A DNA stretch of 64,000 nucleotides, taken from Bacteroidota bacterium (lineage in GTDB: Bacteria > Bacteroidota > Ignavibacteria > Tepidaquicellales > Tepidaquicellaceae). The DNA is taken from assembly GCA_018266845.1 (NCBI GenBank), contig JAFDZO010000023.1, positions 1 through 64,000 of the forward strand, written 5' to 3'. Position numbers and translations under genes: made by a program. The notes beneath the pieces were generated by a model that was not told the origin of the DNA, searched no databases, and worked only from the letters and a program-made list of their open reading frames with translations. This document shows positions 1-64,000 of this stretch, piece by piece (the stretch's first letter is position 1; each line of letters opens with the position of its first letter).

Positions 1-23
1 GTAATTGTAAAATCTTGGTTCTC

Positions 24-127
24 ATTCCCAAACTCTGTTTGGGAATGCATTGTTTGCGAAACTCTGTTTCGCACTGAAACGGAGTTTCACGCCTTATTTC
101 CGTCCGAAACAGGACTTTGGGACGGAA
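24..127. repeat. composite array of four hairpins (copy 1)
   Basis: Four consecutive palindromes lie at 24-46 (CCCAAA-CTCTG-TTTGGG with extra pairs), 55-73 (TGCGAAA-CTCTG-TTTCGCA), 75-89 (TGAAAC-GGA-GTTTCA) and 98-127 (TTCCGTCC arms around AAACAGGACTTT). They share an AAACTCTGTTT-like core or its complement while the outer arms differ and still pair. The same four hairpins recur in the same order at 6761-6867, and relatives lie at 40146-40344. No coding sequence is supported here. Confidence 0.8.
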
Positions 128-180
128 TAGAGGATATTGTTTTAATTGGGTTAATTTAGAACTTAACAGCCTTGCCCTAA

Positions 181-202
181 CCCCTCCTCGAAAGAGGAGG
201 GG
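181..202. repeat. CCTCCT/AGGAGG palindrome
   Basis: A perfect 9-bp stem CCCCTCCTC closes a GAAA tetraloop just beyond the stop of the minus-strand T9SS gene. It belongs to an interspersed CCCCTCCT...AGGAGGGG family also seen at 10219, 16624, 20399 and twice near 34.8 kb. No T-run follows on the minus strand, so it is not a classical terminator. Confidence 0.7.
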
Positions 203-213
203 GAACATTTGTA

Positions 214-1806
214 TTACTTAATTAAAATCATTTTTTTTGTTTCTGAAAAATTTTCAGTTGTCATTTTGTAATAATATACTCCGCTGGGGAGCGATGCTCC
301 GTTGAAATCAATTTTGTATTCTCCGGCAGATAATTTTTCGTTTACTAATTCCGATATTTCTCTTCCGTTGATGTCATAAATTTTTACTGTAACAAATCCG
401 GCAACCGGTAACTGAAAACCGATAACTGTATTAGGGTTGAACGGGTTGGGATAGTTTTGCTTTAGAGAAAATTTATCGGGCAATGAATTTCCGCTCGGAG
501 TTATGTTTACAGGTTGGGAGTATTTTATGGTAAGGGATTGTTCGTATTGAATTGTGCCATCGTAAAATCCTTCCATGATTATTGAGTTATCATTCGTGAC
601 CGATATATAATAAGGCATCATAAATAAATTGATATAATTATTATTCAACGTTGTTCTTAAAAGATTTCCTTGTGAAGATAGTTTTATTATACCATATGTA
701 TTCCCGTTTTGATAATTGGTCGGAAGAATTAAGCCGCAAGCATAAAAATTTCCAGAGCTATCCATTGCAATATCTGTAAGCATACTATTGCTTGGCAGAG
801 TGCTGTTAAGTTTGAAGCTCCAGATAGAATCTCCTGTTTGTGAATTTAATTTTGATACTAAAAATGTGTGAGTCTGAGCTGTTATAGGTGCGCAGCCTGC
901 ATAAATGATATTATCATCGCGAGTAAGCAATATTTTTGGTTCAATGGAATTGCCATTGAAAGAACCCGGATTTGAGCCATATAATAATTTCGTCCATTTT
1001 AATTCTCCGTTAATATTAAATTTGCTCATTCTTTCTGCATTGGCAGCTATAATTGATGAGTCCTTTCCTATCTTACTGCATAAAAAGTAGGGACTTTTAC
1101 TAGTCCATTGTACATTGCTGCCAGTATCCACTAAGGAAATGTATGTACTATCACTGCTGGTGTAGTATAAAATATAGATTTTGGTGTCGGAAAGTATTTT
1201 GAAATCATATATAAATACAGGTGTACCATTATGTGAAACTTTTATTGAATCTGTTTTTAAACCTGAAGAAGAAATTTTAAAAATTTTGTTTTCATAGTTG
1301 GAATTGAAATCTGTATTTTTTATGGAAACATAAATAAAGCCGCTGGAAGAAATTTCCAGTTTACTATCGAAAAAATTTATGGCATTACCGAGATTAGTTT
1401 TCCATAAAATATCTCCATTTCTATTTGCTTTTACTACATATGTTAGTATTATATTATTTAATGTGTCGGCTGTTTGACAAAGTGCTAAAAGATTATTTTC
1501 ATTATCCATCTTTAAACATCTGGCATCTTCCTGCCAGCAAGGGACAGCTCCAAAATTTCTTATCCAAATAGTTTCACCATTTTTATTTAGTTTATGAAGA
1601 ACAGGGTCTATACAATCGGTTCTTGCATCACCGAAATTTACAACGTTATCTAAAAGGTAAACATTGCTGCTGTCATCCAGAACCATACCCCTTGGATTTC
1701 CTCCCGAATAAAGCGGAAGACCCATCTGGCTCCTCCATTGCGGCACCAACTGCGCAAAAGAGGGAAGTGAAACGAGAAGTAATATTGTTATAATTATTTT
1801 TTTCAT
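214..1806 (-). CDS. T9SS-exported protein with PQQ-like beta-propeller repeats
   Basis: Secreted protein of about 530 residues. The start is the ATG at 1806, which opens directly into a signal peptide (MKKIIITILLLVSLPSFAQ); an upstream in-frame start would prepend charged residues unlike a leader. The body has recurring N-G-E/D-x-x-W strands (NGETIWIRNFG, NGDILWKTNLG, NGELKWTKLLYG), as in PQQ-type or SBBP propellers. The last 75 or so residues form a type IX sorting domain (NYPNPFNPNT, then VKIYDINGREISELV and SGVYYYKM). Export through the T9SS to the surface or medium follows from the family; the ligand is unknown. The sorting domain is nearly identical to those of the next two genes. Confidence 0.9.
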   Translation of the reverse strand: MKKIIITILLLVSLPSFAQLVPQWRSQMGLPLYSGGNPRGMVLDDSSNVYLLDNVVNFGDARTDCIDPVLHKLNKNGETIWIRNFGAVPCWQEDARCLKMDNENNLLALCQTADTLNNIILTYVVKANRNGDILWKTNLGNAINFFDSKLEISSSGFIYVSIKNTDFNSNYENKIFKISSSGLKTDSIKVSHNGTPVFIYDFKILSDTKIYILYYTSSDSTYISLVDTGSNVQWTSKSPYFLCSKIGKDSSIIAANAERMSKFNINGELKWTKLLYGSNPGSFNGNSIEPKILLTRDDNIIYAGCAPITAQTHTFLVSKLNSQTGDSIWSFKLNSTLPSNSMLTDIAMDSSGNFYACGLILPTNYQNGNTYGIIKLSSQGNLLRTTLNNNYINLFMMPYYISVTNDNSIIMEGFYDGTIQYEQSLTIKYSQPVNITPSGNSLPDKFSLKQNYPNPFNPNTVIGFQLPVAGFVTVKIYDINGREISELVNEKLSAGEYKIDFNGASLPSGVYYYKMTTENFSETKKMILIK

Positions 1807-1838
1807 ATAAGTTTTGTTTAGACCGCCCCTTCTATTTC

Positions 1839-1854
1839 TCCCGATATATCGGGA
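1839..1854. repeat. perfect 16-bp palindrome TCCCGATATATCGGGA
   Basis: A perfect palindrome lies between two minus-strand T9SS genes. A related inverted repeat (TCCCGA-CAAA-TCGGGA) occurs at 33442-33457 inside a larger element. It may be a fragment of that repeat class; a role is not evident. Confidence 0.6.
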
Positions 1855-1891
1855 CAAGCTCTCATTCTAAAAGAGGGAGAGTAGAAGTGTA

Positions 1892-3943
1892 TCATTTCAC
1901 CAAAATCATTTTTCTTGTTTCCGAAAAATTTTCAGTTGTCATTTTGTAGTAATACACTCCGCTGGGAAGTGATGCCCCGTTGAAATCAATTTTGTATTCT
2001 CCGGCGGATAATTTTTCGTTTACAAGTTCAGATACTTCTCTTCCATTGATGTCATAAACTTTTAAACTCACAAAACTATTTATAGGTAATTGAAAACTGA
2101 TAACAGTATTTGGGTTGAACGGATTGGGGTAGTTTTGATGTAAATAAAATTTATCGGGAAGAGAGGAAGAGCTTTGCGGCACAAAAACATTACCTCCATT
2201 GGTAGTTTTTAAAATTAATCCCGATGTTCCAACAGCCCAGCCTGTATTTTCGTTAATAAAATCAATGGAACTGATTGACGCATTCACCGGAGTAAGCTGA
2301 TTTTTCCATGTTAAGCCGCCATCAGTAGTTTTGCGCACGTTCTCAGCCCATCCTGTTAACGCGTTTACAAATTTGATGTAAAAAGCAGAGACGCTTTCAA
2401 TGTAAGTCCAGTTATTTCCGCCATTAGTAGTTTTCATTAATCCGTTTCCCGAACCCACAAATCCTGTAAGTTCATTAATAAAAGAAATGGAATTATTGGA
2501 ATAACTTTCATTGCCTTGCTGGAACCAGTTCTGCCCTCCGTCAGTGGTTTTTGAAATAAAATACCCCCCCGTAATCCAGCCGGTTGAAGTATTTGCAAAG
2601 TGCATATCATTGACAACTAAATTTCCCGAAGAAAAACTAATCAGCCAGTTGTTTCCTCCGTTGGTAGTCTTGAATACTTTCCCGCGGTTATCTGCGGTGT
2701 ATCCTGTATTTTCATTTAGGAATAGAATTTTTACAATGTTTCCGTTTTGGCTGTCAATGGTTTCAGTTATCCAGTTATTTCCGCCGTTTGTTGTTTTCTT
2801 TAGAAGCGAACCGTTGCAGCCAATCCACCCTGTGTTTTCGTTGAGAAAGAAGAATGAATAAATTTTAGAGGTTGTCTGAGTTGTGATGTTAAACCAATTG
2901 ATTCCTCCGTTAGTTGATTTTAGCAGAGTGCCATTTGCGCCGGAAGTCCATCCTGTTTGCGGGTTGAGAAATTTTACAGCGGTTAAATCATTGCGCGTAA
3001 CGAAAGTTTGAAGCGTCCTCCACGAAAATGGAGGAGCTGTAGTTTTATAAATTGCTCCCTGATGAGAACAAAGGAAACCCGTGCTTCCTGAAAAGCTGAT
3101 ACTCATCATGCTATCAGAGTTCGCGGAAATATCAGCCGTAGCCCAATAGCTTCCGCCGTCTGTAGTAATGACAAAGTAGCCGTTATTGGCAAGCGCAAAG
3201 CCCGTCAGTTCGTTTTTGAAAAACACTTTGTTGTAACCTCCAATGCCTGCGCTTGCAGAAATACTCCAGTTTGCCCCGCCGTCAGTGGTTTTCCAGACTA
3301 ACGATCCGGCAGCATAACCTGTCATTTCGTTGATAAAACACCCCTTGTTCGAGCCGTTGAAAGGAGTGGGAATGAAGCTCCAGTTTACGCCGCAATTTGT
3401 AGTCTTTAATATGTGCAGGCTGCTTTTTGTAAAAATAAATCCCGTGTTGGAATTTATAAAAGAGATACCCGTGTAATTGTTTACTTCGGGTTTTTGAGTA
3501 GTCCATGTAACGGCGCCGTCAGTTGTTTTGAAAATTCTTCCTGAATCGGAGACGGCAAAACCTGTAGTGCCATTTAAAAAGCACATATCTTTAAAATTGG
3601 CAGAAATGCCGGACGAGTTAACCTCCAGCCAGTTAGTTCCGCCGTTTAGAGTCAATAAAATGCTGCCCTGCTCACCGCATACAAAACCGTATTGCGTGTT
3701 TATCATAGAAATTGCATTTAAGGTGAGGGGGCTAAGCTGAATATTCCAGCTTGATCCGCCGTCAGTGGTTTTTAAAATTTTATTGCCCACTACCCAGCCT
3801 GTCAAATCATTTACAAAATATGTATCGTTACAAATAGCCGCAGGGAGGGGAATTGTAGGGCTGACGTACTGCCAGCCTGACTGCGCCGAAGCGCCGATAA
3901 ATAAGAACTGAAGGAAAAGCAAAAGTATATAAAATTTTTTCAT
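1892..3943 (-). CDS. T9SS-exported protein with YCF48/BNR-like repeats
   Basis: 683-residue secreted protein starting with a signal peptide (MKKFYILLLFLQFLFIGASA). About a dozen repeats carry the Asp-box pattern K-T-T-D/N-G-G-x-x-W, spaced about 40-45 residues, alternating with strands such as GWVVGN or TGFAV. This is the layout of YCF48-like or sialidase-type beta-propellers. Residues from about 605 to the end form the T9SS sorting domain (NYPNPFNPNTVISFQLP through SGVYYYKM and a terminal MILVK). It sits head-to-tail with two other cargo genes. The ligand is not predictable; cell-surface adhesion or matrix roles are common for such cargo. Confidence 0.9.
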   Translation of the reverse strand: MKKFYILLLFLQFLFIGASAQSGWQYVSPTIPLPAAICNDTYFVNDLTGWVVGNKILKTTDGGSSWNIQLSPLTLNAISMINTQYGFVCGEQGSILLTLNGGTNWLEVNSSGISANFKDMCFLNGTTGFAVSDSGRIFKTTDGAVTWTTQKPEVNNYTGISFINSNTGFIFTKSSLHILKTTNCGVNWSFIPTPFNGSNKGCFINEMTGYAAGSLVWKTTDGGANWSISASAGIGGYNKVFFKNELTGFALANNGYFVITTDGGSYWATADISANSDSMMSISFSGSTGFLCSHQGAIYKTTAPPFSWRTLQTFVTRNDLTAVKFLNPQTGWTSGANGTLLKSTNGGINWFNITTQTTSKIYSFFFLNENTGWIGCNGSLLKKTTNGGNNWITETIDSQNGNIVKILFLNENTGYTADNRGKVFKTTNGGNNWLISFSSGNLVVNDMHFANTSTGWITGGYFISKTTDGGQNWFQQGNESYSNNSISFINELTGFVGSGNGLMKTTNGGNNWTYIESVSAFYIKFVNALTGWAENVRKTTDGGLTWKNQLTPVNASISSIDFINENTGWAVGTSGLILKTTNGGNVFVPQSSSSLPDKFYLHQNYPNPFNPNTVISFQLPINSFVSLKVYDINGREVSELVNEKLSAGEYKIDFNGASLPSGVYYYKMTTENFSETRKMILVK

Positions 3944-4116
3944 GAGAATTATTTGCGTTAAGTTACGGGAGATTAATCAAATTTCCAAAGATTTTTTTAG
4001 CCGAAAATCCTAAAAATAAATTGCTGAAAATGGAGGAGGTTAAGAGGAGATATAGCTTTTTTGAAAATAGTGCTGAATATTGCCTAACAGGTTTTTAATC
4101 CTGAAAGGTTCAAACT

Positions 4117-6156
4117 TTATTTCACCAAAATCATTTTTTTTGTTTCCGAAAAATTCTCTGTAGTCATTTTGTAATAATACACTCCGCTGGGGAGCGATGC
4201 GCCGTTAAAATCAATTTTGTATTCTCCGGCGGATAATTTTTCGTTTACAAGTTCAGATACTTCTCTTCCGTTAATGTCATAAACTCTTAAACTTACAGAA
4301 CTATTTATAGGTAATTGAAAACTGATAACAGTATTTGGGTTGAACGGGTTGGGGTAGTTTTGATGTAATGAAAAGTAATTAGATACCGCAGAAGAACTTG
4401 TAGTAATTCCAATCACCTCGGCGAGGCTTCTTTTGATTAAGCCACTGTTACCAATAGAAGCAAAAATGTATTCTGAGTTGCTCCAAATTGAGTTTACTAA
4501 GCGACCTGACTGCTGTGTATAAATTTGTACCCATGAATTTCCTAAATCGGATGATTTATAAATTCTTGAATTAGAGCATGCAAATAAAAAATTGTTAAAT
4601 GAAATTATTTTGTTAAAAGGTGCTTGTGTCTGCTCCTCAAATATTCTTACCCAGTTAATTGTGTTTAAGCTAGTTTTGTAAATACCTGAATTAGATGCTG
4701 AAAATAAATAACCTCCTGCAGCGGCGGTGCTGTTTGAATTCAAAGGGGTCAAGCCGTTATTTATCGGAGTAAGCTGATATGATGATGAGCATAAGTAAAC
4801 TCCATTATTTTGAGTGCTGATAAAAAAATCTTGTCCGTATTTACTCATGTCCATAAGTTTGGAAGGTAAAGAATATGAATACATGTTTGCAGTGTTATCA
4901 TCACGATATACATTCAAATATGTATCGCTTAGAAAGATTATATCCTGATTGTTAAACTCCCCTATATAAGTTCCGTGAGCAGAAGCCTCCAATCCGTTAA
5001 GCCAGTTTACGCCAGCGTTAGACGTGCGTAATATTGTGTTATAAATATTATTAACAGGAATAAAAATTTTGCTTTGGTTTTTTTTTATAATAGAGTTAGC
5101 AGGATAATATCCGTTATTTACATAGCCGTCAAAATACAGCAGCCACTGCCCTCAATTATCAAGTGTTTTGTAAATTTTTCCAAGGAGTGTGCAGTACATC
5201 TCGTTGCCGTAAAAGTTTATTCTGTCGAATACTGTGTTTACTATATTGGAATTTCTGCTGCTCCAATTTGCTCCGCCGTCAGATGAATACATAATTCCTG
5301 TAACATTTGCCATAATAATATCACTGCCTAAGATGAGGGCATTATAAGCAGGGTACTCCGTGTTAGCTAATGCAGTTGTTGTTTGAGAAAAATTTGCGCC
5401 ATTATTAGTGCTCTTATAAATGTAATTTTTATAAGTGCAGTAAAGATTCACCGAGTCAGAAAAAATTGTAAGCGGATAAAAGGTGGACGAGTATGGTTTT
5501 TTCATCGTGTACCACTTTGATGAATCTATATGGCATTTGTAAACACTGTCGAAATTTAAAGCATATATATAATTATCTTTGAAGGTATAATCCGAAAAAT
5601 ATGTCGGTCCTAACTTTACCCAATTATTTCCTTCATTGGTTGATTTGTATAGATCGGCATTAACTCCGACAAACAATATATTTTTGTATTTCCTTATTTC
5701 CACTGAAAAAGGAGAATTGAGGTTGGATGATTTATCAATCCATTGATTTTCTTCAAGAAGATAAATCCCAATATACGTCCCAATGATTAACTTCCCGTTA
5801 ATTGATTCAACACAATTCACGAATGGAGTAAACAAGGGGGGACCGTAAGGAGCCCAGTTATTTCCTCTGTCTGTCGAACTAAATATTCCCGCGCCGTAAC
5901 ACGCTGCGAAAAGAGTAGTTCCGATTTCCGTTACATCATAAACAGTAATTTTTGGGAAGCCGGTATTACATTCTTCCCAGCTTTCTCCTTTATCTGATGA
6001 GCGGAAAAGTCCGTTTTGTTTTGTAACTGCAAATAAGTATTGAGAAGTTTTTTTTACTTTATATACCTGTCCTCCAGAAATGCCCGCTACTTTTGTCCAT
6101 TGCGCAAAAGAGGGGAGGGTGGCAAGCAGCAGTATTATTAAAATTATTTTTTTCAT
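4117..6156 (-). pseudogene. T9SS-exported propeller protein split by one in-frame TGA
   Basis: One reading frame runs from ATG 6156 (signal peptide MKKIILIILLLATLPSFAQ) to 4117, broken only by TGA at 5152-5154. The frame continues past the stop (GQWLLYFDGYVNNGYYP...) into the downstream part with Asp-box repeats and a complete sorting domain ending MILVK. The stop falls on the conserved glycine of an Asp-box (K-T-L-D-N-stop-G-Q-W), so GGA to TGA is the simplest change. With that codon restored the protein is about 679 residues, matching its 683-residue neighbour. It may be a nonsense mutation or a sequence error; as written the product lacks its secretion domain. Confidence 0.85.
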
Positions 6157-6371
6157 AATTTGTTTCATCAATATTATAAATTTTTACATTCGAGGCAAAG
6201 ATTATTTAACGTGAAATTAGCCTTTTCTAAACTCTTGATATACCTTTACTTACGCACAATTCTAGTACTCTTTGATAAATGACTGTTATACCCTTTCTAT
6301 GGTTTGAATTTCCCACTTTATTTCACTATTTTTACAGTTCACAAAATCTAAATTAGAAAGAGGTAATTTCT

Positions 6372-6569
6372 TTGTTCAAAGTCGTTCTTCAGGAAGGTGA
6401 ATCTATTGATAAAGCTCTTAAAAGATTCAAGAAAAAATACGAGAAGTCAGGAATTTTAAAAGAATTCAGACGCAGAATGTTTTTCACAAAACCTTCAGTT
6501 GAAAAGAAAATGGATTTAGAACGCGCTATTAGGAAAAATAAAAGAATAATAGCGGAAGAAAATAATTAA
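6372..6569 (+). CDS. rpsU: 30S ribosomal protein S21
   Basis: 65-residue basic protein matching bS21, a small-subunit protein that helps initiation on the mRNA platform. The family signature is clear: V-V-L-Q-E-G-E-S-I-D-K-A-L-K-R-F, then EKSGIL and EFRRRMFFTKPS. The start is TTG at 6372, fixed by the family N-terminus and by AGAGG at 6359-6363, eight bases upstream. The gene is transcribed away from the T9SS cluster and followed by its own terminator. Full length for the family. Confidence 0.95.
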   Translation: MFKVVLQEGESIDKALKRFKKKYEKSGILKEFRRRMFFTKPSVEKKMDLERAIRKNKRIIAEENN

Positions 6570-6599
6570 TTTTATATTCTTAAAGATTAATTCAATTTT

Positions 6600-6636
6600 A
6601 CCCGCCATTACGTTTTTCGTAGTAGCGGGTTTTTTG
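6600..6636 (+). terminator. intrinsic terminator after rpsU
   Basis: ACCCGC (6600-6605) pairs with GCGGGT (6625-6630), with additional TTACG/CGTAG pairing inside, followed by a run of T at 6630-6635. It lies 31 bases past the rpsU stop. Confidence 0.85.
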
Positions 6637-6680
6637 TTTTTGGTATTTTATCTACACCCACCGTCTCGCTTCGCTAGACA

Positions 6681-6867
6681 CCTCCCTCAAGGGAGGAATT
6701 ATTCTCCCCTTGAGGGGAGTGTTCCGACAGAGTCGGAACGTGGGGTGTTTTGCAGGACTCTTTCCCAAACTCTGTTTGGGAAAGCATATACCGCGAAACT
6801 CCGTTTCGCAGTGAAACAGAGTTTCACTTAATAGTTCCGTCCCAAACAGGAGTTTGGGACGGAGAAC
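6681..6867. repeat. array of seven hairpins between rpsU and hpt (copy 2)
   Basis: Consecutive palindromes: CCTCCCTCAAGGGAGG (6681-6696), CTCCCCTTGAGGGGAG (6704-6719), GTTCCGAC-AGA-GTCGGAAC (6721-6739), then the same four hairpins in the same order as at 24-127: 6761-6783, 6793-6809, 6811-6827 and 6834-6867. Relative to copy 1, paired positions change together, for example TTTCCC/GGGAAA here for ATTCCC/GGGAAT there, and the mismatches of the fourth hairpin in copy 1 are perfect pairs here. Open frames across this stretch are repeat artefacts. Confidence 0.8.
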
Positions 6868-6913
6868 CAAGATATTTTTAACAAACATTTTTTTAGAACC
6901 GGGGCGAAAAATT

Positions 6914-7441
6914 TTGGAAGTCAATAAAAAAGCAAAAATAAAACCGTATATAAAAAAGAGCGAGATAAAAAAACGCATTAAAGAACTCGCCAAACGAATC
7001 AATAAAGATTACAGGCACAAGAAGCCGATTTTTATAGGCATTCTCAACGGCTCATTTATTTTTATTGCAGATTTAATCAGGGAAATTGAAGTCGAGTGCG
7101 AAGTGGACTTCCTCAAGCTCTCCAGCTACGGAGACAGTAAGATTTCTTCGGGAGAGGTAACTCTGCTGAAAGACCTTAACTGCAAAGTAGAGGGCGAAGA
7201 TATTATTGTCGTAGAAGATATTGTTGATACAGGGCTATCTGTAAAATTTATCCGCGATTTGATTATGACAAAGAAACCAAAATCATTAAAATTCGTTACA
7301 CTACTATACAAGAAGGATATTGCCAAGCTGGATTTTCCTGTTGACTATATCGGCTTTAAAATTAAGAACGATTTTGTTATCGGTTACGGTCTTGATTACG
7401 CTCAGAAGTATAGGAATTTAAATGGCATTTTTGTGTTGTAG
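6914..7441 (+). CDS. hpt: hypoxanthine phosphoribosyltransferase
   Basis: About 175 residues, the usual size. It salvages hypoxanthine (and guanine) with PRPP to make IMP/GMP in the cytosol. Seen: the PRPP-binding motif VVEDIVDTGLS, the N-terminal P-I-F-I-G-I-L-N-G-S-F-I-F-I-A-D-L block, and D-F-L-K-L-S-S-Y-G-D. The start is taken as TTG at 6914; the other in-frame start (TTG 6854) lies inside the upstream hairpin array, and no ATG precedes the conserved core. It is followed 34 bases later by ftsH; hpt-ftsH adjacency is common in bacteria. Confidence 0.92.
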   Translation: MEVNKKAKIKPYIKKSEIKKRIKELAKRINKDYRHKKPIFIGILNGSFIFIADLIREIEVECEVDFLKLSSYGDSKISSGEVTLLKDLNCKVEGEDIIVVEDIVDTGLSVKFIRDLIMTKKPKSLKFVTLLYKKDIAKLDFPVDYIGFKIKNDFVIGYGLDYAQKYRNLNGIFVL

Positions 7442-7475
7442 TAAAAGAACTAAATTTTAATAACAAATTTTTTAA

Positions 7476-9491
7476 ATGGATAATAATAAAAAGAAAAAAC
7501 AGAACAACGATGATTTTAATTGGACCCGGATTTTCAGAATTGTTCTCGGATGGAGCGCAATATTAATTGGGTTCTTTCTGATAATGATTTATACGAAAGG
7601 CTCTGAGGGAAAATATTCAGATGTTTCGTTTGATGAATATCAAAGATTGCTGCGTGATAAAAAAATCGAAAGCGCAGTAATAAAAAAGAGCGACAACAAT
7701 TATGAGTTCCTCGGCAAGCTGAAAGGCAATGAGCCGGTGAACATTAATGGAAGAACTTTCACCACGGATAAAATCACAGTATTCCTGCCATATACAAATG
7801 TAGATGACGCTTTTATAAAATCTCTTAACGAAGCCGGTGTAAAATTCTCAGTTGAAAAAGATGACGGCGGATGGATGGGACCTCTTCTCGGAGCGATTCC
7901 ATGGATACTTATAATCATATTCTGGATTTTAATAATGCGCAGAATGCAGTCCGGCGGTGCAGGCGGCTCGAGAAATATTTTCTCATTCGGAAAATCAAAA
8001 GCAAAGATGCTGAACGAGTCTGCAACGAAAGTTACATTCAGCGATGTAGCAGGAGCAGATGAAGCAAAGCAGGAGCTTTCAGAAATTATAGATTTTTTAA
8101 AATCACCGGGCAAGTTTCAGAAGCTCGGCGGTAAAATTCCGAGAGGCGTTCTTCTTTTAGGACCTCCCGGAACAGGAAAAACTTTGCTTGCGCGCGCAGT
8201 TGCGGGCGAGGCAGGCGTTCCTTTCTTTTCAATCTCAGGTGCAGACTTCGTTGAGATGTTTGTCGGTGTCGGCGCATCGAGAGTAAGAGATTTGTTCGAG
8301 CAGGGAAAGAAACACGCTCCCTGTATAATTTTCATAGATGAAATTGATGCAGTAGGCCGCCACAGAGGCGCAGGTTTAGGCGGCGGACACGATGAAAGAG
8401 AGCAGACATTAAATCAGCTGCTTATCGAAATGGACGGCTTCGAACAGAACAACGGTGTTATAGTAATTGCATCAACAAACAGACCTGACATTCTTGACCC
8501 GGCTTTATTAAGACCGGGAAGATTTGACAGACAGGTTGTTGTAGATAGACCTGACGTAAAGGGACGAGAAGGAATTTTAAAAGTTCATACAAGAAAAATT
8601 CCGCTTTCAAAAGATGTTAAGATTGAAACAATTGCAAAGGGAACTCCGGGATTTTCAGGCGCAGACCTTGCAAACTTAGTGAACGAAGCAGCGCTTCTCG
8701 CTGCAAGAAATAACAAAGATGTTGTAAGCATGCGCGAGCTTGAAGATGCTAAGGATAAAGTAATGATGGGAACGGAAAGAAAGAGCATGATAATTTCCGA
8801 GAGGGAAAAGCTGACAACTTCTTATCACGAGTGCGGACACGTTCTGGTTGCGAAGATGATTCCCGAAGCAGACCCTGTACATAAAGTAACAATTATTCCG
8901 AGAGGAAGAGCGCTTGGCGTAACAACTTATCTTCCTATGGATGAAAAGCACAGCTACTCTAAGGAGCATCTGGAAGCAATGATTGCATACGCCATGGGCG
9001 GCAGAGCAGCGGAGAAGATTGTATTCAACGAGCTTACCACAGGCGCAAGCAATGACATCGAGCGCGCAACAGGCATGGCAAGAAGAATGGTATGTGAATT
9101 TGGTATGAGCGAAAAGCTCGGACCGGTTGCATACGGACAAAAGCAGGAAGAAATTTTCTTAGGAAGAGAAATAAATCAGCACAGAGATTACAGTGAGACA
9201 ACGCAGATATTGATTGATGATGAAATAAAGAGAACCGTTACGGCAGGAATGAGCAAAGCTGAAAAAATTCTCCGCGATAATATTGAAGTGCTTCATAAGA
9301 TGTCGCATATTCTTCTCGAGAGGGAAATTCTTGATGCAGAAGAGATAGATAAAATTATGAGAGGCGAAGAGCTTCCTCCTGTAGTGAAGGAAACTACAAC
9401 TCTTGTTCCCGATAAAAATATAGAGACAAAGAAAGAAAAGAAAATGAAGGATGACCCGGGGTTTTCGGGTAATGTAGCGCTTGCTAATTAA
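7476..9491 (+). CDS. ftsH: ATP-dependent zinc metalloprotease FtsH
   Basis: 671-residue membrane protease that degrades misfolded or regulatory membrane and cytosolic proteins. N-terminal membrane segment (about residues 24-43), a periplasmic domain, a second membrane segment (about 134-155), and a glycine-rich linker. AAA module with Walker A GPPGTGKT at 229-236, Walker [12 protein letters not shown], and the second region of homology (LRPGRFDRQ). The M41 zinc site HECGH is at residues 451-455. The start is ATG at 7476. Full length and intact. Confidence 0.97.
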
Positions 9492-9506
9492 GAATGACAA
9501 TTGAGA

Positions 9507-9791
9507 ATGACAATTGAGAATATAAAAAATATTGACACCAATAAAATTGCTGTTGAAGGGGAAAAAATATATGAGAAGATAAAATCTCAGTATGAACCTC
9601 AGTTTAATGGCAAGTTTTTAGCTATTGATACAGATACAGAGAAGGTGTATTTAGGTGAAACAAGTTTGCAGGCATCACAAATAGCGCGCAAAGATAAAAA
9701 GGAAACAATTTTTTATATTAAAAAAATCGGGTTTGAAGTAACATTGGAGTATCCCGGCTTTTCAAGCCTATACTTGAAGAGCAGCAGATGA
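9507..9791 (+). CDS. small protein paired with a retropepsin-like gene
   Basis: 94-residue soluble protein with no confident family. The core (GKFLAIDTDTEKVYLGET, then ASQIARKDKKETIFYIKKIGF) looks like a small alpha/beta domain of a kind I associate, from memory, with genes next to clan AA aspartic proteases. ATG at 9507 is preferred over TTG 9501; the sequence around it is an imperfect duplication of the ftsH stop region (GAATGACAATTGA twice). It starts 15 bases after ftsH and overlaps the next gene by four bases (ATGA), so the two are translationally coupled. A substrate-recognition or modulator role for the protease is inference. Confidence 0.75.
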   Translation: MTIENIKNIDTNKIAVEGEKIYEKIKSQYEPQFNGKFLAIDTDTEKVYLGETSLQASQIARKDKKETIFYIKKIGFEVTLEYPGFSSLYLKSSR

Positions 9792-10150
9792 TTAAAGGTT
9801 TTTTCCGTGATAATATTGCTTTTATAAATTTAAATTTATCATGGGGGACAACAACCCTTGAAGAAACTTTTTTAATTGATACGGGATTTGCAGGAGGATT
9901 AATGATAACTCCGCTTCTTGCAGCTCAATTAGCATTGGATATAACTGAAACGAAGACAGCCAGATTAGCAGATAACTCAATTGTAAACATGATGGCAGCT
10001 TCTGTTGTTGTTAATTTAAATGAAGAATTTAATTTAGTGGAAGTATTAATTTCAAGTGGTTTGCCAATTGTAGGAATGGATTTCTTTATGATGTTCGGTT
10101 ATAAAATAATTATTGATTGTAAGTTAAGAACTATTACTTTAGAAAAATAA
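9788..10150 (+). CDS. clan AA (retropepsin-like) aspartic protease
   Basis: 120-residue protein with the retropepsin active-site block F-L-I-D-T-G-F-A-G-G-L near residue 29 and the downstream hydrophobic G-L-P-I-V-G-M-D-F-F-M motif of the single-lobe fold. Such proteins act as homodimers, each supplying one catalytic Asp. No signal peptide or membrane segment is visible, so it is probably cytosolic. Start ATG overlaps the preceding stop (ATGA). Followed by an intrinsic terminator, which ends the ftsH-side transcription unit. Substrate unknown. Confidence 0.85.
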   Translation: MIKGFFRDNIAFINLNLSWGTTTLEETFLIDTGFAGGLMITPLLAAQLALDITETKTARLADNSIVNMMAASVVVNLNEEFNLVEVLISSGLPIVGMDFFMMFGYKIIIDCKLRTITLEK

Positions 10151-10168
10151 TTTTTCAAAAGATGTTTC

Positions 10169-10209
10169 AAGCGGTTCCGTAAAATAATTTTTTCGGAATC
10201 GCTTTTTTT
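10169..10209 (+). terminator. intrinsic terminator after the aspartic protease gene
   Basis: AAGCGGTTCCG (10169-10179) pairs with CGGAATCGCTT (10194-10204, one G-T pair) and runs into T7. It lies 18 bases past the stop. Confidence 0.85.
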
Positions 10210-10218
10210 ATGCCTGAA

Positions 10219-10243
10219 CCCCCTCCTTTTTTTAAGGAGGGGG
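10219..10243. repeat. CCTCCTT/AAGGAGG palindrome upstream of a start codon
   Basis: A perfect 10-bp stem CCCCCTCCTT / AAGGAGGGGG with a T5 loop. Its 3' arm holds a consensus Shine-Dalgarno string 15 bases before the next gene's ATG (10256), so folding could mask the ribosome site. Same family as 181, 16624, 20399 and 34764-34847. Confidence 0.7.
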
Positions 10244-10255
10244 CAGGGGGTGGTA

Positions 10256-10888
10256 ATGGAATCAGGAAAAAAGCTCGACATAAAAAATGAGATTCTAAGA
10301 AAGTGCATTCACGTCGGATACTCTGCTGTTCCGTTCCTATATCTTTTTACAAACAAGCAGGTAATAATTCCGGTTGTGATTGCGCTAAGTGTGTTTATGA
10401 TTGCAGTTGATTTGGGAAGAATAAAATTTCAATGGCTGCAAAATTTTTATATGATGACGTTGGGGAAAATTCTGCGAAGTCATGAAACAGATAATTCGAA
10501 ATCACTATTTACGGGCGGTACATACATTGTTCTTTCATCGCTGTTTTGTTTTTTAATTTTTTCGAAAAATGTTGCCATCAGCGCAATGTTTATTACAACT
10601 TTCGGCGATACTTCTGCTGCTCTTTACGGGAAATATTTCGGCAAAATAAAGATGTTCGGCAAAACGCTCGAGGGAAGTTTAGTTTTTTTTATTACCGGCT
10701 GCGTGATATTATATTTTATGGGATTGCTTAGCGGAGTGTTTTTAATCCCTGCTCTTGTTGCTCTAACAATTACAACTGTGCTTGAACTCTTACCGATTCC
10801 AATTGACGATAATATTACAATTCCGGTTTCGTTTTGTCTCGTGTTTTTAGGAATGAGTGTGTTTACAGGAGCGGGATGCGGGTGTTAA
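10256..10888 (+). CDS. dolichol-kinase/CTP-transferase family membrane protein (SEC59/VTE5-like)
   Basis: 210-residue integral membrane protein with about six hydrophobic segments. The family blocks are visible: an N-terminal L-R-K-C-I-H-V-G motif, FITTFGDTSAALYGKYFGK, and the following GKTLEGSLVFF. Members transfer phosphate from CTP (dolichol, phytol or diacylglycerol kinases) or act near phosphatidate metabolism, so a lipid alcohol or prenol is the likely substrate. The start is ATG 10256 rather than GTG 10250, which overlaps the G-rich repeat edge. It stands alone between a terminator and ychF. The C-terminus ends in an unusual Gly-Cys-Gly-Cys. Confidence 0.8.
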   Translation: MESGKKLDIKNEILRKCIHVGYSAVPFLYLFTNKQVIIPVVIALSVFMIAVDLGRIKFQWLQNFYMMTLGKILRSHETDNSKSLFTGGTYIVLSSLFCFLIFSKNVAISAMFITTFGDTSAALYGKYFGKIKMFGKTLEGSLVFFITGCVILYFMGLLSGVFLIPALVALTITTVLELLPIPIDDNITIPVSFCLVFLGMSVFTGAGCGC

Positions 10889-11005
10889 CAAATAGTGAGA
10901 TGGTGAAATAATGAAATAGTGTTTTAATTTAATTAACAAAATCATTTTAATCATTAAGAATCAGTGTAATCAGTGATTCAAAATCTTAATTCATAAATAT
11001 AAAAT

Positions 11006-12112
11006 ATGTCTTTACGCTGTGGTATAGTAGGACTTCCGAATGTAGGGAAGTCAACTTTGTTTAACGCTTTAACTTCTTCACAAAATGCTGAGGCGGCGAA
11101 TTATCCTTTTTGTACAATCGATCCGAACGTCGGAACAGTTATTGTTCCCGATGAGAGAATTGAAATACTTCAGGGGCTTTATAATCCTAAGAAAACGATT
11201 CCTTCTACAATTGAGTTTGTAGATATTGCCGGACTTGTAAAAGGCGCGTCAAAGGGTGAGGGACTTGGCAATCAGTTCTTATCTCACATCAGAGAAGTTG
11301 ATGCAATCATTCATATAGTAAGATGCTTTGAAGATGAAAATGTTATTCACGTAGAGGGTAAAGTAAATCCTGCCGATGATATTGAAGTGATAGAAACCGA
11401 ATTAATCTTAAAAGATTTAGAGACAACTGAAAAGGGAATTGAAAGAACTTCAAAGGGCTTGAAGTCAGGCGATAAAAAAATAAAAGCAGCAGTAGAAGTT
11501 CTTGAAAAATTAAAAGCGCATTTATCCGGCGGAAGACTTGCGAAATATTTTACAAATGAATTGACCGACACCGACGATAAAATCACTATCCGCGATTTGC
11601 ATCTGCTTACCGATAAACCGTTCCTATATGTTGCAAATGTAGATGATGCCAGCGCGGGCGGGAATAAGTATTCCGATATTGTGAAAGAGATTGCCGCTAA
11701 AGAAGGCGCAAATTTTATGACGCTTTCGGTTCAGATAGAATCGGAAATTTCACAGCTTGAAACAAAAGAAGAGAAGAAAGAATTTTTGAAAGAGCTGGGA
11801 CTTGAAGCATCGGGATTAGACAGACTTATCCGTGAGGCATACTCGCTTTTAAACCTCATAACATATTTTACGGCAGGGGAGAAAGAGCTGCACTTATGGA
11901 CTATCCATAAAGGCACAAAAGCTCCTCAGGCAGCGGGAGAAATTCACACCGACTTTGAAAAGGGCTTTATCCGCGCAGAAATTATTAAATACAAAGATAT
12001 TGTTGAACATAAAACTGAAGCAGCAATAAAAGAAAAAGGTCTGCTTCACACTGAAGGAAAAGATTATGTGTTTGAGGATGGAGACATTGCGAATTTCAGG
12101 TTCAATGTCTGA
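11006..12112 (+). CDS. ychF: redox-regulated ATPase YchF (OLA1/Obg-like)
   Basis: 368-residue P-loop protein of the Obg family that associates with the ribosome and prefers ATP. P-loop G-L-P-N-V-G-K-S-T-L-F-N at residues 8-19, switch region and G3 block D-I-A-G-L-V-K-G-A, a coiled-coil insertion around residues 130-205, and a C-terminal TGS-like domain (FTAGEKELHLWTI ... VFEDGDIANFRFNV). Length and ends match the family. Monocistronic as far as visible. Confidence 0.96.
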   Translation: MSLRCGIVGLPNVGKSTLFNALTSSQNAEAANYPFCTIDPNVGTVIVPDERIEILQGLYNPKKTIPSTIEFVDIAGLVKGASKGEGLGNQFLSHIREVDAIIHIVRCFEDENVIHVEGKVNPADDIEVIETELILKDLETTEKGIERTSKGLKSGDKKIKAAVEVLEKLKAHLSGGRLAKYFTNELTDTDDKITIRDLHLLTDKPFLYVANVDDASAGGNKYSDIVKEIAAKEGANFMTLSVQIESEISQLETKEEKKEFLKELGLEASGLDRLIREAYSLLNLITYFTAGEKELHLWTIHKGTKAPQAAGEIHTDFEKGFIRAEIIKYKDIVEHKTEAAIKEKGLLHTEGKDYVFEDGDIANFRFNV

Positions 12113-12224
12113 TTTCGTTTTTCGTTGCTAGTTGCTTGTTGTCAGTAAAATTTTAACTCCTTTGAGAATTTTCTTGAAGGGGTATATAATTTTTATAACT
12201 ACAGTAATTAAAATACTTAGCAGG

Positions 12225-12848
12225 CTATTTTTTTGTCTTTACGAATATGTAATTTTCTGGTGAAATATCAATTGTTATATCTTCATCTGCTAAATGAAAT
12301 TTTTTTATATGGCTTGTAGCTTTTGTAGCGTTCTCCATTCCAAAGAGTGTCCAAGTTGCTCTTACCGTACCCTTTGGCTTTATTTTAGTTTGATCAATTC
12401 CGCTGTGTGTATTTCCTTTATAGCCTCTTACAGGTTCATTAAAATTATCAAAGCACTCACTTGCAATTGTATAGCCGTCAATTACTTTATTTGAATTATT
12501 TCTTATCACAACGCTAAGCTCGGGATTATCAATTATATTATATGTAATTTTTGAACTTTCAATAGTCAGTGCCTGCTCCAATTTTTTATTTTCTGATTTT
12601 AGGGTTTCAATAGAATCTATTTTTTCTAATAAAAACTTAGCTTTGTTGAAATCGGAATCTGTTGATGGAATTTGCTCTAAAATTGATTTAGATTTTTCAT
12701 AGGACTTAGATTGAAATAAGTTGTTAGCCTTTTCAAACTGAGAGGAATCTTTAGCTTCTTCTTTTTTTGTAGAAGTAGATTTATTATCTTTATGAGAACA
12801 ACCTGCGCAAAAAATAAGAAAGATAAAAAGTAAAATTGATTTTGCCAT
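12225..12848 (-). CDS. putative lipoprotein with a FxLYD-like C-terminal domain
   Basis: 207 residues. The N-terminus is a lipoprotein signal (MAKSILLFIFLIFCAGC, lipobox F-C-A-G-C), so it is probably membrane-anchored after signal peptidase II processing. Residues 25-95 are charged and helical, possibly one TPR-like unit plus a coiled coil (LKSENKKLEQAL). The rest reads as a beta-sandwich (PELSVVIRNNSNKVIDGYTI ... GTVRATWTLFG), as in proteins that begin with a statement about unforced conserved interactions of secreted FxLYD domains. Function unknown. It lies between two copies of an 18-bp direct repeat (12162-12179 and 13052-13069). Confidence 0.75.
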   Translation of the reverse strand: MAKSILLFIFLIFCAGCSHKDNKSTSTKKEEAKDSSQFEKANNLFQSKSYEKSKSILEQIPSTDSDFNKAKFLLEKIDSIETLKSENKKLEQALTIESSKITYNIIDNPELSVVIRNNSNKVIDGYTIASECFDNFNEPVRGYKGNTHSGIDQTKIKPKGTVRATWTLFGMENATKATSHIKKFHLADEDITIDISPENYIFVKTKK

Positions 12849-12960
12849 AATTTAAGAATTTACACCTAAATTTTCTAATAAAAATATTAAATAACAAGGA
12901 TAAATATATTTACTTGAATTAGTTTTGTTAATACTTAACTGCGGGTTAATTTTGGCCACT

Positions 12961-13033
12961 TTAATCCACGACCAACATCTTCAACCCGTTCAGGGCAAAA
13001 GCCGTCAGCATAGGCAAGCGAAAACCATTCTCT
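12961..13033 (-). pseudogene. relic of a feoB 3' end
   Basis: On the minus strand this stretch reads L-T-A-F-A-L-N-G-L-K-M-L-V-V-D-stop, paralleling the true FeoB terminus L-T-V-I-V-V-N-G-L-K-A-M-G-V-S-stop (13772). An upstream FSLAYA resembles FTSLAYV in another frame, implying a frameshift. The DNA similarity to 13770-13840 is visible by eye. It is a short remnant with no intact gene around it. A second, lost feoB-like copy or a partial duplication are both possible. Confidence 0.5.
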
Positions 13034-13082
13034 ATAAAAAATAAAACTTCCTTGAGAATTTTCTTGAAGAAGTTTTTTCTTC

Positions 13083-13500
13083 TCAGAAAAGTTCAAAAAA
13101 ATCTTTTGGCTGAAGAATTAAACAGTTATTAATTCTTACTCCATATAAATCTTTAAAATCTTTTGTATTGCCGGTTATAAAATAATCCATTTTATTTTTT
13201 GATGGAAGTATTCAATATAATATTATCTCCGGCAGGCAGATTGTAAGGTTTAATTTCATTTAAAATTTCATCATCATCTTTCAAAATATTGAAGTTTTCT
13301 AATATTTTTTGAAGAAACATTAAGCTTGAAGGAATTTTCTTTTCAACATTTTTGTGCACTTCGTTTTTGACGTAATGTGAAATGTATCAATCAAAAAAAT
13401 TTTGGTCGTGTAAATCTATAAAGAGACTGAATCTGCTGTCGGGTGAGTTTTTTGTGTAAACTATGGGGAATAAAATATTGCTGTCTATGAAGATTTTTTG
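13083..13500 (-). pseudogene. decayed PIN-domain (VapC-like) toxin gene
   Basis: On the minus strand the reading begins K-I-F-I-D-S-N-I-L-F-P, the first catalytic-Asp block of PIN ribonucleases, but lacks an ATG/GTG/TTG. It meets a TGA after FFD (before YISHYVKNEV), then passes LPAGDNIIL, hits a stop and resumes in another frame with D-Y-F-I-T-G-N-T-K-D-F-K and ILQPKDFFEL, the typical PIN C-terminus. So at least one nonsense and one frameshift lesion are present. An intact small gene directly upstream is the likely cognate antitoxin. Confidence 0.8.
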
Positions 13501-13664
13501 TTACTCCATTTATCAAGAATTCGTTGATATTCTTTCTTGCTAATCTTGTTTTCTTCTATCAGATCTTTTATGAATTTATCATCAAAAATCCTGTAGGATT
13601 TTTCTTTGGAAATCTTAGTGTTAGATTTTACTCTTCGTGATTTGTTTTCCGTTTGCGTTTTCAT
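13485..13664 (-). CDS. small antitoxin-like protein upstream of a decayed PIN toxin
   Basis: 59 codons from ATG 13664 to TAG at 13485. The product is basic at the N-terminus (MKTQTENKSRRVKS) with a helical C-terminal part (FIKDLIEENKISKKEYQRIL, DKWSNKK). Its stop overlaps the beginning of the PIN remnant, the usual geometry of vapBC-like operons. No antitoxin family is recognisable with certainty; the call rests on position, size and charge. If expressed it would be an orphan antitoxin. Confidence 0.6.
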   Translation of the reverse strand: MKTQTENKSRRVKSNTKISKEKSYRIFDDKFIKDLIEENKISKKEYQRILDKWSNKKSS

Positions 13665-13771
13665 AGTAAAATATATTCAATTTCTGAATCAAAAGAAAGA
13701 AAATTTAGTAATCTTTAGTAAGCAATTACTAACAACTAATAACTAAATCAATTAACGAGCAACGACCAACG

Positions 13772-15817
13772 CTAACTCACTCCCATAGCCTTCAATCCGT
13801 TCACAACAATAACTGTCAGCACATAAGCAAGCGAAGTAAAAACCACAATCTGAAGAATAGGGATTTTCCAGCCACCCGTTTCTTTTTTTGAAATTGCGAT
13901 TGTGGATAGGCACTGCATTGCAAATACAAAAAATATCACAAGCCCTATTGTTGTGGAAGTGGTAAATAATTTTTGCCCTGTATCATCCGACTTAGCTTCT
14001 TCCATTGCCGTGAGGAGACTGTTGTGATTTGTCTCATCATCATCGGTAACCTTAAAAATAAGCGCTAAGGAGCTGACGAACACTTCACGCGCTGCGAAAG
14101 TAGCAACAAGAGAAACACCTATACGCCAGTCCATTCCCATCGGCTTCATAACGGGTTCGATAAACTTACCCATCATAGCAGCATATGAGCCTGAAAGGCG
14201 CTCGGAGTTTTTAAGAGAATTTACTTCCTCAGCCGGTAACTTATCCGAGTCCGGAATGTTCGGATTGTAATTCGGGAAAGTTGTCAGCGCCCATAGCGCA
14301 AAAGACAGAATTAAAATCACAGGTCCCGCTTTTTTGATGTACTCTTTTGCGTTTTTGTATGCGTTCCTCAGATTAACCGTTAACTTTGGTTTCCTGTACG
14401 CGGGAAGCTCTATAATGAAAGATGAATCTTCCTTTTCTTTTACGATTCTATCGCGGAATTTGTTTACGATAGCAGCTACAACAAGAGAGCTTGCGATGCT
14501 GAAAAGATAAATCAGAGTAAAAAATATTCCGCCGAGATACGGCTTATCTTTTGGTGTGAGAAATGCCACAAGCAAAGCGTAAACCGGGATACGCGCCGAG
14601 CATGACATAAGGGGAAGAATAAAAATTGTAAGAAATCTTTCCTTCTTATTTGCGATTGTGCGCGCTGCCATTGCTGCGGGAATGGCGCATGCAAACCCCG
14701 AAAGCATGGGAACAAACGAGCGTCCGTTCAGCCCTATCAATGAAAGCGGCTTATCAACAAGCATTGCGCCGCGCGCAAGGTAGCCGGAGTCTTCCAGCAT
14801 TTCGAGTATTAAAAATAAAATTAATATTTGCGGGAGGAAAACAAGCACAGAGCCAAGCCCGGGAATAAGTCCGCCGGAAATTAAATCGGAGAATAAATTA
14901 TCGCCTAATAGTCCGCTTGAAAAATCGGAGAGGTTTTCAAATCCTCCGTTTATCCAGTCCATCAATGGCTGGGCAATCCAGAATATTGCAGTGAAGGTAA
15001 ATGACATCACAATGAAAAATATTGCAAGCCCCCAGTATCTGTGAAGAAAAATTTTATCGAGCTTCAATGTCTTTTCATCGGGCTTAACAAAAGGTCTTCT
15101 GTTATTAAGAACAACTAAATTTTCATTAAGAGATGCAATATCTATCCTGCCGTTTTTACCCAGCACTTTATCAATGATAACATCGTTCTCTATTTCTTCG
15201 ATATGCTTGTACGAAAGCAGAAGCTTATCTTTATCTATCTTGAATTTTGCAATGGGAGAAATTTTTTCTTCTTTTGCAAGACCCATTATCTTATCGCGGG
15301 TTTTTTCGAGAAGCTCCTTTATCCCATCGCCGTTTCTTCCGTCAAATTTTACTACGCAGCAGCCAAGCACAGAGCTTAGTTTTATTATATCAATATCCTT
15401 ATTGTTTCTCTTCAAAATATCAATCATGGTAACAACAACTATGAGATTAAAATTGGAATCAATAAGCTGCTTTACGAGATATAAATGCCTTGAGAGCTGG
15501 CTGGCATCAACTGTAACAATTACAATATCGGGATTGCCGTACTTCGGATGCTCATACAGTGTATCAACAGAAACTTTTTCATCGGGGGAAGTGGGCACTA
15601 AGCTAATAATTCCGGGCGAATCTAATATATCGGCATTTACTTCATGCTTACTTAAAATTTTTGATACGGAATAATTTACAGTCGAGCCGGGATAGTTTAC
15701 CGTCTTGGATTTCTTCCCGCTGAGATAATTATACAGCGTCGTTTTGCCGGAGTTCGGCGGTCCTACAAGTGTAATGAGCGGAGTATTTGTATCGCTGCTT
15801 TTTATATGTGAATGCAA
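13772..15817 (-). CDS. feoB: ferrous iron transporter FeoB
   Basis: 681-residue inner-membrane Fe(II) transporter with an N-terminal GTPase domain. P-loop G-P-P-N-S-G-K-T at about 19-26, G3 D-S-P-G, then a helical guanine-dissociation-inhibitor-like region and a hydrophobic core with two Gate motifs (GLGSVLVFLPQI; PLMSCSARIPVYALL). Start TTG at 15817 overlaps feoA by 16 bases. Somewhat shorter than Escherichia coli FeoB but with all domains present. Order fur-feoA-feoB suggests iron control of the unit. Confidence 0.95.
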   Translation of the reverse strand: MHSHIKSSDTNTPLITLVGPPNSGKTTLYNYLSGKKSKTVNYPGSTVNYSVSKILSKHEVNADILDSPGIISLVPTSPDEKVSVDTLYEHPKYGNPDIVIVTVDASQLSRHLYLVKQLIDSNFNLIVVVTMIDILKRNNKDIDIIKLSSVLGCCVVKFDGRNGDGIKELLEKTRDKIMGLAKEEKISPIAKFKIDKDKLLLSYKHIEEIENDVIIDKVLGKNGRIDIASLNENLVVLNNRRPFVKPDEKTLKLDKIFLHRYWGLAIFFIVMSFTFTAIFWIAQPLMDWINGGFENLSDFSSGLLGDNLFSDLISGGLIPGLGSVLVFLPQILILFLILEMLEDSGYLARGAMLVDKPLSLIGLNGRSFVPMLSGFACAIPAAMAARTIANKKERFLTIFILPLMSCSARIPVYALLVAFLTPKDKPYLGGIFFTLIYLFSIASSLVVAAIVNKFRDRIVKEKEDSSFIIELPAYRKPKLTVNLRNAYKNAKEYIKKAGPVILILSFALWALTTFPNYNPNIPDSDKLPAEEVNSLKNSERLSGSYAAMMGKFIEPVMKPMGMDWRIGVSLVATFAAREVFVSSLALIFKVTDDDETNHNSLLTAMEEAKSDDTGQKLFTTSTTIGLVIFFVFAMQCLSTIAISKKETGGWKIPILQIVVFTSLAYVLTVIVVNGLKAMGVS

Positions 15818-16020
15818 TGCGCTTCCTTTTTTCTGATGGCAATTATGGTTCCCCGTATTGCGAAGGCAAGAGGGTCGTTAAAAACTGAACAATTAAGAAG
15901 CTCTATTTCCTGCCCTGGCGTAAAGCCGATTTCAAGGATTCGGTGCGCCGAGGGGTGCGAGTTATCCACGTCCTTTATTACAGCGCGCTCGCCTATGCTT
16001 AGTTCATCTGCTCTTCTCAA
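15802..16020 (-). CDS. feoA: FeoA, SH3-like partner of FeoB
   Basis: 72-residue cytosolic protein with the FeoA SH3-like fold: the family blocks L-S-I-G-E-R-A-V-I, R-I-L-E-I-G-F-T-P-G-Q-E-I and the C-terminal A-F-A-I-R-G-T-I-I-A-I-R-K are clear. It assists FeoB in Fe(II) uptake. The start is TTG at 16020; no ATG is available before the conserved region. It overlaps feoB, so translation is likely coupled. Confidence 0.92.
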   Translation of the reverse strand: MRRADELSIGERAVIKDVDNSHPSAHRILEIGFTPGQEIELLNCSVFNDPLAFAIRGTIIAIRKKEAHCIHI

Positions 16021-16083
16021 TTGTGGTGTAATTTTTCTTTATTAAGACTTTGTATAAATATGAGGCTAAAATTTTTTTATTGA

Positions 16084-16548
16084 TTAATGATGTTTTCCTT
16101 CGTTTTTATACTCGCATGCTTTTTCATCTTTGCACTCAGCAAAAACCTGCAAAGTATGGTCAACTAACTTTAGCTCGTTTTTCTTGCATACCTCTTCTTG
16201 CAGTTTTCCGATTTTCGGCTCTTCAAACTCCAGTATGCGGTTGCAATGAACGCATATAATATGATAATGCTGATTGCGCCCGAACTTAGTTTCGTACCGT
16301 GTGCGCTCGCCCTTGAAATTGTGCTTTGTAAGCAAGTCGCACTCGCTCATTAGGTCAAGCGTTTTGTAAACAGTTGCTCTTGAAACGTTCAGATAATCAT
16401 TTTTCATTTTGAGATACAGCTCATCTGCGTTGAAGTGTCCTGCCATGTTTAACGCAGAATCAAGAATGAGAAATCTTTCATTCGTAATTCTATGAGCATT
16501 TTGCCTCAGGTAATCTATAAAAATTTTTCTTGCGTCTTCTGTTACCAA
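16084..16548 (-). CDS. fur: Fur-family metalloregulator
   Basis: 154 residues with the Fur winged helix (about 15-85, ending SRATVYKTLDLMSECDLL) and the metal-binding dimerisation half (HYHIICVHCNRILEFEEP, later CKDEKACEYK). Cysteine pair C-x-x-C and a second C-x4-C are present, as for a structural zinc site. Start TTG at 16548. Located 63 bases upstream of feoA on the same strand, so it probably regulates the feo genes and itself with Fe(II) as corepressor; PerR or Zur specificity cannot be excluded from sequence alone. Confidence 0.9.
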   Translation of the reverse strand: MVTEDARKIFIDYLRQNAHRITNERFLILDSALNMAGHFNADELYLKMKNDYLNVSRATVYKTLDLMSECDLLTKHNFKGERTRYETKFGRNQHYHIICVHCNRILEFEEPKIGKLQEEVCKKNELKLVDHTLQVFAECKDEKACEYKNEGKHH

Positions 16549-16623
16549 AGTGTGATTGTTAAATTTATCCGTACTATTAAAATTAGTGCGCGGTTTAGTT
16601 TATAATTTCGCTCCTGTGTTTCC

Positions 16624-16642
16624 CCCTCCTTTATAAGGAGGG
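16624..16642. repeat. CCTCCTT/AAGGAGG palindrome
   Basis: CCCTCCTT and AAGGAGGG with a three-base loop, between fur and lat. Member of the interspersed CCTCCT/AGGAGG family listed at 181. Confidence 0.65.
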
Positions 16643-16691
16643 AGAAGAGTGTTCAAAATTTTACTGTCGTAAGAATATCAAAGAAACTCAT

Positions 16692-16719
16692 AACTCTTAA
16701 CTCTTAACTCTTAACTCTT
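16692..16719. repeat. heptamer tandem repeat AACTCTT x4
   Basis: Four exact copies of AACTCTT. The last copy includes two bases of the lat stop codon (16718-16720). Other heptamer arrays occur at 49312-49359 and 51502-51529. Confidence 0.85.
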
Positions 16720-18082
16720 AAAAGCTTTTCAGCGCTTTATATAATGCGTCAAATCCTTCGTCTATTTCCGCCTTATTTATATTTACGGGCGGTCTGAATC
16801 TGATTGTTCTACTTCCGCAGGGGAGAACCATTACGCCTGCTTCGAGAGTTTTCTTTATTACTTCGTTCCGGGTTTCAGTATTTTTGCAGCTGAATGCGCA
16901 CATCAAGCCTTTTCCTCTCGGACTCAATACTAAACCATAAAATGCTTCGTAAAGTTCTTTTATCTTTGCAAGCATATAGTCGCCCATTACTTCGGCATTG
17001 TGAACAAGATTATCTTCGTGAATGATTTCAAGTATTCTCTTCGAGCGGACCATATCAACAATGTTTCCTCCCCATGTGGAGTTTATTCTGCTCGGTTCAT
17101 GGAATACATTGTCTGGAATTTCATCTACTCTATCAGTAACTAATATACCGCAAACCTGCATCTTCTTTCCGAAAGAAATAATATCCGGCTTTACAAAATG
17201 CTCGTGCGCCCACCATTTGCCGGTGAGAGCGATTCCTGTCTGGACTTCATCAAGGATGAACATGATTTCGTTTTCATCACAGATTTTTCTAAGCTCTTCA
17301 AAAAATTCTTTTCTGAAGTGATGGTCTCCGCCTTCGCCCTGTATAGGCTCAAGGATAATCGCCGCAATATCATCTTTGTTTTTTCTAATCGCTTCGTGAA
17401 TTTCTGCAATAGCGGTTTTTTCGTTCTCAATTGTACGGGCTAAATTTTCTTCATTAAGCGGATACGTGATATAGGGATTTGTTATTCTGGGCCAATCGAA
17501 TTTCGGATAATACTTTGTCTTATCTGCCGAGGTATTTGTTAACGACATTGTGTAACCGCTTCTGCCGTGGAATGCCTCTTTGAAGTGAATTACTTTGTGC
17601 CCTTTTTCTTCTGTGTATCCTTTTGCAAAGTTCTTTCTGACTTTCCAGTCGAATGCAACCTTTAAAGCATTTTCCACTGCAAGCGCTCCGCCCTCTATGA
17701 AAAATGAATACTTGAAATAAGAGGGGACTGCATATTTCCAGAATGTATCAACGAACTCCGCCTGATCCTGTAGGTAAATATCGGATAGCGACGGCTTTGA
17801 TACCGCTGCTTCGCCAAGCTTCTTTTTGAATTCATCGTTATTGATTTTCGGATGATTCATTCCCAGAGGATTTGAAGCTATGAAAGTGAAGAAATCCAAA
17901 TATCTTCTTCCGTGTTTCGCATCGTATAAATACGAGCCTTGAGACTTGTGCATATCTAATGTCATATCGAATCCGTCAACAAGCATATACTTTCTTAGTA
18001 CATCCTGAACATTATTAGCTTCGATGGTAGAGGCAGCACCGAGTCCGTTTGAACCTGCTGATTTTTTTTCCATTACTTCCAT
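16718..18082 (-). CDS. lat: L-lysine 6-transaminase
   Basis: 454-residue PLP-dependent class III aminotransferase. Matches the lysine epsilon-aminotransferase group: K-Y-M-L-V-D-G-F-D-M-T-L-D near the N-terminus, S-N-P-L-G-M-N-H-P, EAFHGRSGYTMSLTNT, E-P-I-Q-G-E-G-G-D and I-L-D-E-V-Q-T-G, then the PLP lysine region SFGKKMQVCG. It transfers the side-chain amino group of lysine to 2-oxoglutarate, giving aminoadipate semialdehyde. The start ATG 18082 is backed by GGAGGA seven bases upstream. Monocistronic in appearance. Confidence 0.93.
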   Translation of the reverse strand: MEVMEKKSAGSNGLGAASTIEANNVQDVLRKYMLVDGFDMTLDMHKSQGSYLYDAKHGRRYLDFFTFIASNPLGMNHPKINNDEFKKKLGEAAVSKPSLSDIYLQDQAEFVDTFWKYAVPSYFKYSFFIEGGALAVENALKVAFDWKVRKNFAKGYTEEKGHKVIHFKEAFHGRSGYTMSLTNTSADKTKYYPKFDWPRITNPYITYPLNEENLARTIENEKTAIAEIHEAIRKNKDDIAAIILEPIQGEGGDHHFRKEFFEELRKICDENEIMFILDEVQTGIALTGKWWAHEHFVKPDIISFGKKMQVCGILVTDRVDEIPDNVFHEPSRINSTWGGNIVDMVRSKRILEIIHEDNLVHNAEVMGDYMLAKIKELYEAFYGLVLSPRGKGLMCAFSCKNTETRNEVIKKTLEAGVMVLPCGSRTIRFRPPVNINKAEIDEGFDALYKALKSF

Positions 18083-18118
18083 TTTATTATCCTCCGTGTT
18101 TGAAATTTGTAAAAATCT

Positions 18119-19114
18119 TTATTGAATATTTCCTATAATATAGAAAGTTTCCTTCTTCTGTTTTAAAAATTTTCTGAAAGCCAAAACATCTTTCGGCGAT
18201 ACTATAAAGACAAGTCCGATGCCTAAGTTAAAAGTTTTCCGCATATCCTTTTCATCAACATTTCCTTTTACCTGTATAATATCAAATATGGCAGGGCGTT
18301 CCCAGCTGTCATAATCAATTTTAACTTTAAGGTCTTTCGGCACAACTCTTTTCGTGTTGCCCTCTATTCCTCCTCCCGTGATGTGAGAAATGGATTTTAC
18401 CTTAAATTTTTTTAAAGAGCTTTGTATTAATTCTAAATATGATCTGTGTGTATTAAGTAATTCTAATCCTAATGTTTTCTTTAGCCCCGAATATCTCTTA
18501 TTCAGCTTTTGCTTCGTATCGAAAATTTTTCTTACAAGCGAGTATCCGTTTGTGTGCAAGCCGCTTGATGCAATCCCTATCAGCACATCTCCGCGCTTAA
18601 CATTTTTTTTATTAACGATTTTCGATTTTTCAACAACTCCCGTTATCGAGCCGGCTAAATCAAAATCATCTCCGTGATAAACTCCGGGCATTTCGGCAGT
18701 CTCTCCTCCAATCAAAGCGCATCCGTTTGTTTTGCATCCTCTTATTAATCCCTTTACAACTTCCTGAGCAGTTTTGCTTTTCAGTTTGCCTGTTGCATAG
18801 TAGTCGAGAAAAAACTGCGGCACTGCTCCGCAGACTGCAATATCGTTCACGCAATGGTTCACAAGGTCTTCACCGATTGTATCGTACTTATTTAAAAGTG
18901 CAACGAGCTTAAGTTTAGTGCCAACTCCGTCAACACTGGAAACAAGAACAGGGGATTTGTATTTTTTGAAGTCTATCTGGAAAAAAGAACCGAAGTTGCC
19001 GATTCCCTGTGTAACGCCTTTTGTGAACGTGCTTTTTACTAAAGGCGCGATTGCCTTGACGAATTTATCGCCTTCCGTTATGTTGACACCTGAGGACTTG
19101 TAACTTGCTTTCAC
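18119..19114 (-). CDS. purM: phosphoribosylformylglycinamidine cyclo-ligase
   Basis: 331 residues. Catalyses the fifth step of purine synthesis, FGAM + ATP to AIR. Family blocks: G-V-G-T-K-L-K, N-D-I-A-V-C-G-A-V-P-Q-F-F-L-D-Y, G-G-E-T-A-E-M-P-G-V-Y, GLHTNGYSLVR and H-I-T-G-G-G-I-E-G-N. Start GTG at 19114, with no ATG nearby. A little shorter than the E. coli enzyme but complete. Separate from other pur genes in this window. Confidence 0.96.
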   Translation of the reverse strand: MKASYKSSGVNITEGDKFVKAIAPLVKSTFTKGVTQGIGNFGSFFQIDFKKYKSPVLVSSVDGVGTKLKLVALLNKYDTIGEDLVNHCVNDIAVCGAVPQFFLDYYATGKLKSKTAQEVVKGLIRGCKTNGCALIGGETAEMPGVYHGDDFDLAGSITGVVEKSKIVNKKNVKRGDVLIGIASSGLHTNGYSLVRKIFDTKQKLNKRYSGLKKTLGLELLNTHRSYLELIQSSLKKFKVKSISHITGGGIEGNTKRVVPKDLKVKIDYDSWERPAIFDIIQVKGNVDEKDMRKTFNLGIGLVFIVSPKDVLAFRKFLKQKKETFYIIGNIQ

Positions 19115-19257
19115 ACTGTAAAATACGCAAAATTAGCCTGTTTTTCAATGCAATAACATAGTAAAAAAACTGCGTTTAAAGTGTTTAAAGTGGGTTTTTG
19201 AGGAATGAGCGAATTGAGGCAAAAAATTCTATATTTCGGATTGTAATTTTTACGTAA

Positions 19258-20298
19258 CTAAATCCGGTTCCTTTCCGCCTTGCCGGGGATATTTTTAAAG
19301 CTATTCAGCGTTATCCATCCGGCTTTTTTAAAGATTATGAGCATCATAATAATTATCGCAACCATCACACCTAAGCTGATGTAAAATCCAGATTCACTGT
19401 GCATAAACGGAATGAACTCAAAGTTCATCCCATAAATTCCGGTGATTAAATTCAGCGGCAGAATAATCGTTGCAATGAGCGTAAGCCGCTTCATTATGTT
19501 GTTCATGTTGTTGTTGACGATGGAGAGGTATGAGTCAAGCAAGCCCGTAACAATATCGCGGTACGATTCTGCGCTGTCAACAATACGAAGCAGGTGGTCG
19601 TAAACATTGCGGTAAAACATTGATTCGTCTTTTGAAATCAAATCGTAAACGCCGCTGTAAAGCTTAAAAAGAATTTCCTTCTGATAAGAAGCAATGCGCT
19701 TTATTTTCAGAAGCTCGCGCTTTAGATTGAGAATTTTAATTAGAGTTCTGTTTGAAGATTCCATTCTGAAAATAAAATCTTCTACTTTATCAATTTCATC
19801 TTCTACATAATCCATCAGGGGATAGTATTTATCAACAAGCGAATCGAGTATAATGTGCAAAGCGTAGTCAGGACCTTTTTTGAGAATGGTTTCTTTTGTC
19901 TGCTCGTTGATGTTTGAGATAATTACGTTCTTATCTTTTTCATTATGCACCGTTATGATAAAATTATGCCCTATGAAGCAGCTAAGTGAAAACATAGAGT
20001 ATCGCAGCATTTTCTCGCCCATATCAAGACCGTTGAAAACAAGGAAAAGGTAGTCGTTGTAATTATCTATTTTTGGAAGGTGTACCTCTTCATTTTGATT
20101 AATATATTTCATGCAGTCTTCTATGGCAAGCGGATGAAAGTTGAAAACCTGTTTCAGGATTTTTTCTGCTTCTTCATTCGTTGGCTGCCATAAATCGAGC
20201 CAGACAAATTCATTTTCGTTTTTTATATCCCACGAATTGAACTCGTGAAAATCAATTTGAGAACATCCGTTATGGTTTTGCGTTAGAATTGTAATCAT
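19258..20298 (-). CDS. corA: magnesium/cobalt transporter CorA
   Basis: 346-residue channel subunit of the CorA/Mrs2 superfamily, a homopentamer in the inner membrane. Large N-terminal cytoplasmic domain, long stalk helix, then TM1 ending in the signature Y-G-M-N (GIYGMNFEFIPF) and TM2 (about 300-322) with a basic C-terminus. ATG start at 20298. Standalone gene. Mg(II) import is the usual role, with Co/Ni or Zn export possible in some members. Confidence 0.95.
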   Translation of the reverse strand: MITILTQNHNGCSQIDFHEFNSWDIKNENEFVWLDLWQPTNEEAEKILKQVFNFHPLAIEDCMKYINQNEEVHLPKIDNYNDYLFLVFNGLDMGEKMLRYSMFSLSCFIGHNFIITVHNEKDKNVIISNINEQTKETILKKGPDYALHIILDSLVDKYYPLMDYVEDEIDKVEDFIFRMESSNRTLIKILNLKRELLKIKRIASYQKEILFKLYSGVYDLISKDESMFYRNVYDHLLRIVDSAESYRDIVTGLLDSYLSIVNNNMNNIMKRLTLIATIILPLNLITGIYGMNFEFIPFMHSESGFYISLGVMVAIIIMMLIIFKKAGWITLNSFKNIPGKAERNRI

Positions 20299-20398
20299 AT
20301 TTCAGTTTCAAGCTGCAAGTGTCAAGTTACAAGTTTTGAAACACAAAATATAGAAAAATATTTGGGTGAATGGGAAGAAAGGTATAATAAAAAAATTT

Positions 20399-20421
20399 CC
20401 CCCTCATCACTAAGGAGGTGA
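20399..20421. repeat. degenerate CCTC/AAGGAGG palindrome
   Basis: CCCCCTCATCACTAAGGAGGTG is a mismatched copy of the CCTCCT/AGGAGG family, located upstream of corA and downstream of the rsmI stop. Confidence 0.45.
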
Positions 20422-20531
20422 GGCTCGGATTGTAATGATTAAATTGTATTGAAATACTATTTGTTATGAATTACTCCTTATTCACCAACAAAACTCACTA
20501 CTCAATACCCAATACTCACTACAAACATTAA

Positions 20532-21197
20532 CTATACTTTATCCACCACTATCACAAACTCTCCCTTTAAATTCTCTTCGCCGATTTGCGAAAGAATATC
20601 CTTTGCAGTGCCTCTGAATTTTTTTTCAGTCAGCATCGTTAAATCAAATCCGATAAAAATTTGTCTATCGGGAAAAACTTCTGCTAAGTCAGTTAAAATT
20701 TGCTTAAGGCGGTAAGGCGCTTCGAGGAGGACGAATACTTTGTTGAGATTTTTTAAGGAGTAAATTTCTTTTTTTCTTATATCGCTTTTTGGGGAGAGGA
20801 AGCCGAGATAATAAAATCTGCTGATGTCAAATCCCGCCAGCACAATAGCAGCAAGAACGGAGTTAGGTCCGTGAAGGAATTCCAGCTTGATATTAAAATC
20901 AATACACTTCTTTAAAAGATTTTTTCCGGGGTCGGCAAAAACAGGCGTGCCGGCATCCGATATGATTGAAATATTTTTTCCGTTTACTAAATCAAGAAAA
21001 ATTTCTTCTGCATCTTCGTTTTCGTTGTGCTCGTTTATTCTTTTAAGCTCTTTCTTTATTCCAAAGAATTTCAAAAGCTTCGATGCTTCTTTGTATTCTT
21101 CGCAGATGATGTAGTCGGATTCTTTAAGATAACGCAGCGCGCGCAGAGTCATATCTGCGTAATTTCCAATCGGAGTTGTTATAAGATTTAAAGGCAA
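20532..21197 (-). CDS. rsmI: 16S rRNA 2'-O-ribose C1402 methyltransferase (RsmI-type)
   Basis: 221-residue SAM-dependent tetrapyrrole-methylase-fold enzyme. The N-terminus L-I-T-T-P-I-G-N, the S-D-A-G-T-P-V-F-A-D-P-G block, and H-G-P-N-S-V-L-A-A-I-V-L-A-G are diagnostic of RsmI. It methylates the ribose of C1402 in the decoding centre. It is much shorter than the roughly 280-residue E. coli protein because the C-terminal extension is absent, as in several FCB-group homologues. ATG start at 21197. Confidence 0.9.
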   Translation of the reverse strand: MPLNLITTPIGNYADMTLRALRYLKESDYIICEEYKEASKLLKFFGIKKELKRINEHNENEDAEEIFLDLVNGKNISIISDAGTPVFADPGKNLLKKCIDFNIKLEFLHGPNSVLAAIVLAGFDISRFYYLGFLSPKSDIRKKEIYSLKNLNKVFVLLEAPYRLKQILTDLAEVFPDRQIFIGFDLTMLTEKKFRGTAKDILSQIGEENLKGEFVIVVDKV

Positions 21198-21259
21198 GAT
21201 TTATCTTTAAGCAAAACTATAGAGACGCAAAATGCTGCGTCTCTGCATATAGTAAATTT

Positions 21260-21703
21260 TTATTTTACGCCGGTGCTTCCATAGCCGCCGTGAGCGCGTT
21301 CGGTTTCGGAAAGGTTTTCATCTTCTATAAATTCCGCCTGCTCGTGTTTTGCAATTACAAGCTGCGCAATTCTGTCCCCGAAGTTTATTTCAAAATCTTT
21401 CTCACCGTGGTTTATAAGAAGCACTTTCACTTCTCCTCTGTAATCCGAATCAATCGTGCCCGGAGTATTTAACACCGTTACTCCATGATTAAGCGCAAGT
21501 CCGCTTCTTGGTCTTACCTGCGCTTCATATCCGTCTGGAAGCTCGATGATTAAATTAGTAGGAACTAATTTTCGTTCGCCTTGTTTTATTGAAATTGTTT
21601 CCTGAGAAGATGACCTCAGGTCTGCGCCGGCAGAGCCTGAGGTTTTATACTCCGGTATAAATGCTTCAGTGGAAGCATCAAATTTCTTATAGAGAGTTTT
21701 CAT
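21260..21703 (-). CDS. dut: dUTP diphosphatase (dUTPase)
   Basis: 147-residue trimeric dUTPase hydrolysing dUTP to dUMP. All five motifs are visible: [31 protein letters not shown] and a C-terminal [10 protein letters not shown]. The start is ATG 21703; a longer frame would run into the preceding gene. It begins two bases after that gene's stop, so the two are probably cotranscribed. Confidence 0.96.
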
Positions 21704-21705
21704 CT

Positions 21706-22200
21706 CTAATCTTTTAATCCACCTAATAAAATGAAATAAAATACCCAAAAAAGTGTACCAAGAACGCTTAATATTGTTGCAATGATTCCCAGCCACATAC
21801 CTGCTTTTGCAAAACCTCTGCCTGCTTCCGCTGACTCGCCGCTGTTGATTTTCGCTATTTCATTTTTGCCCATAATCCACGCGGGAATACCTAATAAGCA
21901 GCCGCAAAAAACAATTGATGCAATTCCCATTACCAAAATAATTATAGCGTTTGAGCTTGCTTTATCGTTATTGCTTCCCCCATACTGTGTATTTCCGAAT
22001 GGCGGTGGTGGCGGCGGCGGATTATATCCCGGCGGCGGTGGTGGCGGCGGATTATATCCTCCCGAAGGGGGAGGTGGTGGCGGCGGATTATATCCTCCTG
22101 AAGGCGGAGGCGGTGGATTATAATTCGGCGGCGGTGGTGGCGGCGGTACTGAGCCTCCTCCGTTTCCGCTATCCTGATTAAAAAGTCTTGTGTTGTTCAT
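21706..22200 (-). CDS. proline-rich membrane protein with DUF4190-like tail
   Basis: 164 residues. The first 70 are a low-complexity tract with several runs of seven prolines separated by G-G-Y-N or G-Y-N, followed by a short polar linker and two hydrophobic segments (about 85-110 and 135-160) flanking an E-I-A-K-I-N-S-G motif, as in DUF4190 proteins. The proline runs would probably need EF-P for translation. The proline tract is presumably a flexible cytoplasmic or exposed arm. Upstream of dut with a two-base gap. Function unknown. Confidence 0.8.
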
Positions 22201-22352
22201 TGGAAAAATAAGTTTTGTGTTTAAGCAAATATAAAAGAATATTTTTGAATTATGAATTCAATCTAAAACACAGAAGCCGGAGGCTCTAAATTTTAAAAGC
22301 ACTGCTTTCTTTGGAATGAAAGTTTAGTTAAGTAAGGCATTTCAATTGTTAA

Positions 22353-22383
22353 TTGACATATACTATTTAATAGGGTATATTTG
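22353..22383 (+). promoter_or_regulatory. candidate promoter/operator of the HigBA-like locus
   Basis: TTGACA (22353) and TATATT (22376) are 17 bases apart; the latter also reads TATATTTG, fitting the Bacteroidota TAnnTTTG box with TTG upstream. The spacer holds CTATT-T-AATAG, an inverted repeat that could bind the HTH antitoxin. The ATG follows within four bases of the -10 box, so the transcript would be nearly leaderless. Confidence 0.55.
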
Positions 22384-22386
22384 TTT

Positions 22387-22734
22387 ATGAGGAGAATGTT
22401 CATATAAACTAAAGAGTTTTCGAAATTATGGAGTGAGATTTTCGGGACATATGAAAATTTAAGAGAGCTTGAAGATTTTCTTCTTGAAAATCCTAAAGGA
22501 GGGAAGGTAATAAAGGGAACAAGCGGATTACGAAAACTAAGGTGGAAAACTGAAGGGAAGGGTAAGCGAGGAGGGTTAAGAATATTTTATGTGGATTTTG
22601 AAAATTTTAATATTTTATTCTTCATATCATTAATTAAAAAAAATGATAAAGAAGATATTTCTTCGATAGAACAAAATATTATGAATAACTTAATTTTAGA
22701 ATTAGAAAGAAGTTTAAAAGTTTATTACACATGA
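22387..22734 (+). pseudogene. HigB/RelE-type toxin gene with early nonsense codon
   Basis: From ATG 22387 (or 22396) the frame meets TAA at 22405-22407, then stays open for 108 codons to TGA at 22732-22734. The open part (T-K-E-F-S-K-L-W-S-E-I, then LRKLRWKTEGKGKRGGLRIF, FISLIKKNDKEDIS) matches HigB-like RelE-superfamily mRNA interferases. GAA to TAA would explain the stop (F-I-E-T-K-E-F-S-K). No ATG, GTG or TTG rescues the fold downstream. It overlaps the antitoxin start by ATGA. Either a disabled toxin or a sequence error. Confidence 0.8.
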
Positions 22735-23066
22735 AAAAAAAAGAAGGAAGAACGGCAAAGGAAGTAAATGAAAGTATAATGAGGGGTTTGCAGGAAGCGT
22801 TGGAATGGTCTAAGAATCCTGTAGGCAATCCTTTGAAAATGAGTATAAGGTCATTAAAACCGGTGCCGGATTTTAAATCGGTAAAGGTGAAAAAAATCAG
22901 AAAAAAATTAGCCTTAACTCAAAGGAGGTTTGCTGATGCTTTGGGAGTATCTGTGAAAACTGTCGAAGCATGGGAAGCAAACAGGAATAAGCCGAATGGA
23001 ACTGCTCAGCGGTTTTTATATTTGCTTGATAAAAATCCCGGTTTGTTAAAAGAGATTGAAGGGTAA
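22731..23066 (+). CDS. HigA-like XRE antitoxin
   Basis: 111 residues. C-terminal helix-turn-helix of the XRE type (I-R-K-K-L-A-L-T-Q-R-R-F-A-D-A-L-G-V-S, then KTVEAWEANRNKPNG). N-terminal basic helix presumably contacts the toxin or DNA. It overlaps the interrupted toxin frame by four bases, in toxin-first order as in higBA. It likely represses its own promoter at 22353-22383. With the toxin frame broken it may persist as an orphan regulator. Confidence 0.88.
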   Translation: MKKKEGRTAKEVNESIMRGLQEALEWSKNPVGNPLKMSIRSLKPVPDFKSVKVKKIRKKLALTQRRFADALGVSVKTVEAWEANRNKPNGTAQRFLYLLDKNPGLLKEIEG

Positions 23067-23175
23067 ATTGAAATATTAAAGAATTTTAGGACGCGATTCC
23101 TAAGTGTGATTTTCTGCTGCGATGAATTCAAATTTGCGGCTTCACTTATATGCCTTGACGGAATTATGATGAAAA

Positions 23176-24159
23176 CTATTTCTTCCTTAGGGTGTTTATA
23201 ACAAAAAATGCTGCGAAACCTATTCCCGCGCCTACTACTGAAGAGAAGAAAAATACAACAGGTAAATCTTTCTTTAATGTATCAGGGCTTACAATACCTG
23301 TTGTTAAACCTCCCAGAAAGCAGCTTGCAATCACCGATGCAGCAATACAAATTGTTAAAAGTTTTTTACTCTCTTCACTCTGTTTCTTTGCTTTGCGCTC
23401 ATTTTCCACTCCCTGCATAAAAAGCGGATCTTTTGCCATTAAAATTCTGCCATAGTAATCTAATTTTGTTTCTAAGTATTTTTTGTACTCCGGTGTAATA
23501 TTGTTTTTCTTGATAAAGGTTGACCTTCTTCTGCCATATACTCTTGTGATTTTGCAGGATATTCCTTCAAGATTCGCATTAACTATCTGAAAGATAGTTT
23601 TATAATACTCCGGCGCTTCAGGATTGTACTCTATGGCTTTTTCTATTGTTAGTATTATCTTGCCGCAGCGCTCTAAATAGTTTTTCCATTCTATATCATT
23701 CTCAGGATATTTATCCTTTTGGCTCTGCACTCCCTGATAAAGCTTTGCAGCGAAGCCTGTAATATTGTTTGCAATTGTAAAAGCCATCTTTGCTTTTCCA
23801 TCACCGGCAGATTTTTCATAGGCGTTTTTGTAGTAAGATAAAATTTCCACAGGCTCAAGCAATTGGTTAAACTCTGCAATCTGGGTGAGGGCGTTTGCTT
23901 TTCCGAACCATGCAGCAGAATTATCTGCATCAAGCTCCAGAGCTTTTGAATAATAAAGATAGGCTTCGCGGTAGTTTCCTGCATTGCTGCTGTAACCGGC
24001 AAGGTCCATCAGCTCTGATAAATTATTCTCAACCTTTATTTTAATAACATCTCTGACTTTTACATCTGCGCCGCAGTATTCACATTCCACAAAATCCTTA
24101 TCATCAGGGACCTGCAAGTCTCCGCCGCAACTCGGACATTTTGCTGCAACAAATTTCAT
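23176..24159 (-). CDS. zinc-ribbon TPR protein with two C-terminal membrane segments
   Basis: 327 residues. An N-terminal zinc ribbon (C-P-S-C-G-G-D-L then C-E-Y-C-G-A-D-V) is followed by TPR-like helices (about 48-110, DNSAAWFGKANAL) and a helical middle. Two hydrophobic segments near 268-290 and 298-322 end in a basic tail. The layout suggests a membrane-tethered cytosolic scaffold or sensor. No enzyme motif was seen. It lies 18 bases downstream of tatD on the same strand, so it may share that transcript. Confidence 0.75.
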   Translation of the reverse strand: MKFVAAKCPSCGGDLQVPDDKDFVECEYCGADVKVRDVIKIKVENNLSELMDLAGYSSNAGNYREAYLYYSKALELDADNSAAWFGKANALTQIAEFNQLLEPVEILSYYKNAYEKSAGDGKAKMAFTIANNITGFAAKLYQGVQSQKDKYPENDIEWKNYLERCGKIILTIEKAIEYNPEAPEYYKTIFQIVNANLEGISCKITRVYGRRRSTFIKKNNITPEYKKYLETKLDYYGRILMAKDPLFMQGVENERKAKKQSEESKKLLTICIAASVIASCFLGGLTTGIVSPDTLKKDLPVVFFFSSVVGAGIGFAAFFVINTLRKK

Positions 24160-24177
24160 AGAATTGTAAAATTTTAT

Positions 24178-24981
24178 TTATATGTTGAATAATGACTTTG
24201 CATTTTCTCTTAATTGTTTTTTCATATCTTCTTCGTTCATGTTTTTTATCTCTGCTATTTTTTTTATTGTGTTAACTATATATGCCGGCTCGTTTGGCTT
24301 TCCTCTGTACGGAACAGGGGAGAGAAAAGGCGAATCTGTTTCTGATAATATTTTATCAATAGGAATTTTTGCAACCGTATCCGTATAAGAATATTTTTTA
24401 TAGGTAACGTTGCCTGTGAATGATACATAAAACGTTCCCAAACCGGAGGATTTTTCAGGGCTTTGGAAAGAATTTTCAATTCGCATCACTTTATTAAGCT
24501 GCTCAACGGTTCCGTCGAAGCAATGAAACTGTCCTTTTAATTTTTCGGAATAATTCTCGATAACAACCTGAATTGCATCATCAATTGAATTTCTTGTATG
24601 TATGATTACTGGAAGCTCTTTATCTTTTGCAAGCTCGATGTGCAGGCGGAAAAACTCTTTTTGCTTATCATTGTATGATGTATCCCAGTAATAATCTATA
24701 CCCGTCTCGCCCACTCCGACAATTTTTTCATTGCCGAAAAGCTTTTCAATTTTTTCAAGCTCATTATATTCGTACTTATTTACATCGCAAGGGTGAATTC
24801 CCAGCGCAGCGTAAATCATATTATATTTTGCCGAAAGCTCAAGAAGCTGAAGGGAAGTATTGTAATCAACTGCGGGCGCAATAATTTTTTCCACTCCCGC
24901 ATCTTCGGCGCGTTTCAGGACATCTTCTATATTATTTATTAAGCTTTCGTAATAAAGATGGGCGTGTGTATCTACAATCAT
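24178..24981 (-). CDS. tatD: TatD-family metal-dependent DNase
   Basis: 267 residues, usual length. Metal-binding motifs of the amidohydrolase-fold nuclease: D-T-H-A-H-L near the N-terminus, G-E-T-G-I-D-Y, I-I-H-T-R, F-H-C-F-D-G and E-T-D-S-P-F-L. Members act as 3'-5' exonucleases or in DNA repair and fragmentation. ATG at 24981 overlaps the stop of the preceding phosphorylase gene (ATGA), so they are coupled. Confidence 0.92.
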   Translation of the reverse strand: MIVDTHAHLYYESLINNIEDVLKRAEDAGVEKIIAPAVDYNTSLQLLELSAKYNMIYAALGIHPCDVNKYEYNELEKIEKLFGNEKIVGVGETGIDYYWDTSYNDKQKEFFRLHIELAKDKELPVIIHTRNSIDDAIQVVIENYSEKLKGQFHCFDGTVEQLNKVMRIENSFQSPEKSSGLGTFYVSFTGNVTYKKYSYTDTVAKIPIDKILSETDSPFLSPVPYRGKPNEPAYIVNTIKKIAEIKNMNEEDMKKQLRENAKSLFNI

Positions 24982-25676
24982 GAGTTTGAAACTATTTCAA
25001 TCAGCAGTTTTGAAAAATTCGGATATGCTCTTTCACCTGCATCTACTACTTCGGAGTGCTCGGTTTTTCCATTCGGGGAAACGCGAAGAAGATTTGTTAT
25101 GCACGATATTCCTGTTACGTTTATTCCGTTTTGTTTAGCATATAAAATCTCGGGAATGGTTGACATTCCAACGGCATCAGCGCCTATTTTTCTCAGCAAA
25201 TTAATTTCAGATTTTGTTTCGTAAGAGGGTCCTGAAAAAGCAGCGTATGCGCCTCTTCTTAACTTGATATTGCAATCTTTTGCAAGCGTAAGAATTTTAT
25301 TAAGCGATGTGTGGTTGTAGCAAATCGAGTTAGGGAGAAAAGTTCTTCTGTTCATCAAATCAATATGCGAGGTAATCAGCATAAGGTCAGAAACCTGAAA
25401 CGTAAGATTCACTCCGCCGGCAGCATTGGTAATAATCAAATCCCTTACGCCAAGCTCAAGAGCTTTGTTTACATTTTGAAAAACCTGCCCGCAAGTATAT
25501 CCTTCGTAAAAGTGGCTTCTGCCTTCAAAAACAACAACCGGCTTTCCGTTGATTGTGCCTTTTATTATTCTTCTTTTATGAAATCCGGTGTCGTCTTGCA
25601 AAAGAATTTCGGGATTAGTTATCTTTTCCGAAAACCTGTTCAGCCCTGAACCAAGTATTACCCCCGTTAAACCCAT
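24978..25676 (-). CDS. punA: purine-nucleoside phosphorylase (trimeric PNP type)
   Basis: 232 residues, shorter than the roughly 270-residue family norm because the N-terminal helices preceding V-I-L-G-S-G-L-N are absent. Motifs: G-R-S-H-F-Y-E-G, ITNAAGGVN, A-A-F-S-G-P-S-Y-E-T, V-G-M-S-T-I-P-E. It phosphorolyses inosine/guanosine to base and ribose 1-phosphate. The start is ATG 25676; no better upstream start was found. Pairs with tatD in one unit. Confidence 0.9.
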   Translation of the reverse strand: MGLTGVILGSGLNRFSEKITNPEILLQDDTGFHKRRIIKGTINGKPVVVFEGRSHFYEGYTCGQVFQNVNKALELGVRDLIITNAAGGVNLTFQVSDLMLITSHIDLMNRRTFLPNSICYNHTSLNKILTLAKDCNIKLRRGAYAAFSGPSYETKSEINLLRKIGADAVGMSTIPEILYAKQNGINVTGISCITNLLRVSPNGKTEHSEVVDAGERAYPNFSKLLIEIVSNS

Positions 25677-25763
25677 TAATCTATTTTCCTTTTACTTTTT
25701 CATTAAAAATTACACTTTTTTGAATATTTTAAATTTTTTGTTAATAAAAAAGGATAATCATAA

Positions 25764-25947
25764 AATTCAACACAAAATCACAAAATGCACTAAATCACAC
25801 TAAGTATTTTTAAAAATTTTAACTGAACATATTTATAAAGTTCATTTTTTGGGGATTGTATGCAGATTATTCATTTGCTCTGAAATTTATTTTCAAACAT
25901 TTTATGAATTTGTGTTTGTTTGTGGCTTTTGTGTTTTAGTGTTGAAA
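25764..25947. repeat. TTTGTG-rich inverted repeat in a gene-free gap
   Basis: The 388-base gap between pnp and the TPR gene holds two inverted T/G-rich arms: TTCAACACAAAATCACAAAATG... on the left and ...TTTTGTGTTTTAGTGTTGAAA on the right. Similar half-copies (GTGATTTAGTGTTGAAA, GTGTTTTGGTGTTTTT) precede hslV (about 51570) and the DUF3109 gene (about 49380). No gene seen in the gap. Confidence 0.6.
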
Positions 25948-26064
25948 CTCTCATTTATTTTGCAGGAAAAATTTTTTAAACCTTGAATATGCTTTTCATT
26001 ACTTGTATGTTTGTTAACGCGAAACTTTAAATATGGAGCATTAGTTTATATTAATAAACTATTT

Positions 26065-26559
26065 ATGAGCGAAAACTATTATAAGAGCTTAGTTGAACAG
26101 TCGAAGGATTATTTTAATAAGGCATACAAATTTCAGACTGAAGGCTTACTCGAAAAAGCAATTGAAAATTACAATTTATCTATAGAGTTGTTTCCTACTC
26201 CCGAGGCATACACTTTTTTAGGATGGACATATTCACTTCTTGGAAATTATGAAAAGGCAATTGAAGAATGTAAAAATGCAATTGAAATAGACTCTGATTA
26301 CGGAAATTCTTACAATGACATTGGCGCATACCTCATTGCGCAGGGAAAACCCGACGATGCGATTCCGTATATAGAAATGGCATTAAATTCAAAGCGGTAT
26401 GACAGCTATCACTTTGCGCACTTGAATTTAGGAAGGGCATTAGAGATGAAAGGCTTATGGCTTGAGGCAGTAGAGGAATACAGAAAATCGAAGGAAATCG
26501 CCCCGGATTACCTTCCGGCGAAGCAGAATTTCAACCGTCTGCAGGGAATATTAAACTAA
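26065..26559 (+). CDS. TPR-repeat protein
   Basis: 164 residues from ATG 26065 (M-S-E-N-Y-Y-K); an upstream TTG would add residues without repeat character. Three to four TPR units are visible: A-I-E-N-Y-N-L-S-I-E-L-F-P, GNYEKAIEECKNAIEIDSDY, P-D-D-A-I-P-Y-I-E-M-A-L, and a final WLEAVEEYRKSKEIAPDYL. No signal peptide, so a cytosolic protein-interaction scaffold. Followed 27 bases later by a T9SS cargo gene. Confidence 0.82.
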   Translation: MSENYYKSLVEQSKDYFNKAYKFQTEGLLEKAIENYNLSIELFPTPEAYTFLGWTYSLLGNYEKAIEECKNAIEIDSDYGNSYNDIGAYLIAQGKPDDAIPYIEMALNSKRYDSYHFAHLNLGRALEMKGLWLEAVEEYRKSKEIAPDYLPAKQNFNRLQGILN

Positions 26560-26586
26560 TTCAATTATATTAAAACTAAACTCAAA

Positions 26587-27315
26587 ATGAAAAAAATTCT
26601 ACTTATTCTTTTTGCGGTGTTCGCGTTAGTTTCAGGCGCGCGCTCGCAAAGCTTTCAATTCGTAAGGTTCGGTCCTGATACAGTAGTTTATAATGGGGTG
26701 GAACCTGATGCTGCATACACTTTTGCCTATATGAAAAACACAGGAAGTACAATGGTTCACTTAAGACTTCAAAGAACTTTTAACAACCTATCTTCAGGAT
26801 GGACAAGTTCTTTATGCTACGGATTATGCTATGCAGAGTTCATTGATGTAATACCTCCGGCTCCTGATATGATAATGCTAAATCCGGGGCAGCAGGATAC
26901 TATGGACGTAACATGGTACGTTCCAAATAACGGATTTGGTACAGTGAAAGTGAAATTGTTTAACATTAATAATACATCAGAATTTGTTGAAAGAACTTTT
27001 TATGTAAGAAGAGGAACAGTAGGAGTTACTCCGATTTCGTCAACTGTAAAATCATTTGAGTTAAGCCAAAATTATCCGAATCCTTTTAACCCTACAACAA
27101 ATATAAATTTTTCGATTCCAAAATCACAGAATGTTACTTTGAAGGTTTATGATATGATGGGCAAAGAAGTAGCTTCACTTGTTAATAATGAAAGACTGAA
27201 TGCAGGTGAATACAAAGCAGATTTTTCCGGCGCAAATTTATCATCAGGAGTCTATTATTACACTCTTAAAACAGATGAGTTTGTTTCCACAAAGAGCATG
27301 GTATTAGTAAAATAA
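26587..27315 (+). CDS. small T9SS-exported protein
   Basis: 242 residues. Signal peptide MKKILLILFAVFALVSGARS, then a beta-sandwich region of about 120 residues (ATAYTFAYMKNTGSTMVHLRL style strands, one Cys pair C-Y-G-L-C-Y), and a C-terminal sorting domain (NYPNPFNPTTNINFSIP, VYDMMGKEVASLV, SSGVYYYTLKT). The middle resembles a secreted domain for binding or matrix association, but no family is named with confidence. A strong terminator follows. Confidence 0.88.
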   Translation: MKKILLILFAVFALVSGARSQSFQFVRFGPDTVVYNGVEPDAAYTFAYMKNTGSTMVHLRLQRTFNNLSSGWTSSLCYGLCYAEFIDVIPPAPDMIMLNPGQQDTMDVTWYVPNNGFGTVKVKLFNINNTSEFVERTFYVRRGTVGVTPISSTVKSFELSQNYPNPFNPTTNINFSIPKSQNVTLKVYDMMGKEVASLVNNERLNAGEYKADFSGANLSSGVYYYTLKTDEFVSTKSMVLVK

Positions 27316-27325
27316 TACCAGTCGA

Positions 27326-27374
27326 ACAACTTGCCAATGCCCCTATTTTCACCATTGGCAGGTTGTTTTTTTTT
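27326..27374 (+). terminator. intrinsic terminator
   Basis: A 14-bp stem (ACAACTTGCCAATG / CATTGGCAGGTTGT, one G-T pair) is followed by a T-rich run, eleven bases after the T9SS gene's stop. Confidence 0.92.
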
Positions 27375-27572
27375 ATGTGAGTAGTATTCTACCACACATT
27401 ACACAGATTTTTCACAGGGCACGCAGATAAAATTTTTTTGATTCACTTGAGTATAATAATAGTAGAGACGCAAAACTTTGCGTCTCTATATCTTTGTTGG
27501 GAAGACGAACACTTTTTGACTTCAACAATAATTTCTTCATCATTATCTTTATACACAAAAAACTAAACCTCA

Positions 27573-29132
27573 ATGAAAAAGTATCTATTAATCATTCTGC
27601 TATTTGCCGCAAATTTTGCTTGGGCGCAATATACAAATGTCAGAATTGATTCCGGCTCATCTTCACCAAATGAACCTTCTATCTGGATAAATCCGAAAAA
27701 TCCAAATCAGGTTGTCGGGGGGGCTAATATTAACTCCTATTATTACTCAACAAACGGGGGAACTAACTGGACAAAGGCGGCGCTTACTTCAACTTATTCG
27801 GTTTGGGGAGATCCGGCAATTTTTACTGATACGCTCGGAAACTTTTATTACCTTCATTTAACAAATCCTTCCGGCGGAACATTTATTGACAGAATTGTCT
27901 GCCAAAAGTCAACCAACGGAGGAGCAAACTGGAATAACGGCTCTTATATGGGATTCAATGTTCCCAAGCAGCAGGATAAGGCGTGGGGATGTGTTGACCC
28001 AAGAAATAATAATCTATATGTAACTTGGACGCAATTTGACAGCTATGGAAGCTCGAGTCCTTCCGACAGCTCGAATATTTTATTTTCGCGCTCAACTGAT
28101 GGCGGAAATAATTGGAGCACTGCATTAAGAATAAACCAAAAGGCAGGCGATTGTATTGATGAAGATAACACCGTAGAAGGAGCAGTTCCATGTGTTGGTC
28201 CAAACGGAGAAATTTATGTGGCATGGTCAGGACCGCTCGGAATTGTAATGGATAAATCTACTAACGGCGGGCTTAACTGGCTTTCCAATGATATTTTTGT
28301 AACGACACATCCGGGAGGATGGGATTATGCTATTCCGGGAATTTACAGAGCTAACGGATTGCCAATAACTGCCTGCGATTTAAGCAACGGACCCTACAGA
28401 GGAACAATTTATATTAACTGGTCTGACCAGCGAAACGGAACAACTGATACAGATGTATGGCTTATAAAATCAACTAACGGTGGATTAAACTGGAGCGCAG
28501 TTAAACGCGTTAATGATGACCCGGCTGGTAAGCAGCAATTTTTTACATGGATGACTGTTGACCAAAAGACAGGACACTTATACTTCGTATTTTATGATAG
28601 AAGAAACTACTCTTCAGGCAACCAAACAGATGTCTATATGGCGCGCTCTACTGACGGCGGAGAAACATTTGTAAACTTTAAAGTCAGCTCCTCGCCCTTT
28701 ACGCCAACATCTGGAACTTTCTTTGGTGATTATACAAATGTTTCCGCCTATAATGGAAAAGTGAGACCAATATGGGCAAGGCTGAACGGACAGATGAGCA
28801 TATACACCGCGCTTGTAGATTTTCCAACGGGTGTAAATCCGGTAGGAAACTCCGTGCCGGAAAATTATTCATTGGAACAGAATTATCCGAATCCGTTTAA
28901 TCCTGAAACAAAGATAAAATTTTCAATACCTGAGGCGCAAAGCGTTTCACTTAGGGTTTATGATATACAGGGAAAAATGGTTGCTGAGTTATTTAGTGAT
29001 GCTGCCTTAACTACCGGAACTTACGAAGTGAATTTTAATTCAGGCAATTTTAATTTATCTTCAGGGACTTATTATTATACCTTAAAAACCGATAAATTTA
29101 CGCAGACAAAAAAGCTGACAATAGTGAAATAA
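27573..29132 (+). CDS. T9SS-exported BNR/sialidase-fold propeller protein
   Basis: 519 residues. Signal peptide MKKYLLIILLFAANFAWA, a six-bladed propeller with Asp-boxes (S-T-N-G-G-T-N-W, S-T-N-G-G-A-N-W, S-T-D-G-G-N-N-W, S-T-N-G-G-L-N-W twice, S-T-D-G-G-E-T-F) and a C-terminal sorting domain (NYPNPFNPETKIKFSIP). The fold is that of exo-sialidases, but the catalytic arginine triad and Tyr/Glu pair are not evident to me, so glycosidase activity is unproven. Starts 258 bases after the upstream gene and its terminator, with its own promoter presumably in between. Confidence 0.88.
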   Translation: MKKYLLIILLFAANFAWAQYTNVRIDSGSSSPNEPSIWINPKNPNQVVGGANINSYYYSTNGGTNWTKAALTSTYSVWGDPAIFTDTLGNFYYLHLTNPSGGTFIDRIVCQKSTNGGANWNNGSYMGFNVPKQQDKAWGCVDPRNNNLYVTWTQFDSYGSSSPSDSSNILFSRSTDGGNNWSTALRINQKAGDCIDEDNTVEGAVPCVGPNGEIYVAWSGPLGIVMDKSTNGGLNWLSNDIFVTTHPGGWDYAIPGIYRANGLPITACDLSNGPYRGTIYINWSDQRNGTTDTDVWLIKSTNGGLNWSAVKRVNDDPAGKQQFFTWMTVDQKTGHLYFVFYDRRNYSSGNQTDVYMARSTDGGETFVNFKVSSSPFTPTSGTFFGDYTNVSAYNGKVRPIWARLNGQMSIYTALVDFPTGVNPVGNSVPENYSLEQNYPNPFNPETKIKFSIPEAQSVSLRVYDIQGKMVAELFSDAALTTGTYEVNFNSGNFNLSSGTYYYTLKTDKFTQTKKLTIVK

Positions 29133-29205
29133 TAAAAAGTACCGGTTGTTTAAATAAACCTGCGAACAACGATTAACGAGAAACAAAAAACGTTCAACAA
29201 ATACA

Positions 29206-29694
29206 ATGGCGATAGTTAAAAAGAAAGATTTAACCATACTTGAGCAAACCTATCTACCGCAGGTAGTAAAAGGTTTAGGGCAGACATTCAAGCAGATGTT
29301 CAAGCCGAAATTCACAAGACAGTATCCCGAAGAAAGATGGGTTTCACCTCCTTCTTTCAGAGGAAGACCTGTGCTTGTTGAAGAGCAGGGCAAAGAGCGG
29401 TGCGTAGCATGCGGATTGTGTTCCCGCGTTTGTCCGGCGCTTGCGATTGAAGTTCAGGCAGGGGAAACGGAGCTTGAAAAAGAGCGTTACCCTGAGAAGT
29501 TTGAAATCAACATGCTAAGATGTATATACTGCGGATTTTGCGAAGAGGTATGCCCCGAAGAGGCAATTGTAATGAGCGATGAGTTCGAGCTTGTTTTTAA
29601 CAATCAACCGGAAGCAATTTATGGCAAGGATAAGCTTTTATTCCCAAAGGAACGAGTTCAGAAAAGGTTGGACTTTTTAAAAGAAAACAGGTAA
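29206..29694 (+). CDS. nuoI: NADH-quinone oxidoreductase subunit I (stand-alone)
   Basis: 162 residues with two 4Fe-4S ferredoxin motifs: [12 protein letters not shown] and [12 protein letters not shown]. The N-terminus ([18 protein letters not shown]) and [12 protein letters not shown] match NuoI, which carries clusters N6a/N6b in the peripheral arm of complex I. The gene lies between T9SS genes with no other nuo gene in the window, so complex I genes must be elsewhere or this serves a related ferredoxin-type complex. Confidence 0.88.
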
Positions 29695-29703
29695 CTTATA
29701 TCT

Positions 29704-30372
29704 ATGAAATTTCGGCTTCTGATAATAACCTGTTTAGTTTTAATTTCCCTCAAGAGCTTTGCCGCCGGTAAAGATGACGGCGATATGAAGCTCTCATCCT
29801 TTTCCGCGAAGGTAAAGAAAGGGGAGGTTACTCTTACCTGGAAAGTATCCAATCCGAAGAATCTCTACAAGTTCAGGCTGGAGTCAAGAAAATCTTCCGA
29901 ATCCGCCTATACAAGGATAGATGACATAATTTTCACAGATTACCTTAAAAAGGACACCAAGGGCGATGAAGCTGTGTACTCGTTCTCATATAAGGATACG
30001 AAGTCTGAAAATGGAGTGTATTTTTACCGGCTGACTCTTGAAGATGCAAGGTATGCCGCGCTTGGCTTCGAGGAAATCAAGCTGGGCATTTCTGATATTC
30101 CTGACTTTAAGCTGCATCAAAATAACCCTAATCCCTTCAATCCAAGTACATTAATTACATACGAGTTAAAGTCTGCCTCTAATGTAAAGCTTAGCGTTTT
30201 CACGATGACGGGACAGCTGGTGGCAAAGCTGGTGGATGAGGCGCAGACGGCGGGGAACTACTCGGTGGAGTTTAACGCGATTAACTATCCCGACCTATCC
30301 TCTGGAATCTACTTTTATAAGCTGGAAACGCAATATTCGGCGGATATAAGGAAGATGATACTGGCAAAGTAG
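29704..30372 (+). CDS. T9SS-exported protein with fibronectin-like domain
   Basis: 222 residues. Signal peptide MKFRLLIITCLVLISLKSFA, a fibronectin type III-like strand pattern (KKGEVTLTWKVSN ... GVYFYRLTLED), then a sorting domain (N-N-P-N-P-F-N-P-S, LSVFTMTGQLVAKLV, LSSGIYFYKLE). It begins nine bases after nuoI on the same strand, so the two may be cotranscribed. Function beyond export is unknown. Confidence 0.87.
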   Translation: MKFRLLIITCLVLISLKSFAAGKDDGDMKLSSFSAKVKKGEVTLTWKVSNPKNLYKFRLESRKSSESAYTRIDDIIFTDYLKKDTKGDEAVYSFSYKDTKSENGVYFYRLTLEDARYAALGFEEIKLGISDIPDFKLHQNNPNPFNPSTLITYELKSASNVKLSVFTMTGQLVAKLVDEAQTAGNYSVEFNAINYPDLSSGIYFYKLETQYSADIRKMILAK

Positions 30373-30402
30373 TAGGTATAAAGTATAACGTAGGAAGTAT
30401 CG

Positions 30403-30428
30403 AAAAGCCGCGATTTTTGCGGCTTTTT
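30403..30428 (+). terminator. intrinsic terminator
   Basis: AAAAGCCGC and GCGGCTTTTTT enclose GATTTTT; located about 30 bases after the stop of the T9SS gene. Confidence 0.88.
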
Positions 30429-30767
30429 TGCTTTATGGAGAAAACTTACGCTTAAATTTGGACTGTGCAAATAAATAATTATTTTAATAATATTTTATTT
30501 GAGATATTTTCCGGCTTGCAGGTAACTAATTGATTTTTATAGATATATTTGGATAAAACTCTTGATTTTTTACACTTTTCAAACATTTCCCATATAAAAC
30601 CGGGTTGACATTCATCAGTTTACTCGGTTTCATGGCTTACAGCAATTTCCTGCAATCACAAATCCAAAAGAAAAGCTTTTCCTGATTTCCCTATATTGCA
30701 TGGATTTCAATAGACTCTAAAAAAAATATTAATTAGTTTATAAAGCAATATTTGCGCTAAATATTTT
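30429..30767. other. gene-free AT-rich gap
   Basis: About 340 bases with no plausible coding frame or strong hairpin. I see no convincing RNA or repeat here. Confidence 0.5.
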
Positions 30768-31112
30768 ATGATATTTTCTTTAATACTATTGGAATCAGAG
30801 CAAATGCCTGTTGTATGGGTGATTATTTTATTGTTGTTTGCAATTTTTATGCTTCTGCTGAAAATTTATAATCATCCGCAATGGAAACTTCCGAAGTATA
30901 AACAAAGAGTTTACGTTCCATCGTGGAAAGAGATAAAAGAAATTTTGTCGTTTAAGCAGAAGAAAAAATTTTACGAAGAAGGATACGCCGATGAACCCGA
31001 TGAAGATGAATTTGAGGCGGAAAAAAAGAAAGTGATTGCAGAGAGAATGTTGAGGGAAAAGAAAAATGGAGACTTAACAAAAATTTACGAAAGGAAAATT
31101 AACAGTAAATAA
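30768..31112 (+). CDS. small single-pass membrane protein
   Basis: Up to 114 residues: one N-terminal membrane helix (PVVWVIILLLFAIFMLLLKIY) then a long charged cytosolic tail (ILSFKQKKKFYEEGY, acidic stretch DEPDEDEFEAE, basic end). The ATG at 30804 (M-P-V-V-W) would place the helix right at the N-terminus and is a good alternative start. No family recognised. It is followed on the same strand by another small membrane protein. Confidence 0.65.
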   Translation: MIFSLILLESEQMPVVWVIILLLFAIFMLLLKIYNHPQWKLPKYKQRVYVPSWKEIKEILSFKQKKKFYEEGYADEPDEDEFEAEKKKVIAERMLREKKNGDLTKIYERKINSK

Positions 31113-31151
31113 TTTTTTAAGGATGATACAAATTAATTATATTTATTGAAT

Positions 31152-31490
31152 ATGAGACTTTTTTTAAGAACGGCCATACCCATCCTCGTTTTCGGACTCC
31201 TTTTATTTTGGCTTCTAGGTTTGGAAAGACAAGCTTCAAGGAATATCAGACTTGGTGTCGCCATAGTTTTTTGCTTATTAATTATTTTTTTCGTTATAAA
31301 AGCCGGTGGCATTTCAAAATCCTACAAAGAATGGCAAAAACAAGCTCACAAAACAGGAGTAAGAAGACGCGCTTTGATTCAATCCGCATTTTTAGGAAAA
31401 GAGCCGGAATATTACGTAAATGAATCTATCAAAAAGGACAAAGAAAAGAGAAAGAAAAAAAGAGTTAAAAACGACGGAAACGATTTCTGA
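31152..31490 (+). CDS. small two-helix membrane protein with basic tail
   Basis: 112 residues from ATG 31152 (a TTG six bases upstream is less likely). Two hydrophobic segments (about 5-22 and 33-50), then a basic tail ending in repeated K/R (KEKRKKKRVKN). Starts 39 bases after the preceding gene; the two may form a unit. Function unknown. Confidence 0.65.
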   Translation: MRLFLRTAIPILVFGLLLFWLLGLERQASRNIRLGVAIVFCLLIIFFVIKAGGISKSYKEWQKQAHKTGVRRRALIQSAFLGKEPEYYVNESIKKDKEKRKKKRVKNDGNDF

Positions 31491-31675
31491 TAAAAAAGTA
31501 CGCAGATAAAATTAAGCGCAAAAAACTCTCGAGGTGTCTAAAAACTGTTCAGAGATGAGAGGAAGCAGTGTATTGCTGATACGAATGTAAATTTCAATCA
31601 TACCTGATTACCCTGTAAAAAATAAAGCAAATCGAAGAACTGAACTCGTTTGTATGAAAAGTAGTTTCGTTCTTT

Positions 31676-31701
31676 CGTTACTTCGCGGGAGCGTAGTAAC
31701 G
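31676..31701. repeat. hairpin CGTTACT...AGTAACG
   Basis: A 7-bp inverted repeat with a GC-rich loop (TCGCGGGAGCG), lying in the 290-base convergent gap between two membrane-protein gene groups. The flanking CTTT/AAAG also pair. No T-run directly adjoins, so a terminator call is weak. Confidence 0.45.
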
Positions 31702-31780
31702 AGGGAAAGCTTTCTATGTGACTTGTAGTCATTGGTATGAATTTCAATTTGAGGATATAGGGAGCAAACATTTGCAAGAT

Positions 31781-32578
31781 TTATTCATTATTTTCTAATT
31801 TTGGAGTAAGAAATATATATTTCGTTTTTTCGTATTCTAAAAGGTTGATAAATATATTGTAGTATTGTTCTGCTTTTTCAAACTCATTCTTTATCGAATG
31901 ACAGATTACTAACCCATAATAGGCATCTATTATAAAAGAATCTATTTTTAATGTCTGATGTAAGTCAGAAATGACTTTCTCAATATCATTCATTTTAAAA
32001 AATACGGCTGCTCGGCATAAGTATATTACTGCATTTGATGGATTTAATTCAAGCGCTTTAGAAAAACATGCGAAGGTCTCATTGTAGGATTTATTTTTAA
32101 AGTGCATCAAAGCTTTTTGAATATATGCATTTTCTAAATTTTTAAAATCAATTTTATCTATATTGTGATTTTCAATTAAAAATTGAATAATAATAGAAAA
32201 AAACTCTATATTATGATTTTTTCTTTTTGTTACCCCTTTTATCTGAATATCTAAATCTTTTAAATACATACAATAATTAGATGATAAATTGTATTTTTTA
32301 CTATGAAAACCAATCGCATCGTTTCCCCAAGAAACTTTCTGTTTAAAAATCAAATACAACTTCATTAATTCAATTAATTTTATTCTATACAGTACTATTA
32401 AGCAAATAATTAAAACTATTAGAATTAAGAATACATAATTATTATTTATTAAAAAATAACCAGTGACAATTAGAAGATTTCCAAAAATTATCGACAAAAA
32501 AATTAAAAATTCCTTAAAATAATTTTTGTAGGATTTCCTAATAGATAGAATTTCAAATATGTTTTCAGAATAACTCAT
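31781..32578 (-). CDS. membrane-anchored TPR protein
   Basis: 265 residues. Two membrane helices at about 26-45 and 48-66, a basic region, then two or three TPR-like repeats (A-L-M-H-F-K-N-K-S-Y-N-E-T-F-A-C-F-S-K-A-L; VIYLCRAAVFFKMNDIEKVI). Very AT-rich codon use. It is downstream of a 99-residue membrane protein gene (13-base gap), suggesting a pair. No known partner. Confidence 0.7.
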   Translation of the reverse strand: MSYSENIFEILSIRKSYKNYFKEFLIFLSIIFGNLLIVTGYFLINNNYVFLILIVLIICLIVLYRIKLIELMKLYLIFKQKVSWGNDAIGFHSKKYNLSSNYCMYLKDLDIQIKGVTKRKNHNIEFFSIIIQFLIENHNIDKIDFKNLENAYIQKALMHFKNKSYNETFACFSKALELNPSNAVIYLCRAAVFFKMNDIEKVISDLHQTLKIDSFIIDAYYGLVICHSIKNEFEKAEQYYNIFINLLEYEKTKYIFLTPKLENNE

Positions 32579-32591
32579 TTACTGATATTAA

Positions 32592-32891
32592 CTATTTTTT
32601 AGCTTTATTAATTTCTTTATTGTATTGTATGGTTAAAATTCTAAAAAATTTATATGTCGTCATTAGAATTGGATATAAACTAGTCAATGCGAACATCGCT
32701 TTGAAGATTTCCAATACGTAACTTTCAACTCCATTTATTTGAAACAGATGAAGGAATTTATCAAAATAATATTGAGATATTAGCCAAATACTCAAAAAAA
32801 TTAGGTGTAATATAGTATGAGCTAATACATGTAAGTATAATTTAATTGTGTGAGAAATGCTTTCCGTTGGAGCCGATTTGCTTGGTGGCAT
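32592..32891 (-). CDS. small two-helix membrane protein
   Basis: 99 residues with hydrophobic segments near 20-42 and 60-80 and a basic end (NKEINKAKK). No family recognised. Same strand and close to the TPR membrane protein downstream, so it may work with it. Very AT-rich. Confidence 0.6.
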   Translation of the reverse strand: MPPSKSAPTESISHTIKLYLHVLAHTILHLIFLSIWLISQYYFDKFLHLFQINGVESYVLEIFKAMFALTSLYPILMTTYKFFRILTIQYNKEINKAKK

Positions 32892-33070
32892 TGAATCAAG
32901 TTTTTTATAATATATTTATATCATTTAAAGCAAGTACATAATGTAAAAAAATTTTTTGTTGGACAAAAAATTGATTATTAGTTCTAACAGTTAATTCCAA
33001 ATAAAAACTATAAATTAAATTGTATTAAATTCAGTTTCTTCTTTCAAGACGTAAAAAGTTACCACTTTTG

Positions 33071-33385
33071 TCAATTCCCGTTCACCAAATCATATATCAG
33101 TGTCCCGACTAAAAAAAAGAGATATAGAAAATTGAAAATAAAGGCTGCGTTTTGATAGGGAAACATATCGTATTTTTTATAAAAGAGATATACCGAGCCG
33201 TAAACGAACAGCAATATAGGTGAGAGCAGAGCGTATATTCCTATTCCATAGCCCGGGAGGAACAGCCAGAACTTTGTTTCGGTTTGCAGTACAATAAGAA
33301 AACAGATGAGCGTATAAACGTTTAGTATGGTGAAAAGAATGAAGAAAACTTTTGCCGGTTTTGCCGCAGGGGAAATGGAGTTCAT
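33071..33385 (-). CDS. small three-helix membrane protein
   Basis: 104 residues with three hydrophobic segments (about 12-31, 40-66 and 78-99) and short loops (KKYDMFPYQ). Start ATG 33385. Unknown family. The gene's 5' side abuts the large inverted-repeat element at 33424-33618. Confidence 0.65.
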   Translation of the reverse strand: MNSISPAAKPAKVFFILFTILNVYTLICFLIVLQTETKFWLFLPGYGIGIYALLSPILLFVYGSVYLFYKKYDMFPYQNAAFIFNFLYLFFLVGTLIYDLVNGN

Positions 33386-33423
33386 AAAATTTTATTGTTA
33401 AACTGATAAAGCTTTGCTTTAAT

Positions 33424-33618
33424 GTTCTTTTTGTCTTGATATCCCGACAAATCGGGACAGGCGCCAAGAACCAAAAAAATCAAGACCTTGTAAAAATTTG
33501 CTAAAAATTCTTTCGAAAAAGCTGCTCGAAAAAAACTCGCTTCGCTAACGCCCGCTCAAACAGTTTTTCCCGCTAATGCTTTTTCTTAGAATTTTTTATA
33601 CACAAATTTTTAATGGTC
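33424..33618. repeat. large structured inverted-repeat element
   Basis: Outer arms 33484-33522 and 33578-33618 are complementary along most of about 40 bases (GACC, TAAAAATTTG, TAAAAATTCT, TTCGAAAAAGC against GCTTTTTC, AGAATTTTT, CAAATTTTTAA, GGTC). Upstream, TCCCGA-CAAA-TCGGGA (33442-33457) sits within an interleaved set: GTTCTT (33424), GTCTTGAT (33433), AAGAAC (33466), ATCAAGAC (33479), so A-B-A'-B' pairing is possible. It precedes paaA by about 160 bases. No coding capacity. Confidence 0.65.
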
Positions 33619-33776
33619 TGTTTATCTTTTTGTAAAATTTTGCACAATCATACAAATCATTTCAAATCATAAACATGAGTGATTTAAATCTTTCTTTTTT
33701 CTCTAATCTAAATCCACTAACTTTGAATCTTAATACAATAAAAATAGTTTTAGTAAAAAAATAAATCTAAAAAATT

Positions 33777-34757
33777 ATGTACGGCGGAGGATATATTTTC
33801 GATGAGTCGGCTTCTACGGAGCTTGACGACGCAAAAAAGCTTGAGGCATTTGAGGCAAGAATTGAGGCGGGCGAAAAAATCGAACCTTCTGACTGGATGC
33901 CTGCGGAGTACCGCAAGCAGCTTATCAGAATGATTGAACAGCATGCGCACTCCGAAATAATAGGGGCTTTACCCGAAGGCACGTGGATTACACGCGCGCC
34001 GGGATTTAAACGCAAGCTTGCCTTGATGGCGAAGGTTCAGGATGAAGTAGGGCACGCGCAGCTTTTATACAGCGCAGCGGAGACTTTGGGCAAGTCGCGC
34101 GAGGATATGATAAACGATTTAATCAGCGGCAAATCAAAGTACTCAAATGTTTTCAACTATCCGGCTGAAACGTGGGCAGATACGGCAGTGATTGCATGGC
34201 TGATTGATGCGGGCGCAATTATAAATCAGGTGGCGAACTCTAAAGGCAGCTACGGACCTTACTGCCGCGCGCTTGAAAGAATCTGCACTGAAGAAAGTTT
34301 CCATTTGAAGTATGGACATGACAGCGTGGTTTTTCTTGCGACAGGAACGCCTGTGCAGCGAGCAATGGTTCAGGATGCTTTGACAAGATGGTGGAAACCG
34401 ATAATGCACTTCTTCGGTCCATCGGATAAAATCTCCGTGCACAATACGATTATGATGAAGTGGAAGCTGAAGATGGCATCGAACGATGATATGAGACAGA
34501 AGTTTCTGGATATGTATGTTCCGAAAATCTGGGACTTAGGATTGAACATTCCCGACCCGGAACTAAGAAAAGATGAAGCTACGGGTAAGTGGCATTACAC
34601 CGAGCCTGACTGGGAAGAATTTAAGAGAGTGATAAACGGCGATGGTCCCTGCAATAGAGAGAGACTTGCCGTAAGAAAAATGGCAGAAGAAAAAGGCGAG
34701 TGGGTAAGAAGAGCTTTGATGAAGCAAGACGAAAGATATATAACGCCGCTGGCGTAA
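33777..34757 (+). CDS. paaA: phenylacetyl-CoA epoxidase catalytic subunit PaaA
   Basis: 326-residue diiron oxygenase subunit that epoxidises the ring of phenylacetyl-CoA. Family blocks: [37 protein letters not shown] with the ExxH diiron ligands, and [16 protein letters not shown] with the second pair. Full length. Start ATG 33777. First gene of paaABCD; two repeat hairpins lie between it and paaB. Confidence 0.96.
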
Positions 34758-34763
34758 ATAATT

Positions 34764-34847
34764 TTTCCCCTCTTCTTACTAAGGAGAGGTGGTAGGGGTG
34801 AGGTTATCAGACCGCCCCCTCAGTCCCCCTCCTTATCGAGGAGAGGG
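34764..34847. repeat. two CCTCCT/AGGAGG palindromes between paaA and paaB
   Basis: CCCCTCTTCTTACTAAGGAGAGG and CCCCCTCCTTATCGAGGAGAGGG lie in tandem in the 173-base paaA-paaB gap. They belong to the family at 181 and could act as attenuator or mRNA-processing hairpins within the operon. Confidence 0.6.
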
Positions 34848-34930
34848 ATGTATCACACATCATGAATAATCCTGAAACGCAACACCCGCGCAGTTTAAAA
34901 TTTTAGGGGCTTGAGAAAGAAACATAAAAG

Positions 34931-35335
34931 TTGAAAGAAAATTCCACAATAAAGTCGCTCGACCCGCGGATAACACGGGCTGATATTCCGAAGGACGGGC
35001 AGCTATCAATAGATATAAAGCCGTTAGACCAATGGCAGACCTACGAAGTATTTCATCAGGAAAAAAAAGGCGATCATCATAGCCATGTCGGCTCGCTTCA
35101 TGCGCCGAACCCGGAAATGGCATTTCTTATGGCAAAGGAGCAGTATGCCCGCAGGGGTAGGTGTGTGAATATCTGGGTGGTGAAAACATCCGATATATTC
35201 ACAACTAATTTTGAAGATGAAGATATGTACACAACTAACGATGATAAAATGTACCGCGAAGCCGGCGGATATAAAGTGATGGATAGAATAAACAAGTATA
35301 AGAAAGAACATAAGAAAAAGGAGGCGGTAAAATGA
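34931..35335 (+). CDS. paaB: phenylacetyl-CoA epoxidase subunit PaaB
   Basis: 134 residues. Core Q-T-Y-E-V-F-H-Q-E-K-K-G-D, H-V-G-S-L-H-A-P-N-P-E-M-A, Y-A-R-R-G-R-C-V-N-I-W-V-V matches PaaB, the small structural subunit bridging PaaAC pairs. About 30 residues longer than E. coli PaaB at the N-terminus. The start is TTG 34931, as no ATG precedes the core. Overlaps paaC by four bases (ATGA). Confidence 0.92.
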   Translation: MKENSTIKSLDPRITRADIPKDGQLSIDIKPLDQWQTYEVFHQEKKGDHHSHVGSLHAPNPEMAFLMAKEQYARRGRCVNIWVVKTSDIFTTNFEDEDMYTTNDDKMYREAGGYKVMDRINKYKKEHKKKEAVK

Positions 35336-36120
35336 GCAGCGAAAAGAATTTCGGTTTAAGCGAAGAGCAGACAAAAGCCGTGAAGAATCTTATTCTAAGA
35401 ATGGCTGATGACGAACTTATCATCGGGCATAGAAATTCAGAATGGACGGGACTTGGTCCGATTTTGGAAGAGGATATTGCATTCTCTTCAATGGCGCAAG
35501 ATAAGCTGGGGCATGCTCAAGCGCTGTATAACATTCTGCACACTATGGGAGAGCCTGATGCTGATACCATAGCATTTACAAGAAATGAAAAAAATTTTTA
35601 TTGCTGTCATTTAGTTGAGTATCCGATAGGCGACTATGATTTCAGCATTATGAGGCATTTTTTATTTGATACTGCCGAGGCAGTGCGTTTCGATATGCTG
35701 ACGCGCTCATCTTTTCAGCCGCTTGCAAACCTTGCTAAAAAAATGAGGGGCGAGCTGAAGTATCACACAATGCACGCCAATATATGGATTAACCAGCTTG
35801 GCAAAGGAACTGATGAAAGCCATATCAGAATGCAGAAAGCCCTTGATGAGTGTTTCCCGCTTGCGCTCGGAATTTTTGAGCCGTCGGATTACGAAAATGT
35901 TCTATCGGAAAGCGGAATTTTCGACGGGGAAAAACTTTTGCAGAGTGTCTGGATGGATATTACTGCTGAGGTGATGGAGAAGTCAAATCTAAAGCTGCCG
36001 GATCTGGATTCCGTTACTCCTTCTTACGGAGGAAGAAAGGGATTCCATACCGAGCACTTGCAGCCGCTTCTGGATGAAATGACGGAAGTATATGCAACTG
36101 ACCCGACAGCGGAATGGTAA
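35332..36120 (+). CDS. paaC: phenylacetyl-CoA epoxidase structural subunit PaaC
   Basis: 262-residue ferritin-like partner of PaaA. Blocks: ADDELIIGHRNSEWTG, E-E-D-I-A-F-S-S-M-A-Q-D-K-L-G-H-A, and F-D-M-L-T-R-S-S-F. PaaC lacks catalytic iron in characterised enzymes and holds PaaA and substrate in place. Overlaps both neighbours, so translation is coupled. Confidence 0.95.
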   Translation: MSSEKNFGLSEEQTKAVKNLILRMADDELIIGHRNSEWTGLGPILEEDIAFSSMAQDKLGHAQALYNILHTMGEPDADTIAFTRNEKNFYCCHLVEYPIGDYDFSIMRHFLFDTAEAVRFDMLTRSSFQPLANLAKKMRGELKYHTMHANIWINQLGKGTDESHIRMQKALDECFPLALGIFEPSDYENVLSESGIFDGEKLLQSVWMDITAEVMEKSNLKLPDLDSVTPSYGGRKGFHTEHLQPLLDEMTEVYATDPTAEW

Positions 36121-36626
36121 AGGTAATGGAAGTCATATCGCACGTTACAAAAGAGGATGTTCTGAGGCTGCTTCACGAAGTGAAAGACCCGGAGATTCCG
36201 AAAGTTTCAGTTGTAGAGCTTGGAATGATAACCGATGTTGCCGTATCCGAAGGGAATAAAGTTACAGTAAGGATGACTCCGACATTTGCAGGATGCCCTG
36301 CGCTTGATATATTAAAATCGGAGATAAAAAATAAAATTCTTGAGCTTCCGGTTTCGGATGCAGAGGTGATTGTAGATTTTGACGTTCAGTGGAGCACGGA
36401 TTTGATTACCGAAGAGGGCAGAAAACACCTGAAAGAATCCGGCTTTGCATTGCCGGGTCATTTGAACAATAACCTTGTTTCTATAGATTTGCTTACCGAT
36501 GTAGAGTGTCCTTTCTGCGGAAGCAAAAAAACGAGATTAAAAAATCCGTTTGGTCCTACACTTTGCCGCGCGATTCATTATTGCGATGCCTGCCTGCAGG
36601 CGTTTGAGCAGTTCAAGCCGGTGTAG
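36114..36626 (+). CDS. paaD: PaaD, MIP18-type Fe-S assembly factor for the epoxidase
   Basis: 170 residues. N-terminal MIP18/DUF59 domain (V-K-D-P-E-I-P-K-V-S-V-V-E-L-G-M, F-A-G-C-P-A-L-D) and a C-terminal zinc-ribbon-like tail (C-P-F-C-G-S, then TLCRAIHYCDACLQAFEQF). In the paa system PaaD aids cluster assembly in the PaaE reductase. Start ATG 36114, with 36126 also possible. PaaE itself is not in the window; the next gene is on the other strand. Confidence 0.93.
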   Translation: MVKVMEVISHVTKEDVLRLLHEVKDPEIPKVSVVELGMITDVAVSEGNKVTVRMTPTFAGCPALDILKSEIKNKILELPVSDAEVIVDFDVQWSTDLITEEGRKHLKESGFALPGHLNNNLVSIDLLTDVECPFCGSKKTRLKNPFGPTLCRAIHYCDACLQAFEQFKPV

Positions 36627-37586
36627 TTATCTTGGTCCCATAAAACGGTCTCCGTTGAAGTGAATTAAGTGGTCTGGATTCTCTGCAATCCAGACTTCGG
36701 TTTCCCAAGCAATATTTGAAATATGTTTTTTGAATTCTGAAAAATCCAGAAAAGCTGAAACATAGATTCTTCCTGCCTTACAATTCTCTAAAGCATTTTC
36801 CAATTCGATAAATCTTTTTGGAGAGACAGGACCGTGAGAGGTTACTGCTTCTATTAAATACAGCCAGTCTTTAGCTTCATCGTAAATTAATACATCGGGC
36901 AATTTTGAATGCTTAGTAATTGGAATTTTCAACGATGCAAGTTTTTTTGAATCAAGATACAGATTCTTCTTTGCCGTATCTCCCAAGTATAACAAAATTG
37001 AATTTTGAGCGAATCTGCTTGCAAAATCTGTAATAATTAACGCCTGTAGATTATTATGTTTGCCAGGAGACAATTTTAAAACTTCACCTGAACTAAGCGT
37101 TAATGGAATCTGCTTGAGAGTTTTTACTGCACTATACTTTTCTTTTAATAAGCCAAATTTTTTCTTAAAGGAATCTGCTTCTTTTCCCCACTTATCAGTT
37201 TTGAATTCTCTGATAACTTTTAAAGCTTCTTTAGTTAATCTGTAATGATTATCGGGGCTATTGGTCGGGATAGATTTGTTTTCCGGGTTATGTTCAACAA
37301 GGTTTGCTTGAACAAATTGGTGCAGAGTAAACCTTCTAAACGTTTCTCTTGAATTTTCTGCGTAAACAATTTTATATTTATCTTTTATGAATTTCATTAT
37401 TCCCGGATACTTGGGATTGCTTTTGCTTCCTGCTACGGATACACTGATTGCATCGGCTTTTTCCCATTCTTCATTTTTACCTAAATTACATAATGCTAAC
37501 AAAGTCAGCGCCGACCTGTCATTTTGTTGCGCCTTCGGCAGCCCTAATTCCTTTAATATCGTAATTGCTTCTTTAATTTTCTTCAT
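36627..37586 (-). CDS. BsuBI/PstI-family type II restriction endonuclease
   Basis: 319 residues. An N-terminal winged-helix-like region is followed by a C-terminal nuclease half with the family block L-P-D-V-L-I-Y-D, L-Y-L-I-E-A-V-T-S-H-G-P-V and an acidic/lysine pair, typical of enzymes cutting CTGCAG. Start ATG 37586 (TTG 37592 is in frame). Overlaps its methyltransferase by 14 bases, giving methylase-first order. No controller gene is seen. At least five CTGCAG sites are visible in this window. Confidence 0.85.
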   Translation of the reverse strand: MKKIKEAITILKELGLPKAQQNDRSALTLLALCNLGKNEEWEKADAISVSVAGSKSNPKYPGIMKFIKDKYKIVYAENSRETFRRFTLHQFVQANLVEHNPENKSIPTNSPDNHYRLTKEALKVIREFKTDKWGKEADSFKKKFGLLKEKYSAVKTLKQIPLTLSSGEVLKLSPGKHNNLQALIITDFASRFAQNSILLYLGDTAKKNLYLDSKKLASLKIPITKHSKLPDVLIYDEAKDWLYLIEAVTSHGPVSPKRFIELENALENCKAGRIYVSAFLDFSEFKKHISNIAWETEVWIAENPDHLIHFNGDRFMGPR

Positions 37587-39162
37587 TAACAAAAAAATGT
37601 TTTATCCCGAAAAAGTTGTTTACTTCATCATTGATAGCTTCTGAAGTAAAATTATTTAATTCCAGTAAATTATCGCCAATTTTTTTTATTTCTTCTTCCG
37701 TCGGAAATGGCATTTCTCTTAGTTCAGTTGCGCTTACATTTATATTACCATTAAAAGTTCTGAAGTAAGAATCAAACAAGTCGCTATTCAGTAATGCCGC
37801 TAATCCTATAAGCTCGTTTTTTTGAAATTCCCCGTTCTTTTTATAGATATAATTTAACTTATTCTCTATCCCAATTAATTTGGCATCAATAGAGTCTTTG
37901 AAATAAGGCGAGGCTATTAGACGGCTTTTATCGTCTTTACTACTAAAGCGGCGTAAAAAAATATAGTCCCGGTTTTTTACTAATATTGAAAGAGATTTTT
38001 GAACTAATTGAATATACTGTCCTTTGTTCGGTTTTTGATTAAGCGGATTAACTTCCATTTTATTGACATTATGCAGCCAGAACAATGGCACACTTCCGGG
38101 TTCTTCTGTATCTCTTATAAAATTTACAGCTCTATGGGCGACTACAGGTCCGGTAGAAATTTGCAAATCATAATCTTGTAACCTACTGTTCCAGTTCTTG
38201 AAGAGTTTGAAAATTTTTTCTTCAAAATCTGAAATTGGTGTGTGCAATATTTTTTCTTTTGAGCTTAAGTCTATTAATTCTTTATAATTATAAGCTTTAA
38301 TCTTACATTTTTCTAAATCATCTGCGCTTTTTGATGATGTGATAGTTACAACATTATTTTTTTCAGCATCGAAGTTCTTCTGCCCCTTCATAATGATGGT
38401 TTCCTGCAAAACATTATCTCTCTCAAAAGTTTCTTTTCTGGAAACAAATAAGTGGATGTAGTCCAGCCTTACTGAGAAAAAAAAGAAGTTCCTAAAGGTC
38501 TTAAAATAATTTCCCGATGAAAAACTGCGCGGAGTAATAAAAATAAATTCACCGCCTTCTTTTAATAATTTCAGGCTGGCTGCCATAAATATTGAATAAA
38601 TATTCGGATGACCATTGGTAACACTTTGGGCTATTATTGCTCTTTTATCCTCTTTAGATAATTTAAAGTAAGGGGGGTTGGATATTACAATGTCAAAATC
38701 AGAATTTGTTTCTTTTTGTTTTCGATCAAAACCGAAAACAAACTTATTGTTAAGAATAAAATCCCCATGAATTATTTCAAATATTAGATCTATTTGTTTT
38801 GATATACACCATTCTTTTAGATAAGAAAACGCTCGTGTTGTATAAGAAATCAGGTTAGTGTCTATTTCGTAGGAGGTAATATCAATTTCCTTTAACTTGT
38901 TAGAATTGCTTACCAAATGTTCAACCAAAGCGCAGGTTAAAATTCCCGCGCCGCACCCCGGGTCAAGAATTTTTACAGTTTTTTCAAATTTATGCGAGAG
39001 TGAAGCCAAAAATCTGGCAATTTCAACAGAAGTGAAATATTGCCCGTTTTCTTTTTTATGTTTTTGAATAACATTAGAGCTATATATCAGCCCCAATCTA
39101 TCAGCATATTGGACCGGATTTTCTTTTTCTAAAGGTTCTAACTCTGTGATATTAGCTTTCAA
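37573..39162 (-). CDS. N6-adenine DNA methyltransferase of a BsuBI/PstI-type system
   Basis: 529 residues. SAM-binding motif I D-P-G-C-G-A-G-I-L-T near residue 68 and catalytic motif IV N-P-P-Y (SNPPYFKLS), with a preceding G-Q-Y-F-T-S block, define a gamma-type N6-adenine methylase with a C-terminal target-recognition region. Protects CTGCAG-type sites from the partner nuclease by inference. Gene codon use is AT-rich relative to the paa genes, in keeping with mobile restriction-modification cassettes. Confidence 0.87.
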   Translation of the reverse strand: MKANITELEPLEKENPVQYADRLGLIYSSNVIQKHKKENGQYFTSVEIARFLASLSHKFEKTVKILDPGCGAGILTCALVEHLVSNSNKLKEIDITSYEIDTNLISYTTRAFSYLKEWCISKQIDLIFEIIHGDFILNNKFVFGFDRKQKETNSDFDIVISNPPYFKLSKEDKRAIIAQSVTNGHPNIYSIFMAASLKLLKEGGEFIFITPRSFSSGNYFKTFRNFFFFSVRLDYIHLFVSRKETFERDNVLQETIIMKGQKNFDAEKNNVVTITSSKSADDLEKCKIKAYNYKELIDLSSKEKILHTPISDFEEKIFKLFKNWNSRLQDYDLQISTGPVVAHRAVNFIRDTEEPGSVPLFWLHNVNKMEVNPLNQKPNKGQYIQLVQKSLSILVKNRDYIFLRRFSSKDDKSRLIASPYFKDSIDAKLIGIENKLNYIYKKNGEFQKNELIGLAALLNSDLFDSYFRTFNGNINVSATELREMPFPTEEEIKKIGDNLLELNNFTSEAINDEVNNFFGIKHFFVNEEN

Positions 39163-39324
39163 AAATGTTAAATTTACAAATCAATTTAATAATTTTAAAA
39201 ATTAATTATAATCTAAATCTAGTATGTTTTCAGATTATTTAAAAAAATTATCTCAACGAATTTGATACGAAGGGGAGTTTATTCCGGCTTGGCGGAGCTT
39301 TATAACACATAAATTTCCCGTAAA

Positions 39325-39357
39325 TAAAAAAGGCAGCCCGATGGACTGCCTTTTTTT
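39325..39357 (-). terminator. intrinsic terminator (both directions)
   Basis: AAAGGCAG and CTGCCTTT enclose CCCGATGGA, with A-run and T-run on either side. It serves the minus-strand lipoprotein gene whose stop is at 39380. Confidence 0.9.
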
Positions 39358-39379
39358 ATTTTCTTTACAGAAAAAAAAA

Positions 39380-40057
39380 TTATGCTTTATTCTTCTTTTT
39401 GTTTTTGAATGTGAAAGCAAACATAAGCCCAAGACCTACTATAATCGGAAGCTCCATACCGAACAGCCCGCATTTTTTTCCTGAATCTCCGCCTTTTACG
39501 CTTGCAGTCATTTCTACATCGTTTTTAAGGTCGGCAACTGTTTTGTTCCAGGTAACTTTCATACCGTCTTTAGTTCCGTTAGTTGCGGTAACTTCTCCCG
39601 GGAAAGTTGTTTCGTAAACAAGCTTAAACTCTTCCATTCCCATTCCGCCGGCATTAGCTGTATCCTTTAATAATGTATATTTGTAATCCATTCCGTCTTT
39701 GCCTTTAGCCCAGCTTGTTTTAGATTTTGCAAAGCCCTTTGCATCGCTGAGTTTATTGAAATCTTTGAAAGAAATATCAAGCTTTACGTGCTTTGTAGAG
39801 TCGTCTGTATTTTCTTCAATTTTTATATTGGAAGGCTCAATTCCTGAAGCAGTGTAGTTTGATTTTACACCTGACTCAGAGAAAGAGAATCCGCCTATTT
39901 CATCGCCCATTGAAAGGTTTTTCATTCCTGTCCAATAGTGAAGTTTTATCGTTCCCGAGCCGTCTGATTTTAGCGTAACTTTTTGGTCAACGTTCACGCA
40001 GCCATTAATAACAATAAGGCATAAAACGACAAAAACCGATAGGGTAAAGGATTTCAT
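39380..40057 (-). CDS. LppM-like lipoprotein with C-terminal membrane anchor
   Basis: 225 residues from ATG 40057 (M-K-S-F-T-L). Lipobox L-I-V-I-N-G-C gives a modified Cys. The body opens V-N-V-D-Q-K-V-T-L-K-S-D-G-S-G-T, a block typical of LppM-domain lipoproteins. A C-terminal helix (LPIIVGLGLMFAFTF) and a KNKKKNKA tail follow. Both ends membrane-attached is unusual. A longer upstream start at 40087 is less likely since it would bury the leader. Function unknown. Confidence 0.75.
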   Translation of the reverse strand: MKSFTLSVFVVLCLIVINGCVNVDQKVTLKSDGSGTIKLHYWTGMKNLSMGDEIGGFSFSESGVKSNYTASGIEPSNIKIEENTDDSTKHVKLDISFKDFNKLSDAKGFAKSKTSWAKGKDGMDYKYTLLKDTANAGGMGMEEFKLVYETTFPGEVTATNGTKDGMKVTWNKTVADLKNDVEMTASVKGGDSGKKCGLFGMELPIIVGLGLMFAFTFKNKKKNKA

Positions 40058-40145
40058 TGAGTTTTGGTTAAATTTGTGAATAGTCAAAGGTAAGTTATTT
40101 AGCCCCTAACTTCAATTCAAATTGTGCTTGGAGAGGATAGTACCC

Positions 40146-40344
40146 GCAAAACTCTGCTTTGCAATGAAACGGAGTTTCATAAAACTTGTTCCTTGCGAAA
40201 CAGGAGTTTCGCAAGGAGGAAAAAAACTCTGCTTTGCAATGAAACGGAGTTTCATAAAACTTGTTCCTTGCGAAACTGGAGTTTCGTGAGGAGGAAAATG
40301 GAATTTTGTGTGCGCTCGTTCCCAAGCCGGAGCTTGGGAACGAG
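40146..40344. repeat. composite hairpin array, partly tandem (copy 3)
   Basis: A 75-base unit occurs twice (from about 40148 and 40223) holding GCAAA-ACTCTGC-TTTGC, TGAAAC-GGA-GTTTCA and CCTTGCG-AAACAGGAGTTT-CGCAAGG; in the second copy the last arm is CGTGAGG, keeping pairing by two G-T pairs. A final perfect 12-bp stem CTCGTTCCCAAG/CTTGGGAACGAG is at 40315-40344. Same core and family as 24-127 and 6681-6867. Confidence 0.8.
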
Positions 40345-40932
40345 AAGATGTAACCTCATACCGATTTTTTAGGGAATGGAATTTAAACAATCTTGTGTGC
40401 ACTCTGGAGCAAGCGGATTGCAATTTGAGCGGGTCTGATAGTGTCCTTAGATGCAAAAATGAATTCCAAGATTAAAAAACTGCCGATTCAAGTTTTGTTG
40501 TTTTACAACCGAAAAACTAACTGATTATTTTTCAGCTAAAAGAAGTTGACATTACTTTAAAATATTTCTATTTTGCTTAGAGTGGCATTTTTAAAAATCT
40601 TTTTTTTAGAAAAGGTTGTGAAAAAATGCAAATTACGCGCTTTTTTCGCCCTTCGAAATCTTTCTTTAAAGAGAGTTACGCTCTCTTTACTCTTAATTAT
40701 TTAGTATAATCAATCTTCTCAGTTTTTTTAAAAACGTTTTATTCACCATTGGCAATTTCTGCTTACTATAGCAGTATGGAAGCTATTTTTTTCGGCAGTT
40801 TATGGATTTGAATTTTTTTGAGCTTAAAAAAATGAAAAAAATTAAAATTACATAGTTGTGCAACTCTGCCGGCTTGGGTATTTTACTCTAAAGCATTCTC
40901 TCTGATGAATGCTTTGATTTAGTTTATAGGGG
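40345..40932. other. gene-free AT-rich gap before a histidine kinase
   Basis: Nearly 590 bases beyond the hairpin array with no supported coding frame. It contains several poly-A/T tracts and probably the promoter of the kinase at 40933. No RNA family recognised. Confidence 0.5.
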
Positions 40933-42717
40933 ATGAGTAAAAGTAAAATCATCAATATTGCATTTGCATGCGCGATAGTGATTGTAATCATTATCTCTAT
41001 TGCCGCATACACCAGTCTCGCATCTTCACGAAGAAATGCAGAGCTTGTAAAGGAAACTTTTGTTACGATTAATCTGCTCGGCAAAATTGAGAGGAGCATC
41101 ATAAATGCCGAGACGGGACAAAGGGGCTTTATCATATCGGGAAACTATGCCTATCTGGAACCCTACTACGGCTCAAAAAAGGAAATCAATTTTTTACTTG
41201 ACGAATACAAAACCTTAGAAGCCGGAAACTCAGCCAACCTGTTTTACTTTAAAAGTCTTGATAGTCTCATCAACTTAAAATTTGATGAGATGAACTATGT
41301 AATCAATCTTATGGAAACGGAGCAGGAAGATTCTGCTGCTATAAGAATAAATTCCGATAACGGGAAAATTTATATGGATTCAATCCGCAGTAAGTTTAAA
41401 GCAATTCTTACAAGGGAAGATTCCGAGCTTAAAAAAGCTGAGGATGATACGCTGATGAGTTCCGAAAGGGCAGTTGTAAGCTACAGCTTTGGTATTTTTG
41501 CCAGCTTTTCCATGATAATTTTTGTATTTATCTCCCTGCAAAAAGAGGTAAGGCTTACAAAAATGCTGAAACAGGAGGCAGAGGCGAGCCGGCAATTTTT
41601 TTCCACTGCGTTGTTTAGCATAGGCGATGCAGTTATTTCAACTGATAGCAGCGGGAAAATTGCTTTCATGAACAAAGCAGCAGAGCATCTGACAAAATGG
41701 AAGTTTTCCGAAGCCGAAAGAATGCCTGTTGAAAATGTGTTTTCAATTTTCACCGAAGATACAGGAGCGCCGGTTGAAAGCCCTGTGCAGGAAGCTATCG
41801 AAACTAAAAAAATTGCAGGGTTAAAAAACCACACTCTTCTTATTGATAAGGAGAAAAATTCCATCAATATAGACGATTGCGCTGCGCCGATTTTAAATGA
41901 CAAGGATGAGGTTACCGGAGCAGTTTTAATTTTCAGGGATATATCCGGCAAAAGACAGATAGAAAGAGAGCTGAACAAAAGCTATGAAAAAGTGAAGGAA
42001 CTGAACAAAGAAATGGAAACGAAAATAAGGGAGCTTGAAGTTCTTAACCGCGACCTTGAGGCATTTTCTTATTCTGTATCGCACGACCTGCGCGCTCCGC
42101 TGCGCGCGATAGACGGCTTTGCAAAAATTCTTCAGGAAGAGTATGAAATAAAGCTTGATGATGAAGGAAGGCGCTATCTTAAAATTGTCCGCGAAAACGC
42201 CGCAAACATGGGGGCATTAATAAACGCCCTTCTCGACTTTGCAAGAATGGGAAGAAAATCTTTAAACTGCGAGATTGTTGACTTCGGAAAAATAATTGAC
42301 GACTGCATCAGAATGTATAAAGACGAAATTAAAGCCGAAAATGTTTTCACAGTCAAACCTCTTCTTCCCGCTTATGCTGACGGAATGCTGATTGCGGAGG
42401 TCTGGAAAAATCTCATTGGGAATGCGATAAAATTTTCATCAAAGAATGAAAATCCGAAAATAGAAATCGGATGCGAAGTAAATAATTCAGATGTAACTTA
42501 TTATGTAAAGGATAATGGAGCAGGGTTTAATCAAAAAAGCGCAGGAAGGCTCTTCGGCGTTTTTCAGAGGCTGCACACCGATTCTGAGTTTCCGGGTTTC
42601 GGAATTGGGCTTGCGCTTTGCTCTAAAATTGTAAGGCTACACGGCGGGACTATCAGGGGTGAGTCAAAGCCGGATGTAGAAACAAAATTTTCCTTTACTC
42701 TTCCCGGAAAATCCTAA
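40933..42717 (+). CDS. membrane sensor histidine kinase with CHASE3 and PAS domains
   Basis: 594 residues. TM1 (about 8-28), extracytoplasmic CHASE3-like domain (E-T-G-Q-R-G-F-I-I-S-G near residue 57), TM2 (about 182-200), PAS with SIGDAVISTDSSGKIAFMN, coiled coil (340-375), HisKA with S-V-S-H-D-L-R-A-P (H384) and a HATPase domain (N-L-I-G-N-A-I-K-F-S; GFGIGLALC). It senses an unknown signal and probably passes phosphate to a regulator, plausibly the hybrid kinase downstream. Confidence 0.93.
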   Translation: MSKSKIINIAFACAIVIVIIISIAAYTSLASSRRNAELVKETFVTINLLGKIERSIINAETGQRGFIISGNYAYLEPYYGSKKEINFLLDEYKTLEAGNSANLFYFKSLDSLINLKFDEMNYVINLMETEQEDSAAIRINSDNGKIYMDSIRSKFKAILTREDSELKKAEDDTLMSSERAVVSYSFGIFASFSMIIFVFISLQKEVRLTKMLKQEAEASRQFFSTALFSIGDAVISTDSSGKIAFMNKAAEHLTKWKFSEAERMPVENVFSIFTEDTGAPVESPVQEAIETKKIAGLKNHTLLIDKEKNSINIDDCAAPILNDKDEVTGAVLIFRDISGKRQIERELNKSYEKVKELNKEMETKIRELEVLNRDLEAFSYSVSHDLRAPLRAIDGFAKILQEEYEIKLDDEGRRYLKIVRENAANMGALINALLDFARMGRKSLNCEIVDFGKIIDDCIRMYKDEIKAENVFTVKPLLPAYADGMLIAEVWKNLIGNAIKFSSKNENPKIEIGCEVNNSDVTYYVKDNGAGFNQKSAGRLFGVFQRLHTDSEFPGFGIGLALCSKIVRLHGGTIRGESKPDVETKFSFTLPGKS

Positions 42718-42737
42718 AATTCTAATTACTGCCCCCT

Positions 42738-44699
42738 ATGGAGAAATTAAAAATTCTTATTATCGAAGACAGCCAGTATGATTTAGAGCTGATTCTGCGG
42801 GAGCTGAATAAAAGCAGAATCAACTTTGAAAGCATTCACCTAAGTGAATTTGAAGAGGTAAAAAAGCAAATCAGCGGGCATCCTCCCGATATTATTTTCA
42901 GCGATTTCCAGCTTTACTCTTTTACGGGCGCAGAGGTTTTGAACTATAGAAATTTGCATGCTCCGCATACGCCTTTTATTATTATTACAGGCGCGCTGAA
43001 CGAAGAAAAAGCTGTAGAGATAATAAAAGCCGGAGCGGATGACTATATTCTGAAAGATAATCTTTCACGGCTGATACCCTCGATGTTTTCCGAAATAGAA
43101 AAGATGAATCTTAGCAAACAAAAAATTCTAGCGGAAAAAAAACTGAAAGAATCGGAGGAGAAGTTTTCAAAGATATTTCAATTCTCCCCGATACCCGGCG
43201 CAATTGTAAACTTTGAATCGGGATTGATAATGGATGTGAACGAGAGCTTTTGCGAGTTCAGCGGATTTGCAGATAATGAAATTATAGGCAACTATATTTT
43301 TGATTTCGGCTTTGTCGAGTCGGGCAGATACAAAAAGGAAATTCTTGACAGACTGGAAGCATATAATCATATAAAGAATTACGAAATTCAGGTGAGGACT
43401 AAAAGAGATGAAGTGAAGTATGTTCTGACAAATTTTTTAAAGATTACTTTAGATAATGTAAAGTATATAATAGTGAACCTTGTAGATATTACTCCTATGA
43501 AAAGGGTCGAGCAGGAACTGAGCAACGCTAAAAAGCATGCCGAAGAAATGAATAAGCTGAAGACAACATTTTTGACAAATCTCAGCCACGAGTTCAGAAC
43601 TCCGCTGAACGGAATACTCGGCTTTTCCGATATGCTTGTGGCGGAGCTTAATAGCTCGGAGCATAAATCATACGCAGAGGCAATTCAGATAAGCGGCAGA
43701 AGGCTGCTTGACACGTTTAATGATTTGATTGACTTATCTGTAATAGAATCGGGGAAAGTCCAGTTAAAAAGAGAAGCGGTGAATCTTGTGAATGTAACGA
43801 GAAAAGTATTTGCGCGGTTTAGAGAAAACGTAACTAAGGAGCTTGATTTAATTCTGGATATAAAATCGGAGAACCTAATCTGCACGATGGATATTCCCGC
43901 TTACAAAAAAATAATTTACAAGCTGCTGGATAATGCTGTGAAATTCACTCACAAAGGTTTTGTGAAGCTATCGCTCGATAAAATTTTTGAGAACGGAAAC
44001 CAGAGCATAGTGGTGAAAGTTGCAGATACGGGAATAGGCATAAGTCAGGATGATTTGGAAATTGTATTTGAAAGATTCAGGCAGTCGAGCGAAGGTCTGA
44101 AAAGAAATTACGAAGGCACGGGTATCGGGCTTTCGATTGCGAAAAAATTTATTGAGCTGCTCGGCGGAAAAATTTCTGTTGAAAGCAATGTAGGAGAGGG
44201 AACTACTTTCACCGTGCTTTTTCCGTGCCTGCTGAACCCCTCGCTGAATATCATAAGCAGGGACAGGATAATAAAATATAATATAGAGGCTAATCACAAT
44301 GAAAGCGCATGGGAAAAATTTAAGAAAAAGGAAAGAACCATACTTGTGGTGGAGGATAATGATGTTGATTCATACTACATACATAAGCTGCTTGCGCCGT
44401 ACTTTAAAGTGAAGAGAGTAAAAGACTCGATGAAGGCGCATAACATTTACTCGGCTGAAAAGTTTGATTTGATATTTCTTGACATTAAATTCACGACGGG
44501 CATTGACGGAGTGGAGGTTCTGAAGGGAATAAGAGAAAACGAAGTGAACACAGGCACACCCGTAATTGCATCCACAGCTTTAGCTATGGCAGGGGATAGG
44601 GAAAACATACTTTGTGAAGGATTTAATGATTACCTGCAAAAGCCGTTCGATAAAAAGGCGCTGTATAAAATTCTAAGCAAACATTTTGTAGAGGAGTGA
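42738..44699 (+). CDS. receiver-PAS-histidine kinase-receiver hybrid
   Basis: 653 residues without membrane segment. N-terminal receiver with phospho-acceptor D56 (I-I-F-S-D-F-Q), PAS (about 140-255), HisKA L-S-H-E-F-R-T-P-L (H284), HATPase (DTGIGISQDD; GTGIGLSIAKKF), and a second receiver (L-V-V-E-D-N-D ... I-F-L-D-I-K-F). It has no DNA-binding output. Starts 20 bases after the CHASE3 kinase, giving a likely phosphorelay pair. Confidence 0.92.
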   Translation: MEKLKILIIEDSQYDLELILRELNKSRINFESIHLSEFEEVKKQISGHPPDIIFSDFQLYSFTGAEVLNYRNLHAPHTPFIIITGALNEEKAVEIIKAGADDYILKDNLSRLIPSMFSEIEKMNLSKQKILAEKKLKESEEKFSKIFQFSPIPGAIVNFESGLIMDVNESFCEFSGFADNEIIGNYIFDFGFVESGRYKKEILDRLEAYNHIKNYEIQVRTKRDEVKYVLTNFLKITLDNVKYIIVNLVDITPMKRVEQELSNAKKHAEEMNKLKTTFLTNLSHEFRTPLNGILGFSDMLVAELNSSEHKSYAEAIQISGRRLLDTFNDLIDLSVIESGKVQLKREAVNLVNVTRKVFARFRENVTKELDLILDIKSENLICTMDIPAYKKIIYKLLDNAVKFTHKGFVKLSLDKIFENGNQSIVVKVADTGIGISQDDLEIVFERFRQSSEGLKRNYEGTGIGLSIAKKFIELLGGKISVESNVGEGTTFTVLFPCLLNPSLNIISRDRIIKYNIEANHNESAWEKFKKKERTILVVEDNDVDSYYIHKLLAPYFKVKRVKDSMKAHNIYSAEKFDLIFLDIKFTTGIDGVEVLKGIRENEVNTGTPVIASTALAMAGDRENILCEGFNDYLQKPFDKKALYKILSKHFVEE

Positions 44700-44701
44700 A
44701 G

Positions 44702-45025
44702 TTACTTGTTGGAAAGCCCGATTAGTATAATGCCGAGAATGATAAGCGCAATGCCGGCGATTTTTTGCTTATTGATTTCCTCTTTGAGGTAAAATTTTGA
44801 AATCAACGTTACCCACAGGTAGCTTAGGGAGGCGTAAGGATAAAGCACGCTCAGCTCACCGCCTTTTAGCGCCATAATGTAAACTCCCGCAGAGACAACC
44901 ATCATAAAAGCCCCGAAAATTATTTTCGGATTTTTGATGATATTAAAGAGCGACATCTTTATCTGATGCACGGCGACTTTTATCATGATAGGACCAACTG
45001 CTCCGATAACAGTGCTCAGTATCAC
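44702..45025 (-). CDS. small DMT-superfamily transporter subunit (second of a pair)
   Basis: 107 residues as called from GTG 45025, with three to four hydrophobic segments typical of EamA/SMR half-transporters (TVIGAVGPIMIKVA, MALKGGELSVLYPYASLSYLWV, IAGIALIILGIILIGL). The frame stays open upstream to 45082 without ATG, and the first helix would begin before 45025, so initiation from a non-ATG codon (CTG at 45064, behind GGAGGA) is plausible. Overlaps or abuts the first half. Confidence 0.75.
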   Translation of the reverse strand: MILSTVIGAVGPIMIKVAVHQIKMSLFNIIKNPKIIFGAFMMVVSAGVYIMALKGGELSVLYPYASLSYLWVTLISKFYLKEEINKQKIAGIALIILGIILIGLSNK

Positions 45026-45053
45026 AAGTCCTATAGCCCATATTTCAGTTTTT

Positions 45054-45425
45054 TTATCTTCCAGATTTTCCTCCGTATCCTATGAAAGAAACTCCGGCAA
45101 CAATTGCCGCTACACCGGCAAACCTTAGCGGGCTGTAAGAATCAGATGCGAAGAAAACCGGAGAAACAATGCTCACCCATACGTAAGTTAATCCGATAAA
45201 AGGATAAAGCGTGGAGAGGTCATCTTCTTTTAAAGCAATTGTGAGAATTAGAAAGCTCAGTCCGTATGCTATGAACCCGCCTATCAGAACGGGGTTAAGG
45301 ATTGTATCAATTAAGCTGTGCTGTCCGCTGACGGCATTATTGGATGAAAGCTTAAATAGAATCTGCGCTGCTGTTCCGAGAAATGTGCAAACAATTACAA
45401 GGAATATTCCGGTATAATGTTTCAT
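45054..45425 (-). CDS. small DMT-superfamily transporter subunit (first of a pair)
   Basis: 123 residues with four hydrophobic segments and the EamA-like block L-K-E-D-D-L-S-T-L-Y-P-F-I-G-L-T-Y-V-W-V. Related in layout to ArnE/ArnF-type heterodimers that flip undecaprenyl-phosphate sugars; the second half lies immediately downstream. Position behind a GT-C glycosyltransferase supports a lipid-linked sugar role, which is inference. Confidence 0.8.
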   Translation of the reverse strand: MKHYTGIFLVIVCTFLGTAAQILFKLSSNNAVSGQHSLIDTILNPVLIGGFIAYGLSFLILTIALKEDDLSTLYPFIGLTYVWVSIVSPVFFASDSYSPLRFAGVAAIVAGVSFIGYGGKSGR

Positions 45426-45455
45426 TAATTGCAGCTTAGATTTTATAGCGAGTTT

Positions 45456-47051
45456 TTATTGTCCTTCTTCTTTCTTTTCTAAATCAACTGTAACGGGGGG
45501 AAGCTGAACGTTCCTCTTATAAATTTCGATTCCGTTATCAACATAAAGAAGGTCGTAGAATCTTTTGAGAATTATCGGGTCTATTTTTTCTCTAAGCCTG
45601 TAATAAGGATTTTTATTGTCAATCAAAATCCATGTGGCATAATCCTGTGGTCGTCTTAGAGTCTTTTCTCCGACTTCCCAGCTTTCAGGATAAATTCTGT
45701 CTTTGATGTCAATCTTTGTCCATGGCTTGATAGAGAAGTTAACTCCATCGTAGAAAATCGCGCCGCCTTTGTAGTTCATTCTCAAAAATTCCGAAGCTCT
45801 GTTGATTTCAGGTCGTGAGTTGTTAAAGAAAGCCGTTTCAACAATTACAGGCGCGCCTTTGGGCCAGTTGTAATAATAGCTTAGCGGAATAATCAAAGCG
45901 AGAACAAAATAACCGATATAATAGGGGAGGTTTCCGTAGTATCTGTATTCGTAAACTTTGTATGAAAGATAGCCGATAAAAAATGCAACGCCTGGAATGA
46001 TAAAAATTCCGTAACGCGCATTGTAGTACCCGAACGGCTCTATGTTCGGCATTTCGATAATAATCGAGCCGGAATAAACGAGATAAATTGTAACGGGAAT
46101 TGAGATTAAAAATATATAGGGAGCTACCTGCGAGAATCTGAACTTGTTGACTAAGAAATAAATTACAACTCCCACTGCAAATAAAAGAAGGGGAATCGTT
46201 CCTATAAGCTGAACAATATTATTCAGGTAAACTACGAGAGAGAATAACAAATCTCCCTTTGCATTAAATCTGCCGCCTTTTTCAAACCATGCTCCTGCTG
46301 AGTACTCGCCTCGTAAGAATGCTATCGGGTCGCCGTAAACACTCCAGTTGTGATACAGCCAGAAACCGACAAACAAGGCTGTCGGCGCAACATAAAGAAC
46401 GGTGTATCTGATGACCATTGTTTTGTTTTTGCCGAGGCAAAGAAGCACAACTCCGATAAAACAGAACAATGCAAATGTCCACCCTTCATAACGGGAAGCA
46501 ACTGCAAGAGCTGTTAAACAGGCAGAGTAAATAAACCAAACTTTTTCACCCGTAACATTCCATTTAAGAAGATAATAAACGGATGCCGTCATAAACATCA
46601 TTAAAATCGTTTCAGACATTGCAGTTGTCTGAAGATATAAAATATTGGGATTGATTACAAAAATAAATACTGCGATGTACTGTGAAAGACGATGCTCTGT
46701 AATTAGCCGGACGGAAAGAAAAATACAGCAGGAAGTAATCACAAAGCACGTAAGGTTTACTATGCTTCCTGCAAGACCAGTGTACCAGAGAAAATCAAAG
46801 TAGGCAAACGGCAGAATCATCACTGCGGGAATAGGCAGCCATGCTGTTCCAAGCTGCTGGCTGATGCCCGGTGTGAGTGAATCGTAAAACCTTCTTGCAA
46901 TATCAACACGGCTGATAGAGTCAGGGTATGCGTAAACGTATTCAAAGTAGTAGCTTGCAAGCTGCGCCAAAAATCCGACCATGAGAGTGAAGTAAATCAC
47001 GCGCCTGAAAGATTTTATCGTTACCTCATCGCTAAAAAATTTATCTACCAT
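45456..47051 (-). CDS. GT-C-fold membrane glycosyltransferase
   Basis: 531 residues with ten or more hydrophobic segments. The first periplasmic loop has D-S-I-S-R-V-D-I-A-R-R-F-Y-D-S, fitting the acidic loop of GT-C enzymes, and a soluble C-terminal region follows (from about 415). Such enzymes transfer sugars from polyprenyl-phosphate donors to lipids or proteins outside the membrane. Located 30 bases before the DMT pair and after an outer-membrane protein gene on the same strand. Donor and acceptor are unknown. Confidence 0.82.
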   Translation of the reverse strand: MVDKFFSDEVTIKSFRRVIYFTLMVGFLAQLASYYFEYVYAYPDSISRVDIARRFYDSLTPGISQQLGTAWLPIPAVMILPFAYFDFLWYTGLAGSIVNLTCFVITSCCIFLSVRLITEHRLSQYIAVFIFVINPNILYLQTTAMSETILMMFMTASVYYLLKWNVTGEKVWFIYSACLTALAVASRYEGWTFALFCFIGVVLLCLGKNKTMVIRYTVLYVAPTALFVGFWLYHNWSVYGDPIAFLRGEYSAGAWFEKGGRFNAKGDLLFSLVVYLNNIVQLIGTIPLLLFAVGVVIYFLVNKFRFSQVAPYIFLISIPVTIYLVYSGSIIIEMPNIEPFGYYNARYGIFIIPGVAFFIGYLSYKVYEYRYYGNLPYYIGYFVLALIIPLSYYYNWPKGAPVIVETAFFNNSRPEINRASEFLRMNYKGGAIFYDGVNFSIKPWTKIDIKDRIYPESWEVGEKTLRRPQDYATWILIDNKNPYYRLREKIDPIILKRFYDLLYVDNGIEIYKRNVQLPPVTVDLEKKEEGQ

Positions 47052-47091
47052 TTGTTTTTAATTTTTTTGTACAGCCGTAAATATAAAACAA

Positions 47092-47892
47092 TTAATACCC
47101 GAAATTAAATCCTAAGAACAAGCTTGGACCTGTTGAAACATTTTTTCCCGCAACTATATATTCAGTGCCGAAAGATAAGCTCATGCTCTTTGAAATCTTT
47201 TGAACAATTGCCCCTGAAAGCTTTGTAGAACTTTGATTATTACCGTTAAGCCCTCTATTGCTTTCAATAGTTGCATACCAGCTTGTGTATTTATTGAATG
47301 ACGAGCCGAGCGTAAAATAAACTGAAAGCTCTTCGCCCGCATCTGCTGCTCCTCTGAATTTATATTTTACTCCTGCGCTGTAATACGAGGGCATTCTGAA
47401 AAGTCGCATTCCGTTTCCGATTGTAAAGCCGATGCTGTAGGTTGCAAAGTCAGCATCTAAAGCAGGGTCTTGGTCACGCGGAAAGTGGAGCGGCAGATTT
47501 GCCTCAAGCTCAAGTCCCATAACCGGCGGACCGGGGCTTATCTGGTAAACAAGCCCTATGCTTGGGTTCTTAAATCCAAAGCTGCTTGTAGTCCCGCTGG
47601 GAGTTTGATTGGTAAGTTTAGCAAATCCGAATTTTGTAAAAAATGCCACGCTTTGGCTTATGCCGGTAATATTAAAAACATCAATATCAAATCTTGAAAA
47701 TTTTGAGCTATTATTTATTAATTTTCCTGTCGGGTCATAATATTGATTAAACTCTCCATATTTCATAGTAACAAGCGTGCCGTTTTTTCCCTTAGTCGGT
47801 ATCCATTGAGAATAAGATTTTTGCGGAGTGAAAGAAATAATAAATATCGCTGCCAGAACGAGTAAAAGCTTACTTTTTAACGAGGTCTGCAA
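47092..47892 (-). CDS. predicted outer-membrane beta-barrel protein
   Basis: 266 residues. Signal peptide (LLLVLAAIFIISFTPQKSYS) then alternating amphipathic strands ending in an aromatic (F-L-G-F-N-F-G-Y), the outer-membrane insertion signature. Conserved-looking repeats like G-L-V-Y-Q-I and SFGTEYIVAGKN fit a 10-12-stranded barrel. No specific transporter family recognised. Heads the gene string to the GT-C enzyme. Confidence 0.78.
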   Translation of the reverse strand: MQTSLKSKLLLVLAAIFIISFTPQKSYSQWIPTKGKNGTLVTMKYGEFNQYYDPTGKLINNSSKFSRFDIDVFNITGISQSVAFFTKFGFAKLTNQTPSGTTSSFGFKNPSIGLVYQISPGPPVMGLELEANLPLHFPRDQDPALDADFATYSIGFTIGNGMRLFRMPSYYSAGVKYKFRGAADAGEELSVYFTLGSSFNKYTSWYATIESNRGLNGNNQSSTKLSGAIVQKISKSMSLSFGTEYIVAGKNVSTGPSLFLGFNFGY

Positions 47893-48159
47893 GTTTGGTA
47901 ATTTATTTAGTATTTGTTGCCTTAAATTAAAAGAATATTAGATAAAAATAAACACTGAAATATATAGTTCTTACTGCTTATGGTTAACGAATTACTTTAT
48001 CTGCAAAATTATTTCGCCAAAGATTATAGTTACAAAACTATCATTTTTAATTTTAAAATAAAACACTTAAAAATAATTTTTTTTACATAAAAAAATTGAC
48101 AAATTTTATTACTTTTTTTAGACATTCATTTAAAAAAATATAATATATAAATTATTAAA

Positions 48160-49308
48160 ATGGCTGAAAATCTTGACTTAAGCGCGCAGGAACTCAATGA
48201 AACAAAGTATTTGCATTTTCTTTCCGGTATTGAAGGAATTGGTAATATAAAGATTTATTCGCTGCTGAAGCTGTTTAAAAGCGCTGAAGCGGTTTTTAAT
48301 GCCGGACTTCTGGAGCTTAAAAATACGGGTCTGCTTTCCGTAAATAATCTAAAGAACTTTGATAAGGCAAGAAAAAGCAGCGAAGAGGCGGAAAAAAGAT
48401 TTTCAAAAATTTTATCACATTGTGAGAAAAAGGATATAAAAATTTGCAGCATTTTAAGCAGGCAATACCCTAAAAATTTAAAGCCTGTTTATGATGCTCC
48501 TGTTCTTTTATATTACAGAGGCGCATTAAGCGCAGCAGATGAATTTTCAATCGGAATTGTAGGCACGCGCACTCCGAGCGAATACGGCAAACAGATGTGT
48601 GAGAGCTTTTCAGCGGAATTTTCAAAGATGAGCATTCCTCTGATTAGCGGAATGGCGAAGGGAATTGACTCTGTATGCCATAAAACATCGTGCAGGCTGG
48701 AAAATATTAACTATGCAATTTTAGGCTGCGGAGTAGATGTCGTTTATCCTCCCGAAAATAAAAAATTGTATGAAGAAGTAATTGAATGCGGCGCGATTGT
48801 ATCTGAGTTTCCGCCGGGTACTTTTCCCGATAAAATAAATTTCCCGAAAAGAAACAGAATAATAAGCGGAATCAGCCTCGGAACAATCGTGATTGAAAGC
48901 GCTTTAAAGGGCGGCGCATTGATAACGGCGGGATTTGCAAACGATCAGGGGAAGGAAGTTTTTGCAGTGCCGGGAGACCTGAATTCAAAGCAATCAGGCG
49001 GAACAAATACACTTATTAAGAGAGGCAATGCAAAGCTGGTAATGAATGCAGAAGATGTGCTTGTAGAGCTTGAAAACAAAATGAAAAATTTTGTTAAGGC
49101 AAAGAACAAGGAAGAGAAAAAAGTTCTGCCGGGCTTATCGAAATCCGAAGGCGTTATATATGGTCTGCTCAACTTTGAACCGGTTCATATTGATATGATT
49201 TGCGAAAAATCGGGATTTAATATTTCGGCGTGCTTAGTCGAATTGCTAAGTCTTGAGTTTAAAGGAATAGTAAGGCAATTACCCGGGAAGTACTTTGTGA
49301 GAATGTGA
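48160..49308 (+). CDS. dprA: DNA-processing protein DprA
   Basis: 382 residues. Helical N-terminal SAM-like domain, a Rossmann-fold core with V-G-T-R-T-P-S-E-Y-G, L-I-S-G-M-A-K-G-I-D, LGCGVDVVYPPENKKL, FPKRNRIISGIS and F-A-V-P-G-D-L-N, then a C-terminal winged-helix-like domain. It loads RecA onto incoming single-stranded DNA in natural transformation. Start ATG 48160. Full length. Confidence 0.95.
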   Translation: MAENLDLSAQELNETKYLHFLSGIEGIGNIKIYSLLKLFKSAEAVFNAGLLELKNTGLLSVNNLKNFDKARKSSEEAEKRFSKILSHCEKKDIKICSILSRQYPKNLKPVYDAPVLLYYRGALSAADEFSIGIVGTRTPSEYGKQMCESFSAEFSKMSIPLISGMAKGIDSVCHKTSCRLENINYAILGCGVDVVYPPENKKLYEEVIECGAIVSEFPPGTFPDKINFPKRNRIISGISLGTIVIESALKGGALITAGFANDQGKEVFAVPGDLNSKQSGGTNTLIKRGNAKLVMNAEDVLVELENKMKNFVKAKNKEEKKVLPGLSKSEGVIYGLLNFEPVHIDMICEKSGFNISACLVELLSLEFKGIVRQLPGKYFVRM

Positions 49309-49311
49309 TTT

Positions 49312-49359
49312 AATTTCAGATTACAGATTTCAGATTTCAGATTAAAGATTACAGATTTA
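49312..49359. repeat. heptamer array GATTTCA/GATTACA
   Basis: Six to seven 7-base units (AATTTCA, GATTACA, GATTTCA twice, GATTAAA, GATTACA, GATTTAT) directly after dprA. Related to the exact GATTTCA x4 array at 51502. Confidence 0.8.
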
Positions 49360-49419
49360 TACTTTATTTTGTGAGTTTTCGTGTTTTGGTGTTTTTATGG
49401 CAAAAAAATTTAACAATTA

Positions 49420-49992
49420 ATGAAAATAAATTTAGACAAGTACATAATTGACGATAGAATATTCGATGTGAAATTCTCCTGCGATTTATCTTTATGCAAA
49501 GGAGCGTGCTGCACAATTCAGGGAACTGAAGGCGCGCCGCTGCTGGAAAAAGAAATAAACATCATAAAGCATCTTTTGCCCAAGGTGATGAAGTACATAC
49601 CTGAAAATCACAAAGAAGTTCTTTCACGTGAAGGGTTTTACTACAGGCACGATAACAACTATGCTGTAAGCACATATAATGATAACGAGTGCGTGTTTTC
49701 TTTTTATAATGAAGAGGGAATTGCTAAATGCGCGTTTCAAACGGCATATTACAACAGGGAAATTGAATTTAAAAAGCCCGTTTCATGTTATATGTTCCCT
49801 ATAAGAGTTTACGGAAAAAAAAGAAACATACTGCGCTACGAAAAAATAACCGAATGCAATGACGCTTTAGATAAAGGCGTAATGGAAGACAAAACAGTCT
49901 TTGAGTTTTTAAAGCAGCCGATTATAGATGAGTTCGGTATTGATTTCTATAAAACGGCAAAAGAAAAATTTTTAAATAAAACAAAAGTATAG
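49420..49992 (+). CDS. DUF3109 cysteine-rich protein
   Basis: 190 residues. Conserved N-terminal cysteine cluster C-D-L-S-L-C-K-G-A-C-C and later Cys (N-E-C-V-F, A-K-C-A-F, P-V-S-C-Y-M-F-P) match DUF3109, related to the YkgJ-type metal/Fe-S binding family. No signal peptide. It is directly upstream of rpoN with a one-base overlap (TAG then GTG). Role unknown; metal binding is inference. Confidence 0.88.
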   Translation: MKINLDKYIIDDRIFDVKFSCDLSLCKGACCTIQGTEGAPLLEKEINIIKHLLPKVMKYIPENHKEVLSREGFYYRHDNNYAVSTYNDNECVFSFYNEEGIAKCAFQTAYYNREIEFKKPVSCYMFPIRVYGKKRNILRYEKITECNDALDKGVMEDKTVFEFLKQPIIDEFGIDFYKTAKEKFLNKTKV

Positions 49993-51470
49993 TGATATCA
50001 CAATCTCAAAATCTTAAGTTATCACAAAAACTTTTTCCGAAAGTAATTCTAAACCAGAGCGTGCTGGCAGTGCCGACGCTTGCTCTTGAGCAGATGATAA
50101 AGAAGGAGCTTGAAGAAAATGTATTGCTTGAAGAGGAATCGGCAGATGAAGTAAGAGAGGAATCGCCTGACGAAACTATTGATGCGAAAGATGAAGGCAA
50201 AAAAGATGATGAAGAGGAAGTCTCTGAAAATACTAAGGAAGACGAGCTTGACTGGGATGACTACTTCAATAAGGAAGAAATGGATTATGACCCCGCAGAG
50301 CACACTCCTAAGGGAACTCAAACCGAGTATGACAATTCAAATATACAGGCAGCATCATTTTTAAATGAGAGCTTAATGCTTCAGCTTCACCTTATGGGCT
50401 TGCCCGCCAAGAAAGCATTTATCGGAGAGGAGATAATCGGTTCGCTGAACGATGAGGGCTATCTTACAACTGATACGATTGATTTAATCCGTGATATTGA
50501 TGAGATAAAAGCCGATACTGAATTCAAGAATGAATTTTTTTCAATACTGGAAGTCGAAGAAGTGTTGAAGGAGCTTCAAAATTCGCTTGAGCCTGCCGGA
50601 ATTGCAGCAAGAAATCTTCAGGAATGCCTTTCCATTCAGATAGAGCGTTCTGCGATAGATTCATTTTTGAAAAGAAACTCGCTGAAAGTTATTAATTCGC
50701 ATTTTGAAGAGCTTCGTTTGAAAAATTATGAAAAGCTTGCCAAAGAGCTGAACACATCACTGGAGAAAGTAAAGAAAATTTTTGAGTTGATTCACAAGCT
50801 TAATCCAAAGCCGGGGCAGACGGAGTCCGGCGCTGCGGAGAGCTATATTTATCCAGATATAATCGTAACAAAAGTAAACAATAACTATGAAGTATATTTA
50901 AACGAAAAGAATGTTCCGTCTTTGAGGATTAATAAATCGTATAGAGAGATGTATCAGAGCGGAGATAAGATTGATAAAGACACGAAGGACTTTTTATCGA
51001 ATAATTTCAACCGCGCAAAATGGTTTCTGGATGCAATTAATTCGCGCAGGCAGACACTTCTTAAAGTGATGAATTCCATTCTGCAAAGGCAGTATGTTTT
51101 CTTTAACAGCGAGGGAACGGGTTTAAGACCTTTGACGGAAAAAGAAATTGCCGAAGATATTGCAATGGATGTTTCCACTGTAAGCCGCGCAGTGAAAGGA
51201 AAATATGTGCAGACAGATTTTGGGATTTATTCCCTGAAATCTTTTTTCAGCAATGCTTTAACCAATGAAGACGGATTCGATGTTTCGGCTAAGGAAGCAA
51301 AAGATAAGCTGAAGCAGATAATTGATAACGAAGACAAAAAAAATCCTTTCACAGATGATGCGCTTGTAAAGGAGATGACAAATGCCGGATATAAAATTGC
51401 AAGGAGAACGGTTACAAAATACAGGGAAGCGATGGGAATTGCAAAGGCGAGACTACGACGCTCAATTTAA
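49992..51470 (+). CDS. rpoN: RNA polymerase sigma-54 factor
   Basis: 492 residues. Glutamine/leucine-rich region I (QSQNLKLSQKLFPKVI), acidic region II, core-binding domain, the DNA-binding HTH (I-A-M-D-V-S-T-V-S-R-A-V) and the RpoN box A-R-R-T-V-T-K-Y-R near the end. Needed for enhancer-activated transcription; no sigma-54 activator was noted in this window. Start GTG 49992 overlaps the previous stop. Confidence 0.96.
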   Translation: MISQSQNLKLSQKLFPKVILNQSVLAVPTLALEQMIKKELEENVLLEEESADEVREESPDETIDAKDEGKKDDEEEVSENTKEDELDWDDYFNKEEMDYDPAEHTPKGTQTEYDNSNIQAASFLNESLMLQLHLMGLPAKKAFIGEEIIGSLNDEGYLTTDTIDLIRDIDEIKADTEFKNEFFSILEVEEVLKELQNSLEPAGIAARNLQECLSIQIERSAIDSFLKRNSLKVINSHFEELRLKNYEKLAKELNTSLEKVKKIFELIHKLNPKPGQTESGAAESYIYPDIIVTKVNNNYEVYLNEKNVPSLRINKSYREMYQSGDKIDKDTKDFLSNNFNRAKWFLDAINSRRQTLLKVMNSILQRQYVFFNSEGTGLRPLTEKEIAEDIAMDVSTVSRAVKGKYVQTDFGIYSLKSFFSNALTNEDGFDVSAKEAKDKLKQIIDNEDKKNPFTDDALVKEMTNAGYKIARRTVTKYREAMGIAKARLRRSI

Positions 51471-51501
51471 GATTTAAGAATTAAGATATAAGATTTGTAT
51501 T

Positions 51502-51529
51502 GATTTCAGATTTCAGATTTCAGATTTCA
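51502..51529. repeat. heptamer tandem repeat GATTTCA x4
   Basis: Four exact copies, in the gap between rpoN and hslV. A TTTGTG...GTGTTGAAA half-copy lies between this array and hslV. Confidence 0.85.
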
Positions 51530-51621
51530 GATTTTCTATGATTATAAGGTTTAGTGAAATTTTTTGTGTATTTTGTGATTTAGTGTTGAAATATAAATAA
51601 AGATTTAGTGGTGAAAATACT

Positions 51622-52215
51622 GTGGGAAGTATTTTAAAATTTAAAAACCAAAAATTGAAAAAATTTAAAAGCGATAACAGCGAAAATAAAATCCGCTCGA
51701 CAACTGTAATAGGACTTGCGCGAAACGGCAAAGCTGCAATCGGCAGTGATGGTCAGGTTACAATGGGTAACACTGTTGCGAAACAGACAACAAAAAAAGT
51801 AAGAAAAATTTATAACGATACTGTGCTGGTAGGATTTGCCGGTTCGACCTCCGATGCGTTTACCTTATATGAAAAATTTGAGGCAAAGCTTGAGCAATAC
51901 AAGGGAAATCTTCCCCGCGCAGCCGTGGAAATGGCTAAAGACTGGCGAAGCGATAAATATCTCCGCCGCCTTGAAGCGCTGCTTGCAGTGGTAGGCAAAG
52001 ATAAGGCTTATATTATTTCCGGCAACGGAGATATAATCGAACCCGATGACGGAATTGTTGCAATCGGCTCCGGGGGCGCTTACGCACTTGCAGCTGCAAA
52101 AGTTATGATGAAATACACAAAGCTTTCTGCGAAAGAAATTGTAACAGAATCATTGAATCAGGCAGCGGATATTTGCATTTATACTAATCACAATATTTCA
52201 ATAGAAGAATTATAA
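51622..52215 (+). CDS. hslV: ATP-dependent protease peptidase subunit HslV
   Basis: 197 residues. Mature enzyme begins at the catalytic Thr in R-S-T-T-V-I-G, with G-S-D-G-Q-V-T-M-G and [10 protein letters not shown] following, as in HslV N-terminal nucleophile hydrolases. The pro-region of about 26 residues is long; TTG 51655 is a shorter alternative to GTG 51622. Forms dodecamers that degrade proteins unfolded by HslU, encoded next. Confidence 0.95.
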
Positions 52216-52216
52216 A

Positions 52217-53719
52217 ATGAGTTTAATGACAGAGGAAAAACAAATTAAGGCATCATCAAAAAACGGACAAGTTGAAAAAACTATTTCAGGCGATAAAATA
52301 AAACAGCTTACTCCCTCGCAGATTGTTGCCGAACTTGATAAATATATCATAGGACAAAACAACGCGAAGAAATCAGTTGCAATTGCTTTAAGAAACAGGT
52401 GGCGCAGGCAGCAGGTGCCGGACAGCATGAAGGATGAAATCATGCCGAACAATATTATTATGATAGGTCCGACGGGAGTAGGGAAGACTGAAATCGCAAG
52501 AAGAATATCAAAGCTCTCCAATGCGCCGTTTATAAAAGTTGAAGCGTCGAAGTTTACTGAAGTTGGATATGTAGGTCGTGATGTAGAATCAATGATTCGC
52601 GAGCTTACAGATTTATCCGTTACAATGGTTAAGCAGGAAAAATCTGAGCTTGTTCAAAAAAAGGCAGAGGAAAATGTAATCGAAAGAATTTTGGATATAC
52701 TTGTTCCCCCCATGAAAAAGAAAGTTTCCATTGAAAACGAGAGCAGCGAAGCCGCGAAAGCAGAAGGCGGCGGCAGCCAGATGGGATTCACTTTGCAGGT
52801 TGAGCCTGTTGACGAGAAATCCGAAGAGTCAAATCAAAAGACACGCGATAAATTCCGCGATGATTTGAAGTCAGGTAAATTGGACAGCAGAAATATCGAG
52901 CTTGATCTGGCAGCGGAAGCTCCCATGCTTCAGGTGCTGGGACCAATAGGGCTTGAAGAGATGGGATTGAATCTTCAGGATTTATTCGGCAATATGATGC
53001 CGAAAAAATCTAAGAAGAGAAAGCTCACTATTGCTGAGGCTAAAAAAATTCTCGTTCAGGAAGAAGCGCAGAAGCTGATTGATATGGATGCTGCAATTAA
53101 AGAAGCCGTCGAGAAAGTTCAGAATTCGGGAATTGTTTTCATAGATGAAATTGACAAGATAGCGGGAGGAAACAAAGCCTCTAATCAAAGCCCCGATGTT
53201 TCGCGCGAGGGCGTGCAAAGAGATTTGCTTCCGATTGTGGAAGGCTCGACTGTGATTACAAAATACGGTCCCGTAAAAACCGACCATATTTTATTTGTTG
53301 CTTCGGGAGCTTTTCACGTATCGAAGCCCAGTGATTTAATACCGGAATTGCAGGGGAGATTTCCTATAAGAGTTGAGCTGAACAGCCTTAACGAAGAAGA
53401 TTTTTACAATATTCTTACTCAGCCGCAGAATGCTTTGATAAAGCAGTACAGAGCTTTGCTGAATGCCGAAGGAATAGAATTAAATTTCAAGGAAGATGCA
53501 ATCCGCGAAGTTGCAAAGACGGCAGCGCTTGTAAACGAGCAGGTAGAAAATATCGGCGCGAGAAGGCTGCACACGATTCTTACTACTTTACTGGAAAGCG
53601 TATTGTTTGAAGTGCCGGACAAAATCAAAAAGAAAAAAATTGATATAGACAGAAAGTATGTGAACGACAAGCTTTCTGCCATAGTTAAAGACAGGGATTT
53701 AAGCAGTTACATCTTATAA
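52217..53719 (+). CDS. hslU: ATP-dependent protease ATPase subunit HslU
   Basis: 500 residues. AAA+ module with Walker A G-P-T-G-V-G-K-T and the [15 protein letters not shown] block, a long I-domain (about 125-285), Walker [10 protein letters not shown] and the sensor region. It unfolds substrates for HslV. Starts two bases after hslV; ATG 52217 or M4 are both close. Confidence 0.97.
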
Positions 53720-53729
53720 AATTTTCAAA

Positions 53730-54452
53730 ATGAAAAAATTAACTTTTGTAATTTTTTCCCTCGTTTTAATTTTTATATTATCTGCGGGAGAAATTTTCCC
53801 GCAGGTAAAAACCCGCGAAACTACACAGGTGTATGCCGGTATGGGATATTCGTTTGTGGTTTTTACGAATACAACTATGTCTGATGCTTATCCTGTTTTC
53901 GGAAGCAGCGGAGATTTTTTAAAAGAAATAAATTTCTTCGGCGGAGTAAGGGCAAACAGAAATTTAGCAGTCGAGCTTTCCCCCTCATTTATTTTTTCAA
54001 ATGCTGTTAACAGCAAAGGCTTTACTTACACTTCGATATTAGGTAATACGGGCTATTACGTGCCTAATACCACTACATTTCTTTCAGTGCCTCTTAATAT
54101 TAAGCTGAAATATTTTCCGTTTACTCAGGATTTGGTTTCTCAGCTTAGCAATATTTATATCGGCGCAGAGGTGGGAATGGCATACGTAAAAGAGGAGACG
54201 AGCAATTATATCTATGCAAACAGTTCTCTGACAAATTTTATCGGTATAAAGACGGATAAGAACTCATTCTGGAAACCTGATTTCGGAATTTCTATCGGAT
54301 ATGCAAGCACTGCAAAATTCGGCTACGGCTTTGAAGCCTCATACAGATTTATTCCATTAGATGGAAATAATACGCTGCCTTTGACAACTTCTATGGCGAA
54401 AGATATGAACAGCGTAAATCTTACCGCTAAATTAATCTTTAGTTTTAATTAA
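53730..54452 (+). CDS. outer-membrane beta-barrel protein
   Basis: 240 residues. Signal peptide (KKLTFVIFSLVLIFILSAGE) and repeated amphipathic strands ending in a C-terminal aromatic (K-L-I-F-S-F-N). OmpW/PorV-like size but no firm family. Starts 11 bases after hslU. Confidence 0.75.
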   Translation: MKKLTFVIFSLVLIFILSAGEIFPQVKTRETTQVYAGMGYSFVVFTNTTMSDAYPVFGSSGDFLKEINFFGGVRANRNLAVELSPSFIFSNAVNSKGFTYTSILGNTGYYVPNTTTFLSVPLNIKLKYFPFTQDLVSQLSNIYIGAEVGMAYVKEETSNYIYANSSLTNFIGIKTDKNSFWKPDFGISIGYASTAKFGYGFEASYRFIPLDGNNTLPLTTSMAKDMNSVNLTAKLIFSFN

Positions 54453-54467
54453 AATTTAATTAATCGA

Positions 54468-55202
54468 ATGAAAAAAATTCCCTTGTTGTTTTCTCTTTTT
54501 TTTCCGGTTTTTCTTTTTTTGTTCAATACATCATATTCTCAAAGTTCGGACCTCTTCCTTCTTGAGCTTAACAACGGCATTTCAATTAAATGCTATTTGA
54601 AGGAATATACTGCGGAAAAAGAACTGATTGTAATTTCCGAAGACGGTAAAGAGATTAAAGTTAAGCTTGATGACGTTAAGAAGTTTGAGAGAATAAGTGA
54701 AGTTAATTTTAAAAAGGAAGACAGCCCTTTAAAGGATAACTCAAAAATAAATTATCTGAAAAGAAATACTTTCACAAATACGCTCAAAGTGGGACCTATG
54801 AGAAACGGCAAAAACGATAAATTTTATTTTAGCGCCAGTGATATAGTCAATTATGAGTTAGGAGAAATTTCTATCGGGGCGGGAATATCTTATGATGCTA
54901 TTCCTGATAACGCCTTTATTCCGGTCTTTGCAGATTTAAAATACAACATTGCAACTAATTCCCCAAATACACCTTTTGCATTTGTAAATGGCGGATATTC
55001 ATTCACAACGGATATTGGCAGCGGATATATGTTTGCTTTTGGTTTGGGGCTTAAAACAAAATTGCAGAACAATATAACTTTTGTTACAGATTTAGGATAT
55101 AAATACCAGAGATTGGAGTACACTTTAGAACTCTTTGGTTATAAGTATAAACTTGTCGGAAATACAAATTACATTACATTAAATGCAGGCATTCAATTTT
55201 AA
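54468..55202 (+). CDS. exported beta-rich protein, outer-membrane-like
   Basis: 244 residues. Signal peptide (IPLLFSLFFPVFLFLF), an N-terminal domain where I-S-E-D-G-K-E-I-K-V-K-L-D-D-V-K suggests a small LSm/SH3-like fold, and a barrel-like C-terminal half ending L-N-A-G-I-Q-F. Starts 16 bases after the previous barrel gene. Its stop lies inside the next gene's N-terminus (20-base overlap). Function unknown. Confidence 0.72.
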   Translation: MKKIPLLFSLFFPVFLFLFNTSYSQSSDLFLLELNNGISIKCYLKEYTAEKELIVISEDGKEIKVKLDDVKKFERISEVNFKKEDSPLKDNSKINYLKRNTFTNTLKVGPMRNGKNDKFYFSASDIVNYELGEISIGAGISYDAIPDNAFIPVFADLKYNIATNSPNTPFAFVNGGYSFTTDIGSGYMFAFGLGLKTKLQNNITFVTDLGYKYQRLEYTLELFGYKYKLVGNTNYITLNAGIQF

Positions 55203-55998
55203 AAAAATAATATTTATCTCATCGGGAATTTTTTTCCTTATCATTTCAGCATGGATTAGTTCATGCAATGTCTTGGGACCGGATGAATATAGTGATGATA
55301 TTCTAATAACGGATGAGACAGGCAGGGTAATAGGTGGGGACTACACCGACTGGTGTACAAATGGAATCTCTAATGGAGATTATTTAGTTCATACTATTAC
55401 AACTGGAGATTTTTTACCAGCAGGAGTAGATAGTTTAAAAATTTCGAAGGATAGTAATAGAGTAAATGTATCATGGATTACTACATCTGAATCCCAGTGC
55501 AAAAAATTTAATTTAGAAAGACAGATGAACGGCTTAAGTAGATGGGATACTATTAAAAAAACTGTGTGCCTTGGAAGCTCCTCCGGGATAACGCGCTATT
55601 ATCTAATAGATACCCTGCATAATTTTGGAAGGTATTTATACAGGTTGCGTCAAATAGATTCTAGTTCCTTATCAACCGTTTTTCAAATTACCGATACAGT
55701 AAAATATGGAACGAGTATAACACCTATTACAACAATTGCAGATTCCTATGGGTTTGGTCCCGCTTATCCAAATCCTGCAATTAATAGAATGGTCAAAATT
55801 AGATTCACTGTGCCACAAAGTGGATTTGTTCGTGTTTATTTTGACAATGATGATAACATTGTCAGCAAGAATTTACAAGCAGGGGCATATGAAGTAGAAG
55901 TCAACGGAGCTACTTACGGTTTTGTAAATGAAGTGAGAAGGATATTTATTCAGGTAGGAAATTATTCTTGTTACGGTGATATTCAGTTTAGGGAATAA
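55183..55998 (+). CDS. lipoprotein with degenerate T9SS-like tail
   Basis: 271 residues. Lipobox A-W-I-S-S-C follows a hydrophobic leader. A fibronectin-like domain (DSNRVNVSWITT ... GRYLYRLRQID) precedes a tail Y-P-N-P-A-I-N-R, I-R-F-T-V-P-Q-S-G and F-I-Q-V that recalls the sorting domain but lacks the N-P-F-N-P block. Either a divergent signal or a retained domain in a lipid-anchored protein. Overlaps the previous gene by 20 bases. Confidence 0.72.
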   Translation: MQAFNFKKIIFISSGIFFLIISAWISSCNVLGPDEYSDDILITDETGRVIGGDYTDWCTNGISNGDYLVHTITTGDFLPAGVDSLKISKDSNRVNVSWITTSESQCKKFNLERQMNGLSRWDTIKKTVCLGSSSGITRYYLIDTLHNFGRYLYRLRQIDSSSLSTVFQITDTVKYGTSITPITTIADSYGFGPAYPNPAINRMVKIRFTVPQSGFVRVYFDNDDNIVSKNLQAGAYEVEVNGATYGFVNEVRRIFIQVGNYSCYGDIQFRE

Positions 55999-56031
55999 AA
56001 AAGGGTTCTACAATTAGAGAACCCTTTTGGG
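55998..56031. terminator. bidirectional terminator between convergent genes
   Basis: AAAGGGTTCT and AGAACCCTTTT flank ACAATTAG, with A-rich 5' and T-rich 3' sides, between the lipoprotein gene and the acyl-CoA dehydrogenase gene. Confidence 0.9.
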
Positions 56032-56037
56032 AAATGA

Positions 56038-57180
56038 TTATGCTTTAAGAAGTTCTCTTGCAATTACAATTCTCTGAATCTCAGAAGTGCCTTCATAAAT
56101 TTCCGTTATCTTTGCATCTCTCAAATATCTTTCAACCAAATATTCTCTTACGTAGCCATATCCGCCGTGAATTTGTATTGCTTCAAGAGCGCAGTCAACT
56201 GCAACTTTACTTGCAAACAACTTTGCCATCGCAGCTTCTTTGATATATTTTTGTTTATCATCTTTTAGCTTTGCTGCCTGAAGAATAAGAAGTCTTGCAG
56301 CATCAACATTCACCGCCATATCCGCAAGCTTGAATTGAATTGCCTGTAGATTTGCAATTGGAGCATCGAATGCTTTTCTTTGCTTTGAATATTTTGTTGC
56401 AGCCTCAAGAGATGCCTGAGCAATACCGAGTGCCTGTGATGCTATACCGATTCTTCCGCCGTTCAATGTTTCCATAGCAAACTTAAATCCTTGCCCTTCT
56501 TCGCCGATTAAATTTTCTTTGGGGACTCTTACGTTATTCAAACCTATTGAACATGTATCTGAACCTCTGATACCGAGCTTATCTTCCTTCACACCTGTTT
56601 CAACACCTGCCATCTCTTTTTCAACAATGAAAGTTGAAATGCCTTTGTAGCCAAGCTCCGGGTTTGTCATCGCCTGCATAAAATAATAATCGGCAGTTGT
56701 TCCGTTTGTAATCCAGTTCTTCATTCCGTTCAGTACATAAAAATCTCCGTCTTTAACCGCAGTGGTTTTTTGCGCAGTAGCATCGCTTCCTGCTTCAGGT
56801 TCTGAAAGGCAGAACGCGCCGAGCTTTTGTCCTGAAGCAAGCGGCTTAAGATATTTATCTTTCAGAAAATCGCTGCCCCACTTTTCGATACCGAAGCAGA
56901 CGAGAGAATTATTTACAGACATAATAACACCGACTGAAGCGTCCACTTTTGAAATTTCTTCCATCGCGCAGACATAACTTATTGTATCCATTCCTGCGCC
57001 GCCCCACTCAGGAGCGACCATCATACCCATAAAGCCAAGCTCACCCATTTTTTTCACAATCTCATAGGGAAATTTTGCTTCCTTATCCCTTTCAATCTGT
57101 GTTGGTGCAATTTCATTTTCAGCAAAATCCCTTGCAGCCATCTTTATAGCTAACTGGTCTTCTGTAAGTTCAAAGTTCAT
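56038..57180 (-). CDS. acyl-CoA dehydrogenase (short-chain type)
   Basis: 380-residue FAD enzyme oxidising acyl-CoA to enoyl-CoA. Blocks: A-F-C-L-S-E-P-E-A-G-S-D-A near residue 125, MKNWITNG, R-I-G-I-A-S-Q-A-L-G-I-A-Q, and I-H-G-G-Y-G-Y-V-R-E-Y with the catalytic Glu region (E-I-Y-E-G-T-S-E-I-Q). Best matches butyryl-CoA-type enzymes by recall. Downstream of the HBD gene with a 35-base gap. Confidence 0.95.
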   Translation of the reverse strand: MNFELTEDQLAIKMAARDFAENEIAPTQIERDKEAKFPYEIVKKMGELGFMGMMVAPEWGGAGMDTISYVCAMEEISKVDASVGVIMSVNNSLVCFGIEKWGSDFLKDKYLKPLASGQKLGAFCLSEPEAGSDATAQKTTAVKDGDFYVLNGMKNWITNGTTADYYFMQAMTNPELGYKGISTFIVEKEMAGVETGVKEDKLGIRGSDTCSIGLNNVRVPKENLIGEEGQGFKFAMETLNGGRIGIASQALGIAQASLEAATKYSKQRKAFDAPIANLQAIQFKLADMAVNVDAARLLILQAAKLKDDKQKYIKEAAMAKLFASKVAVDCALEAIQIHGGYGYVREYLVERYLRDAKITEIYEGTSEIQRIVIARELLKA

Positions 57181-57215
57181 ATTGAAGTAGTTAAATTATT
57201 TTAAATATTTTTGTT

Positions 57216-58076
57216 TTATTTTTTATCGGAGTAATCGTAAAACCCTTTGCCTGATTTTCTTCCTAAGTAACCTGCAGCAACCATTTTTATAAGCAGGGGA
57301 CATGGACGGTATTTTGAATCTCCTAATCCTTTATGCAGAACTTCCATAATTGAAAGGCATACATCAAGCCCGATGAAATCTGCAAGTGTAAGCGGTCCCA
57401 TAGGGTGATTCATTCCGAGCTTCATTACTGTATCAATGGATTCAGGTGTAGCAACACCTTCCATAACGCAATACATTGCTTCGTTCAGCATTGGGATTAA
57501 AACTCTGTTAGATACAAATCCCGGATAGTCATTCACTTCAACAGGAACTTTCTCAATTTTTTCTGATAGAGTTTTTATAATTGAATACGTTTCATCCGAT
57601 GTTGCAAGTCCGCGGATAACTTCAATGAGTTTCATCAGCGGAACAGGATTCATAAAGTGCATTCCGATGACTTTATCTGCTCTTTTTGTACAGGCAGCAA
57701 TTTCTGTTATAGAAATTGATGAAGTATTTGAAGCAAGAATTGTATCAGGTCTGCAGCACTCATCAAGAGTAGAAAAAATTGATTTCTTGATTTCAAATTT
57801 TTCAGAAGCTGCTTCTACAACTAAGTCAGCATCTTTAGCATCGGTAAGATTTACTGATGCTTTAATGTTTCCTAAAGTAGAATTTTTTTGTTCTTCTGTA
57901 ATCGTTCCTTTCTTAACCATACGGTCAAGATTTTTTCCAATCGTTGCAATGCCCTTATCTACAAATTCCTGCTTTATGTCTATGAATGTTACTGAATATC
58001 CAAATTGCGCAAATGTGTGAGCAATTCCGTTGCCCATTGTACCCGCGCCTACTACTGCTATGTTTTTAATTTCCAT
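57216..58076 (-). CDS. hbd: 3-hydroxyacyl(butyryl)-CoA dehydrogenase
   Basis: 286 residues. NAD-binding [11 protein letters not shown] near the N-terminus, [23 protein letters not shown] and F-V-S-N-R-V-L match 3-hydroxybutyryl-CoA dehydrogenases (also PaaH-like). Acts in beta-oxidation or butanoate metabolism. A HEPN cassette separates it from the thiolase. Confidence 0.94.
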
Positions 58077-58096
58077 TTATTATTTTAGTTATAAAA

Positions 58097-58687
58097 TTAC
58101 CAATTATCTATATGGCTAAATTTAGTTATAAGATTTGTTGAATACATATGAGCATCTTTAGGTGAATAATTTCTTCCGAAATTGGGATCCCAAAATCTAC
58201 CGTGTGCGACCCAGTTTCTAAAATTAAACATTCCTTTTACATACCCAACATCATGAACTAATCCTGTTTGAACTGTTTTCCATATATCAACAACTTCATC
58301 TATATTTAAATAACGCATAAAATTCTCTTCTGAACATCTATAACGATTGATAATTTTTCTTTTTAATTCTTTATATTGGTCTGTAATATTATTTGAAATA
58401 GATTTTTTTAATTTTAAATTAAAATCTTCTTTAATTTTTCCTTCAGTTGCAGCAATAATATTAAATGTGGTCAGAATCTCAATTTGAAAAATTAAATTGT
58501 AAAAATAATTTTCAAACTCTTCAGAAGTCATATATTTTAAGGAAGTAAATTTCGGATCAGATAGTAAAGTTTGATTTCGTTTTAATTCTTTTTTTAAATT
58601 AAAAATTCCTTCAATAGTTATTCTATACCAATCCCAAATTAAATTTATATTTAATACTTCTTTTTTATGATTAACTTTTATACTCAC
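58097..58687 (-). CDS. HEPN-domain protein with R-N-x-x-x-H motif
   Basis: 196 residues, all-helical in appearance. Near residue 160 it has N-F-R-N-W-V-A-H-G-R-F-W, containing the R-x4-H motif (R-N-x-x-x-H form) of HEPN ribonucleases. Start GTG overlaps the upstream gene's TGA (GTGA), so expression is coupled. AT-rich with A/T-ending codons compared with the metabolic genes on either side. HEPN proteins are common in toxin-antitoxin, abortive-infection and CRISPR systems; toxicity here is inferred. Confidence 0.75.
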   Translation of the reverse strand: MSIKVNHKKEVLNINLIWDWYRITIEGIFNLKKELKRNQTLLSDPKFTSLKYMTSEEFENYFYNLIFQIEILTTFNIIAATEGKIKEDFNLKLKKSISNNITDQYKELKRKIINRYRCSEENFMRYLNIDEVVDIWKTVQTGLVHDVGYVKGMFNFRNWVAHGRFWDPNFGRNYSPKDAHMYSTNLITKFSHIDNW

Positions 58688-59163
58688 TTAATTAATGCCA
58701 AAAAATATTTATAAAATGAAGTTTTAGTTAATTTTGTTTCTACATTCTTATTATAATAATCAGTTATTTCCCATGTATTCCAATTTTTTAGTATTAAAAG
58801 CAATTTTGTATTAGGTCCAATTAAATCTATTCTACCAACTGCACCAATTATATTGGTACCAACTGGGATAAAGTTTATCTTATCAAACCCTACCGAAACT
58901 GTCATTTTTTCAGTGTGATATTCACCAATAAAATCTTCATTTATTATAATTGGATAACGCTCAATTCTTATTTTGCTTTTTTGTGTTGATAATGGCTCTA
59001 ACCATTTCAATACATTACTATATAAATGAGTTATTGCATTTGTCCAATTTGTTTTACGTTCTTCTATACCACCTAATTTTCTCTCAAAATCTGAACTTTC
59101 TAAACTCTTTTTTAGAATAATGTTTTCAAGTTGTTCTTTTAGAGGATTTTTTAAAGGTTTCAT
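58684..59163 (-). CDS. unknown partner of the HEPN protein
   Basis: 159 residues from ATG 59163; the in-frame extension upstream overlaps the thiolase end. An N-terminal helical part (LKNPLKEQLENIILKKSL; DFERKLGGIEERKTNWTNAI) is followed by beta-rich sequence (SKIRIERYPIIINEDFIGEY; IGAVGRIDLIG; LLLILKNWNTW). No family recognised. Four-base overlap with the HEPN gene points to a functional pair, possibly antitoxin or sensor and effector. AT-rich like its partner. Confidence 0.65.
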   Translation of the reverse strand: MKPLKNPLKEQLENIILKKSLESSDFERKLGGIEERKTNWTNAITHLYSNVLKWLEPLSTQKSKIRIERYPIIINEDFIGEYHTEKMTVSVGFDKINFIPVGTNIIGAVGRIDLIGPNTKLLLILKNWNTWEITDYYNKNVETKLTKTSFYKYFLALIK

Positions 59164-59174
59164 AACTTTTAAAT

Positions 59175-60350
59175 TTAAATTTTCTCCACCATCATTGCGC
59201 TTGCTTCGCCGCCGCCGATACATAATGTTGCAAGACCTCTCTTTGCATTTCTGTTTTTCATCGCATGAACAAGTGTTGTTAAAATTCTCGCTCCGCTTGC
59301 TCCGATAGGATGACCAATTGCAACTGCGCCGCCGTTAACGTTTACTTTGCTTGTATCAAGTCCTGCAATCTGATTTACTGCGCATGCCTGTACTGCGAAC
59401 GCTTCATTTGCTTCTACTAAATCTAAATCATTAACAGTAAGGTTTACTTTCTTCAGTAAATTCTGAATTGCATAAGCAGGCGCAGTTGTAAATTTCTCAG
59501 GCGACTGAGCAAATGAAATTTGACCTACAATTTTGGCAAGGGGAGTAATACCTAACTCTTTTGCTTTATCTGCTGACATAATCACAACTGCTGCTGCGCC
59601 ATCGTTAATGCTTGATGCGTTGAATGCAGTAATAGTCCCGTCTTTTTCAAATGATGGTTTCAACTTTCTTCCTTTCTCAGCATTGCCTTTTCTAATATCT
59701 TCATCTTCACTGATTGTAATTGTTCCCTTTTTATCTGTAATTTCTACAGGAACGATTTCATCTTTGAACGCCCCGCTCTCTGTTGCTGCTAAAGCTCTTT
59801 TATAACTTTCTTCAGCAAAATCATCTTGCATTTCTCTGGTAATATTCATTTCTCTGCTGCACATTTCTGCGGCATTACCCATATGGAAATTATTATAAAC
59901 ATCCCAGAGACCGTCTTTAATCATTCCGTCAATTACCTTTCCGTCCCCCATTCTGTATCCGTTTCTGGCTTTATCTAGATAGTAGGGAACATTGCTCATT
60001 GATTCCATTCCGCCCGCAACAACTACATCAGCATCGCCGCACTGAATTGCCTGCGCGCCAAGCATCACTGCTTTCAATCCTGAACCGCAAACTTTACCAA
60101 TTGTCAAACATGGTACTGAGTTTGGCAGACCTGCAAATATCGCAGCTTGTCTCGCAGGAGCCTGTCCGAGTCCTGCTGTAAGTACACATCCCATTATCAC
60201 TTCAGATACATCTTCAGGTTTTATTCCTGCTCTGTTAATTGCTTCTTTAATTGCTATCGCGCCAAGCTGCGGAGCAGTTTTTGAAGATAAGCCTCCGTTA
60301 AAACTTCCTACAGGTGTTCTCACCGCTGATACTATAACTACTTCTTTCAT
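59175..60350 (-). CDS. acetyl-CoA C-acetyltransferase (thiolase)
   Basis: 391 residues. Active-site Cys in I-G-K-V-C-G-S-G-L-K, second block N-V-N-G-G-A-V-A-I-G-H-P-I-G and third L-C-I-G-G-G-E-A-S-A-M. Degradative/biosynthetic thiolase converting two acetyl-CoA to acetoacetyl-CoA and back. With hbd and the dehydrogenase it forms a short-chain beta-oxidation or butanoate set; an enoyl-CoA hydratase is not in this window. Confidence 0.95.
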   Translation of the reverse strand: MKEVVIVSAVRTPVGSFNGGLSSKTAPQLGAIAIKEAINRAGIKPEDVSEVIMGCVLTAGLGQAPARQAAIFAGLPNSVPCLTIGKVCGSGLKAVMLGAQAIQCGDADVVVAGGMESMSNVPYYLDKARNGYRMGDGKVIDGMIKDGLWDVYNNFHMGNAAEMCSREMNITREMQDDFAEESYKRALAATESGAFKDEIVPVEITDKKGTITISEDEDIRKGNAEKGRKLKPSFEKDGTITAFNASSINDGAAAVVIMSADKAKELGITPLAKIVGQISFAQSPEKFTTAPAYAIQNLLKKVNLTVNDLDLVEANEAFAVQACAVNQIAGLDTSKVNVNGGAVAIGHPIGASGARILTTLVHAMKNRNAKRGLATLCIGGGEASAMMVEKI

Positions 60351-60358
60351 TTTATTTT

Positions 60359-61120
60359 CTATTTTATTGACTTAATTATATTTATAAAATTTTCCGGTTT
60401 CAAACTTGCGCCTCCGATAAGCGCGCCGTCAACTCCGCATGTTGAAAAAATCTCTTCTGAGTTTTTATCATTTACGCTTCCGCCATAGAGAATCAGCAGT
60501 GATACAGCTGCTTCAGAATCATAAAGCTCTCCAATAGTATCTCCGATTATCATATTCATTTCGCTTATCTGGTCTGAGTTTGCATTCAGCCCTGTGCCGA
60601 TTGCCCAGACTGGTTCATACGCTATTACAAAATCTTTCATCTGCTCTTTTGTAATTCCTTCAAGTGCAGCCTTCACTTGATTCTCAACAACGAGTTTGAA
60701 AATTCCTTCTTCTCTTTGCTGTAAAGATTCACCGACACATAAAATCGGCTTTAAATTATTTTCTAATGCCTTCTTTATTTTTTTATTAACGGTTTCATCT
60801 GTCTCGCCGAAGTATTGTCTTCTTTCACTGTGCCCGATAATAACATACTCACATCCCGCAGATAAAAGCATAGTTGCTGAAACTTCTCCGGTATAAGCGC
60901 CGTCTTTTTCCCAATGCAAATTTTGCGCGCCGAGTTTTATTTTAGTTCCCCTCAGTAACGAATGAGTTACCATTAACGATGTAAACGGGGGACAAACCAG
61001 CACATCACATTTATCGAAGTAGCTATCGTGAATTCCTTCAGTAAGTTTTTTTATCAGTACTTCTGAATCTGTAATGTTCAGATTCATTTTCCAGTTGCCC
61101 GCAATAAGTTTTTTTCTCAT
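60359..61120 (-). CDS. tpiA: triosephosphate isomerase
   Basis: 253 residues. Substrate and catalytic blocks: A-G-N-W-K-M-N near the start, IIGHSERRQYFGETDE, A-Y-E-P-V-W-A-I-G-T-G (catalytic Glu) and L-Y-G-G-S-V-N. Glycolysis/gluconeogenesis. Eight bases upstream of the thiolase and three bases downstream of gatB, so part of a long unit. Confidence 0.97.
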   Translation of the reverse strand: MRKKLIAGNWKMNLNITDSEVLIKKLTEGIHDSYFDKCDVLVCPPFTSLMVTHSLLRGTKIKLGAQNLHWEKDGAYTGEVSATMLLSAGCEYVIIGHSERRQYFGETDETVNKKIKKALENNLKPILCVGESLQQREEGIFKLVVENQVKAALEGITKEQMKDFVIAYEPVWAIGTGLNANSDQISEMNMIIGDTIGELYDSEAAVSLLILYGGSVNDKNSEEIFSTCGVDGALIGGASLKPENFINIIKSIK

Positions 61121-61123
61121 AAA

Positions 61124-62602
61124 TTACAAGGCTTCTAAATTTTTTAATAAAAGTTCATTTACAATTTTTGGATTTGCTTTGCCTTTGCTTTCTCTCATAA
61201 TCTTTCCTACAAAAAGTCCTGCAAGTTTTTTCTCTCCGCCTTTGTAGCGTTCAACTTCTTTTGGGCTTTCAGTAAGAATTTTCTTAATGATATTATCTAT
61301 TTCACCTGTGTCGCTTACCTGTTCTAACCCTTTTTCTTTTAACAAATGCTCGGGATTCTGTCCATCTCTGGTTTCCATTGTTAACATCATTTCAAAAAGC
61401 TCAAGCGCAACTGTCTTATTAATTTTTTCTTCGAGTAAGAGGTCTATCAGTTTTGCAAGGTTTATCTCCGGTATGTTAAATTTTTCAATGTTAATTTTTA
61501 TATCATTCAAAACTTTTAATACATCATTCATCACCCAGTTGCTTGCCTGCTTATAAGCTTTTTCGTTTTTATTCTTTAATTCCTTAATGACATTCTCAAA
61601 GTATATAGAAAGTTCTTTACCTGATGTCAAAATTTCCGCATCATATTCAGGGATAGAATAAGCATTTACAAACCTTTTCAGCTTGTCATCGGGAAACTCA
61701 GGCAGCTTGGATTTTATTCCATTTATCATCGCCTCATCTGCATTCACTTTTACCAAATCCGGTTCAGGAAAATATCTGTAATCATGCGCCTGCTCTTTTG
61801 AACGAGTTGCAGTTGTAGTTTTATCCTTTGCGTTATAAGTCATTGTAGCAAAAACAACTTTTTCACCGTTTTCTGTTGCTTCTATTTGTCTCTTAATTTC
61901 AGTTTCAATTGCATCGGAAACGTTCTTAAATGAATTAAGATTTTTTATCTCCGTTCTGTTGCCGAATTCTTTTGAACCTTTCAATCTTACCGATACGTTC
62001 GCATCGCAGCGCAATGAACCTTCCTCCATATTACCATCACATATATCGAGATAGACAAGAATCTGCCTAATTTTCTGCATATACGTTATAGCCTCTTCGG
62101 AAGAATTTATATCGGGTTCGCTAACAATCTCAATTAGCGGAACTCCACAGCGATTAAAATCAACAAGTGTTTCAGAATCTGAAAAATCATGAATGGATTT
62201 TCCCGCATCTTCTTCCATGTGAATTCGTGTAATACCTATTCTCTTTTCTGATTTATCTTTCAGCTTAATATGAATATGCCCGTCGTAGCAGATTGGTGTT
62301 TCATATTGAGTGATTTGGTATCCTTTTGTAAGGTCAGGGTAAAAATAATTTTTACGCGCGAAGATTGATTTTTCTCTTATCGAGCAGTTTGTTGCAAGTC
62401 CCATTCTTATTGCATAATCAAGCAGCTCTTTATTAAGTACTGGAAGTGTTCCCGGCATACCAAGACAGATGGGGCATACGTTGCTGTTCGGCGAATTATG
62501 AAAATTCGTTGAGCATTTGCAAAACGCTTTTGTCTGTGTTTTCATCTGAGCGTGTATTTCAAGCCCGATGACCGGTTCGTATTTGTCGTATATGCTACTC
62601 AT
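61124..62602 (-). CDS. gatB: Asp/Glu-tRNA amidotransferase subunit B
   Basis: 492 residues. PET112/GatB blocks: Y-E-P-V-I-G-L-E-I-H-A-Q near the N-terminus, NVCPICLGMPGTLPVLN, SRKNYFYPDL-like ARKNYFYPDLTKGYQIT, D-F-N-R-C-G-V-P-L-I-E-I-V-S and the C-terminal YqeY-like domain. Transamidates Glu-tRNA(Gln) or Asp-tRNA(Asn) with GatA and GatC, neither of which is in the window. ATG overlaps the preceding stop (ATGA). Confidence 0.97.
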   Translation of the reverse strand: MSSIYDKYEPVIGLEIHAQMKTQTKAFCKCSTNFHNSPNSNVCPICLGMPGTLPVLNKELLDYAIRMGLATNCSIREKSIFARKNYFYPDLTKGYQITQYETPICYDGHIHIKLKDKSEKRIGITRIHMEEDAGKSIHDFSDSETLVDFNRCGVPLIEIVSEPDINSSEEAITYMQKIRQILVYLDICDGNMEEGSLRCDANVSVRLKGSKEFGNRTEIKNLNSFKNVSDAIETEIKRQIEATENGEKVVFATMTYNAKDKTTTATRSKEQAHDYRYFPEPDLVKVNADEAMINGIKSKLPEFPDDKLKRFVNAYSIPEYDAEILTSGKELSIYFENVIKELKNKNEKAYKQASNWVMNDVLKVLNDIKINIEKFNIPEINLAKLIDLLLEEKINKTVALELFEMMLTMETRDGQNPEHLLKEKGLEQVSDTGEIDNIIKKILTESPKEVERYKGGEKKLAGLFVGKIMRESKGKANPKIVNELLLKNLEAL

Positions 62603-63180
62603 TTTGTCTTATTGTAGTCTGTATCAACATCTTTAACAATGTCTTCTAAAATATGGTAATTTCTAAAGTGTTCTTTTAAAAGTTTCTCTATGGTGCTTTC
62701 AATTTCATTTCCCCAATGAATATTGTGGAAATATAAATTTATTAATTTTTTAAAATCTTCTTCCGATTTAATAGATTCAAGATATTTATTTAAAATATGG
62801 GCATAAGAATATCCTCCAAGCGGGCTTAATTCATGAGAAAATTTTCTTAAATACTTATAATCAAATCCTAGTGTGACAAGCAGTGCCAATGTAAAAATAT
62901 TCTTAGCTTCTTTCTCTCTATCTAAGACATTATAATAAAAAAAACCTAATTCCATATACGCATCTACATAACTGGGATCGAGTCTTAAAGCCTGTATATA
63001 TGACTCTTCAACATGGCTAAGCTCATAAGGATTGTTTTCTCCAAGTTGTATACAATCTCCTTTTAAAACCAACAATTCTGAATCTATAAATCGAGGATCC
63101 GTGGAATCAATTAATGTTATAATTTCATCATATTTTCCCTGATTATACAGGTCTTTTAATTCTAATTTAAAATTTTTCAT
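62599..63180 (-). CDS. TPR-like helical protein
   Basis: 193 residues with TPR-like units (YNQGKYDEIITLID, VEESYIQALRLDPSYVDAYM). No signal peptide. It overlaps gatB at its end and the next small gene at its start (ATGA both), so translation is coupled. Function unknown; scaffold role is typical of such repeats. Confidence 0.68.
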   Translation of the reverse strand: MKNFKLELKDLYNQGKYDEIITLIDSTDPRFIDSELLVLKGDCIQLGENNPYELSHVEESYIQALRLDPSYVDAYMELGFFYYNVLDREKEAKNIFTLALLVTLGFDYKYLRKFSHELSPLGGYSYAHILNKYLESIKSEEDFKKLINLYFHNIHWGNEIESTIEKLLKEHFRNYHILEDIVKDVDTDYNKTK

Positions 63181-63365
63181 AATCGCCCTGTTTGTTTTCT
63201 TTTATCTATTAATCTTTCTTTATGCTTTATTAGTTTCAACATTCTTTTAGCTTTGGGATCTGTCTTAGTTCTTTCTATAAATTCTTCTAATTCCATTTCT
63301 TCAAACTCAGAATAATAAATATCAGATTGTTTCAATTTTCCAGGAATTAATTCTCTTACTTTCAA
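63177..63365 (-). CDS. small helical protein
   Basis: 62 residues, highly charged and helical (IYYSEFEEMELEEFIERT; AKRMLKLIKHKERLID). Overlaps the TPR gene by four bases and directly abuts the photolyase stop. No family recognised, but the tight packing supports it being translated. Confidence 0.6.
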   Translation of the reverse strand: MKVRELIPGKLKQSDIYYSEFEEMELEEFIERTKTDPKAKRMLKLIKHKERLIDKRKQTGRL

Positions 63366-64000
63366 TTACTCGAATTTCTTTTGTTGTATTCTTTTAAATT
63401 CCGAAATCACTCTATCTTTTATCTCAAAGTGATTTACAACAGGGAAGGGATAATTTTTTCCCAATGTAATATTATATTTCTCTTTCAGTTCAGTTTCAAA
63501 TTCCCACGGTTCGTGAATGTATTTTGCATCAACGTCTTTTAATTCGGGAACATATTTTTTTATGTAACTTCCGTCCGTATCAAATTTTTTGCTTTGCAGA
63601 ACGGGATTAAAAATTCTGAAGTAAGGCTGCGCGTCGCATCCTGTTGAGGCGCTCCACTGCCAGCCGCCGTTATTACTTGAAAAATCTAAATCAATTAATT
63701 TTTCTGCAAAGTATTTTTCGCCGAGTCTCCAATCCATAAACAAATCTTTCGTAAGAAACATAGCCGTTATCATTCTTAGCCTGTTGTGCATCCATCCTGT
63801 TTCGTTCAGCTGCCTCATCCCTGCATCAACGATAGGGTAACCGGTTTTTCCTTCACACCATTTTTTAAAAAGCTCGTCGTTCCATTCCCATTTAAGCTTA
63901 TCAAATTCAGGTTTGAAAGATTTAGTAATAATATGCGGTTTATGGAATGTAATATTATAATAAAACTCTCTCCAAATAAGCTCGCTTATCCATGAATCAA
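63366..64000 (-). CDS. phrB: deoxyribodipyrimidine photolyase, C-terminal part
   Basis: Partial gene: the frame runs off the window's right edge with no start yet. FAD-binding photolyase blocks: W-R-E-F-Y near 63975, TGYPIVDAGMRQL, G-W-M-H-N-R-L-R-M, LIDLDFSSNNGGWQW and C-D-A-Q-P-Y-F-R-I-F-N-P. Repairs UV cyclobutane dimers using blue light, or a related cryptochrome. The C-terminus is complete. Confidence 0.93.
   Translation of the reverse strand, partial: DSWISELIWREFYYNITFHKPHIITKSFKPEFDKLKWEWNDELFKKWCEGKTGYPIVDAGMRQLNETGWMHNRLRMITAMFLTKDLFMDWRLGEKYFAEKLIDLDFSSNNGGWQWSASTGCDAQPYFRIFNPVLQSKKFDTDGSYIKKYVPELKDVDAKYIHEPWEFETELKEKYNITLGKNYPFPVVNHFEIKDRVISEFKRIQQKKFE

Follow-up and report, generated by a model that had tools for sequence, protein, structure and literature searches.

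The two genes at positions 58,097–59,163 on the minus strand of the window, the whole 64,000-nucleotide stretch analysed, are best read as a mobile two-gene HEPN module in which the upstream gene, A, restrains a predicted ribonuclease encoded by the downstream gene, B, until loss of A or a trigger frees B, and we give this reading a probability of about 0.65. The pair is a probable toxin or abortive-infection system, in which A may restrain B, sense the trigger or do both, and it likely serves for self-defence or protection against phages. Both proteins are homologous to a widespread family of paired genes that keeps its catalytic residues and rides on plasmids and phages, and the window copy sits inserted between two genes of a metabolic operon.

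Gene A (58,684–59,163) is the 5′ member of the cassette and encodes 159 residues from an ATG start, while gene B (58,097–58,687) encodes a 196-residue protein of predicted HEPN fold and putative RNase function from a GTG start. The TGA stop of A and the GTG start of B overlap in the tetranucleotide GTGA (58,684–58,687), an arrangement that likely provides translational coupling. An 11-nt junction (59,164–59,174) lies between the stop of the thiolase gene (59,175–60,350) and A, and a 20-nt junction (58,077–58,096) lies between B and hbd (57,216–58,076); both flanking genes are on the same strand and belong to the host operon, outside the module. The sequence-only reading had described these two open reading frames, their lengths, the GTGA overlap, an RNWVAH motif, the 11- and 20-nt gaps and the thiolase–hbd position, and each is present as it described them, on the minus strand. 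An alternative in-frame start of A at 59,223 would give 179 residues, but would run into the thiolase gene.

The cassette has a GC content of 24.7% (A 25.8%, B 24.0%), compared with 41.8% in thiolase and 37.0% in both hbd and the window, and third-position GC is 14–15% in the cassette genes versus 27–34% in their operon neighbours. Profiles built from outside relatives, with the window left out, each return a single match in the host genome, namely window A (E = 7e-27) and window B (E = 5.5e-15). Moreover, leave-one-out testing gives 99 and 57 bits for the window proteins, whereas the best of 200 shuffles reaches 5 and 12 bits, so that A and B are more than chance open reading frames. A scan for promoters and terminators gives values close to those of shuffles. 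Elsewhere in the window, positions 31,781–32,578 encode a 265-residue protein with TPR-like repeats and apparent membrane helices; its gene lies where the window is most AT-rich, at about 23% GC, and may be a further acquisition.

Comparison of 30 hbd loci, the window's own among them, reveals that the order tpi–thiolase–hbd–acyl-CoA dehydrogenase is largely conserved in relatives, with mostly short gaps. In G001, a congeneric sister species, thiolase and hbd are separated by a 40-nt gap without the cassette, and the flanking proteins are 94–98% identical to those of the window (thiolase 98%, hbd 95%). This cassette-free gap argues for insertion, and the window genome most probably acquired the two genes together, in a single piece of about 1.07 kb; the earlier proposal of an insertion into a metabolic operon thus stands, with an empty site in the sister species and conserved flanks on both sides. 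An assembly error is ruled out because both flanks match the sister species. Inspection of the cassette edges reveals neither a target-site duplication nor any integrase or transposase. In the same gap, two order-level relatives have single open reading frames unrelated to the cassette (L059:895-1485 and L068:1027-1476), encoding a 196-residue signal-peptide-like protein and a 149-residue membrane protein, which suggests that the junction tolerates inserts.

Motifs, family evidence and predicted fold together place B in the HEPN superfamily. Across 16 aligned members, only E82, R157, W159, A161 and H162 are invariant, and all five fall within the HEPN motifs Ex3[KR] and Rx4H (here RxWxAH), the acidic motif and the Rx4-6H motif being those described by Anantharaman et al. 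(PMC3710099). Specifically, the catalytic motif RNWVAH spans residues 157–162 (58,202–58,219, minus strand) with R157 and H162 at its ends, and the polar position after the arginine is occupied by N, H or D in 16 of 16 members. The second motif, EGKIK (E82–K86; 58,430–58,444, minus strand), conforms to Ex3K, and its glutamate is invariant in the 16 members. The AlphaFold2 model of B is an all-helical bundle of HEPN type with a pLDDT of 74.8, a moderate confidence obtained from a 7-sequence alignment. In VIA-align comparison with solved structures, rows 1–9 are HEPN proteins, counting among them structural-genomics entries that we take to be HEPN proteins, and the first unrelated row appears at Z 5.9. 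HepT is the best match (Z 8.2, 3.7 Å, 121 residues), and further rows include HI0074 (Z 7.9), YutE (7.0) and Csm6 (6.3). As VIA Z values near 8 may arise by chance for helical bundles, the motif and family evidence carry the weight. The RNWVAH motif, the Ex3K motif and the predicted fold all agree with the HEPN identity first suggested for the 196-residue protein, and B is probably an RNA-cutting HEPN ribonuclease, as its conserved residues and model would predict; RNase activity in the HEPN superfamily is metal-independent.

At the level of database families, B is strongly divergent. Window B reaches no cut-off in Pfam, PADLOC, NCBIfam or PHROGs and has no sequence match in the PDB. Its closest sequence family is HEPN_RiboL-PSP (PF18735), to which window B itself gives no match; Pfam HEPN matches among its relatives are weak (PF18735, E about 2e-4 to 5e-4, one divergent relative), and none of seven genomes or records passes the curated cut-off (20.4 versus 28.4 bits). 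Tentative Pfam matches of single proteins to DUF3913, SWIRM and DUF6089 lie below cut-off and were dropped. Single-sequence searches with B of genome contigs, viral contigs, plasmids and phages return no relative, an outcome attributable to this divergence, and Foldseek finds no significant match for the model of either protein. Window B shares 13–22% identity with other family members, a divergence that would fit a decaying or neutral cargo that no longer functions; this is improbable for the window copy, in which both frames are intact and the GTGA coupling, the catalytic residues and the signature of A are all retained.

The 159-residue partner has no family in Pfam, NCBIfam, PADLOC or PHROGs and no sequence match in the PDB, in keeping with the initial view that it belongs to no nameable family. 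Its model (pLDDT 86, 12-sequence alignment) contains a long helix at residues 7–58, seven strands and a C-terminal helix, the part beyond the long helix being an alpha/beta sandwich. A nearly invariant signature, P-x-G-T-x2-I-G-x2-G-R-x-D-x2-G, is represented in the window by PVGTNIIGAVGRIDLIGP at residues 100–117 (58,813–58,866, minus strand), and the core as a whole shows 13 invariant columns in 12 sequences, against five in 16 for B. The best solved match of the model is CyaY (4jpd; Z 9.6, rmsd 3.0, 101 residues), yeast frataxin reaches Z 7.7, and domains of Med17 (Mediator) and CapZ come next at 6–8. Profile–profile comparison of A with three frataxins (hhalign) gives a probability of 2.2% and leaves frataxin homology unsupported. 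The likeness to frataxin/CyaY is accordingly one of predicted fold only, and A may yet adopt another fold; it differs from these proteins in its lack of profile support, its genomic context, an extra strand and the long N-terminal helix.

Members of the A family give no Pfam nucleotidyltransferase match, the G-S and D-x-D motifs are absent by inspection, and neither a DNA-binding domain nor any other hallmark of antitoxins is present in A. A possible role of A as an antitoxin is therefore argued from gene order and pairing.

The family was found with A as query and then with profiles of A and B. A single-sequence search with A yields matches in genomes of the same phylum and in plasmids of Klebsiella, Rhizobium, Burkholderia and others, and directly downstream of most of these relatives lies a gene of 173–195 residues carrying R-[HND]-W-[LVI]-A-H. 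The phylum contributes four further genomes with A followed by B (G161, G234, G332 and G297), and the same order is found in 18 Klebsiella/Raoultella plasmid records, in one Burkholderia plasmid (of Burkholderia glumae) and in all 11 uncut phage contigs from IMG/VR; a further B (L106) lies so near the end of its contig that an A before it would fall outside the sequence. In a sample of 395 genomes of the phylum, strong A and strong B matches fall in the same five genomes (5/5), the remaining listed matches being weak (E >0.001) and left out of the count. Every B whose upstream side can be checked has A immediately before it. Among 16 pairs A always comes first, with overlaps of 4, 8, 14 or 17 nt in 13 and gaps of 2–4 nt in the other three. 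Additionally, the distance matrices of the A and B proteins correlate at r = 0.84, a value reached in 0 of 5000 permutations, and this correlation shows co-inheritance, not binding. A chance pairing is rejected by this correlation together with the counts of co-occurrence, and leave-one-out tests support each family member, the weakest being the Burkholderia B. Thus the profile searches define A and B as one co-occurring family, and the neighbourhood survey places homologues outside this operon, with both genes together on phages, plasmids and other chromosomes, against the operon-bound pattern that the sequence-only reading had named as refuting it. Searches with the Klebsiella pair are negative in two collections: tblastn with its A finds no homologue in the phage collection, and blastn with the pair finds none in complete E. 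coli genomes.

Several loci depart from the standard arrangement. On a Methylobacterium plasmid (L028:2950-3551), A is followed by an ATGA-overlapping open reading frame of 55 residues with a transposase-like frame beyond it; an insertion sequence has probably disrupted this pair. Two related phage contigs (L029:5461-5985 versus L031:5461-5985) differ in A by dN 0.05 and dS 0.34 and in B by dN 0.25 and dS 1.39, a contrast which suggests that the HEPN gene has been exchanged, or evolves fast, beside a constant partner. Plasmids of Rhizobium and Aneurinibacillus carry A-like genes with no HEPN gene following them (L025:4902-5417 and L027:3920-4384), and A may consequently act by itself or with a different partner.

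The company and positions of the pair match those of defence and addiction modules. The GC content of the pair is below that of its surroundings in 15 of 15 outside backgrounds. The Klebsiella plasmids carry it as one among several cargos of a ColE1-type backbone, and it is missing from plasmids whose replication regions are about 97% identical, so that the cargo is swappable; the pair-bearing small plasmids measure 3.7–4.7 kb. In phage contigs its position varies, being beside a repressor-like gene (L079), by baseplate genes (L032), 3′ of an endolysin gene (L031) or 5′ of an HNH gene (L034). In three genomes of one genus, MqsR, MqsA or ParE genes lie near the pair. In Burkholderia, a gene for an AbiTii protein (PF18864, 3e-42; L026:4066-4989) precedes the pair by 17 nt and may form a three-gene version with it. 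The many copies in phage contigs could also be taken for a counter-defence or host-takeover pair, whose HEPN protein would cut host RNA for the benefit of the phage or plasmid. Repressor-side or late-gene positions, tiny plasmids and toxin–antitoxin or Abi neighbours look instead like cargo that serves its carrier, and the window pair sits alone in a chromosomal operon, which makes a takeover function very improbable.

The preferred reading, restraint of B by A, can be outlined as follows. A would be translated first and coupled to B through the overlapping stop and start, and would bind B and keep it inactive. Loss of A, or an encounter of A with a trigger, would free B; the trigger would most likely be a phage product, as the pair frequently rides on prophages. 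Freed B would cut cellular RNA and stop growth, and this arrest would protect the host population of the element or retain the element in the cell. Type II toxin–antitoxin systems share with this pair a small operon of two coupled genes, read in the same direction and borne on mobile elements; in such systems the toxin is toxic by itself and its partner neutralises it by binding.

The main rival to restraint by A is a sensor–effector defence in which A reads a phage or nucleotide signal and turns on a B that is harmless alone. Such an arrangement would suit the globular fold of A and its more strongly conserved core, the existence of solo A genes, and the precedent of Tha, a prophage HEPN RNase activated by the tail protein of an incoming phage (PMC11087260). 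The coupled upstream A that accompanies each intact B fits a B that is dangerous alone, although an activator would look identical, and the sensor–effector arrangement is judged rather unlikely, if well ahead of decay or takeover.

HepT/MntA and Tha offer the nearest functional models by analogy, one for each of these two readings, and membership in neither is claimed. HEPN/MNT likewise comprises two genes with a small HEPN protein bearing RX4-6H, its HepT is the top structural match of B, and HepT is an RNase silenced by MntA (PMC7641770). In contrast to MntA, A is not an MNT nucleotidyltransferase, since a long helix and a frataxin-like sandwich are predicted and G-S/D-x-D is lacking. Tha of S. 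aureus is also a prophage-carried anti-phage HEPN RNase with an Rx4H-type motif, R-N-S-I-M-H (PMC11087260), but it is a protein of 301 residues with its own N-terminal part, whereas the effector here has 173–196 residues and a separate upstream partner. RnlA/RnlB, AbiF, AbiJ and AbiU2 are phage-defence HEPN RNases, some with a partner gene (PMC3710099); the present pair differs in having no convincing PADLOC match and no fusion or partner of those types. PADLOC 2023 assigns the window proteins to no described system and gives weak, scattered matches only for B relatives. No name for A or for the pair appears in the searched libraries or in the full-text literature covered, which includes few preprints or subscription papers. 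The pair is provisionally set apart as undescribed; an E. coli pangenome screen has six HEPN-like systems (PMC9519451).

A bolder and more tentative possibility, somewhat doubtful as it stands, is that A founds a new class of HEPN regulators: with a frataxin fold, it would control the HEPN RNase by sensing a ligand of phage or metabolic origin or by modifying B chemically, and the pair would be an undescribed anti-phage system spread across Bacteroidota and Pseudomonadota hosts, prophages and ColE1-type plasmids. Two-gene HEPN systems are a known kind, and it is the partner type that is new here, an unusual protein of predicted frataxin-like fold whose pair is found on 3.7–4.7-kb plasmids and on phages. 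Because the pair is small, its toxicity, neutralisation and phage defence are directly testable in E. coli. Bacterial immunity has a main effector in HEPN RNases, and a new partner type would mean a new way of holding or triggering them.
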